Shown here: positions 1 to 38,252 of the stretch, piece after piece
Position numbering within the stretch: the first letter of the stretch is position 1
How the letters are laid out: each line of letters starts with the position of its first letter
Notes under the pieces: generated by a model
What the model saw: the letters and a program-made list of their open reading frames with translations, nothing else
Told to the model about the DNA's origin: nothing
Databases searched by the model: none
Program-made: the position numbers and the translations under genes
Assembly: GCA_003567685.1 (NCBI GenBank)
Contig: PWYW01000075.1
Coordinates: 1-38,252, forward strand
DNA from: Gammaproteobacteria bacterium
Lineage (GTDB): Bacteria; Pseudomonadota; Gammaproteobacteria; Xanthomonadales; Wenzhouxiangellaceae
Reading direction: 5' to 3'
Length of the DNA stretch: 38,252 bases

Positions 1-2
1 AT

Positions 3-767
3 GGCACCACGGGCTATGAAGAGGCCGGCGCGCAGGGCCTGCTGGCCGGCCTGAATGCCGCCCGTCAGGTGCGCGGCGAAGATGCCTGGGTGCCGGCCCG
101 CTCCGAGGCCTACCTGGGGGTGATGGTCGATGACCTGACCACCCAGGGTGCGCCCGAGCCCTACCGCATGTTCACCAGCCGGGCCGAGTTCCGCCTGCAC
201 CTGCGCGAAGACAACGCCGACCTGCGCCTGACCGAAATCGGCCGCTCGCTGGGGCTGGTCAACGATCACCGCTGGCAGGCGTTTGAAACGCGCCGCGAGG
301 CCATCGAACAGGAACTGGCGCGCTTGCGGGCCTTGCGTGTGCCGGCTGGTTCAACCCTGGCCAGGTCGGTTGCCGCCCAGCTCGATACTCCGATCAGCAA
401 GGACGTGACCGCCGAGGAACTGCTGCGCCGGCCGGGCGTGGAGTACCCGCGTCTGATGGCCGTGGACGGCCTGGGGCCCGGCGCCGGGGCCGAAGACGTG
501 GCCGAGCAGGTCGCCGTGCAAATTCGCTATGCCGGCTACCTGGGCCGACAACAAAACGAAGTGGACCGCCAGCGCCGCGCGGCCGGCGAGGCCATTCCCG
601 GCGAATTCGATTTCCGCCTGGTCAAGGGCCTGTCGGCCGAGCTGCTGGAAAAACTTGAAAAGACCCGCCCGGATACCATCGACCAGGCCAGCCGCATTCC
701 CGGCATGACCCCTGCCGCCCTGTCACAGCTGTTGGTTTACCTCAAGCGACACCGCAGCGCGGCCTGA
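3..767 (+). CDS. mnmG: tRNA uridine-5-carboxymethylaminomethyl modification enzyme MnmG, C-terminal part
   Basis: This is the last 254 codons of MnmG (GidA), the FAD enzyme that with MnmE modifies the wobble uridine of certain tRNAs. The reading frame is open from base 3, and the first residues read GTTGYEEAGAQG, the conserved GidA segment just before the C-terminal helical domain. The stretch TSRAEFRLHLREDNADLRL follows, and the C-terminal MnmE-interaction region ends in the usual SQLLVYLKR. The full protein should be about 630 residues, so roughly 60% lies left of the window. The ATG at the very first base is out of frame. The gene is convergent with the symporter gene to its right. Confidence 0.95.
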   Translation, partial: GTTGYEEAGAQGLLAGLNAARQVRGEDAWVPARSEAYLGVMVDDLTTQGAPEPYRMFTSRAEFRLHLREDNADLRLTEIGRSLGLVNDHRWQAFETRREAIEQELARLRALRVPAGSTLARSVAAQLDTPISKDVTAEELLRRPGVEYPRLMAVDGLGPGAGAEDVAEQVAVQIRYAGYLGRQQNEVDRQRRAAGEAIPGEFDFRLVKGLSAELLEKLEKTRPDTIDQASRIPGMTPAALSQLLVYLKRHRSAA

Positions 768-769
768 TT

Positions 770-822
770 GTCTCCCGGGGAGACGGGAGAGAGAAGACGG
801 GAGACGGCATGCCGCCTCCCGT
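770..822. terminator. Probable bidirectional terminator hairpin between mnmG and the symporter gene
   Basis: A stem-loop at 797-822 pairs ACGGGAG with CTCCCGT and CGGC with GCCG around a very short loop, and is followed by TTT. Just upstream, 770-784 is a perfect small palindrome (GTCTCCC, one base, GGGAGAC). The hairpin lies between two convergent genes, which fits a shared terminator. The T-run is short, so Rho-independent action is not certain. Confidence 0.5.
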
Positions 823-838
823 TTCACGTTCTACCGGA

Positions 839-2257
839 TCAGTTGCGTTTACTGACGATGGTCTTGTCGGCGTCGCGCCAGGCGTCGTGGTCCAACTTCA
901 GGTCACTGAAGCTGGCCGGGTCAAAGACCGGCGTCTTGCCGGCCCTGGCCTGGTCATCGTAATCGCGCATCAGGCGGAAACACACCTTGATCAGCAGGAA
1001 CAGGGCCGCCAGGTTCACCAGCGCCAGCAGGGCCATGGTCAGGTCGGCGAAGCTGAAGATGGTTTCCAGGTTCTGCATCGAGCCCCACAGGATCAGTGCC
1101 AGCATCAATAGTCGGAACACCACGAAGGTCACCGGGTTGTCCGGCGTCATCCATGAGGTGGCATTTTCACCCAGGTAGAAGTTGTACAGGATGGAGCTGA
1201 ACACGAACAGCAGCAGCACCACGCTGACAAAGGTCTGACCCCAAGGGCCGACGTGTTCGGCCAGTGCCAGCTGGGTGAGCACCACGCCGTTGTCGACATC
1301 GGCCAGCTCATGCATGCCGGCCATGATGACGATGAAGGCCGTCGCCGTACAGATGATTGCCGTGTCGATGAACACGCTGAACGACTGAACAATGCCCTGG
1401 TTGACCGGATGCGGCACGGCGGCCACGGCCGCCACGTTGGGCGCGCTACCCAGCCCGGCCTCGTTGGAAAACAGCCCGCGGCGAACACCCATCATGATGG
1501 CCGCACCAATGCCACCGCCCACGGCCTGCTCCAGGCCAAAGGCGCTTTTGACGATGATGCCCAGCACGGCGGGCACCTGGCCGATATTCATCACGATCAC
1601 CACCAGGGCCACGGCGATATACACCACGGCCATCACCGGCACCACGATTTCAGTCACCCGCGAGATACGCTGGACGCCACCGAAGATGGTGACCGCCACG
1701 ATCAGGGTCAGCGCGACCCCGGTCACCCAGGTCGGCACACCAAAGGCCTCTTCCAGCGAGGATGAGGCAGTAAACGACTGCAAGGCCACGAAAGCCAGGC
1801 CGAAGGTCACCAGCAGCAGAATGGTGAACACCATGCCCAGCCCGCGGCTGCCCAGGCCCTTTTCGATGTAATACATCGGCCCGCCACGGAAGGTGCCGGT
1901 CTTGGGGTCGCGGGTCTTGTAGGCCTGGGCCAGCGAGCATTCGAAGAAGCTGGTGGCCATGCCGATCAGGCCGACCATCCACATCCAGAACACCGCACCC
2001 GGTCCGCCCAGGGTAATGGCCACGGCCACCCCGGCGATGTTGCCCGCGCCGACGCGACCCGCCACGCTCAGGGTCAGGGCCTGAAAGGAGCTGACCTGTC
2101 CCTTCTGGTGACGGAACCCCTCGCCCAGCACGCGGAACATCTCGAAAAAGTAGCGAAACTGGACAAAACGCGAGCCGAAGGTAAAGACCACGCCGATGAT
2201 CACCAGAACGGCGACCAGCACGTAGGACCAGATGAAATCAGTAAGCGATGCAAGCAT
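839..2257 (-). CDS. Sodium:alanine/glycine symporter, AGCS family
   Basis: This 472-residue inner-membrane protein belongs to the alanine/glycine:cation symporter family (AlsT/DagA-like), which imports small neutral amino acids with Na+. Family landmarks are visible: a first hydrophobic helix at about residues 8-28, SFQALTLSVAGRVGAGNIAG near residues 57-76, GGPGAVFWMWMVGLIGMATSFFE with the acidic residue of helix 3, RGGPMYYIEKGLG, and the core motif RRGLFSNEAGLGSAPN at about residues 260-275. The length is normal. The ATG at 2257 follows GAGGAA at a workable distance. It lies 21 bases behind the YdjM-like gene and is probably cotranscribed with it. The exact substrate cannot be read from the sequence. 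Confidence 0.93.
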   Translation of the reverse strand: MLASLTDFIWSYVLVAVLVIIGVVFTFGSRFVQFRYFFEMFRVLGEGFRHQKGQVSSFQALTLSVAGRVGAGNIAGVAVAITLGGPGAVFWMWMVGLIGMATSFFECSLAQAYKTRDPKTGTFRGGPMYYIEKGLGSRGLGMVFTILLLVTFGLAFVALQSFTASSSLEEAFGVPTWVTGVALTLIVAVTIFGGVQRISRVTEIVVPVMAVVYIAVALVVIVMNIGQVPAVLGIIVKSAFGLEQAVGGGIGAAIMMGVRRGLFSNEAGLGSAPNVAAVAAVPHPVNQGIVQSFSVFIDTAIICTATAFIVIMAGMHELADVDNGVVLTQLALAEHVGPWGQTFVSVVLLLFVFSSILYNFYLGENATSWMTPDNPVTFVVFRLLMLALILWGSMQNLETIFSFADLTMALLALVNLAALFLLIKVCFRLMRDYDDQARAGKTPVFDPASFSDLKLDHDAWRDADKTIVSKRN

Positions 2258-2278
2258 GCGTGGGGTTTCCTCTTTAGG

Positions 2279-3286
2279 TCAGGGGTTGCCGCGATTCAGC
2301 AGGCGGTCAAAGAACGCTGCCTGCTCCTCCTCAGTCACGCGGCGAGGGGTAGTGTAGCGCGCTGGCGAGTCCGGATCATCCGGATTGAAGGTGACGCCCC
2401 ACAGGGGACGCTGGCTGCCGGGATCGATGGCATAGCGGAAGTCGCCGACAAACCACTGGCCGTCCTCGTCATAGTCCGGGAAGCGGAACAGCCAGTTGGA
2501 CGAAAAGTGATCAAAGCGGGCCAGGTCATCACCCAGCCGGCTGTCGGGATCAAAGCCGTCGACAAAAAAGCGTTCCACCGAGCCGCCGGGCCACAAACGC
2601 TGGCCGGCGCCGGGCAGGTTGCGAATGGCCAGCAGATGGAAGCGATCGCCGTCATCCACCAGCGCTCGCCACAGGATGATGTTGGCAAACGCCGGCTTGG
2701 CGACCAGGCGCTCGACCGCAATGCCCTCATCGTCCGCCCACTCGCTCAACTTAGCCTCGGCCCGATGGTTTTGAACCGCAGCCAGTGCCATGTAGCCCAC
2801 CAGCCAGATCCAGGCCAGGGCAATGCCCAGCCAGCGTCGGCGCCACAGGCCCAGCGCCAGCAGAATCAGCAGCGGCAGACTGTAGAGCGGGTCGATCACG
2901 CTGATCCAGTTCAGCGCCACCCGATGGTCGGAGAAAGGCCAGAACAGATAAGTACCGTAGGAGGTAAAGGCATCGAGCAGACCATGCGAGGCATAGCCCA
3001 GCGTTGCCCAGAGGTACAGCCAGCCAAACTGGATCCGTTTTCGCAACAGCGGCCACAGCGCCAGGGCCACGGCCAGGCTGCCAATCGGGATGAACGCCAG
3101 CGAATGGGTAAACTGGCGATGGTATTCGATATACAGCAGCGAGTCTTCACTGGAGCGGATCAGCACGTCGAGATCCGGCGCCATGCCGCCAATCCAGCCG
3201 GCCAGAGCCGCTTCGCGCATCTTTTCGCGCCGGGCCGCCGGCAGCGCCCAGAGGCTGCCGAAAATTCCGTGGGTGACTGGATCCAT
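2279..3286 (-). CDS. YdjM-like membrane-bound putative metal-dependent hydrolase
   Basis: This 335-residue protein matches the LexA-regulated YdjM/DUF457 membrane hydrolase family. The N-terminus MDPVTHGIFG, the acidic pair PDLDVLI near residue 38 and HRQFTHSLAFIP near residues 56-67 supply the His/Asp residues thought to bind a metal. Several hydrophobic helices follow, including segments near residues 65-85, 95-110, 130-150 and 155-170. The last ~160 residues are a soluble domain rich in Asp, Trp and Phe. The biochemical function of this family is not established. No strong ribosome site is seen before the ATG at 3286. The neighbour downstream is the AGCS symporter. Confidence 0.8.
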   Translation of the reverse strand: MDPVTHGIFGSLWALPAARREKMREAALAGWIGGMAPDLDVLIRSSEDSLLYIEYHRQFTHSLAFIPIGSLAVALALWPLLRKRIQFGWLYLWATLGYASHGLLDAFTSYGTYLFWPFSDHRVALNWISVIDPLYSLPLLILLALGLWRRRWLGIALAWIWLVGYMALAAVQNHRAEAKLSEWADDEGIAVERLVAKPAFANIILWRALVDDGDRFHLLAIRNLPGAGQRLWPGGSVERFFVDGFDPDSRLGDDLARFDHFSSNWLFRFPDYDEDGQWFVGDFRYAIDPGSQRPLWGVTFNPDDPDSPARYTTPRRVTEEEQAAFFDRLLNRGNP

Positions 3287-3362
3287 GAATTCGCTTTATG
3301 CTGTCAGTTCAACTTCCCGAGTGTAACCAAGACCACGCCATGACCCGTCACCGGTTTTTCTT

Positions 3363-3536
3363 ACTAAGACATTCCCCTTCAAAGCCTCATTCAGCTTGTC
3401 TGCGGGCGTTCGTGGCAAGGCGCCGGCACGCCGGTGTAGCCACCCTACATCAAGTGCCGGGAACGAAGCCCACGGACGCCCACAGGCAAGACCGAAGGGA
3501 ACCACTGAATGTGGCTTTGAAGGGGAATGTCTTAGT
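3363..3536. repeat. ERIC/MITE-like palindromic element, about 174 bp, with 24-bp perfect terminal inverted repeats
   Basis: Bases 3363-3386 and 3513-3536 are perfect inverted copies of each other (24 of 24). Pairing continues inward with gaps: ATTCAG near 3390 with CTGAAT near 3505, an imperfect ~20-base pair (3396-3416 with 3470-3490), CCGGCAC (3423-3429) with GTGCCGG (3454-3460), and TGTAG with CTACA at the tip. The whole unit therefore folds into one long hairpin, as ERIC sequences and some MITEs do. It encodes no transposase. No convincing target-site duplication is visible at the borders. Only one full copy is present in this window. Confidence 0.75.
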
Positions 3537-3873
3537 CATCATCGCCGCCCTGCTTCTGACCGCCTGCCAAAGCGCGCAGGAACCCGACTGCTCACCGCAG
3601 GCAGGCTTCGAACTCGGACAATCCGGCGAGCCGCCAGCGGAGGCCTGCGACGACCGTCAATACCGCGAAAGCTGGCAGCTGGGCGAGACACTGGGCGAAC
3701 TGCAACGCGAACGCGACGACCTGCTCGCCCGCGACGACGATCTGGACACGCTGGTGCAAATGCGCCTGCGCGTGCTCAGCCGCGAAATCCCCGATCTTGA
3801 AACCCTGGCCCGCCTTCGAGGCTTCCTGCCGGCGGCAACGCTGGACGACATCGACGCCCCGGCATACGACTGA
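3511..3873 (+). CDS. Small lipoprotein, possibly DUF2799-like
   Basis: This is a 120-residue predicted lipoprotein. From GTG at 3511 the protein begins VALKGNVLVIIAALLLTAC, a classic lipoprotein signal with Cys19 as the lipidated residue. GAAGGGA lies ten bases before the GTG. The frame is open further upstream, but that part is only repeat sequence. The mature part has CSPQAGFELGQSGEPPAEAC and LGETLGELQRERDDLLARDD, which recall the DUF2799 lipoproteins and predict a C-terminal helix or coiled coil. The start codon and first eight codons lie inside the right arm of the palindromic element at 3363-3536. This suggests that insertion of the repeat supplied or replaced the original start region. 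Function unknown; convergent with sppA. Confidence 0.6.
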   Translation: MALKGNVLVIIAALLLTACQSAQEPDCSPQAGFELGQSGEPPAEACDDRQYRESWQLGETLGELQRERDDLLARDDDLDTLVQMRLRVLSREIPDLETLARLRGFLPAATLDDIDAPAYD

Positions 3874-3927
3874 GGAGCCTCTGAATCACTGTGCGCGAGC
3901 GCGACGGAGCCGTTGCCAGAACGAACC

Positions 3928-3948
3928 GGGGCAGCCAGCGGCTGCCCC
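3928..3948. terminator. Strong stem-loop between the small lipoprotein gene and sppA
   Basis: GGGGCAGCC pairs perfectly with GGCTGCCCC across a three-base loop. The hairpin sits between two convergent genes. There is no T-run on either side, so it is a possible terminator or RNA-stabilising hairpin rather than a textbook intrinsic terminator. Confidence 0.4.
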
Positions 3949-3961
3949 AGACGAGTGACGA

Positions 3962-3990
3962 TTACTAAGACCTTCGTATTTATTCAAGCC
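3962..3990. repeat. Possible degenerate end of the 3363-3536 palindromic element
   Basis: TTACTAAGAC at 3962-3971 is identical to the outer end of the left arm at 3361-3370. After a short divergent stretch the sequence reads TTCAAGCC, close to TTCAAAGCC of the same arm. It may be a decayed solo terminal repeat, but a ten-base match could also be chance. Confidence 0.25.
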
Positions 3991-3995
3991 GGCGG

Positions 3996-5867
3996 TTACA
4001 TCGGCACTTCGCACAGGCAGTGGGCGAACACGCCGGGGCGGCCGTTGCGGGTGGTGGCCATGACCAGTTCAAGGTCCTGCATCAGCGTGCGCTGAAGCTG
4101 CGGCGGCAGGCCGTTGACCAGACCCAAGGCAGACTCGTAGCCGGCCTTGGAAATTACCCGCGCACCCATCTGGCTCAAAAACTGCTGCCAGGGGGCCAGT
4201 TCCGGCTCGACGTAGCGAACGCGGAAATCCTCGCCCAGCCCGGCGATACGCGCAGCCGAGGCCACCGCTTCATCCAGCTCGCCCAACTGGTCAACCAGGC
4301 CGAGTTCCAGCGCCTGGCGACCGGTCCAAACCCGGCCCTGGGCAACCTCATGCACGTCTTCAAGCGACATGTTCCGAGAGGTCGCCACCAGCGTCAGGAA
4401 ATCCTGGTAAGCCGCGTCAATGAAGGTTTCAAGGATGCTGCGCATTTCATCACCCAGTGCGCGATCGGCGCGGAACGCACCGGCCAGCGGCGTGGTGCCG
4501 ACACCATCAACGGTAATGCCGATCTTGCCCAGGGTATCCTCGAAGGTCGGGAACAGGCCAATAACACCAATGGACCCGGTGATCGTGGCCGGGTTGGCCC
4601 AGACCTCGTCGGCGCCCATGGCAATCCAGTAACCACCGGATGCGGCCACGTCGCCCATGCTCACCACGACTGGCTTGCCGGCATCCTGCAAGGCTTTCAA
4701 TTCGCGCCGAATGACTTCCGAGGCAAAGGCACTGCCACCGCCGGAATTCACCCTCAGCACCACCGCCTTGATGTTGTCGTCCTGGGCGGCCTGGCGAATC
4801 AGACGAGAGGTGGAGTCTGCACCAATTGTGCCGGGCGGTTGGTCACCCTCAGTGATCAAGCCTTCGGCCACGATCACGCCAACCTGGCTCTGGCGACCAA
4901 ACACCGGCGTCTCCGGTCGCAAATACTTGTTATGGGCAACCTGCCGGAAGCTGCCGTTATCGTTAGGAGCACCACGGCGAGCCAACTCTGCACGCATTTC
5001 CGGACGTGACACCAGTCGATCCACCAGGCCCTGCTCGAGCGCCATGTCGGCAAAGCTGCCATCGGCCTGTTCAAAATAGTCGACAAAGTTCTGGGTCAGA
5101 TCAATCAGTCGCTGGACCGGCATGCCACGGTTGACCGCGACCATCTCCAGATATTCCTGCCACAATCCACCGAGGAGCACCTCGCTGGCTTCACGGTCGG
5201 CCTCGGACATGTCGGATCGCTCCCAGGGCTCGGCTGCGGACTTGAAGTCGCCGGTCTGGAACAGATTCACCTCGACGCCAATACGATCCAGGCCATCACG
5301 ATAAAAGTTGCGGAAGCGGCTGTAGCCCTCGATCAGGATCATGCCGTCCGGGTCCAACCACACCTCGTCGGCCATCGAGGCCACCAGGTATTGGCCCTGG
5401 CTCATCCAGCCACCATAGGCAACGATGGGCTTGCCCGATTCGCGGAATCGGGTGAACGCAACATTCAACTCGCGCATGGTGCTGGTACCCAGGCCAAGCA
5501 GGCGGTCGGTATCAATCAGCACCTGGGTGATGCGGTCATCGTCGGCGGCCTGGTCCAGCACGGCAACCAGATCGCGCAGGCGAGTCTCGCCACCGGGCTG
5601 ACCCAGCGCCTCATTCACCAGCCGCTCTACCGGACTGCCGCTGAACTCCTCGACAATCAGGCCGTTCGGCTGGAGCACCAGCGTCGAGTCATTCTCGACA
5701 ATCAGCTTATCGCCGCCGCTGAAGATGGCGCCGATCACCACCGCCAGTATGATCAGGAAAAGAATATTGAACACGGCCATACGCAGCGCCGTAACACCGC
5801 GCCAGAAGCCAAGCCATAAACGAATCAGGATATTCGGTTGAGAAGGTTGCGACATCAGAGGGCTCAC
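3996..5867 (-). CDS. sppA: Signal peptide peptidase SppA, 67-kDa type
   Basis: This 623-residue inner-membrane serine protease degrades leftover signal peptides in the periplasm. One transmembrane anchor lies at about residues 31-50, followed by two tandem S49 domains. The catalytic lysine is K209 in TGDFKSAAEPWER and the nucleophile is S410 in GDVAASGGYWIA. Both align with the K209/S409 dyad of the E. coli enzyme, so it looks active. The length matches the long proteobacterial form. The start is uncertain: the GTG at 5867 and the ATG at 5855 (MSQPSQPN) are both possible and neither has a strong ribosome site. The MATE gene lies 63 bases upstream on the same strand. Confidence 0.93.
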   Translation of the reverse strand: MSPLMSQPSQPNILIRLWLGFWRGVTALRMAVFNILFLIILAVVIGAIFSGGDKLIVENDSTLVLQPNGLIVEEFSGSPVERLVNEALGQPGGETRLRDLVAVLDQAADDDRITQVLIDTDRLLGLGTSTMRELNVAFTRFRESGKPIVAYGGWMSQGQYLVASMADEVWLDPDGMILIEGYSRFRNFYRDGLDRIGVEVNLFQTGDFKSAAEPWERSDMSEADREASEVLLGGLWQEYLEMVAVNRGMPVQRLIDLTQNFVDYFEQADGSFADMALEQGLVDRLVSRPEMRAELARRGAPNDNGSFRQVAHNKYLRPETPVFGRQSQVGVIVAEGLITEGDQPPGTIGADSTSRLIRQAAQDDNIKAVVLRVNSGGGSAFASEVIRRELKALQDAGKPVVVSMGDVAASGGYWIAMGADEVWANPATITGSIGVIGLFPTFEDTLGKIGITVDGVGTTPLAGAFRADRALGDEMRSILETFIDAAYQDFLTLVATSRNMSLEDVHEVAQGRVWTGRQALELGLVDQLGELDEAVASAARIAGLGEDFRVRYVEPELAPWQQFLSQMGARVISKAGYESALGLVNGLPPQLQRTLMQDLELVMATTRNGRPGVFAHCLCEVPM

Positions 5868-5930
5868 AGATCAAGGGTCAGGATGATTGAAGTGTAGGGT
5901 CAAGGCCGTGACCAGGCAATGTGCCATCGG

Positions 5931-7334
5931 TCACGAGCCCGGCTGCGGATGGCGACTGAGCCGCCAGTAGCGCGCGCCCAGCAGCACGGCCGCCACCGAC
6001 AGGCCGGCAATGATGCCGACCCACATACCCGAAGCACCCCATTCCTGCCGGAAGGTCAGGTAAGCACCCAGGCTGATACCGATCACCCAGTAGGCCAGCA
6101 CGCTGTACAGCATGGGGATGCGGGTGTCTTTCATGCCGCGCAGAGCGCCGGCCGCGGCCGCCTGCAGGCAGTCGGTGAACTGGAACACGGCGGCAAACAG
6201 CAGCAGGCTGGCCGCCAGCGCCAACACCGCCGGATCATTAGTATAGATACCGGCGATCTGCTGGGGGAAAGCCAGCATGAACGCACCCGAGATCAAACCA
6301 AAACCGCCGGCCAGGCCAATACCAACCAGCCCCGCCCGGCGCGCGGCCAGGGGGTCACCCCGGCCAATCGCATTGCCCACGCGCACGGTGATGGCGCCGG
6401 CCAGCCCCAGCGGCACCATGAACATCAGACCCGACCAGTTCATCGCCACCTGGTGGGCGGCGACCGGCAGAGCACCCAGTGTGCCAACCAGCAGCGCGGC
6501 CGCGACAAACATGCCGCCTTCCAGAAACACCATGACGCCAATCGGCAGGCCCAGCTTGAACAGCGCGCCGATCTCGCGACGATCCGGCCAGCTGAAGCGT
6601 GCATAGAGAGCGAACGGCGCATAGCGTGGCCGCCAGGCAATCCAGCCTGCCAGCACCAGTAACTGCAGCCAGAACACAAGGGTGGTTGCCCAGCCCGCCC
6701 CCACCGCGCCCATCGCCGGCATGCCGAAGTTGCCGAACATCAGCGCGTAGTTCAGCGGAATGTTGCAGGCAATGCCCAGAACGCCCACGTACATGGTCGG
6801 GCGGGTGTAGCCCGTGCCTTCGGAAAAGAACCGCAGCACCATCATTGCGCACAGAGGAGGCCCACCCCAACTGATGGCCTTCAGGTAACCAATGGTCAGC
6901 TCGGCCACGTCCGGGTCGACATCCATCCAGATCATCACCGGGCCGGCCTGGCGGGCCAGCACGAACAGACCAATACCCAAGGCCACGCCCAGCCACAGCG
7001 CTTGGCGAACAAACTCACCGGCCTGGGCGCGTCGCCCTGCCCCGTCCAGTTGCGACACGGTGGCCGACACGGCCAGCAGCACCCCCAGCGCGAACAGAAA
7101 GCCCGCCGACCAGATCGCCGAACCCACGGCAATGGCACCCAGATCGACCATACCCAGACGGCCGGCCATCACGGTATCGACAAAGTTCATGCCGAAACTG
7201 GTGACCTGACCAACAATCAGCGGCCCGGCCAGCACCAGCGTGCGAACGATATCGCGCCCGACACCCTCGGAGGACGTAGTAGAGGATTGCATGAGAACCG
7301 AAGCGAACCGTAGGCCAGCGAAATGACCCGGCAT
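5931..7334 (-). CDS. MATE family multidrug/Na+ antiporter, NorM-like
   Basis: This 467-residue polytopic transporter of the MATE fold exports cationic drugs or metabolites using Na+ or H+. It has the twelve hydrophobic segments of the family in two similar halves. Near the N-terminus is LVLAGPLIVGQVTSFGMNFVDTVMAGRLG, the family's helix 1 with its conserved Asp. Later segments include GLPIGVMVFLEGGMF and NAIGRGDPLAARRAG, both typical of NorM. The ATG at 7334 is preceded by AAAGG seven bases upstream; an in-frame ATG at 7292 without a ribosome site is the alternative. Substrates cannot be inferred. Confidence 0.92.
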   Translation of the reverse strand: MPGHFAGLRFASVLMQSSTTSSEGVGRDIVRTLVLAGPLIVGQVTSFGMNFVDTVMAGRLGMVDLGAIAVGSAIWSAGFLFALGVLLAVSATVSQLDGAGRRAQAGEFVRQALWLGVALGIGLFVLARQAGPVMIWMDVDPDVAELTIGYLKAISWGGPPLCAMMVLRFFSEGTGYTRPTMYVGVLGIACNIPLNYALMFGNFGMPAMGAVGAGWATTLVFWLQLLVLAGWIAWRPRYAPFALYARFSWPDRREIGALFKLGLPIGVMVFLEGGMFVAAALLVGTLGALPVAAHQVAMNWSGLMFMVPLGLAGAITVRVGNAIGRGDPLAARRAGLVGIGLAGGFGLISGAFMLAFPQQIAGIYTNDPAVLALAASLLLFAAVFQFTDCLQAAAAGALRGMKDTRIPMLYSVLAYWVIGISLGAYLTFRQEWGASGMWVGIIAGLSVAAVLLGARYWRLSRHPQPGS

Positions 7335-7419
7335 TATCGCCTTTATTTCCTCTCGAAATTCAGATCTGTATCGCGCTCACTTATTGGTAAGGAAAATGCT
7401 GCTTGCGCCCAATGCAAAA

Positions 7420-7450
7420 GCCCCTTGCAGAGCTCGACTCTGCAAGGGGC
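7420..7450 (-). terminator. Intrinsic terminator of the AT-rich exported-protein gene
   Basis: GCCCCTTGCAGAG pairs over thirteen bases with CTCTGCAAGGGGC around a five-base loop. Read on the minus strand it is followed by TTTT. It lies 57 bases after the stop at 7507 and before the MATE start, so it insulates the two genes. Confidence 0.75.
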
Positions 7451-7506
7451 GAGGGGCTTTCTACTTTTTGTGGCGACTTCAAACGAGTTACTTACAGATG
7501 GTTGCC

Positions 7507-8610
7507 TTAGGGGCGCTGACAGCGCAAGCTGCACGCCAAAACGCCATCAACCATCTCACAACTGAAATCACACGCTCCTGCATACGCGCCTTGCTCGAAA
7601 ACGGGAATGCCATGGCGTCTTGCTAAGTTTCCGAGCTCTCGCGCTGTTGTGTCGTGGTCGGCATAGGTGAATCCACCAAACTGATTGGGTGTTTGCGGCA
7701 CAAAGGTCAAACCAGGACCCTCTACCGAGGTTTCAACAACCCTCAAGACATATTCCGTATCGCCTCCCGTAGCGGATTCTAGAATTGATTCAACCTCGAC
7801 TAAAATGCTCGTTCCGTCAGGGAATTCAATACGAAATGCAGAAATATATCTTATTGTTCCTGACGGTGCTCCAAGTCGATTAAGCACTCTGTGAGCCATT
7901 TCTGTAAAAACCAAGTTGGCATCTGACATCCAATTCTGCAAGTAAGCATTTAAAGCGTTCTGCAGTGCGCCTCTTCGAAACCCTGCCGGAGAATCCCACG
8001 GTCCCAATAACTCTACGGCTGATCCAATTCCAAGGTCAGAGAATCCGGGCAAATCTTCCGAGCTCACACCTTGGGCAATGAATTCGTTCAATAGAGCAGC
8101 TAAGGCAATTGCATCCAGGAGCTGGCTGAGAACTTGGCCATCTCCAGGCATTTCAGTCGCCTCAGCTCTAAAAAAACCCCAATTCAACGGATTCTGGGTG
8201 GATGCCTTTCGATCATTTGAAAGACGGGAAGAACGATCCTTAGGCAATTGCCCCAAAGGATCGAAGTCAGTATCGATCCAACGGTTCACGTGAAAAAACC
8301 GAACATCAGCAGAAAAAGGGTTGAATACGTAGACCTCATCTACCCCAATCAATCCAGGCTTGTTATTTAAAGAGTACTGCTCAGCCGCATTCCGGAAAGA
8401 TGCTGCTGAATAACAGGTTAGGCATGCTTCAATTTGAGTTGACGCCCAGCTTGAGCCTGACCACAAAATAAAAACGAGCACACTCAAACCGGCACGCAAC
8501 AAAGCAAGAGGCGAAGGCCGGGCATTGCCGGTGCTCACGCGATTGTCTAGAGCACGATTGAATAAGGTGGTTTTGGATTTATCAAACGAACAATTAATTA
8601 CTACTGCCAT
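7507..8610 (-). CDS. Predicted exported protein of unknown function, AT-rich
   Basis: I do not recognise this 367-residue protein. The ATG at 8610 (MAVVINCSFDKS) is chosen because GGGAG lies six bases before it and a good promoter at 8675-8702 would exclude the longer upstream frame. A long charged N-terminal tail (about 35 residues) is followed by a hydrophobic core, LRAGLSVLVFILWSGSSWAS, at about residues 37-56, consistent with a signal peptide cleaved after SWA. The mature part has a CLTC pair near its start and a Cys cluster at the C-terminus (CDFSCEM, CSLRC). Base composition and codon use are clearly more AT-rich than in all neighbours. With its own promoter and terminator this looks like a single-gene acquisition. 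Confidence 0.7.
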   Translation of the reverse strand: MAVVINCSFDKSKTTLFNRALDNRVSTGNARPSPLALLRAGLSVLVFILWSGSSWASTQIEACLTCYSAASFRNAAEQYSLNNKPGLIGVDEVYVFNPFSADVRFFHVNRWIDTDFDPLGQLPKDRSSRLSNDRKASTQNPLNWGFFRAEATEMPGDGQVLSQLLDAIALAALLNEFIAQGVSSEDLPGFSDLGIGSAVELLGPWDSPAGFRRGALQNALNAYLQNWMSDANLVFTEMAHRVLNRLGAPSGTIRYISAFRIEFPDGTSILVEVESILESATGGDTEYVLRVVETSVEGPGLTFVPQTPNQFGGFTYADHDTTARELGNLARRHGIPVFEQGAYAGACDFSCEMVDGVLACSLRCQRP

Positions 8611-8674
8611 GATGGTCTCCCAGATAAAAGACGAGACTTGACTCACGCCACATAAGTTTTCAAGCCCCGGCGGC

Positions 8675-8702
8675 ATTCTAAGAACAAACCCATATTTGTC
8701 AA
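8675..8702 (-). promoter_or_regulatory. Sigma70-type promoter for the AT-rich exported-protein gene
   Basis: Read on the minus strand, TTGACA (8702-8697) and TAGAAT (8680-8675) are separated by 16 bases. The -35 box is a perfect consensus and the -10 box matches five of six. Predicted transcription starts near 8668, giving a leader of about 58 bases before the ATG at 8610. The remaining bases to 8841 show no gene. Confidence 0.7.
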
Positions 8703-8841
8703 GCATTTTGAAGTGGGAAGTTTTGGGCAGAGCTCACCGCCGAAGGCTATCCACTACTGTGAAGTTCGTCCATATGGCTCTTGCAGAAAAACCGACTGAC
8801 AGATTTCTTGAATATCAAGTAACGACGAGCTCTCAAACAAT

Positions 8842-9639
8842 TTATCTTTTACTGCACTGGGCCCTGCCATAGGCGCAGCGATAGGTGGTGAGGTTGTCGA
8901 TGTGGACGGTCCAGGCATGGGTGCTGAAGGCCTCGCCCAGGAAGATGCCGCCGAGGTTCAGCGGGGATGGATTGGCGGTGGTGCTGCCGGGCACTTCCAG
9001 GTAGCTGGCATCAAAGAGCCGCTCCCATTCGCCATCGTCAGATTGTTGCCAGAGTTGGTATTCATTGCGAACGCGACGGCTGTACCAGCGCGGCAGGCGC
9101 GAGATGATGTGCAGGCGATAGCGGATGTTGTTGTCCAGCGCCGGGCTTTCGGTGCTGGCGCCAAAGACGCAGTTACCGTTGGCCCAGAAGGCTTCCATGG
9201 CGACCACGCTATGGTGCTCGGTCGGCCCGCAGGGTGGCTGATGCTTGGCATAGCCCGTGACGTTGCCGATGATGATGCCGCGCCCGCGAGCGTTCGGATG
9301 GCCATCACCGGTGGCATCCGTTAGCGCGTCGGCCCGGACGGCCGCGGCGAAATGGCCCTGGTTGTCTGCAGAGAAATAATCGGGCGTTTCGAATTCGAAC
9401 ACCAGTTCGTGGGTGGCCAGGCGAGGCAGACTGGCCGTGTAGGCAATGATGCCCTGCCAGCGTTCGTCTTGCGAGACGATGGTCGGCTGAGCATCGCCAG
9501 CCTGCTTTGATAGCTGATAATCTTGCGGCCCGTGATCGATCTGGACGGGGAACAGGCTGCTGCAAACCAGGCCAGCCGTCAGTGCGGCCAACCGTTGGGT
9601 GACGGCCCGCACCGGACGGGCCCGGCAAACCAGGCTCAA
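8842..9639 (-). CDS. Hypothetical protein, probably exported
   Basis: This 265-residue protein is not recognised. It starts with TTG at 9639 overlapping the stop of the aminopeptidase gene (TTGA), so translation is probably coupled; a GTG at 9612 is the alternative. An Arg-rich N-terminus (CRARPVRAVTQR) precedes a modest hydrophobic run (LAALTAGLVCSSLFPV), a weak signal peptide. The rest alternates hydrophobic and polar residues with many aromatic residues, suggesting a beta-sandwich, perhaps a LamG/concanavalin-like fold. Segments such as HELVFEFETPDYF and WTVHIDNLTTYR would fit its edge strands. Four cysteines in the mature part could form disulfides. It is last in the aspS-hydrolase-aminopeptidase run. 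Confidence 0.55.
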   Translation of the reverse strand: MSLVCRARPVRAVTQRLAALTAGLVCSSLFPVQIDHGPQDYQLSKQAGDAQPTIVSQDERWQGIIAYTASLPRLATHELVFEFETPDYFSADNQGHFAAAVRADALTDATGDGHPNARGRGIIIGNVTGYAKHQPPCGPTEHHSVVAMEAFWANGNCVFGASTESPALDNNIRYRLHIISRLPRWYSRRVRNEYQLWQQSDDGEWERLFDASYLEVPGSTTANPSPLNLGGIFLGEAFSTHAWTVHIDNLTTYRCAYGRAQCSKR

Positions 9640-11009
9640 TGGCCGTAGGTTTGCTGAAGCCAGCGCCAGATGGCGCGCAGACCCTGGGCCTCGCCGCCGC
9701 CGGGCCGGCCGGGACGATCACCGAGGTTCCAGGCATAGATATCCAGGTGATACCAGTCAATGCCCGGGTCGACGAAATGATCGAGGAACAGCGCAGCGGT
9801 GAGGCTGCCGGCAAACTTGCTGGTACCGGTGTTGGACAGGTCGGCAACAGCCGGTCGGATGTGGCTGCGGTAGCCGTCGAACAGCGGCATGTGCCACAGT
9901 GGGTCTTCTTCGCTGAACGACAAGTCCTGGATTTGCCGGGCGTTGACCTGATTGCGGGCATAGATCGGTGGCAGGTCTTCGCCCAGGGCGATTCGCGCCG
10001 CACCGGTAAGGGTCGCGAAGTCGATGATCCGTTCGGCACCCTCTTCGCAGGCCAGGCTGAGCGCGTCGGACAGCACCACGCGGCCCTCGGCGTCGGTATT
10101 GCCGATTTCCACGGTGGTGCCGTTGCGCGTGGTGATGATGTCGGACGGCCGGTAGGCGTTGCCGCTGATGGCGTTTTCCACCGCCGGGATGTAGACCCGC
10201 AGATTCACCTTGAGCCCCGCATCCATGATGACCTTGGCCAGGCCAAGAACGTGAGCCGCACCACCCATGTCCTTTTTCATTAAGACCATACCGGCACCAG
10301 GCTTGATATCCAGCCCGCCGCTGTCGAACATCACGCCCTTGCCCACCAGGGCCAGTGGCGGGGCGTCGGCAGGGCCCCACTGCAGGCGAATCAGCCGAGG
10401 CGGACGGGTCGAGGCCTGGCCAACCACGTGGATGGCCGGGAATTCTTCGGCCAGGCGTTCTCCTTCGATCACCTCGAAGGCGGCGTTGTACTGCCCGGCC
10501 AGGTCTTTGGCGATCTCGGCCAGTTCGGCAGGCCCCAGATCCAGCGCAGGGGTATTGACCAGGTCGCGAACCAGACAGGAGGCATCCAGCAGGCGCTGCA
10601 CATCCTCCAGGTGATCGGTCGGGATCACCAGTCGCGGCTTGGGGGCCTCCCGTTCAACGTAGCGGGTAAAGCGGTAGGTTCCAAGGCCCCAGCCCAGCCA
10701 GGCACGCTCCAGTTCGTCAGCTGACCAGTCGGCCTCCAGGCGGTAATCGCCCTCCGGCAGCAGGGCCGGCAGGTGGGACAGTGCCCAGAGCCGGTCGCCG
10801 GACTCACGGCCGGCCAGCACGGCGGCCACCTTGCGGTTGTCGCCTGGAATCAGCAGATGGCTGGCCGGGTCGGCGCCAAAGCCGCTGGCCTCGACCCAGG
10901 CGCGATCGCTCTCGCTGGCGCTGGCCAGCCATTGATCCAGGCCCTGGCGGTCGAGACTGTACACCGGGATCGCGGTGTTGGCGGACGGCGTGGCGGCATC
11001 AATGTACAT
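9636..11009 (-). CDS. M17 leucyl aminopeptidase family protein
   Basis: This 457-residue cytoplasmic metallo-aminopeptidase of the PepA/M17 family removes N-terminal residues from peptides using two metal ions. The first metal/catalytic block is GKGVMFDSGGLDIKP at about residues 223-237, followed by MKKDMGGAA. The family signature NTDAEGRVVL lies at about residues 304-313, with the catalytic Arg. The N-terminal third is divergent, as usual for M17. The ATG at 11009 (MYIDAATP) is chosen because AAGGAG lies just upstream; the open frame extends to 11078 but lacks such a site. It differs from PepA of E. coli (503 residues) in being shorter, resembling the PepB/YbiC-type shorter paralogues. Confidence 0.88.
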   Translation of the reverse strand: MYIDAATPSANTAIPVYSLDRQGLDQWLASASESDRAWVEASGFGADPASHLLIPGDNRKVAAVLAGRESGDRLWALSHLPALLPEGDYRLEADWSADELERAWLGWGLGTYRFTRYVEREAPKPRLVIPTDHLEDVQRLLDASCLVRDLVNTPALDLGPAELAEIAKDLAGQYNAAFEVIEGERLAEEFPAIHVVGQASTRPPRLIRLQWGPADAPPLALVGKGVMFDSGGLDIKPGAGMVLMKKDMGGAAHVLGLAKVIMDAGLKVNLRVYIPAVENAISGNAYRPSDIITTRNGTTVEIGNTDAEGRVVLSDALSLACEEGAERIIDFATLTGAARIALGEDLPPIYARNQVNARQIQDLSFSEEDPLWHMPLFDGYRSHIRPAVADLSNTGTSKFAGSLTAALFLDHFVDPGIDWYHLDIYAWNLGDRPGRPGGGEAQGLRAIWRWLQQTYGH

Positions 11010-11074
11010 GGCAGCGCTCCTTGGCGTTTGAAGGGTTGAAAGCGTTCTGTCGCGAGCCCGGACAAGCCCGGGCA

Positions 11075-11740
11075 TCAAAGCGACTGGAAGGTGCCGGCAG
11101 ACAGAAAACTGGCCACCTGGTCGGCCACCGTGGCCGACAGCACCAGGCCGGTGTGCGACACCGGCAGGTCAATACTATCGCGGGCATTGGCCAGACGGGT
11201 TTCATCCGCCTGGATGGTGCCGTCGTGCGGGTCATCAAGGGTTTCGACCAAACGACCCAGACCGACCGGACGGGTGCCGGCAATCACCCCGGTTTCGCGG
11301 CCCGGGGGCGCATGGGAAAAGCCTTTCTCCAGTGCCGTTCGAGCTTCGCCAATCAAGGGGCGAGCGGCCTTGATATCCAGCAGGCGGGTGGCCACCGCCG
11401 AGCCGCGCACGGGAGAACCCAGCAGCACCACGCGGCCTGGCGGCAGATTGCCCCACTCGTCGAGCATGCGAAGAATCACCAGGCCGCCCAGGCTGTGGCC
11501 GACGAAATCCACTCGCTCGGCCTCAAGGGTCTTGGCGTAGCGGTGAAGATCACGGGCGTTTTCGCGCACCGAGGCACTCAAGGTAGGGTAGCCGAAACGC
11601 TGGCAGGCAAAGCCACGCCGGGTCAGGCGCAGGTCCAGCAGGCCCATGCTGACCGGCCCGTACCAGAGACCGTGGACCAACACCACCTGGTGCGGCTGGG
11701 CCGCGGGTGTGCGCTGGATGGTCTCCGGATTGGGCGTCAT
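11075..11740 (-). CDS. Alpha/beta-hydrolase, lipase/PGAP1-like
   Basis: This 221-residue alpha/beta-hydrolase fold protein begins its core with VVLVHGLWYGP near residue 20 (the oxyanion-hole HG). The nucleophile elbow GHSLGG lies at about residues 81-86. The conserved Asp is probably in DDPHDGTI and the His in VSHTGLV near residue 195. The catalytic triad therefore seems complete. No signal peptide is visible, so it is probably cytoplasmic. It starts 11 bases after the aspS stop and is likely cotranscribed with it. The substrate is unknown; similar small esterases act on lipids or thioesters. Confidence 0.8.
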   Translation of the reverse strand: MTPNPETIQRTPAAQPHQVVLVHGLWYGPVSMGLLDLRLTRRGFACQRFGYPTLSASVRENARDLHRYAKTLEAERVDFVGHSLGGLVILRMLDEWGNLPPGRVVLLGSPVRGSAVATRLLDIKAARPLIGEARTALEKGFSHAPPGRETGVIAGTRPVGLGRLVETLDDPHDGTIQADETRLANARDSIDLPVSHTGLVLSATVADQVASFLSAGTFQSL

Positions 11741-11751
11741 GGTGTCCGCAT

Positions 11752-13524
11752 TCAGGCCTTGGAGGCCGCCTTGATCGCCAGGCTCAACTCGTCAAGCTGA
11801 GCCTGGTCAACGGCGGCCGGCGCACCGGTCAGCGGGCAACCCGCGGTGGTGGTCTTGGGGAAGGCGATCACTTCGCGGATCGAATCCTCACCGGCCATCA
11901 GGGCGACCACGCGGTCAATACCGAAGGCGATGCCGCCGTGCGGCGGGCAACCGTAGCGCAGGGCTTCGAGCAGGAAGCCGAAGCGCGCGCGGGCTTCGGT
12001 CTCGTCGATACCCAGCAGCTCGAACACGGCCTGCTGCAGCTTCGGATCGTGGATACGAATCGAGCCACCGCCGATTTCCGAGCCGTTCAGCACCATGTCG
12101 TAGCCGCGCGACAGGGCGTTGGCCGGGTCGGCCCTCAAGGCCTCTGGATCGGCCACGGTGGGTGCGGTGAACGGGTGATGCAGTGCGTAGTAGCGCTGGT
12201 CGTCGGCGTCGTACTCGAACATCGGGAAGTCGACCACCCACAAGGGGCGCCAGCCGGCTTCAACCAGGTCGAAATCGCGCCCTACTTGCAGGCGCAAGGC
12301 GCCCAGGAAAGCAGCAACCACCGGCTTCAGGCCGGCGCCGAAGAACAGGATGTCGCCGGTCTCAGCGCCCGTCACCTCGAGAATACCGGCCACGGCTTCC
12401 GGGGTAAGGAACTTGGCCACCGGCGACTGAACGCCGTCGATGCCGGCGGCCAGGTCATTGACCTTCATCCAGGCCAGGCCCTTGGCGCCGTACTTGGCAA
12501 CCAGCTCGGTGTAGCCGTCGATCTGCTTGCGGCTGAGGCTGGCCCCGCCCGGCACGCGCAGCGCCGCCACTCGGCAGGCCGGGTCATTGGCCGGTTCAGC
12601 GAACACCTTGAAGTCCACCTGGCGGACCTGGTCGCAAATCGTGACCAGCTCCAGCGGAATACGCAGGTCGGGCTTGTCGGAGCCGTAGCGGCGCATCGCC
12701 TCGGCGTAGCTCATGCGCGGGAACGGGCCGGGCAGGTCCACGTCCAGCACTTCGCGGAAAACGTTGCGGATCAGGCCTTCGGCAATCGCCTGCAGGTCGT
12801 TCTCGTCAATGAACGACATCTCGATATCGAGCTGGGTGAATTCCGGCTGGCGATCGGCGCGCAGGTCTTCATCGCGGAAGCAGCGGGCAATCTGGTAGTA
12901 ACGGTCCAGGCCGCCCATCATCAGCAGCTGCTTGAAGATCTGCGGCGACTGCGGCAAAGCAAAGAAGCTGCCGTGGTGAACGCGACTCGGAACCAGGTAG
13001 TCGCGCGCGCCTTCCGGCGTGGCGCGGGTCAGGATCGGGGTTTCGGTTTCGACAAAATCGTGGCCGTCCAGGTAGCGACGAATAGCGCCATTAAGCCGGG
13101 AACGAAGCCGCAGGTTGCGCTGCATGCGCTCGCGCCGGATATCCAGGTAGCGATATTTCAGGCGCACTTCCTCGCCGTCTTCGTCGGTCATCAACAGCGG
13201 AAGCGGCGCGCTGGCGTTCAGCAAGGTAACCGAGTCGGCCAGCAATTCGACCTTGCCGGATTTCATGTCGGCATTCCACTGGCTCTCCGGACGCAAGCGC
13301 ACAGTGCCGGTGATGCGCACGCAGTATTCATTACGGAGCTTTTCGGCCACCGCGAAGGCCGGCGCATTGTCGGGCTCGACCACCACCTGCAGGATGCCGG
13401 CGTGATCACGCAGGCCGATGAAGATCAAGCCGCCCAGGTCACGGGCGCGGGCCACCCAGCCACACAGGGTGACGGTCTGGCCTTCGAGGGTTTCGTTGAT
13501 GGAGCCGCAGAGATGGGTGCGCAT
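11752..13524 (-). CDS. aspS: Aspartyl-tRNA synthetase
   Basis: This 590-residue class IIb synthetase charges tRNA-Asp. The N-terminal OB-fold anticodon domain starts [16 protein letters not shown] and contains [18 protein letters not shown]. The catalytic core has motif 2 ([23 protein letters not shown]) and motif 3 near the end ([15 protein letters not shown]), and the bacterial insertion domain lies between them. The ATG at 13524 gives the normal length; the frame runs upstream to 13608 but only through repeat-like sequence. In the anticodon domain Leu30 occupies the place of His31 in the non-discriminating Pseudomonas aeruginosa enzyme, resembling the tRNA-Asp-specific E. coli enzyme. The adjacent fmdB gene is a common partner. 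Confidence 0.97.
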
Positions 13525-13533
13525 AGGAGCCGT

Positions 13534-13555
13534 AAAAGGTGAAAGGTGAAAGGTT
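13534..13555. repeat. Short tandem repeat upstream of aspS
   Basis: GGTGAAA-type heptamers are repeated about three times in AAAAGGTGAAAGGTGAAAGG, followed by looser AAAG/AGG purine repeats to about 13575. It lies in the leader of aspS, ten bases before the ATG, where no clear Shine-Dalgarno is seen. It has no known role. Confidence 0.5.
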
Positions 13556-13626
13556 AGAGGCGAAAAGTCAAAGGTCAGGGCGGTTTCGGGCTTCCATGAG
13601 AAGCCCAAAAAGGTCGTTCAGGCCAG

Positions 13627-13905
13627 TCAGGCTGCCTTGTCGGAGCTCGGTTTGCTTTCGGATTTGCTGTCCGATTTACTGCTGGTCTTGCTGTCCTTGT
13701 CGCCGGCCAGGTTGCGCTTGCCGTCTTTCTTGAAGTCGGTCTCGTACCAGCCACCGCCTGCCAGACGGAAGCCGGCAGCCGAGATCAGCTTGGACAGGGC
13801 CGGCTTGCCGCAGGCCGGGCAATCGGTCAGCGGGGCATCGGAAATTTTCTGGAGTTTTTCCAGCTCATGGCCACAGGCCTGACAACGATACTCATAAATG
13901 GGCAT
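13627..13905 (-). CDS. FmdB-family zinc ribbon protein
   Basis: This 92-residue protein of the FmdB putative regulatory family begins MPIYEYRCQACGHELEKLQKI. Two CxxC pairs, C8/C11 and C29/C32, form a zinc ribbon. The C-terminal half is a low-complexity Lys/Ser/Asp tail (TSSKSDSKSESKPSSDKAA), probably disordered. It lies about 100 bases upstream of aspS on the same strand, a linkage seen in many gammaproteobacteria. The biochemical role of the family is unsettled. It is divergent from the kinase gene at 14046. Confidence 0.88.
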   Translation of the reverse strand: MPIYEYRCQACGHELEKLQKISDAPLTDCPACGKPALSKLISAAGFRLAGGGWYETDFKKDGKRNLAGDKDSKTSSKSDSKSESKPSSDKAA

Positions 13906-14045
13906 GGGTCGATCCCTCGATCGTCAACGGATGGATTGCGCTATAGTGAGGGCGCGTTGGGGGTTTTTCGACCCCGACGCGCAACTCCCAGCCCGCTATT
14001 TTGCCAGATTTCCGCCTGTCGGCTCTCATCACCAGGAATCGCAGC

Positions 14046-14678
14046 ATGGACGCCCTGCCCGACCCGGATACGATTCGGCAACTGGAGTGGTCCAGCGGGC
14101 GATCACTCGGCACAAGCAACCAGGGCGAAGCACGCCATTTCCGGCTGGAGTCCGGCGACCTGGTGATCAAGGCACCGCGCGGCCGCGGACCGCTCCGGCA
14201 GCTTCATGCGCGAAGCTTGATACGCGAACACCGTGCCTACCAGCGCTTGGCAGGGCTGACCGGTTTTCCCCGCTGCTACGGGCTGATTGATGGCCAGCGG
14301 CTCGCCATCGACTACGTTCAGGGCGAGATTTTCCGCGAGGCGTCGCTGACCAACCGTGACGAATTCTTTGCCCGTCTGCTGACTATCATTCAGGCCATGC
14401 ACGCTGCCGGCGTGGCCCATGGCGACCTGAAACGCAAGGCCAACCTGATGGTTACCCGGGATCAGTCGCCAGTCATCATTGACCTGGGCACCGCGGTCCT
14501 GAGACCGCCTTCCAGGCGCGGGCCCGGCCAGTGGCTGTTCAACTTCATGCGCCAGACCGATCTGAATGCCTGGGTCAAACTCAAGTACGGCGGCTACGAA
14601 AACGTCTCGACCGAAGACCGGCAGCACCTCAGGCGCAGCCGCCTGGAGCGTCTGCTGAGCAAGCTTCGCCAACGTTGA
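14046..14678 (+). CDS. Small protein-kinase-fold phosphotransferase, RIO/WaaP-like
   Basis: This 210-residue protein has a compact kinase fold. VIKAPRG around residues 40-46 supplies the ATP-binding Lys. The catalytic loop HGDLKRKANLMV (HxDxKxxN type) lies at residues 125-136, and IDLG at about 145-148 replaces the DFG metal-binding motif. No transmembrane segment is present. It resembles RIO1-like and lipopolysaccharide core (WaaP/InaA) kinases more than eukaryotic-type Ser/Thr kinases; the substrate is unknown. The start at 14046 has AGGAAT upstream, while the longer frame from 14001 does not. Nine bases separate it from the GDT1 gene, so the two are probably cotranscribed. Confidence 0.75.
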   Translation: MDALPDPDTIRQLEWSSGRSLGTSNQGEARHFRLESGDLVIKAPRGRGPLRQLHARSLIREHRAYQRLAGLTGFPRCYGLIDGQRLAIDYVQGEIFREASLTNRDEFFARLLTIIQAMHAAGVAHGDLKRKANLMVTRDQSPVIIDLGTAVLRPPSRRGPGQWLFNFMRQTDLNAWVKLKYGGYENVSTEDRQHLRRSRLERLLSKLRQR

Positions 14679-14687
14679 CAGCCGCCG

Positions 14688-15266
14688 ATGGAAGCCTTCT
14701 GGATTGCAGTGGCGGTGGTTGCCATGGCCGAGCTGGGCGACAAGACCCAGCTGGTCGCAATTGTCATGGCCAATCGTTACCGGCGCCCGCTGGCGGTGGC
14801 TGCCGGCATGGCGGTGGCGCTTGGCAGCATGCACGCGCTGGCCGCGCTGGGCGGTGCCTGGCTGGCCCGGCTCCTCCCCGACCGGCTGATGGAGTGGCTG
14901 GTTGCCCTGGGCTTTGCCGTGATTGCCATCTGGATGGCACGCTCTTCCGGTCGTGACCGGTCAGACGTGCCCCGCCCGAAAACCCGTCGCCATGCCTTTG
15001 CCACCGCCGTGCTGGTTTTCGCCATGCTGGAATTCGGCGACAAAAGTCAGTTCACCACCATTGCCCTGTCGATGACCCTGAACCCGGCCTGGATGGTTGG
15101 CCTGGGTGCGGCCATCGGCAGCGTTCTGATCAATCTGCCGATGATCTGGCTGGGCTACCGCCTGCAGGAGAAGCTGCCGCACCAGCTGCTGCATCGCCTG
15201 GCCACGGCCTTGTTCGCACTGGTCGCGATGGTGTTGCTGGTGCAAGCCTTTCAGGGCCACACCTGA
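14688..15266 (+). CDS. GDT1/TMEM165 (UPF0016) family cation transporter, probable Mn2+ exporter
   Basis: This 192-residue inner-membrane protein has six predicted helices in two homologous halves. Each half carries the family hallmark E-x-G-D-K-(T/S): AELGDKTQ at residues 14-21 and LEFGDKSQ at 114-121, joined by a hydrophilic loop at about residues 84-101 (RSSGRDRSDVPRPKTRR). Bacterial members such as MneA export manganese; plant and yeast relatives move Mn2+ or Ca2+. No yybP-ykoY riboswitch-like leader is visible, since the gene follows the kinase gene after nine bases. It is convergent with the OleD-like gene with four bases between the stops. Confidence 0.9.
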   Translation: MEAFWIAVAVVAMAELGDKTQLVAIVMANRYRRPLAVAAGMAVALGSMHALAALGGAWLARLLPDRLMEWLVALGFAVIAIWMARSSGRDRSDVPRPKTRRHAFATAVLVFAMLEFGDKSQFTTIALSMTLNPAWMVGLGAAIGSVLINLPMIWLGYRLQEKLPHQLLHRLATALFALVAMVLLVQAFQGHT

Positions 15267-15270
15267 CCGT

Positions 15271-16248
15271 TCAGCCCGTGCCTGACAACCTCGCCAGCCC
15301 CTGTTCGATGCTGACGCGGGGGTGATAGCCCAAATCCTGCTCGGCCGCGCCCAGGTTATACCAGTGTGCGGTTGCCAGATGCTCGACCACGAACCGCGAC
15401 AGCGGTGGATCACTGCGCCGCCGGGTCAGCCGCCAGGACGCCTCCACCGCGCCGGCCAGCGTCATCGCCAGACCCAAGGGCACGGTTCTGATCCGCGGGG
15501 TTTCGCCGACCGCCTCCAGCAGCCGACGAATGATCTCGCCGTTGGCCAGGGGCTCGCCGTTGGAAATGAAGTAAGGCTTTCCGGCTGCCGTGCCTGGCCC
15601 CAGCAGATTGTCCATCGCCAGCAAATGCGCTTCGGCCGCGTTGTCGATGAACACGGTATCGATTTTCTTGTCCGGCGCCGGCAGGCGCAGGCGCCCGGCA
15701 CGATTTTTTTCGATCAGCCGCGGCAACAGCTGGTTGTCCCCCGGCCCCCAGATAAGATGCGGACGCAGGGCACAGGTTTTCAGGCTGGAGCCGTTGGCCG
15801 ACAACACCAGCCGCTCGGCCCGGGCCTTGGTTTCCGGGTAGGGCGACTGGAAATGCTTTGGATACGGCAGGGATTCATCGCCGTTTTCGATATCGCCACC
15901 GCCGTGAACCACGCTGGGCGACGAGGTGTGCACCAGCACGCCGATGCCGTGCCGCTCGCAAGCCGCCAGCACGTTTTCCGTACCGGTCACGTTCGGACGC
16001 TCGAAATCGTCCTGATGCAGGCCCGGTCCAGCCTTGGCCGCTACGTGGATGACCGCCTGGCAACCCTCGGCTGCCGCCATCACGGCGTCCGGGTCGGCGA
16101 TGTCACCGCGGTGGCAGACCACGCCCTGGGCCTCAAGCGCGGGGTAGCCCGACCGGTTGATGACGTGGACCGTCTCGCCGCGTGCGAGCAACTGGCGAAC
16201 GATGGCCTGGCCGAGAAAACCGCCGCCACCGGTGACAAGAATTTTCAT
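15271..16248 (-). CDS. NAD(P)-dependent epimerase/3-beta-HSD-type dehydrogenase, OleD-like
   Basis: This 325-residue extended short-chain dehydrogenase starts MKILVTGGGGFLGQAIVRQL, the Rossmann nucleotide-binding motif. The catalytic Tyr/Lys are in YPETKARAE at about residues 137-145, and the Ser is in VHTSSPSVV. The motifs RYPALE-like (SGYPALEAQGV) and VVHGGGDIENGDESLPYP resemble OleD, which reduces the 2-alkyl-3-ketoacyl intermediate in long-chain olefin synthesis. No oleA, oleB or oleC is in the window, so this assignment is a resemblance only. The ATG at 16248 is preferred over one at 16260 because the protein then begins at the Rossmann strand. It is divergent from ettA. Confidence 0.75.
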   Translation of the reverse strand: MKILVTGGGGFLGQAIVRQLLARGETVHVINRSGYPALEAQGVVCHRGDIADPDAVMAAAEGCQAVIHVAAKAGPGLHQDDFERPNVTGTENVLAACERHGIGVLVHTSSPSVVHGGGDIENGDESLPYPKHFQSPYPETKARAERLVLSANGSSLKTCALRPHLIWGPGDNQLLPRLIEKNRAGRLRLPAPDKKIDTVFIDNAAEAHLLAMDNLLGPGTAAGKPYFISNGEPLANGEIIRRLLEAVGETPRIRTVPLGLAMTLAGAVEASWRLTRRRSDPPLSRFVVEHLATAHWYNLGAAEQDLGYHPRVSIEQGLARLSGTG

Positions 16249-16386
16249 GCAGGCTTCCAATAGCTGAAAGTATCTCGAAGAGTGTAAGGCATACGCCCCT
16301 TGGCTTTATGACCGGCTTTGGCTGGCAATCCGATCGTTGCGCCCCCACAATACGCGTTGTTTCCGTTTTTCCAGCCCTTCAAAACC

Positions 16387-18057
<1,671 letters not shown>

Positions 18058-18161
18058 TCCGGCACGCCGGCAATGTTCATCGTCAGGCTGCGTTTGTCGG
18101 GAACCGAGACTCGACAAGCCGGTCGTAAGGCCGTAGAGATGCTAACTTTCAAGGAAAATTC

Positions 18162-18665
18162 ATGACCCGTTTTCGCACCTTCCTGGTTGTGGCCGTTGCG
18201 AGCAGTTTTCTGATTGCCTGTCGCTCTGAGCCAGAACCGGCGCCAGAGCCGGCCACTGAAGCCGAATCGCTCACCCAGGCCCAACCGAGCCGCGAAATAC
18301 GTCGACGCCAGCCAGAGACTGCGGCACCGGTCAGGGACACCTCTTCCTTGCCACCACTGCTTGACCCATCGCGCGAATTACCCAACCTGCGTGGAGAGCT
18401 CGCCGAAGATGGTTGGGGACTGGATCACCTGATTGATGGCAGCAGCCCGACAGCGTTCGCCGAAAGTCTGGAGTTGATCGCCAGCGACACATCCGAAAGC
18501 CAGTATCAACAGTTCAACTCGGCACTCCGCTTCCTGCATACCTACTCCCTTGGCAGTCGCGACCTGGAAAGCTTTTACAGTTCCCTGGATAACCTGACTG
18601 CGCAGGAAGTGATTGAACGAGCGGCGCGGCAGCAAGTCACCCGTCGGAGCCGCAGCAACCGCTGA
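18162..18665 (+). CDS. Predicted lipoprotein, possibly DUF6694-like
   Basis: This 167-residue lipoprotein starts MTRFRTFLVVAVASSFLIAC, with lipobox FLIAC and lipidated Cys20. AAGGAA lies before the ATG. A Pro/Glu-rich linker (EPEPAPEPATEAES) follows, as in outer-membrane lipoproteins that span part of the periplasm. The C-terminal ~75 residues (FAESLELIASDTSESQYQQF through AARQQ) are predicted helical, and their pattern loosely resembles small DUF6694 lipoproteins. Function unknown. The stop is one base away from the stop of the convergent epimerase gene, and ettA lies 104 bases upstream on the same strand. Confidence 0.75.
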   Translation: MTRFRTFLVVAVASSFLIACRSEPEPAPEPATEAESLTQAQPSREIRRRQPETAAPVRDTSSLPPLLDPSRELPNLRGELAEDGWGLDHLIDGSSPTAFAESLELIASDTSESQYQQFNSALRFLHTYSLGSRDLESFYSSLDNLTAQEVIERAARQQVTRRSRSNR

Positions 18666-18666
18666 A

Positions 18667-19509
18667 TCAAGGCCTGAACGGTCTGGGCGTCCAGCCCAGC
18701 CGTTCCCGTGCTGGCGTATCGTCGACCAGCAAATCCTGGCGCTGACGATCAATCATCACTGCGCGGATGTCACTGAGACGGTGGAAGCTGTGAGCGAGAA
18801 TCAGCGCCATCTTGAGACTCCAGGCCGGCACGCGCAGCAAGCGGGTAGATCGCCCACTCGCGCTGGCAATGCGTTTCAGCATGTCCGGATAAGTCAGGGT
18901 CTCTCCGCCGCCAACCAACCATTCGCCAGCACTTGCCTCGCCCAGCCGGAGACAGTCCACGACCAGGCGAGCCAGGTCGTCGGCATGCACCGGGTGGCGA
19001 AGCCCCCGGCCTGCGTAGGGCGTAACCGATAGACGTTTCATCAAACCGGCCAGCCGGCTGACGTTGCGATCCAGCCCCGGAGCATAGATCAGGCTGGGCT
19101 TGATCAGGGTCAGGACCACGTTCCGTTCCGCGCAACGCTGGCGAAGCGCATTCTCGGTATCGATCAAACCACGAATAAGCGCGCGTTCGCGGGGATCCGG
19201 CGAGTGCCGTTTGAAGTGCGTGCTTGCCGAACTCAGGGCGACGAGCCGCCCCACGCGTTGACTGTTTTCGAGTTCAGCCAGGGCATGGCTCAAGGGTCCC
19301 AGGCTGACCAGCACCGAGGCATCACTGGTGAGTGGCCCCTCATCCAGATCGTGCTGTAACCAAATTTCGTGCCCGGTCTGTTCGTCGGGCGGCCGGCGGG
19401 AGACGGCCATGACCATGGAGCCGCTATCGGCCAGACGTTGGCGCAGGAAACAGCCTACCGGGCCAGTGGCACCAAACAGCAGAACCAGCGCGCCTTGGCC
19501 TGTGCTCAT
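18667..19509 (-). CDS. NAD(P)-dependent epimerase/dehydratase-like protein
   Basis: This 280-residue Rossmann-fold protein starts MSTGQGALVLLFGATGPVG. The nucleotide motif GATGPVG lies at about residues 13-19. LVALSSASTHFK holds the SDR Ser region, but the usual YxxxK is not obvious; the region contains RALIRGLIDTENALR instead, so it may be an atypical or non-catalytic member. GLRHPVHADDLARLV is typical of the epimerase family. The ATG at 19509 overlaps the stop of the upstream glycosyltransferase (ATGA), placing it last in the polysaccharide operon. The frame extends to 19728, but only inside the neighbouring gene. A sugar-nucleotide role is inferred from context. Confidence 0.75.
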   Translation of the reverse strand: MSTGQGALVLLFGATGPVGCFLRQRLADSGSMVMAVSRRPPDEQTGHEIWLQHDLDEGPLTSDASVLVSLGPLSHALAELENSQRVGRLVALSSASTHFKRHSPDPRERALIRGLIDTENALRQRCAERNVVLTLIKPSLIYAPGLDRNVSRLAGLMKRLSVTPYAGRGLRHPVHADDLARLVVDCLRLGEASAGEWLVGGGETLTYPDMLKRIASASGRSTRLLRVPAWSLKMALILAHSFHRLSDIRAVMIDRQRQDLLVDDTPARERLGWTPRPFRP

Positions 19510-20369
19510 CGCCGCCACAGCAACATCGGAATCATCACCAGCGCGTGCAGCGAGATACCCAAGGCCCAAAGGGGACGCTGCCAAACAGGCCAGCGGTCGC
19601 GACAGTGGCGGTTCAGGTAGCGCCAGAGGCCGCGATGCTTGTCCAGCATCACTCGTACCGGCCGGTGACGTGACGACACTCCGCCGGCGTGCGAGACGGC
19701 CACCTCCGGCACGAGGCGGACTTGCCAACCGGCAGCAGCAAGCCGGGCCATGAAATCCAGATCTTCGAAATGCATGGGATAGGCAACGTCGAATCCACCG
19801 AGCACCTCGAATGCTTCTCGGCGTATCAGCATGCAGGCACCCGACACTGCCTCCACCGCTGACGGCTCATCCGGCGGCGGCAAATGGGTAAGATCAACAC
19901 CATTCCCGGACCGCAGGGGCAACAGCTCATTCAAGACTCGCCGGGGGCCCGGCAACTGCCGGCGGCTGCCGCGCTGCTCATTGCCGCTCATGTCGAATAT
20001 CCGGCCTGATACGAGACCCGCTTCCGGGCATTGATCAAGCTCTTCTATCAGTCGAACCAGGCCCTCGGGCACCAGCAAACAGTCCGGATTGATAACCAGG
20101 AAATACGGCGTTGCAACCCGACTGGCCGCCAGGTTCACACCGCGCGCAAAGCCCAGGTTTTCCTGGCTGCGCAGCGTTGTCAAACCCGGCAGCGTCGGCA
20201 ACTCTTCCATGCTGCCATCACTGGACGCATTATCCAGAACGATCATGTCGGGGAAGCGCCGGTTGCGACCTTTAAGGGCCCGAACGCAACGCTTCAACCA
20301 GGGCCCGGAGTTGTAATTGACGACTACCACGGTCACCCTGCCGAGTATCCCGGCAGGATGATCAGTCAT
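19506..20369 (-). CDS. Family 2 glycosyltransferase, rhamnosyltransferase-like
   Basis: This 287-residue GT-A fold transferase begins MTDHPAGILGRVTVVVVNYNSGPWL. It has the acidic donor-sugar motif LDNASSDGS at about residues 46-54 and the DxD-like INPDCLL near residue 93. VSGACMLIRREAFEVLGGFD is the acceptor-side signature of WbbL-type rhamnosyltransferases, followed by HFEDLDFMARLAAAGW. The C-terminus has a hydrophobic stretch (LWALGISLHALVMIPMLLW) that may associate with the membrane. The ATG at 20369 has GAGGAT eight bases upstream; the GTG at 20396 that overlaps the methyltransferase stop has none. Donor and acceptor are unknown. Confidence 0.88.
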   Translation of the reverse strand: MTDHPAGILGRVTVVVVNYNSGPWLKRCVRALKGRNRRFPDMIVLDNASSDGSMEELPTLPGLTTLRSQENLGFARGVNLAASRVATPYFLVINPDCLLVPEGLVRLIEELDQCPEAGLVSGRIFDMSGNEQRGSRRQLPGPRRVLNELLPLRSGNGVDLTHLPPPDEPSAVEAVSGACMLIRREAFEVLGGFDVAYPMHFEDLDFMARLAAAGWQVRLVPEVAVSHAGGVSSRHRPVRVMLDKHRGLWRYLNRHCRDRWPVWQRPLWALGISLHALVMIPMLLWRR

Positions 20370-20392
20370 CGGACGATCCTCAGCCTCGCGGG

Positions 20393-21247
20393 TCACGATT
20401 CGAGTGCAGTCAGCCTGGCCCTAAGTTCAGCAATCTCAGCATCACGCTCGGCCAGAAGGTGCCCGGCTCGAATGTGGGCCGCCACTTCCTGGTTGTAATG
20501 CTGGTATACCGATTCGGCCTGATCGCCGTACAGCGAAGTCGCGGGTAATTCCGGCAAGCACGCCGGATTCGCGCCGGCTACGCCCATGTAATAGAGCGCC
20601 GCCAGGCTGGGCTGAGCCCCGCGTTCAAGCTGCTCGCCCTGCTCGGTCAGCCATTCGGCATCACCGCCCTGCCCGAGCGACCAGATCGCCGAGATGAACA
20701 TCAGCTTCTGGCCATAGAGTCGAAATGCCGGGAAATGCCGACGGATCAGCGCTTCCAATTCATCCCGGTAGAGTTCTCGCACGTGGAATGGGTTGTCGTA
20801 GCCGGTCTCGTCGCTATAGGTCTTCTTGTCGGGCGAGGACAGCAGCAGAAAGCCCTCCGGCCGCAGCACCCGGCGAAATTCTGCCAGCAGCGCGTCCTGC
20901 TCGGCCAGATGTTCCAGGGTTTCAAATGAGACGATGCAATCGGCCGAGTCATCGGCGAGCGGCAGCCTGGTGGCGTCTGCACATTCAAATCGCAGGCCGT
21001 CCTGGCCATAGCGCTGGCGGGCATGGGCAACGGCTTCGGGATCAATATCAATGCCGATGACTTCCCCGGCAGTGCGTTTGAGCAAGGCACTGCCATAGCC
21101 TTCGCCGCAGGCGACATCGACCACCGACTTGCCCTCGACCAGTCCGCTGGCCCAGGCATACCGGTGCCAGTGTTCATAGGCAATCTCTCTCACGCATTCT
21201 GGGGTGAATCGTTCGCCGGTAAATTCCAGCGACTGCTTATCGCTCAT
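20393..21247 (-). CDS. Class I SAM-dependent methyltransferase
   Basis: This 284-residue methyltransferase has SAM motif I VVDVACGEGYGSAL at about residues 42-55, the acidic residue of motif II in VIGIDIDPEAV, and CADATRLPLADDSADCIVSFETLEHL for the later motifs. The C-terminal ~30 residues (HLLAERDAEIAELRARLTA) form a predicted coiled coil. It sits between two glycosyltransferase genes and overlaps both by about four bases (ATGA at its start), with GAGGA six bases before the ATG. In Wzm/Wzt systems such enzymes can cap the glycan chain, as WbdD does; this role is inferred from context only. Confidence 0.88.
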   Translation of the reverse strand: MSDKQSLEFTGERFTPECVREIAYEHWHRYAWASGLVEGKSVVDVACGEGYGSALLKRTAGEVIGIDIDPEAVAHARQRYGQDGLRFECADATRLPLADDSADCIVSFETLEHLAEQDALLAEFRRVLRPEGFLLLSSPDKKTYSDETGYDNPFHVRELYRDELEALIRRHFPAFRLYGQKLMFISAIWSLGQGGDAEWLTEQGEQLERGAQPSLAALYYMGVAGANPACLPELPATSLYGDQAESVYQHYNQEVAAHIRAGHLLAERDAEIAELRARLTALES

Positions 21248-22074
21248 GATCGGTCCTCGGCAGTGACCGCACGCAGACGGTCGTATTCGCGAATGATGGC
21301 AGCACGGCGCTCAGCCAGTGGATCAGCATTAATGAAGGCCCGCACGCGGTCCATGTAGTCGGGATGGCGCGCCAGCAGGGTTTCCATGGCTTTGCCGCCA
21401 GGTCCTATACCCAGTGGACCGAAGCTGGCATTGCCCTGATGGGCAACAAAAGCGGTATCGCAAATGACATGTCGCCAGCCCGCCTTGGTTGCGCGCATGC
21501 ACCAGTCATTTTCCTCGCCATAGCCACGGCCGAAGGCAATTTCATCGAAAACGCCGACCTGGTCAAGGCAAGCGCGACGCAGGAAAAGACAAAAGCCTAC
21601 GCCAGTTGGCACCTCCGGATACAGTGGTGCCCCGCTTTGACGGCAGGCCCGGGCCCATCGTTCAGGATGAGTCGGCCAGGGATTTGCCTGGCAAAAACCC
21701 GGCAGGGAGGCAATTTCGGCATTGTTGCTCAGGGGCGTGATAGAGGCAATATCCGGCGCGCTGGCGGCACACACCTCAAGCGCCTCAAGCCACCCGGGCG
21801 TCACTTGGGCATCGGAATTCAGCAGAATCACGTCGTTCCGCTGGCACAAAGCCATTCCGAGGTTGGCGGTGCCCACAAAACCCAGATTCTGTTCGTTGCG
21901 TACGCGTATCCAGCCCGCCGGAAGGCTATCCATCAGGTCGGCTATCGCCGGATCGGTCGAGGCATCATCGATGACGACAACCGGCAAGTCCCGCCGACTG
22001 TGTTGTCGTAGCGCATCAAGGCAACGCCGGGTTTCGTCCGGCGCGTTGAACACCGGCACGACAATTGCCGTCAT
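21244..22074 (-). CDS. Family 2 glycosyltransferase
   Basis: This 276-residue GT-A glycosyltransferase begins MTAIVVPVFNAPDETRRCLDAL. VVIDDASTDPAI is the nucleotide-binding acidic motif and LLNSDAQVTPGWLE is the DxD-like motif. VPTGVGFCLFLRRACLDQVGVFDE and GYGEENDWCMRA are the ED-type catalytic region. The ATG at 22074 shares one base with the wzt stop (TGATG) and has GGGAG five bases upstream, better than the ATG at 22086. It ends overlapping the methyltransferase start. Specificity unknown. Confidence 0.88.
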   Translation of the reverse strand: MTAIVVPVFNAPDETRRCLDALRQHSRRDLPVVVIDDASTDPAIADLMDSLPAGWIRVRNEQNLGFVGTANLGMALCQRNDVILLNSDAQVTPGWLEALEVCAASAPDIASITPLSNNAEIASLPGFCQANPWPTHPERWARACRQSGAPLYPEVPTGVGFCLFLRRACLDQVGVFDEIAFGRGYGEENDWCMRATKAGWRHVICDTAFVAHQGNASFGPLGIGPGGKAMETLLARHPDYMDRVRAFINADPLAERRAAIIREYDRLRAVTAEDRS

Positions 22075-23264
22075 CACTGCTCCCATCGATGTTCGAGTCG
22101 CACCAGACCGGCCTCTCGGGTGCGCCCGCGCACGGTGAATGGCACCTCCAGCGTGTCATGCACCCGCAGGCCCTCCGGATCCAGCGCGTGGGCGCGAACA
22201 ATGTAACCACCCGGCAACAGGGCCAGGCGGTCGAACACCAGGCGCGCAGGGAAAAAGCCATCGTTATCGACGGCCAGGGCAATCTCTTCCTGTTCGTTGC
22301 TCAAACCGTACACCGGCGTGCCATCCACGCGTACGATACCGACAGACACCACTGGTGAACGTCCATCCGGCGAACGCAGGCGTGTCTCGACCACCAGGCG
22401 GTCACCCAACTGCAGCACGGTTTCAGCCTGGTCCGGACCAGCGCCATTGACTTGCAAATCCTCAACGGTATAAAGGCTGCCACTGTCGGTGCGACGCTGC
22501 GCCTCGCCCTCGACCTGCCGGGCGCTGCGCCGCTCGTGCCAGGCCAGATAGGTCTGGGTGACGTCAAAAACATCGCCCTGAAGCCGTGCCCTACCGGCAT
22601 CCAGCCAAAGGGCCTGGCGGCACAGTTTCTGTACCTGGTACATGCTGTGGGAAACCATTAATAGCGTTCCACCATCGGCCAGATAACGCTCGATCCAGCG
22701 AATACACTTCTTCTGGAAGGATTCATCACCGACCGCCAGCACTTCGTCGGTAATCAACAGATCCGGCCGGACGACGGCGACGACGGCGAAACCCAGCCGT
22801 ACGACCATGCCCGACGAGTAATGCTTTACCGGCTCGTGGATAGCCTCGCCAATGTCGGCAAAGGCAAGAATGTCGTCCAGCTTTTCTTCGACCTCGGAAC
22901 GTCCCAGGCCGAGGAAAGCGGCATTCATATGCAAGTTCTCCAGGCCCGTGTATTCCGGGTCGAAACCAGCACCCAGTTCGAGCAGGGCAGCGCTGGTTCC
23001 CTGACGCTTGATCGCGCCGTGACTGGGTGCCAGGACGCCGGTAATAATCTTGAGCAAGGTCGACTTGCCGGCTCCATTGGCACCAATAATGCCAAAAGAC
23101 TCCCCGGCACGAACCTCGAAATCGATACCATCCAGTACACAGATACCGTTTTCGAACTCACCACGCCTGAGCACCTGCCAGAAACCACTGAACCGTTGCC
23201 CTGGCCTGACGGTTCGCGGATAGACCTTGCCAATGTTTTCAAGACTGAGCAGCAGACGACTCAC
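22074..23264 (-). CDS. wzt: Polysaccharide ABC exporter ATP-binding protein with C-terminal glycan-binding domain (Wzt type)
   Basis: This 396-residue ATPase, with Wzm, exports undecaprenyl-linked polysaccharide across the inner membrane. Walker A GANGAGKST is at residues 61-69, the signature is HYSSGMVVRLGF, and Walker B runs into LLITDEVLAVGDESF with VSHS as the H-loop, the order typical of KpsT/Wzt. After about residue 245 there is an extra ~150-residue beta-rich domain, the Wzt C-terminal module that recognises the finished O-antigen end in E. coli O9a. GTG at 23264 overlaps the wzm stop (GTGA) with GAGGA six bases before. The frame continues upstream only inside wzm. Confidence 0.93.
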   Translation of the reverse strand: MSRLLLSLENIGKVYPRTVRPGQRFSGFWQVLRRGEFENGICVLDGIDFEVRAGESFGIIGANGAGKSTLLKIITGVLAPSHGAIKRQGTSAALLELGAGFDPEYTGLENLHMNAAFLGLGRSEVEEKLDDILAFADIGEAIHEPVKHYSSGMVVRLGFAVVAVVRPDLLITDEVLAVGDESFQKKCIRWIERYLADGGTLLMVSHSMYQVQKLCRQALWLDAGRARLQGDVFDVTQTYLAWHERRSARQVEGEAQRRTDSGSLYTVEDLQVNGAGPDQAETVLQLGDRLVVETRLRSPDGRSPVVSVGIVRVDGTPVYGLSNEQEEIALAVDNDGFFPARLVFDRLALLPGGYIVRAHALDPEGLRVHDTLEVPFTVRGRTREAGLVRLEHRWEQ

Positions 23265-24040
23265 AGGAAGTCCTCGAAACTGGGACTCAGGCGGTCGAAC
23301 AACCAGCGGCCCGCGGCCAGGGTCAGTAGCGACAGCATCAGTATCGGCAGAAAGGCCAGATCGGGGAACCACTTGGCCTCGAACAGCCCGGCCCGAATTT
23401 CAGCCATCCACAAGCTCATGGGATTGATCACCATCCAATCGGCCATCGCTGCCGGCAATAAATCCGGCGGATACAGAATGGGCGTCATGAAAAACCAGAA
23501 CATGAGAAAAGTGGGCAGCACTTGCTCAAGATCGCGCAGGAAAACCTGGACCGCTGCCAGGATCAGCCCCAGACCAACCGCGAAAAGATACAGGCTGACC
23601 ATCAACAGCGTCACATAACCCAGGCCTTGCCAGGTTAGCGCTGTTCCGGTCAACTGGATGGTCATCAAGACCACGCCGTAACCAAACAGATGAAGAATGA
23701 AAACCGCAGATTGGCTGGAAAGAACCAGCAATTCTCGAGGCAGGGCCACTTTCGAAATCAACGAGGCGTTGTTGAGTATCGACTGCGACCCCTTGAGCAG
23801 GCTCTCGGAAAAAGCCAGCCAGGGCCACAAGCCAACGGCCAACCAGGCAATAAACGGCATGTCCAGATTGTCCGGAACCCGGGCGTTGAATATATAGCCA
23901 AAAACAAAGGCATATACGCCCAATAGCAACAGCGGCGAGACAATCAGCCAGAGCCATCCACTGCTGGTATTGATCAGCCGGTTTCGAATCTCCCTGCGAA
24001 CCAAGTCAGGGAGCAGGCCCCACCAGTGCCCGCCCTTCAT
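23261..24040 (-). CDS. wzm: Polysaccharide ABC exporter permease (Wzm type)
   Basis: This 259-residue ABC-2 type permease has six predicted helices. The amphipathic N-terminus LVRREIRNRLINTSSGWLW is typical of the KpsM/Wzm family. The first helix is IVSPLLLLGVYAFVFGYIF, and PLRELLVLSSQ-like (LPRELLVLSSQSAVFIL) and FLRDLEQVLP segments match Wzm. It pairs with the ATPase encoded directly downstream. It is the first gene of the run down to 18667. Its own promoter, if any, would lie in the 72 bases between it and the isomerase gene, where only a hairpin is seen. Confidence 0.92.
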   Translation of the reverse strand: MKGGHWWGLLPDLVRREIRNRLINTSSGWLWLIVSPLLLLGVYAFVFGYIFNARVPDNLDMPFIAWLAVGLWPWLAFSESLLKGSQSILNNASLISKVALPRELLVLSSQSAVFILHLFGYGVVLMTIQLTGTALTWQGLGYVTLLMVSLYLFAVGLGLILAAVQVFLRDLEQVLPTFLMFWFFMTPILYPPDLLPAAMADWMVINPMSLWMAEIRAGLFEAKWFPDLAFLPILMLSLLTLAAGRWLFDRLSPSFEDFL

Positions 24041-24080
24041 GATTCAATCACGCCACACCGCCAGAAATTCCGACCAGCCG

Positions 24081-24106
24081 ACGGCGACCCCGATTGGGGC
24101 CGCCGT
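24081..24106. other. Stem-loop between the isomerase gene and wzm
   Basis: ACGGCG pairs with CGCCGT, then after one mismatch CCCC with GGGG, closing on a GATT loop. It lies seven bases after the isomerase stop on the minus strand. No T-run follows, so it may weaken or segment the transcript between the secreted-protein genes and the polysaccharide operon rather than stop it. Confidence 0.45.
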
Positions 24107-24112
24107 GCAATC

Positions 24113-25090
24113 TTAATCCAGCCCCATGCGGCGCAGGACATCACGAGAGAGCTCGGATACGTCCACCTCCGACGCAGGATATCGATCAAGCAAGGCCGCA
24201 ACCGCGCCCGGCGCAATCTCGGTATCCATCGTATTCAGCTCCCTCAACACGCCCTCGCGCCAGGACGTCCTGTGGCGACTCTCAGCGATCTCGAGCGCCC
24301 TCTCACGCACATCTTCAAAGGAATCGATTTCAGGCCGATACCGGTCATGCAATTGCACGACATGCCAGCCGAAAGATGACCGGAACGGTTCTGATATCTG
24401 CCCGGGCTGGAGAAACCGCACCATTTGAGCGAAACGCTCATCCAGCGTGGAAATCTCCACGCCTTCGAAGCGGCCGCGGTTGTCACCGACCGAGGGATCT
24501 TCCGAATACTTCTCAGCCAAATCGGAAAGGTCAGCACCTTCCTGCAATTCATCGTAGATCGCCAGCATTGCCCGCATTGCATCCAGATCGCCGCGCTCAG
24601 CGCCACTCCGAATCAGCACATGGGTGAAATCAACCGAGCGGCCGGGCCGGACAAGATCCGGTCGACTCAGGTAAAGCTCGCGGGCCTGCTGACTGTAGTC
24701 GTCCAGGCGAACCGACTGCCAACCCCGGTCCAGATACTCATCGGCCAGGAAAACCATTGCGAGCTGGACCAAGTGGGCCTGGACAATCGGCTCCTCAATC
24801 CAGCCTTGTTGAAAGGCCCTTTGCGCCAGTTGGCGCGGGAGCATCAGTCGATCCAAAGCCTGGGCAATCCGCGAAGGGTCAGCAAAATATTCCGATCGAT
24901 GGTGCGCAGGCAGTCGCTGCGCAAAGACATCGAAATCCACTTGCGTCACCGTCGCAGCACCGCGCACGGCGAACACTTCAGACGTTGACTCGATACTGAG
25001 CGAGGTCGAGTGTTGCTCCTCTTCGGCGAGCACATGCGGAAGTGCAACGCTGAAGAGGAAACCAATTACAAAAAAGCTGGAAAATCTCAT
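24113..25090 (-). CDS. Parvulin-type peptidyl-prolyl cis-trans isomerase, periplasmic
   Basis: This 325-residue exported protein has a signal peptide MRFSSFFVIGFLFSVALPHVLA. The N-terminal half is a SurA/PrsA-like helical chaperone region. A single parvulin domain lies at about residues 153-255: VDFTHVLIRSG, DLAEKYSEDPSVGDNRGRF, MVRFLQPGQISEPFRSSFGWHVVQLHDR. All core parvulin motifs are recognisable, including the FGWHV His. The start at 25090 is chosen because the frame before it has no signal sequence. It follows the exported-protein gene by two bases, so the two are coupled. It probably helps fold exported proteins; the dedicated client is not known. Confidence 0.88.
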   Translation of the reverse strand: MRFSSFFVIGFLFSVALPHVLAEEEQHSTSLSIESTSEVFAVRGAATVTQVDFDVFAQRLPAHHRSEYFADPSRIAQALDRLMLPRQLAQRAFQQGWIEEPIVQAHLVQLAMVFLADEYLDRGWQSVRLDDYSQQARELYLSRPDLVRPGRSVDFTHVLIRSGAERGDLDAMRAMLAIYDELQEGADLSDLAEKYSEDPSVGDNRGRFEGVEISTLDERFAQMVRFLQPGQISEPFRSSFGWHVVQLHDRYRPEIDSFEDVRERALEIAESRHRTSWREGVLRELNTMDTEIAPGAVAALLDRYPASEVDVSELSRDVLRRMGLD

Positions 25091-25092
25091 AA

Positions 25093-26193
25093 TCAAAAGT
25101 TTGGCGTCGTGTTGTTTGAGCACTGGTTAGGGCCGGGGTCGTCATTGCCACACTGCCAATTCAATTCACTTGACGGTGTACCCGCAGCGCTGTTGGTGTA
25201 CAAAACGTTGAAGTAATAAGTTTCGCCAGGTTCAAGTGCGCAACGAGAACCAACGTTTCCGCCCACGATCGCCCACTGAACCGATGACGGGGGAAGCGCG
25301 CCTTGTTTCAAGTAGCAGTTCGGGCCCATCTCGTCGAGGATCACCTGCTGGTTGAAATCACCAGGGCACCTTGAAATGGTTTGCATATTGCGCCCCGTTG
25401 ACGTCGGCACCAGCTGCGGCGTCACCCACTGCCAGTCACCGGAAACCGAGGTTGAGATATCGGTGGGCACCGTAAACCGCATGGCAATGTACTCATCGCG
25501 GTTGGCGAAAATCTGGCGCGCCTGGCGAAGGCCCGGGAACTCGGCGCGATACACTTCGGCGTAGTTGCGACAGTCCGCATTGGAGCCCGGCACACAATTT
25601 ACGGTAGCCGTCATGTCAGGCGGCTGACGGCCCTGGCAAAACTCGGGGATTTCAGGATCGGTAGGACCAGCCTCGGTCACCGTGACCTCGATCGGGCCAC
25701 GGACATCGTCAACCGGGCCATTGAAGCAACGGATACTCGCCTCATAGGTTCCGGGATCGACGTTCATGACGACGGACTGGCTACCCGTCGGCGACTTCAA
25801 CGCGTCCGACCAGGCCGTTCCGGCCAAACCAAGACCTTCACATTCCCAGGCACCTGTCGACGACCAGTTCACGGAGACACTGCCACCAGGCCCGATTGAT
25901 GTCGGAGTAATCGAAAAACTCCCGAAATCCGGGCTCTCCATGGAGACCTGCACGTCTTCACAGGTCACCTCCGGGTCGGTCGCACAAGAGAACTCGCTGT
26001 CAGCGATGGCCCTTATCCAACCGGTTTCACTGTCGACATCAATTGGCGCCATGGGAACCAATGGAATCTGCAAAACAACCTCTCCGTCTTGCTCGATTTC
26101 GATGGTGACGGGATCATTGGCAGTGGCCACGAACGAGGTAAAGCCACAAGCCGCAAAGAAAGCAAGTCTTTGCGTAAAGGACATCAAATTCAC
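25093..26193 (-). CDS. Exported protein with Ig-like domain, unknown function
   Basis: This 366-residue predicted secreted protein starts at GTG 26193 (VNLMSFTQ), which has AGGAT upstream. A signal peptide ends near SFVATA. Residues about 95-180 contain ITPTSIGPGGSVSVNWSSTGAWECEGLG through GTYEASIRCFNG, the Ser/Thr-rich Trp-Ser-Ser pattern of bacterial Ig-like modules, with paired Cys. The remaining ~180 residues hold six more cysteines (CQG, CVPGSNADC, RCPG, NCYL, RCAL, WQCGN) and look like a separate disulfide-bonded domain. I do not recognise the second domain. Two bases separate it from the isomerase gene, which may assist its folding. Confidence 0.7.
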   Translation of the reverse strand: MNLMSFTQRLAFFAACGFTSFVATANDPVTIEIEQDGEVVLQIPLVPMAPIDVDSETGWIRAIADSEFSCATDPEVTCEDVQVSMESPDFGSFSITPTSIGPGGSVSVNWSSTGAWECEGLGLAGTAWSDALKSPTGSQSVVMNVDPGTYEASIRCFNGPVDDVRGPIEVTVTEAGPTDPEIPEFCQGRQPPDMTATVNCVPGSNADCRNYAEVYRAEFPGLRQARQIFANRDEYIAMRFTVPTDISTSVSGDWQWVTPQLVPTSTGRNMQTISRCPGDFNQQVILDEMGPNCYLKQGALPPSSVQWAIVGGNVGSRCALEPGETYYFNVLYTNSAAGTPSSELNWQCGNDDPGPNQCSNNTTPNF

Positions 26194-26260
26194 GGTGGTG
26201 ATCCTGTAAGAAGATATGTTCAATGCTTAGAGTACATCAATCCGGATAGTTCCAGAACAG

Positions 26261-26289
26261 AAAAAGGCCGCCCGGAGGGCGGCCTTTTT
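26261..26289. terminator. Rho-independent terminator, bidirectional
   Basis: GGCCGCCC (26266-26273) pairs with GGGCGGCC (26277-26284) across a three-base loop, with AAAAA on the left and TTTTT on the right. Read on the minus strand it ends the gene at 26313-27998 and separates it from the exported-protein/isomerase pair. Confidence 0.92.
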
Positions 26290-26312
26290 GTCCCGAGGTT
26301 AAACCTGGGTAT

Positions 26313-27998
26313 TTACGGTGAAGGTTCGCCAGTTTCTGCGATGAAGCCCTGACGGCTACCGCGGTGCTGGAAGGTGCCACCATAGTTGGCACGAACACCG
26401 TCACCCAGATCGCCATTCGAGATGGTCGTCACACCGAAGCCGATGACCGGGAGGCCACGGACAGCGTTGTTCGAACCAATCACAGCGTCACCAGCCAGCG
26501 ACTCACGCGCTGAGAAGTCGAAGCGCAACCAGCCTGACTCAAACGCCGGGGGCAGGCTGAGGTTGGTGTAGCTCAGCAGCTCGAACGGCTCTTCGCGCAG
26601 CGGCTCGCCGAGGATTTCCGTTGCGTCAGGCACGGAACCATCGTTGGCCAGGCGAATGACGTTGGCTTCGCGGCACAGCTGGAAGGTCGGGACTTCCGGC
26701 GGAGCGGTCGGCGGCGGCGGCGGTGAAACATCAACACCACCCGGCTGGCCCGGCTCAACGGTCGGCTCTTGCTCTTCACGATCCCAGAAGCGGAAGGTGA
26801 GTTCGTCGCAAGAACGCGGCTCGTCAACGGTCCATACATTGCTGAACGGCGGAATGGCATCGTCGCCCGGTTCAACCAGCGAGTTACCGCCAGGTGCGGT
26901 ATCAACGTGGAAACCCTTGGTCGGGAAGGTCAGAACCCACTCGGTACGAGCGCCGAGACCTGCTTCCATGGTGTACTCATTCATGAGCTCAGCCAGGGTC
27001 AGCGTGGCGTTGACGGCCAGCGGGTGCGTCAGACCAAAAGCGCTCCAATCGATGACCTGGAGGTCGCCGTTGTCGAACACGATGCTCTCGTTGCCGTTAC
27101 CTGAAGCCAGGTTCGGGAACAGGTCGCCCGGATCGGTGTGGTCGGTCGTTCCGGCCATGTAGAAACCGTCCAACGCGGTCGCGTTGTAGGAGAACTTGGT
27201 GCCTTCAGCAACATTGATGATGCTGGCAGCGCCGAAGATTCCACCGCTTGCGCCGATGTCGGTGTCAAAGCCCCAGGTTGAATCGGAGTTGACTTCGTTT
27301 CCGTTGACGTCCAGACCCAGCCAGTAGCCGAGGTCACCCGGCTGCGGGTTGGAGCCCGGTGCAGCTTCGCGCCACAGGTCTACGACGGATTCGCAGTTCG
27401 CCGGCAGGCGATCAGAACCGTGCTTGACCCAGTCAGCAACGGTGCTGTCAAACTCGCCCGGGTTGTCTTCGTCAGACAGCGGGGCCAGGGTGCCCATCTC
27501 GATGACTTCGATGTAACCGGAAGCGGTACGCTCGATGCCGTCGGGACCACCGTCGATGGTGCCGGCAAAGTTGAGGGCTTCGACCGGGGCAGCGTTGTAC
27601 TGGAAGTCCCGGAATTCGATTTCGCCGTTGAAGTTGTCGTCGCCGAAGAACCACGGGACCGTACAGGTCGAGTCGTTCGTGAGCATCTTGCCGCCGCCTT
27701 CGTCGGTAGCGGTCACAGCCGCGGTCCAGACGTCGAACGGTGACAGGTAGATGTTGAAGTCAAGAACTTCGCGAGAGTTCAGGGCTTCGATGAAACGGAT
27801 CTTGACAGCCTTGCCACGGTCGGTGGTGTTGACAATCGAGATGTAGGTGTCATTTCCACCGCGCGCGGTGTAATAGGGGAACAGCAGGACCTGGCCGAGA
27901 CCGTCCGGGTTGACGTTGACAGCGTTTGAAACGCTGACCATTCCCGCCATGCCCGTCAGACCCGCCAGTACTGCGGTCGTCAAGGTATTTCTTTTCAT
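26313..27998 (-). CDS. Large exported protein of a conserved proteobacterial family, unknown function
   Basis: This 561-residue protein begins MKRNTLTTAVLAGLTGMAG with cleavage near SNAVN. The ATG at 27998 has TAGGAG upstream; the long frame before it is ignored. The mature N-terminus reads GLGQVLLFPYYTARGGNDT and later SREVLDFNIYLSPFDVWTAA. I recall this signature in many uncharacterised gammaproteobacterial surface or secreted proteins, but I cannot name a characterised member. A Pro-rich linker (SPPPPPTAPPEVP) near residues 440-455 separates a C-terminal ~110-residue part. Few cysteines and strong acidic bias suggest an extracellular protein. It has its own promoter (28088-28117) and terminator (26261-26289). 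It lies two genes downstream of gspD, so it may be secreted by that system. Confidence 0.75.
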   Translation of the reverse strand: MKRNTLTTAVLAGLTGMAGMVSVSNAVNVNPDGLGQVLLFPYYTARGGNDTYISIVNTTDRGKAVKIRFIEALNSREVLDFNIYLSPFDVWTAAVTATDEGGGKMLTNDSTCTVPWFFGDDNFNGEIEFRDFQYNAAPVEALNFAGTIDGGPDGIERTASGYIEVIEMGTLAPLSDEDNPGEFDSTVADWVKHGSDRLPANCESVVDLWREAAPGSNPQPGDLGYWLGLDVNGNEVNSDSTWGFDTDIGASGGIFGAASIINVAEGTKFSYNATALDGFYMAGTTDHTDPGDLFPNLASGNGNESIVFDNGDLQVIDWSAFGLTHPLAVNATLTLAELMNEYTMEAGLGARTEWVLTFPTKGFHVDTAPGGNSLVEPGDDAIPPFSNVWTVDEPRSCDELTFRFWDREEQEPTVEPGQPGGVDVSPPPPPTAPPEVPTFQLCREANVIRLANDGSVPDATEILGEPLREEPFELLSYTNLSLPPAFESGWLRFDFSARESLAGDAVIGSNNAVRGLPVIGFGVTTISNGDLGDGVRANYGGTFQHRGSRQGFIAETGEPSP

Positions 27999-28020
27999 TA
28001 CAACACTCCTAAGTTGTTGG

Positions 28021-28036
28021 ACACAGGGCTCTGTGT
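28021..28036 (-). promoter_or_regulatory. Leader hairpin before the large exported-protein gene
   Basis: ACACAG pairs with CTGTGT around a four-base loop, 22 bases before the ATG at 27998 and just upstream of the Shine-Dalgarno. A GC-rich stem (GAGGA with TCCTC) lies slightly further up the leader. Together they could affect translation or mRNA stability, but no known riboswitch is recognised. Confidence 0.35.
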
Positions 28037-28087
28037 AAACATCAGCAGGAGGACCCGACTCCTCGCGGGCCCTTCCAAGCGTCTGCA

Positions 28088-28117
28088 ATTCTATGCTATT
28101 CCAGCACTCAATGTAAA
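28088..28117 (-). promoter_or_regulatory. Sigma70-type promoter for the large exported-protein gene
   Basis: Read on the minus strand, TTTACA (28117-28112) and TAGAAT (28093-28088) are 18 bases apart, each matching five of six consensus bases. It starts immediately after the lipoprotein stop at 28122 and gives a leader of about 85 bases. Confidence 0.6.
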
Positions 28118-28121
28118 GCAA

Positions 28122-28535
28122 TCAATTTTGTACAAACCACCACTGGCCATCGACACGAATCCAGGTTTCGTCAACCGGGCGGGTCATGCGCAGGCGCCCC
28201 TGCCCCGCCGGGGCACCAATCGGCTGGTAGGTGACATCGACCACGACGCGGCAGCGGTCGCCGTCGCAGTCGGAATCTGGCCGAACCACGGCACCCAGCC
28301 AGCGAACGGGCCGGTTACTCAAGGCGCCGGCAAAAGCGCGGGGGTCAGTCTGGCTGCGGAAACCGGGCGTGTACAGCGCCCAGGCCTCCTCGAAATCCCG
28401 AGCCAGAAGGTGATCCCAGCGCTCCTGGGCCCGCTCCTCCACGGTCTGCTCGACCGGGCCGCCGCCAGTTCCGGCGCAGGCGGCCAGGAAGCAGACAGCC
28501 AGCGCGAGCACGAAGCCATTCTTGAATGTGTTCAT
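28122..28535 (-). CDS. Small predicted lipoprotein downstream of gspD
   Basis: This 137-residue protein starts MNTFKNGFVLALAVCFLAAC with lipobox FLAAC and lipidated Cys20. AAGGAG lies before the ATG. The mature domain begins with a helix (QTVEERAQERWDHLLARDFEEAWALY) and then beta strands with a CDGDRC pair and a WIRVDGQWWFVQN end. This layout resembles nuclear transport factor 2/SnoaL-like lipoproteins, but I cannot name a family. It follows the secretin gene by 39 bases on the same strand and may be part of the type II secretion operon, perhaps as an accessory such as a pilotin; that is inference. Confidence 0.65.
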   Translation of the reverse strand: MNTFKNGFVLALAVCFLAACAGTGGGPVEQTVEERAQERWDHLLARDFEEAWALYTPGFRSQTDPRAFAGALSNRPVRWLGAVVRPDSDCDGDRCRVVVDVTYQPIGAPAGQGRLRMTRPVDETWIRVDGQWWFVQN

Positions 28536-28574
28536 CTTGTAACGATCTCCTTGTCAAAAAAGGCAGGCAAGGCC

Positions 28575-30761
28575 TTACTGGCGGGGCCCGCTGGCCGACA
28601 GCGGCTGCAAACCCTGGAAACGAGAGCGCATCTCGTCAGAGACTTCCCTAAGCCGGTCGGAAGAATCAATCACCGTGGGCGTTATCAGCACCAGCGTTTC
28701 GGTACGGCGCGAGACATTGCTGGTTGAGCGAAAGGCCGCGCCAACTACCGGAATGCGCTGGAGACCCGGCACACCACTCCGGTTGATGGTCTGATCATCC
28801 TCGATCAAACCACCCAACATGATTGTCTGGCCGGATTGAATGGCAACCTCGGTGCTGATTGTCCGGGTATTGATGGTTGGATTGTTTCCAACGCCCGGAT
28901 CACCCGGAGAGGACACCTCCTGACGGATGTCCAGGTAAACCAGGCCACCCGGATTGACCCGGGGTGTCACTTCCAGAATGACGCCGGTATTCAAATACTG
29001 AACATTGCCAATTGTTCCGGTATCACCGACCGAGCCGCCCACGAAACGCGTAGACTGCACTGGCAACTGCGAGCCGACATTGATTGTCGCGCTGGAATTG
29101 TTGCGCACGGTGAGCGACGGTGAGGATAGTGTTCGAAGGTTGGTGATCGACTCAAGTGCCTCGATGACCGCTCCAACCGCCGAACGGCCGGTCTGCCGGC
29201 GAGTCAGGGTGCCGTCGAAGCCAACCCCAGCGCCGAATACCACCGCGTTATCTCGACGGGTTGGCGCAAAACCGTCAGGGAAATCTGGACCACCCGCCTC
29301 TGGCCCGCGATTGGCCAGATACCAGTTCACGCCGTAGCTGAGCTGGTCGTTCAGTTCAACGATCAACACCTGCGCCTCCACCAGCACCTGCAGCGGCTCT
29401 TCATCCAGGCGCTTGATGGCCGACAAGATGGCATCGTATTCGCTGGGCGAGGCCTGGATCAGCAGGGAGTTGGTTTCGGCCACGGCGGTAATGCGCACAT
29501 CACCATCGCCCAGCTGCAGGGAGCCTTGCGACTGGCGTTGGTCGGTGCGCTGCTGGCCACTGGCCCGGTCCTGCTGCGAACGCTGGAAGTCGCCCACGCT
29601 GGATACGCTGGCAGGTTCCATGCCAGGAGCGAGACCACCGCGGGTCTGGCGGGTGGGCTGGCGGGTGCCGCCAGTGCCGAACAGGTCACCCAGGTAGCCG
29701 GCCAGAACGGCCGCTTCGAGGTTCTTGACCCGGTAGACGTAAAGCCTTGAACCCGCGCCCGCGCCGGAACGATCCAGGCGCCGAATCCAGCGCTCGGCCT
29801 CTTCCAGGTAGTGCTCGCTGGGCGTGATGACCATGATCGAATTCAGGCGCTCCAGTGGCACAAAGCGGAACATGCCAGCGAGAGGCGTTTCTCCGTCTTC
29901 GCCAAAAACCGCCTCAAGCTCGGTCATCAAGTCACCAACCTCGATACGCTCAATAGCGAACATTCCCACCGACATGCCGGCCAGCCAGTCCACGTCGAAG
30001 GTTTCGATGATTTGCAGATAATTGCGAAGCTCGAAACGCGTGCCGGCCAGGAACAGCAAACCGCGCGCATTGTCGGCACTGAAGACGCCGTCTTCGCGAG
30101 CGTAGGGTTCGAGGATTTCGGCCATTTTGGCCGGCGAGATGTATTCCAGGGGAACGACCAGCACCTCGTAACCAATGCCGCTCGATTCGGAATCGAAGCG
30201 CGGGACCAGGTTGCCGCGCACGGCCTCGGCGATCGGGATGATGTGATACTGCCCTTCACGCCAGATCAGGGTCGCGCCATTGCGCCGCAACAGCATCTCC
30301 AGCACCGGCATGATCTGATCGCGAGTGATGGGGCGAGCCGTGGCGAACGTCACTTCGCCGCTGACGCCCGGCGCGATGACGTAATTTTCCTGGAACAGTG
30401 TGCCCAGAATGGCATGAACCACTTCCTGGATGCCCTGCCCTTCGAAGTTCAGCGTGATTTCACCATCGTCGCCCGGCGGCTCGGCCCGGTCGCGAATAGC
30501 CGACTGGTCGATGAACACGCCGGTGCCGGGATAGATTTCGGTCTCGTCGAACAGGTCTTCGTCCTCTTCGTCGTCACCACCGAACTGAATCTCACCATCA
30601 GTCTGGGCGCTACGCAGCGCAGGATCCAGTTGACTACCCATGGCTTGCTCACGCTGCGGGCCTGGTGTGGATGCGCAGGCGGCAACGATGAGAATCAGCG
30701 TCAACATTGAGACCGTGCGAGTCAGCCGTGTCGCGACGGCGCTAGTGGAGCATGCAATCAT
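28575..30761 (-). CDS. gspD: Type II secretion outer-membrane secretin, XpsD-type lipoprotein
   Basis: This 728-residue secretin forms the outer-membrane channel of the type II secretion system. A lipoprotein signal MLTLILIVAAC is visible, with Cys at about residue 29; lipidation of the secretin is the XpsD style of Xanthomonas. An acidic stretch (GGDDEEDEDLFDETE) precedes the N0 domain (ITLNFEGQGIQEVVHAILG, about residue 100). N1-N3 repeats follow (VPLEYISPAKMAEILEPY; FRFVPLERLNSIMVI; VYRVKNLEAAVLAGYLGDLF). The C-terminal secretin domain ends in SGQTIMLGGLIEDD and VPGLQRIPVVGAAF. The ATG overlaps the xpsN-like stop (ATGA). The gene is last of the gsp run. Confidence 0.95.
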   Translation of the reverse strand: MIACSTSAVATRLTRTVSMLTLILIVAACASTPGPQREQAMGSQLDPALRSAQTDGEIQFGGDDEEDEDLFDETEIYPGTGVFIDQSAIRDRAEPPGDDGEITLNFEGQGIQEVVHAILGTLFQENYVIAPGVSGEVTFATARPITRDQIMPVLEMLLRRNGATLIWREGQYHIIPIAEAVRGNLVPRFDSESSGIGYEVLVVPLEYISPAKMAEILEPYAREDGVFSADNARGLLFLAGTRFELRNYLQIIETFDVDWLAGMSVGMFAIERIEVGDLMTELEAVFGEDGETPLAGMFRFVPLERLNSIMVITPSEHYLEEAERWIRRLDRSGAGAGSRLYVYRVKNLEAAVLAGYLGDLFGTGGTRQPTRQTRGGLAPGMEPASVSSVGDFQRSQQDRASGQQRTDQRQSQGSLQLGDGDVRITAVAETNSLLIQASPSEYDAILSAIKRLDEEPLQVLVEAQVLIVELNDQLSYGVNWYLANRGPEAGGPDFPDGFAPTRRDNAVVFGAGVGFDGTLTRRQTGRSAVGAVIEALESITNLRTLSSPSLTVRNNSSATINVGSQLPVQSTRFVGGSVGDTGTIGNVQYLNTGVILEVTPRVNPGGLVYLDIRQEVSSPGDPGVGNNPTINTRTISTEVAIQSGQTIMLGGLIEDDQTINRSGVPGLQRIPVVGAAFRSTSNVSRRTETLVLITPTVIDSSDRLREVSDEMRSRFQGLQPLSASGPRQ

Positions 30762-31546
30762 TGATTGTCCTGTCGTTGTCGTTGCATTTGGGCGCGGCGC
30801 TCGGCCTCGGCCCGAAGTTCGGCGCGGCGTTCAGCCACGCGACGGCGCACCTCTTCAGCGCGCGCCCGAGCATCGTTGTCTCCCGTTTCCGTGGCTTCAC
30901 GACGCTGCTCAGCCGATTCTTCGCTGGCAGGCGCTTCAGCCTCCTGCGCGCGCTGGCTGGCTGGCGTGGTGATCTGGCCGGGCGAACCTGCGGTCAGACC
31001 GGCGGTATTGACCTTGAGTTCCAAGGCCGACTCGCGCCCGTCCACAGACACGAAACTGACCGAGCGAGAGGCAATCTGATCCAAGCGCCAGGCAGCCTGC
31101 TCGCCCTCCAGGCTCATACCCTCGCGCAGCACCATCGTCTTGTTGGCGGCATCGTCACGAATCATGGCCATTCGAAGCTCTGGCGTGATGATGATGCCTG
31201 CGACGGCGGCGCGTAAGTCCTCCACCGGATCAGGATCGTCAAAGCCGGGATCGGGGTCTGGCATGTCCTCAGGCACTTCCACCACTTCCACCACCGGCAA
31301 GCGACGATCGGAAAAGAAAACCGGGCGGTCGGTGATTGCCGTATAGCTGGCGAAATCGGCCAGGCCGGTTTCCGGGGCATCAACCTCGCCGGAAACCATA
31401 TCGGACTGTCCGCTGGCCGGAATCCGGTCCAGGTTGACCCGCCCCATCAAGAGCGTCTGGCCAACCGCGATGACACCGAGACCACCAAGGGCGATGACCA
31501 GGATGGCGGTAAGCAGGTTGTTGCGGGTATCCAGCAGGCCACTCAT
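30758..31546 (-). CDS. Type II secretion inner-membrane protein, XpsN/GspC-like
   Basis: This 262-residue bitopic protein has a single N-terminal helix (LLTAILVIALGGLGVIAVG, about residues 11-29). A HR-like homology region follows: YTAITDRPVFFSDRRLPV is the 'homology region' seen in GspC and XpsN, next to an acidic Pro-rich linker (EVPEDMPDPDPGFDDPDP) and the small beta domain with RMAMIRDDAANKTMVLREGM. There is no PDZ domain. The last ~60 residues are extremely Arg/Glu/Ala-rich and predicted as a charged helix or coiled coil. Its place between gspM and gspD is the xpsN position. It probably links the inner platform to the secretin. Confidence 0.8.
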   Translation of the reverse strand: MSGLLDTRNNLLTAILVIALGGLGVIAVGQTLLMGRVNLDRIPASGQSDMVSGEVDAPETGLADFASYTAITDRPVFFSDRRLPVVEVVEVPEDMPDPDPGFDDPDPVEDLRAAVAGIIITPELRMAMIRDDAANKTMVLREGMSLEGEQAAWRLDQIASRSVSFVSVDGRESALELKVNTAGLTAGSPGQITTPASQRAQEAEAPASEESAEQRREATETGDNDARARAEEVRRRVAERRAELRAEAERRAQMQRQRQDNQ

Positions 31547-32157
31547 CGCCCGGCTCCCAGTGGTTCGCTCAGGAAACCATACATTTCAAAACGCACGTCC
31601 AACTGCCCGTAAGCCTCCACGTTGCCGCGGGCCCGACGACGATCCGCGGTCATTCGCTGGTTGATCAGCACGTTGTCGACGAACACCAGCGGCACGTTGT
31701 TCTCCAGCGCGTAGAGAATACCGACCAAATCCGGCAGCGGACAGTTCATGCGTACCTGAACCGTGACCTGCTCGAAGCGATCCGGTTCCGCATCCGGTCG
31801 GTTCTGGGTCGAAACGATGCGGCACAGTTCATCGCTGTCGGCCTCGGCGACGATGACGTCGCGCAAGGTCCGAACCAGACCGGCGGCGGCCGTGTTGAAG
31901 TTGCCCTGGGGCAGGAACAAAGCGCTATCCAGCCGGTCGGCACGCAATTCGTCCAGACGCTGCTCCAGCATCGGACGGCGAGCCGAGGCCGCCTTGAAGC
32001 GGGCGACCTGGTTTTCCAGATCGGCCCGGCGGTCGCTGATTTCCCCGTGGCGAACCACGAACCAGTGAAAGCCCAGCAGGTAAACCAACAGGACGACGAT
32101 CAGCACCAGGCCGATGGCCAGCGGCTTGTTATTCTCCCGATCCGGAAGCAACTGCAT
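31543..32157 (-). CDS. gspM: Type II secretion inner-membrane platform protein GspM
   Basis: This 204-residue protein has one helix (LAIGLVLIVVLLVYLLGFHWFVV, about residues 13-35), then a coiled coil (ISDRRADLENQVARF), then a ferredoxin-like periplasmic domain (VTVQVRMNCPLPDLVGILYAL). This is the GspM/PilO architecture; it pairs with GspL. The ATG at 32157 has GGGGGG shortly upstream and overlaps the end of gspL by 29 bases, so translation is coupled. It ends overlapping the next gene (ATGA). Confidence 0.85.
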   Translation of the reverse strand: MQLLPDRENNKPLAIGLVLIVVLLVYLLGFHWFVVRHGEISDRRADLENQVARFKAASARRPMLEQRLDELRADRLDSALFLPQGNFNTAAAGLVRTLRDVIVAEADSDELCRIVSTQNRPDAEPDRFEQVTVQVRMNCPLPDLVGILYALENNVPLVFVDNVLINQRMTADRRRARGNVEAYGQLDVRFEMYGFLSEPLGAGR

Positions 32158-33286
32158 GCTGCACCCCCCTTGGAATGATGGTGGCAGTGGCGTTGAAGCG
32201 CTCCTGACCAGTGGCCGGATCAACATTGATGGACCCGCGGAAGGCGGCATCGTCAAGCAACGGCGAATCATTGAGGATTTCGATCAGTCGCTGCGAACCA
32301 TCGGCCAGCCCCATGATTTGCAACTCCGTCTCGCGAATCTGAACCTGCTGCAACCACATGTCATTGGGCAGCACACGGGACACCTCGTCCAGCACCTGGA
32401 TCACGACCGGCTGACTGCGCCGGCGATCGGCAAGGAAATTGGCTGCCAGCAGGGAATCTTCCAGTTCTCGCTGCAGGGCCATGACGGTTTCAGCCTCACT
32501 CCTCAGGGCGGTCACCTCACGCTCAAGCCGATCAACTCCGCGCTCGCGCAGTACGATCGACTGGGCCATGACAACGGCCAGTACCAGCACAGCTGCACCC
32601 GCCAGCATCCAGTTCAAACGGGTCCGCTTGAACACGTAGGGCGGGCGCTCGGCTTCCGGCATGAGGTTGAAACCCTCGCAGCGCGGGGTTTCCTGCCCGT
32701 CAGCCAGCGTATCGATGGCATGCGGACGAATACCCAGCGAGGCCAGCCGGTCTCGCATCACTTCCAACTGATGACGCAGCACCAGGCGCAAATCCAGGCG
32801 CAGACGCCCGTGCTCGCTGTCGCGCTCGACCAGGCGGAAGTCGTAATACACCTGGTTGGCGGTAAAGGGAGTGAGTTGGTCAAGCTGATAGCCAACGGCG
32901 GGGGCGAGATTACCTTCAACCGCCAGTGGCAGGTCAACCGGCTTCTCAAGCACCCGCTCACCGGGCAAACAGAGGCGAATTTCCGGGCTGCCGTCCTCGA
33001 AGCTGGCCAGAACTTCCCGCCAGCGGTCACGCAGCAGGTTAATGTCTTCCTCGCCGCCCAGCTCATCGACCTGCTCGGGCGTTTCACTGGCCTTCCAGAC
33101 CTGAAAGCTGGTGTCGTCACCTGCTGGAACCAGCCAGATGGCTGGTCGAGGCGCGATCATGCGGCCGCGCAGGCTGGCCGGCACGACTCCCGACAGCTCC
33201 TTGCCCCACCACTCGAAAAAGGCGGGCAGCGGGCTGCCGCGGTAACGGGCGCCCAGGCTGTTGATGGTTTCGTTGATGGCGTTCAG
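32129..33286 (-). CDS. gspL: Type II secretion platform protein GspL, PilN-fused XpsL type, apparent CTG start
   Basis: About 385 residues. A cytoplasmic actin-like domain (PRPAIWLVPAGDDTSFQVW, FRLVERDSEHGRLRLDL) precedes one transmembrane helix (MLAGAAVLVLAVVMAQSIVL, near residue 225) and a periplasmic PilN-like domain ending INVDPATGQERFNATATIIP. It recruits the GspE ATPase to the membrane. Start: no in-frame ATG, GTG or TTG occurs between the gspK stop and residue SGVVP, and using that GTG would remove the conserved FFEWWGKEL. A CTG at 33286, one base after the gspK TAA and eight bases after GAGGA, gives a well-placed start LNAINETINSLGARYRG. This choice is inferred. Confidence 0.8.
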   Translation of the reverse strand: MNAINETINSLGARYRGSPLPAFFEWWGKELSGVVPASLRGRMIAPRPAIWLVPAGDDTSFQVWKASETPEQVDELGGEEDINLLRDRWREVLASFEDGSPEIRLCLPGERVLEKPVDLPLAVEGNLAPAVGYQLDQLTPFTANQVYYDFRLVERDSEHGRLRLDLRLVLRHQLEVMRDRLASLGIRPHAIDTLADGQETPRCEGFNLMPEAERPPYVFKRTRLNWMLAGAAVLVLAVVMAQSIVLRERGVDRLEREVTALRSEAETVMALQRELEDSLLAANFLADRRRSQPVVIQVLDEVSRVLPNDMWLQQVQIRETELQIMGLADGSQRLIEILNDSPLLDDAAFRGSINVDPATGQERFNATATIIPRGVQHAVASGSGE

Positions 33287-33299
33287 TTTATCGATCCTC
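33286..33299 (-). promoter_or_regulatory. Ribosome binding site deciding the gspL start
   Basis: GAGGA at 33299-33295 lies eight bases before CTG at 33286. It sits inside the last codons of gspK, so termination on gspK would place ribosomes directly at the CTG. Confidence 0.5.
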
Positions 33300-34184
33300 G
33301 ACGTTTTCGCGCCAGCGCAGCACTCGGAAGGGCCGCCCTCGCGTATTGGTTCCCACGCTGACCGTGGCCTCGAGCTGGCTCCAGGTGCCGTTATCCAGCG
33401 TAGCGCGGGAGCGAATGCTAAAGGTGCCGCCGCCGCCTTGCAAGCCAACCATTTGCCCGTTGGGCATGATCAACGCGGCCTGATCGGCCAACTCATACAT
33501 TTCCCGTTCCTCGACAAAGGCTCGGGCGCTTTCAATGTCCATGTCCGGCAACGCTGCCAAAACCTCGGCAGAAGCAAATGCCGGATTAGGTTGACCTCCG
33601 CGTCCGTGCACCGTCAGCAGGGGCTCCACACGGCGAAACAGCTCCCAGCTCACGCCCATGACTTGTTGCAGTTCATCAACCGACTGAAAAGGCTGGTTGG
33701 CTGGTCCGTAGGGATAGCCGGCCGCAAGATACTCTTCAATTTCGGCCCCGTACAGGCGCGGGAGGTCATCTTCATCGCGCCAATCGAGAATGGCGTCCGC
33801 CAATTGCGTGGCGCCCAGCTCATCGACACCCAGGGAGAGAAACAATTCAATCAGAAGCAGGTCATCGGCAGAATTCAGGTCGATCTTGCCGGATTCGTCG
33901 GTGACCCTCATCTCCACGACGGCATCCCCGAAGTCCATGAAATAGGCCCGGCCATCGGGCACCCAGCGGGTTTCCAGGTCAGGATTGCGCATCTCGAAGA
34001 CGGCTCGATGCAAGCCGGCTTCGGCCGCGTAGCGGGCCTCGGTAGTGTCGAAGACGAAACGGGCCTGCATGGCCTCTGTACGCGCCAGCACCGAGTAAAC
34101 CCCGACGACGATGGTCAGAAGGACCAGCATCCACAGCACGATGATGAGGGCCACACCGCGTTGACTGGCCGCCCGCCCGATCAA
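33288..34184 (-). CDS. gspK: Type II secretion minor pseudopilin GspK
   Basis: This 298-residue large minor pseudopilin has a leader and hydrophobic helix, QRGVALIIVLWMLVLLTIVVGVYS, that lacks the Glu5 of other pseudopilins, which is the hallmark of GspK. The helical insertion domain contains KIDLNSADDLLLIELFLSLG and AILDWRDEDDLPRLYGAE, typical GspK motifs. GspK caps the tip of the pseudopilus with GspI and GspJ. Start ATG overlaps the gspJ stop (ATGA). Confidence 0.93.
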   Translation of the reverse strand: MIGRAASQRGVALIIVLWMLVLLTIVVGVYSVLARTEAMQARFVFDTTEARYAAEAGLHRAVFEMRNPDLETRWVPDGRAYFMDFGDAVVEMRVTDESGKIDLNSADDLLLIELFLSLGVDELGATQLADAILDWRDEDDLPRLYGAEIEEYLAAGYPYGPANQPFQSVDELQQVMGVSWELFRRVEPLLTVHGRGGQPNPAFASAEVLAALPDMDIESARAFVEEREMYELADQAALIMPNGQMVGLQGGGGTFSIRSRATLDNGTWSQLEATVSVGTNTRGRPFRVLRWRENVEDR

Positions 34185-34888
34185 TTTCGACCCCGGCGTT
34201 CTGTTCTGGGCACCATCAAGTCGGAAGCTCGTTGGATATTGCGGCGCTGGGCCTGGGGTGGCGCCGAATCCACCATGACAGGCGCAAACAGCTCAGGCCA
34301 GACCAGGCCGTTGGACCGGCCAAGATCAAGATCCAGAATTACCGCCAACGGCAAACGGTCGGTCTCTTCCCAGAAATCATCCCAGAAGGTTTCCATTTCC
34401 TCCTCATCCTGGCCAAGGAAGAGGAATTGTCCCCCGCGCAGATTCTCAAGCAGCACAATTCCTTCAGAGGCTTCGATCTCGCCTTGCTCGTAACCGTTGA
34501 GCATGGCGAAGTAGAACACCAGCTCATACCCGTCCCGGCCACGCTCGATACTGAGCTGCTGCACATAGGAGCCGCCAAAACTGAGATACCCAGGCATGGG
34601 TGCCACGAAGCGCACTCGGTCTCGCTCGCCTTCGAAACGCACCTGCAGCTCCAGTTCTTCGTCCTGCTCGATGATCAGGGACTGGGCCAGACTCAGTTGC
34701 CGGCGAACGAACTGATGGGTAACCCGCAGTTGGTTGGTCTCTTCGATGAGCGCCTCACCGGACGTCGTGGCACGAACGCTGGCCTGAAAACCGCCGTAGG
34801 CCAGGGCCATGATGATGCCGACCAGGGAAATGGCCAGCATGACTTCCACGAGGGTAAAACCGGATGCTTGACGGGATTGTTGGGTCAC
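34181..34888 (-). CDS. gspJ: Type II secretion minor pseudopilin GspJ
   Basis: This 235-residue minor pseudopilin carries the prepilin cleavage site ASG|FTLVEVMLAISLVGIIMAL with Glu5 intact, so it is processed by the prepilin peptidase. The body is beta-rich with acidic segments (GQDEEEMETFWDDFWEE). The GTG at 34888 overlaps the gspI stop (GTGA). The longer frame to 34978 lies inside gspI and is not used. It is a pseudopilus tip component with GspI and GspK. Confidence 0.92.
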   Translation of the reverse strand: MTQQSRQASGFTLVEVMLAISLVGIIMALAYGGFQASVRATTSGEALIEETNQLRVTHQFVRRQLSLAQSLIIEQDEELELQVRFEGERDRVRFVAPMPGYLSFGGSYVQQLSIERGRDGYELVFYFAMLNGYEQGEIEASEGIVLLENLRGGQFLFLGQDEEEMETFWDDFWEETDRLPLAVILDLDLGRSNGLVWPELFAPVMVDSAPPQAQRRNIQRASDLMVPRTERRGRN

Positions 34889-35358
34889 AAACCCACCCGC
34901 TGGCGCTCTTCCCAGTGCATATCCACGCTTCTCAAGGTGCGAAACTCGGCGAAGCGCGGATTTCGCTGGTCGCCCCACTCGACGGTCAGCACCAGTTCAT
35001 AAAGCGAAATCGGCAGATCGAACGCATCCACCCCGCGCTCGTCGAAGATCAACTCCTCGGTGACCTCGAGTTGCCAGCGAAAGCGGTCATCGAACTGGCC
35101 CCGGGTGACACCGGGTTCGATCATCTCTTCCACACCGGCCGCATCCAGCTTGCTTTGGGCCCATAGCGCTGCCTGGGTAAAATCACCGGCACGGCGGGTA
35201 TTGGTCATCGAGGCCGATAAGATTTGCAGGATGACTCCGAACAACAAGGCAAAGACAGCGAAAGCCGCCATCACCTCGATCAGCGTGAAACCTCCCTGGC
35301 ACCTGGCAGCCGGCGCTCGACGGGGCAACTCGGCCGGCCAACGATCAGACACGATCAT
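34885..35358 (-). CDS. gspI: Type II secretion minor pseudopilin GspI
   Basis: This 157-residue minor pseudopilin has the cleavage site CQGG|FTLIEVMAAFAVFALLF with Glu5 and a cytoplasmic leader of about 23 residues (MIVSDRWPAELPRRAPAARCQGG), longer than in most relatives. The conserved AALWAQSKLDAAGV helix is typical of GspI. The ATG at 35358 overlaps the gspH stop (ATGA). It is tip component I of the pseudopilus. Confidence 0.92.
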   Translation of the reverse strand: MIVSDRWPAELPRRAPAARCQGGFTLIEVMAAFAVFALLFGVILQILSASMTNTRRAGDFTQAALWAQSKLDAAGVEEMIEPGVTRGQFDDRFRWQLEVTEELIFDERGVDAFDLPISLYELVLTVEWGDQRNPRFAEFRTLRSVDMHWEERQRVGL

Positions 35359-35837
35359 TCGTCCCGCTCGATGCCGATCTCGCCGGTCAGCCAGCCAACA
35401 GTGACGTGCCACTCCCGCTCTCCGGCCATCAGTACAACACTGCCTCCGGTTGACCCCCCATCGGGGAAGAAGCGAATCCCACCGGCCGCTTCACCGGTCA
35501 GTTCAGAACGCGCCGTATTCAGGGTGACCTCAAGGCCGTCAGGCAACTGAACCGGTGGCCGTCCAGCCGCTTGCCAGGAACGTCCCTGGGTATCCACCGT
35601 AAACACTTGCTGCTGGCGCTGAATGACCGCCTGCCCGCGGGTATGGCGCAGCCCAGCGGTGACTTCGCGGGCGGCATTGCGCATCTCGGCCGAAGCCACG
35701 GAGCGCGTGATCGACAAGCCGACCATCATCATCAACAAGGCAATCAGAACCACGACAACGATCAGCTCGACCAGGCTGAAGCCCGCCTGGCGAACGCCCG
35801 CAGAACTGCTCAAACCCATTGATCGCGGTTGACCCAT
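35355..35837 (-). CDS. gspH: Type II secretion minor pseudopilin GspH
   Basis: This 160-residue minor pseudopilin has the cleavage site QAG|FSLVELIVVVVLIALLMM with Glu5. The GspH/FimT body follows, with LRHTRGQAVIQRQQQVFTVD and a FFPDGGSTGGSVVLMAGEREWHV end typical of the GspH/FimT family. The start at 35837 has no obvious Shine-Dalgarno; translation probably depends on gspG, whose stop is 18 bases upstream. Confidence 0.92.
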   Translation of the reverse strand: MGQPRSMGLSSSAGVRQAGFSLVELIVVVVLIALLMMMVGLSITRSVASAEMRNAAREVTAGLRHTRGQAVIQRQQQVFTVDTQGRSWQAAGRPPVQLPDGLEVTLNTARSELTGEAAGGIRFFPDGGSTGGSVVLMAGEREWHVTVGWLTGEIGIERDE

Positions 35838-35855
35838 CGAAGGAGACGGCCCGAC

Positions 35856-36266
35856 TCAGTCCCAGCTCTGGATGTCTCGATCCGGCCCTTCACCCCCCGG
35901 CGAGCCGTTGCGCCCGTGGGAGTAGATATCGAAATCCCGGCCGTTCTGACCAGGTTGGCGATAGTTGTAGGGGCGGTCCCAGGGGTCGGTCAAAAGCGCC
36001 TCACGCACATAGGGCCCGTTCCAGTTCCTGGCGTTCGACGGACGATTGACCAGGTCACGCAGATTGGCCGGCGCCCGGCCGTTATCCAGGTAGTACTCGG
36101 TGACGGCCTGGGAGAGGCGATCCACCTGGCTGTTGGCGGTCGACCACTTGGCGGCTTCACTTCGGCCCATCACGTTGGGCACAACCAGGCTGGCAATCAA
36201 CCCAAGGATCAGCAGCACCACGAGCAACTCGATCAGCGAGAAGCCCTGCGTCTTTTTCAATGTCAT
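35856..36266 (-). CDS. gspG: Type II secretion major pseudopilin GspG
   Basis: This 136-residue main subunit of the pseudopilus has the cleavage site KTQG|FSLIELLVVLLILGLIASLVVP. The WNGPYVREALLTDPWDRPYNYR and DIYSHGRNGSPGGEGPDRDI segments correspond to the GspG calcium-binding loop. The ATG at 36266 is preceded by an excellent GGGGAGGAG site, the strongest in the operon, and by a small hairpin at 36280-36294. This fits the need for high GspG production. The frame upstream to 36314 overlaps gspF and is not used. Confidence 0.96.
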   Translation of the reverse strand: MTLKKTQGFSLIELLVVLLILGLIASLVVPNVMGRSEAAKWSTANSQVDRLSQAVTEYYLDNGRAPANLRDLVNRPSNARNWNGPYVREALLTDPWDRPYNYRQPGQNGRDFDIYSHGRNGSPGGEGPDRDIQSWD

Positions 36267-36279
36267 CTTCGTTTCTCCT

Positions 36280-36294
36280 CCCCGTTTGGCGGGG
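36280..36294 (-). promoter_or_regulatory. Hairpin next to the gspG ribosome binding site
   Basis: CCCCG pairs with CGGGG across five bases, immediately before AGGAG on the minus strand. It is placed where a stem could stabilise the 5' end of a processed gspG transcript or modulate its translation. Confidence 0.3.
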
Positions 36295-36310
36295 CCGTCT
36301 ATCGATGTAA

Positions 36311-37522
36311 TCAAGCAATCATTTCGTTGATGCCCAGAATGGCCACCAGCACGGACATCACGATGAAACCAATCATGGCAGCAAGCCCCAGGGTCATGAC
36401 CGGCACCAGCAAGGCCATCAGCCGGTCAATCGTGACCCGGACCTCACGGTCGTAGGTGTCGGCCACTTTCAGCAACATGTCGTCAAGCTTGCCGGTTTCC
36501 TCGCCTACATTGACCATTTGCAGCGCCATGCGCGGGAAATGCTTGCTGTTGGACAATGCCCTGGCCAGCGGCGTGCCGGTCTTGACCTGTTTGGCCGCTT
36601 CGGCCACGTCGTCGGCCAGCACCGTGTTAGTCATGACATTTTTGGCGATCGAAAGTGCCGACAACAGCGGCACGCCATTGATCAACAAGGTGCCGGTTGT
36701 GCGGCTCAGGCGAGCGGTTTCAATCTTGGCAATGACATCACCCAGCCACTTGGTGGCCAGGAAACGCCCGTCCCAGACTCGCCGACTGGTCGGCCGAGCC
36801 ATCTGCGCCCGAAACCAGATCACGATCAGCAGGAAACCGCCGATCAGGCCCCACCAAAAATTCTGCAGGGTGTCACCGACGAAAATCACGATGCGAGTCA
36901 TCAGCGGCAGATCGCCGCCGAACTCCTCGAACATCGGCGTGAACTGGGGGATCACGTAAACCATCAGCAGGATCAGCGAGGCAATGGCCAGAATGACCAG
37001 CAGCGCCGGATAAATCATCGCCGAGACCACGCCATCCTTCAGTTCCTTGGCGCGTTCCAGGTATTCGGACATACGCGACAGTGTCTGGTCGAGCGAACCA
37101 CCAATCTCCCCGGCGCGCACCATGTTGATGTAAAAGCGCGAGAACACGCCGTGACGCGCTTCCAGACCTTCTGACAACGTGCCACCCTCGCGAACATGGT
37201 TTCGCACCTTCTCGACAAGGTCCCGAATGCGCTCGTTTTCGGCCAGTTCGGTGAGAATACCCAGTGAACGATCCAGCGGCAGGCCGGCACTCAACAAGGT
37301 GGACAGCTGTTGGGTCAGATCACCGATTTCCCGCTGGGAAAGGCCTCGGCGGCCGCGAAACAGCGTTTCCAGCCGAAAACCCGAGCCAACTTCCCTGGCA
37401 GACACCGGAATGTTGCCGGCTTCCTGCAGGTGCGCAATCACCAGATCGGCGGTCGGCGCGTCCATCTCACCCGTCAGCGTTTCCCCGGAGGGCGCAACCG
37501 CCTTGTACTCGAACATCGGCAT
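36311..37522 (-). CDS. gspF: Type II secretion inner-membrane platform protein GspF
   Basis: This 403-residue protein has two T2SSF domains, each starting with a LTQQLSTLLSAGLPLDRSL-type and TGTLLINGVPLLSAL-type helical bundle. Three membrane helices are at about residues 167-190, 220-242 and 375-398. It forms the rotor/platform that couples the GspE ATPase to pseudopilus assembly. The N-terminus MPMFEYKAVAPSGETLTGEM is the family norm. It starts seven bases after the gspE stop and ends 44 bases before gspG. Confidence 0.96.
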   Translation of the reverse strand: MPMFEYKAVAPSGETLTGEMDAPTADLVIAHLQEAGNIPVSAREVGSGFRLETLFRGRRGLSQREIGDLTQQLSTLLSAGLPLDRSLGILTELAENERIRDLVEKVRNHVREGGTLSEGLEARHGVFSRFYINMVRAGEIGGSLDQTLSRMSEYLERAKELKDGVVSAMIYPALLVILAIASLILLMVYVIPQFTPMFEEFGGDLPLMTRIVIFVGDTLQNFWWGLIGGFLLIVIWFRAQMARPTSRRVWDGRFLATKWLGDVIAKIETARLSRTTGTLLINGVPLLSALSIAKNVMTNTVLADDVAEAAKQVKTGTPLARALSNSKHFPRMALQMVNVGEETGKLDDMLLKVADTYDREVRVTIDRLMALLVPVMTLGLAAMIGFIVMSVLVAILGINEMIA

Positions 37523-37529
37523 GGCAGGC

Positions 37530-38252
37530 TCAGGCCTCCTGGGTCACGCGAAGCACTTCTTCGGCCGATGTATCGCCGTTGAGCGCCTTGATAAGGCCAT
37601 CTTCATACATCGTGCGCATGCCTTCGGTGCGGGCGTGGCGCTCGATTTCGCCGGAGGTGGCGTGCTTCATGACCATGCGGCGAATTTCGTCGGTAAGGAT
37701 CAGGACCTCATGGATGCCGGTACGCCCGCGGTAACCGGTCGGACAGGCTTCCGAGCTGCCCGGGTGGTAAAGGCGAATGGGGCGCTCTTCGGTCAGCCGG
37801 GCCAAGCCAAGTTCTTCAACCATTTCCGGCAACACTTCATAGGCCTGGCGGGTTTGCGGATCGAGCCGGCGAACCAGACGCTGCGCCATGATGGCATTGA
37901 CCGTGGAGGTCAGAAGGTAGTCCTCCACGCCCATGTCAAGCATTCGGGTAATGCCGCCGGCCGCGTCGTTGGTGTGCAGGGTCGAGAGCACCAGGTGACC
38001 GGTCAGCGCCGACTGGATCGCAATGCGGGCGGTTTCCAGATCGCGCATTTCGCCGATCATGATGACGTCGGGATCCTGGCGGACGATCGAGCGCAGCGCG
38101 CCGGCGAAATCCAGCCCGATCGAGGCCTTGGCCTGGATCTGGTTGATACCCTCGATCTGGTATTCAATCGGGTCTTCGACGGTGATGATCTTGCGCTCAG
38201 GCGTGTTGAGCTGGCTGAGGGCGGTATACAGCGTGGTCGTTTTACCCGAACC
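37530..38252 (-). CDS. gspE: Type II secretion ATPase GspE, C-terminal part (truncated by window edge)
   Basis: 240 codons are present. The visible part starts inside the Walker A motif ([16 protein letters not shown]), followed by the Asp box [16 protein letters not shown], Walker B with [14 protein letters not shown], and the His box [20 protein letters not shown]. GspE powers pseudopilus assembly. In the C-terminal domain the usual zinc-binding pair of CxxC motifs is largely gone: the first site reads LDPQTR and the second [14 protein letters not shown], leaving one Cys. The N-terminal half lies right of the window. It heads the operon visible here. Confidence 0.95.

Follow-up and report, generated by a model that had tools for sequence, protein, structure and literature searches.

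The 38,252-nucleotide stretch analysed here (the window) comes from a gammaproteobacterium of the family Wenzhouxiangellaceae, and within it a palindrome of 174 bp lies at the 5' end of a lipoprotein gene. This locus raises the question of what the palindrome is, where exactly it entered the gene, and whether the gene can still supply an exported lipoprotein. The features on which the answer depends are listed in Table 1.

The palindromic unit in the window

The unit begins and ends with 24-bp perfect inverted repeats (3363-3386 is the exact reverse complement of 3513-3536, 24/24), and a single mismatch was found across the 31 arm positions of the element. In the predicted fold one hairpin takes in nearly the whole 174-bp unit. 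Folded as RNA, positions 3353-3546 reach -117 kcal/mol, whereas 200 shuffles averaged -61.3 (sd 4.35; z = -12.8) and none was as stable; the fold of 3362-3537 with DNA parameters gave z = -12.4. No gene of the element's own was found in 3363-3536, where there are only stop-free frames. A sequence-only reading of this DNA had reported the 24-bp repeats and the near-complete hairpin, the lack of a gene, and a right-arm GTG (3511) from which the lipoprotein gene is read; all of these agree with the present results, coordinates included.

A fold this strong and specific could also belong to a structured regulatory RNA or a terminator of the lipoprotein locus, with no mobile element involved. However, no Rfam family matched anywhere across 3000-4000 up to E = 1, the element matched none of 23 orthologous loci (0/20 in the genus and 0/3 outside it), and its copies sit at unrelated loci. 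Because the copies are dispersed, a locus-specific RNA or terminator is largely refuted, and we give this explanation almost no weight.

Table 1 Features of the lipoprotein locus (positions of the window)
Feature	Position	Strand	Basis or remark
TATGCT, -10-like hexamer, possible promoter of the lipoprotein gene	3297..3302	+	By eye; TATGCT or TATTCT in 12/16 orthologous loci
GTGTAACCAA motif shortly before the start codon	3321..3330	+	By eye; similar in 14/16 orthologous loci with YdjM
Putative native ATG and first 8 codons (MTRHRFFL)	3340..3363	+	Orthologues
TA, left insertion flank, expected 2-bp target duplication	3362..3363	+	Right flank 3536-3537 is TC; duplication not intact
Left terminal inverted repeat, type b arm	3363..3386	+	
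Palindromic mobile element, short form, 172 bp (CTAAG...CTTAG)	3364..3535	+	Fold, own-genome copies, member comparison
Conserved core with hairpin 1, common to other copies; hairpin 2 of the long form absent	3384..3499	+	
GTG in right arm, possible restart (MALKGNVLVIIAALLLTAC)	3511..3513	+	Predicted in stem
Right terminal inverted repeat	3513..3536	-	
TTG in right arm, possible alternative restart (MKGNVLVIIAALLLTAC)	3517..3519	+	
Rest of putative native signal peptide to presumed lipobox cysteine (IIAALLLTAC)	3538..3567	+	
Mature lipoprotein, weak DUF2799 resemblance	3568..3873	+	
Solitary, coreless element arm (ACTAAGACCTTCGTATT) next to the 3' end of sppA	3964..3980	+	

Insertion point in the lipoprotein gene

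Relatives of the lipoprotein (P0001) were found in 20 other genomes of the genus (21/30 including its own), and the protein bears a weak resemblance to DUF2799 (19.5 bits, below the Pfam cut-off of 25). The neighbours are also shared, with YdjM in 16/20 and SppA in 19/20 of the orthologous loci. The orthologues that were read have ordinary, variable signal peptides, and the first residues encoded by the element arm were not seen in them. Together with the sequence before it, they indicate that the native start is the ATG at 3340, upstream of the element. A scan for promoter consensus sequences gave no promoter-like site in 3200-4000.

The eight residues MTRHRFFL from ATG 3340 run directly into the element. 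When 174 bp were removed, an in-frame, ordinary-looking lipoprotein signal peptide resulted (MTRHRFFLIIAALLLTAC), which runs up to a cysteine that we take to be that of the lipobox; when 172 bp were removed, the frame was broken. Taken with the conserved motif before ATG 3340, this result indicates that the element, with its 2-bp duplication, interrupted a signal peptide that already existed, between its codons 8 and 9. The frame from ATG 3340 is open through the whole element, since the inserted 174 bp make up 58 codons, none of them a stop. All three type-b elements tested in this frame (L001, L090 and L112) were open, against 5/33 copies of all types.

Dispersal, host range and target site

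The genome of the window (107 contigs) holds the unit and nine other matching places, eight of which match the core (positions 22-137 of the unit or more) and one positions 1-74; the contig-end fragments C57 and C65 were left out of this count, as they may belong to the copies truncated at C93 and C33 as their missing halves. When 41 genomes were searched, matches were found in 14/25 genomes of the same genus and in 0/16 others of the order. An exact core pattern recovered 41 stretches from a collection with one genome per species, of which 40 bear the name Wenzhouxiangella or Wenzhouxiangellaceae in their title and the remaining one is called just 'Gammaproteobacteria bacterium'; from these we infer that the genus of the window, which hosts the family, is Wenzhouxiangella. 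The occurrence of the unit beyond the window favours mobility, as had been proposed when it was read as a dispersed, MITE-like repeat; the opposite expectation, that it occurs only here, failed.

In the SLIZ MAG almost the same element was listed at 15 loci (L080, L081, L088, L092, L094, L095, L104, L106, L108, L109, L111, L117, L118, L119 and L120), many of them at contig ends; 14 have a left flank, and 13 of those flanks are different. That copies so alike lie next to 13 unlike left flanks suggests that the element multiplied recently in this genome. Carriage by a plasmid or phage was rejected: the long form L021 matched none of 72,556 plasmid or 50,697 phage records, and the exact core pattern was absent from viral contigs.

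In a tally that made no demand on the flanks, TA preceded 50/57 distinct copies and 49/57 left arms began with CTAA or CTAG. TA stood at both ends of 23/31 copies with both arms, a count that reads L078 two bases out of register and scores it as not TA/TA, although by eye this copy has TA on both sides. An earlier tally (28 copies, 21 TA/TA) was set aside, since it demanded A before and T after the element and skipped L020, L030 and L071. In L078 the element is nested in the arm of another, and that arm's TA is duplicated. Duplication of TA is a mark of the IS630/Tc1/mariner group, and its presence in this family therefore points to that group. The members are thus short elements with terminal inverted repeats and no transposase gene, found in multiple dispersed copies with a TA target-site duplication, as expected of MITEs, although the window copy itself has TA on the left and TC on the right. 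The AT-rich composition described as typical of MITEs in PMC3049150 was not seen in the window element, which has 58.7% G+C against 61.4% for the whole window.

In L035 (G019) the arm of a family member has a different palindrome, with TTAACCCGGC ends, inserted at TA; it lies directly upstream of the core at 846. Judged by these ends, which are the same as those of the IS630 copies of G045, it is probably a second IS630-type MITE.

Forms, arms and cores of the family

The 33 intact members listed range from 124 to 394 bp, and 19/33 measure 262-265 bp. Members of 262-265 bp contain two hairpins within an outer stem; the second hairpin is missing from two members of 172 bp, the window copy and L020. 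Four enlarged forms of 325-394 bp (L073, L132, L017 and L113) are lengthened within the core hairpins by what appear to be further hairpin modules.

The arms pair within a member rather than across the family. Over the first 31 bases, 96% of positions pair within a member and 63% when the left arm of one member is set against the right arm of another, in a set of 28 members chosen by CTA-, CCA- or CCC-like ends with A before and T after, which partly builds in the constancy of the end bases. In this set 24 nt of arm precede an inner CATTCAG that is nearly constant, and the 20 bases between these end bases and CATTCAG differ between types yet remain paired. Arm column 24 shows a recurring mismatch of the A-A or T-T type (paired in 17/28, unpaired in 11/28). 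Homogenisation of one arm by the other is disfavoured as the sole cause of the paired arms because it should erase this recurring mismatch; it is kept as a possible contributor. Similar cores also occur with other arms, as in L032 and L030, which share 96% of the core and 58% of the arm.

Solitary arms without core or partner were seen in the window at 3964-3980 and in L059, L060, L065, L067, L121, L122, L127 and L128, and several of them end at the base of the inner hairpin. They may be remnants or products of one-ended deletion. A separate palindrome of 151 bp with CTAG ends and an inner CATTCAGC lies at 1849-1999 of L092 and has no match to the core.

Long stop-free frames are so common at this G+C that an ORF spanning a copy says little about whether most copies lie inside genes. 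A Pfam search of 20 neighbouring ORFs gave one clear element wholly inside a domain-bearing ORF: in L090, from another species, the last about 90 codons of a TauE/SafE-family ORF, which follow its domain, are formed by a full-length type-b element (1888-2149). In L038 and L030 the element contains the beginning of the longest ORF and in L075 its end, both of which the longest-ORF rule alone can produce.

An IS630 transposase as candidate mover

DDE_3 (Pfam PF13358) was above its cut-off in 2/30 genomes of the genus. The window's own genome (G000) gave no DDE_3 match, nor was a match of the arms to an IS630 element of the same genome obtained. The locus L079 of a congener (G019) encodes an IS630 transposase (DDE_3, E = 1.4e-43, with a match to NF033545 as well); because this transposase reads as two overlapping frames, it may be inactive.

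The ends flanking the L079 transposase resemble some of the arms of the family. At the right end, 26/33 alignment columns are identical to arm b2 and 23/33 to arm a. Per 1000 shuffled arms, none was as good at this end for arms a, b, b2 and c, one each for e and g, and 361 for d, the commonest arm type, which does not fit this end. At the left end the corresponding numbers were 0 for a, 1 for b2, 17 for c, 116 for b, 182 for e, 597 for g and 617 for d; this end thus fits arms a and b2, but not b (the type of the window copy), d, e or g. Because an inverted repeat had led to these ends, the whole locus was scanned. The ends were the top place for arms a and b2, with scores of 14 and 18 (best of eight control loci 11 and 13); for b, c and e they were top or joint top, no higher than the best controls, and arm d scored best at another place.

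The closest relative of the L079 transposase among 398 genomes of the order is in L153 (48% identity), where a TA-flanked inverted pair beginning with CTAAG ranked second to another inverted pair. The four IS630 copies of G045 were rejected as a source of the arms, since their TTAACCCGGC ends do not match the arms of the family. An autonomous copy with the same ends was sought with three arm types at up to 3 mismatches, and no pair at insertion-sequence distance was found on one contig by this pattern search, which listed close pairs or single arms and cannot judge copies at contig ends.

From these end comparisons, arm types a and b are likely to have been mobilised by an IS630-type transposase. 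The alternative is that a transposase other than IS630 moved the family, or that it is no longer mobile, the likeness of arms a and b2 to IS630 ends being due to remote shared origin or to chance. The lack of DDE_3 in the own genome would suit this explanation, as would the failure of type d arms to match the IS630 ends and the match of type b to one end only. It would leave the TA duplication, the CTAR ends and the coincidence of arms a and b2 with the ends flanking a transposase to be explained otherwise, together with the CTAAG ends of the related transposase in L153, and we consider it unlikely. We therefore regard the window copy as probably a short-form member of a non-autonomous, IS630-type (Tc1/mariner-like) MITE family of one genus, inserted between codons 8 and 9 of the lipoprotein gene.

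Comparison with known repeats

Several short repeats of other bacteria share features with the family. RUP of Streptococcus pneumoniae is likewise a short non-autonomous repeat with a TA target and terminal repeats resembling the ends of IS630-family elements, as far as it is described in PMC2229807 and PMC3049150; it measures 107 bp, has 9-bp terminal inverted repeats and shares its genome with IS630-Spn1. In contrast, the members described here usually measure 262-265 bp, their arms are about 31 bases long, and similar ends were found on a single IS630 element, in another species. The Correia or NEMIS elements of Neisseria, in the account of PMC2229807, have 24-bp terminal inverted repeats, TA ends, two size classes set by an internal segment, and copies in genes with open frames. 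Compared by description only, the family differs from them in host; its internal difference is the second hairpin, and the long form of type b is also open.

The palindrome had been called ERIC-like. This holds for its type: the accounts of ERIC (RU-1) in PMC2229807, PMC2759123 and PMC10969869 describe a dispersed repeat with TA ends, mostly intergenic and sometimes in genes. We do not count it as a member of ERIC. Those accounts give 127 bp, 7-bp terminal inverted repeats and hosts in Enterobacteriaceae and Vibrionaceae, whereas the present family was found, in the searches run, in genomes of one genus only; none of the 40 core stretches titled to family or genus level falls in the ERIC host groups. 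The longer inverted repeats and the two arm types resembling IS630 ends also set it apart from ERIC by description.

The palindromic elements of Rickettsia described in PMC10969869 resemble the window copy in lying in frame within protein genes and being read as open frame. In-frame insertion into genes is the rule for those elements; in the present family, again compared by description only, it was seen for the window copy and for L090, there at the C-terminal end. A signal peptide built by a MITE is known as well, from RU-2/YPAL in Yersinia pestis YPO1552, according to the descriptions in PMC2759123 and PMC2229807. The window case involves a different repeat and host, and here the split ancestral signal peptide can be read from the flanks. 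More generally, palindromic MITEs in genes and in-frame fusions have been published (PMC2759123, PMC2229807, PMC10969869 and PMC5896051).

No published account of such repeats in Wenzhouxiangella was found in the open-licence literature, judged from listings and titles. One paper naming the genus, PMC10715143, has viruses and CRISPR as its subject, judging by its abstract. The family thus looks new, while the kind of event is known from other bacteria (RUP, Correia, ERIC and the Rickettsia elements).

An unrelated palindrome in the same gene of congeners

A palindrome built of a CACGGAA repeat lies between the ATG and the signal peptide of the lipoprotein orthologue in three congeners (L043, L044 and L144, from G012, G016 and G042). 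The frame is open in 3/3, and the length differences keep the frame. By eye, the right arm of the palindrome holds a GTG that lies in frame ahead of the signal peptide. The N-terminal extension of these three proteins is unusually conserved at silent sites in one pair. When seven genomes were searched with up to 2 mismatches, the repeat was found at several places in G012, G016, G022 and G042 and was absent from G000, G006 and G019.

The exchange of arms and cores and these congeners could be drawn into one scheme. It would treat the elements as a modular family whose single conserved, structured core moves among end pairs that are always self-complementary, of at least six unlike types and equal length, each fitted to a different IS630-type transposase; such elements and the unrelated palindrome of the three congeners would have repeatedly rewritten the 5' end of the lipoprotein gene through an in-frame start codon in the right arm. 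We think this scheme as a whole improbable.

What the lipoprotein gene may do now

For the window gene, the following course is preferred. An IS630 transposase, present now or once, would have cut at CTAR ends and inserted the element at TA, and the ORF would have stayed open through the addition of 174 bp, the 58 codons being stop-free in the reading frame. Ribosomes starting at ATG 3340 would open the hairpin and, on reading through, would make a protein in which 58 foreign residues precede the signal sequence and bury it. If any lipoprotein is exported, it would then come, at reduced yield, from a restart in the right arm at GTG 3511 or TTG 3517, either of which would give a short lipoprotein signal peptide. 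The sequence-only reading took the element to supply the start of the gene and suggested that its insertion may have re-fashioned the 5' end and put a long RNA hairpin in the leader. The in-frame GTG in the arm and, from its position, a hairpin in the mRNA are retained here. As the start of the gene that GTG is no more than a possibility, since the orthologues indicate a native ATG upstream, and the hairpin lies inside the coding frame rather than in a leader.

A stronger role for the arm is a possibility to which we give somewhat less than an even chance, namely that GTG 3511 (or TTG 3517) is a working replacement and the main start codon, as the sequence-only reading had it, and is regulated by the hairpin. 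An n-region, hydrophobic stretch and lipobox can all be recognised in MALKGNVLVIIAALLLTAC, the end of AAGGGA lies 10 nt before GTG 3511, the frame downstream is undamaged, and in the three congeners the other palindrome ends in a GTG (seen by eye) at the same point of the same gene. On the other hand, GTG 3511 falls within the stem of the hairpin predicted at -117 kcal/mol, ATG 3340 persists upstream in the same frame, and 3200-4000 holds no promoter-like site.

The gene may instead have been disabled by a recent insertion, in which case the open frame would be coincidental and the ORF not yet decayed. Read-through would bury the signal behind 58 residues rich in Arg and His, and a young insertion would fit arms that are perfect over 24 bp. 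However, no stop interrupts the remainder of the gene, and L001, L090 and L112 are all open in the frame against 5/33 of all types. We put this outcome at about one chance in three, and a dead gene is nearly as likely as the preferred mechanism of read-through and restart.

Significance for the genus

These results document a MITE-like family in a genus for which no such account was found in the open-licence literature. Its window copy is a clean case, in which flanks and orthologues reveal both the ancestral signal peptide and the point of insertion, and in congeners an unrelated palindrome occupies the same 5' coding position of the lipoprotein gene. Two features of the family, its swapping of arms and cores and the mismatch that recurs in its arms, give hints that can be tested on the way in which such elements gain new ends.
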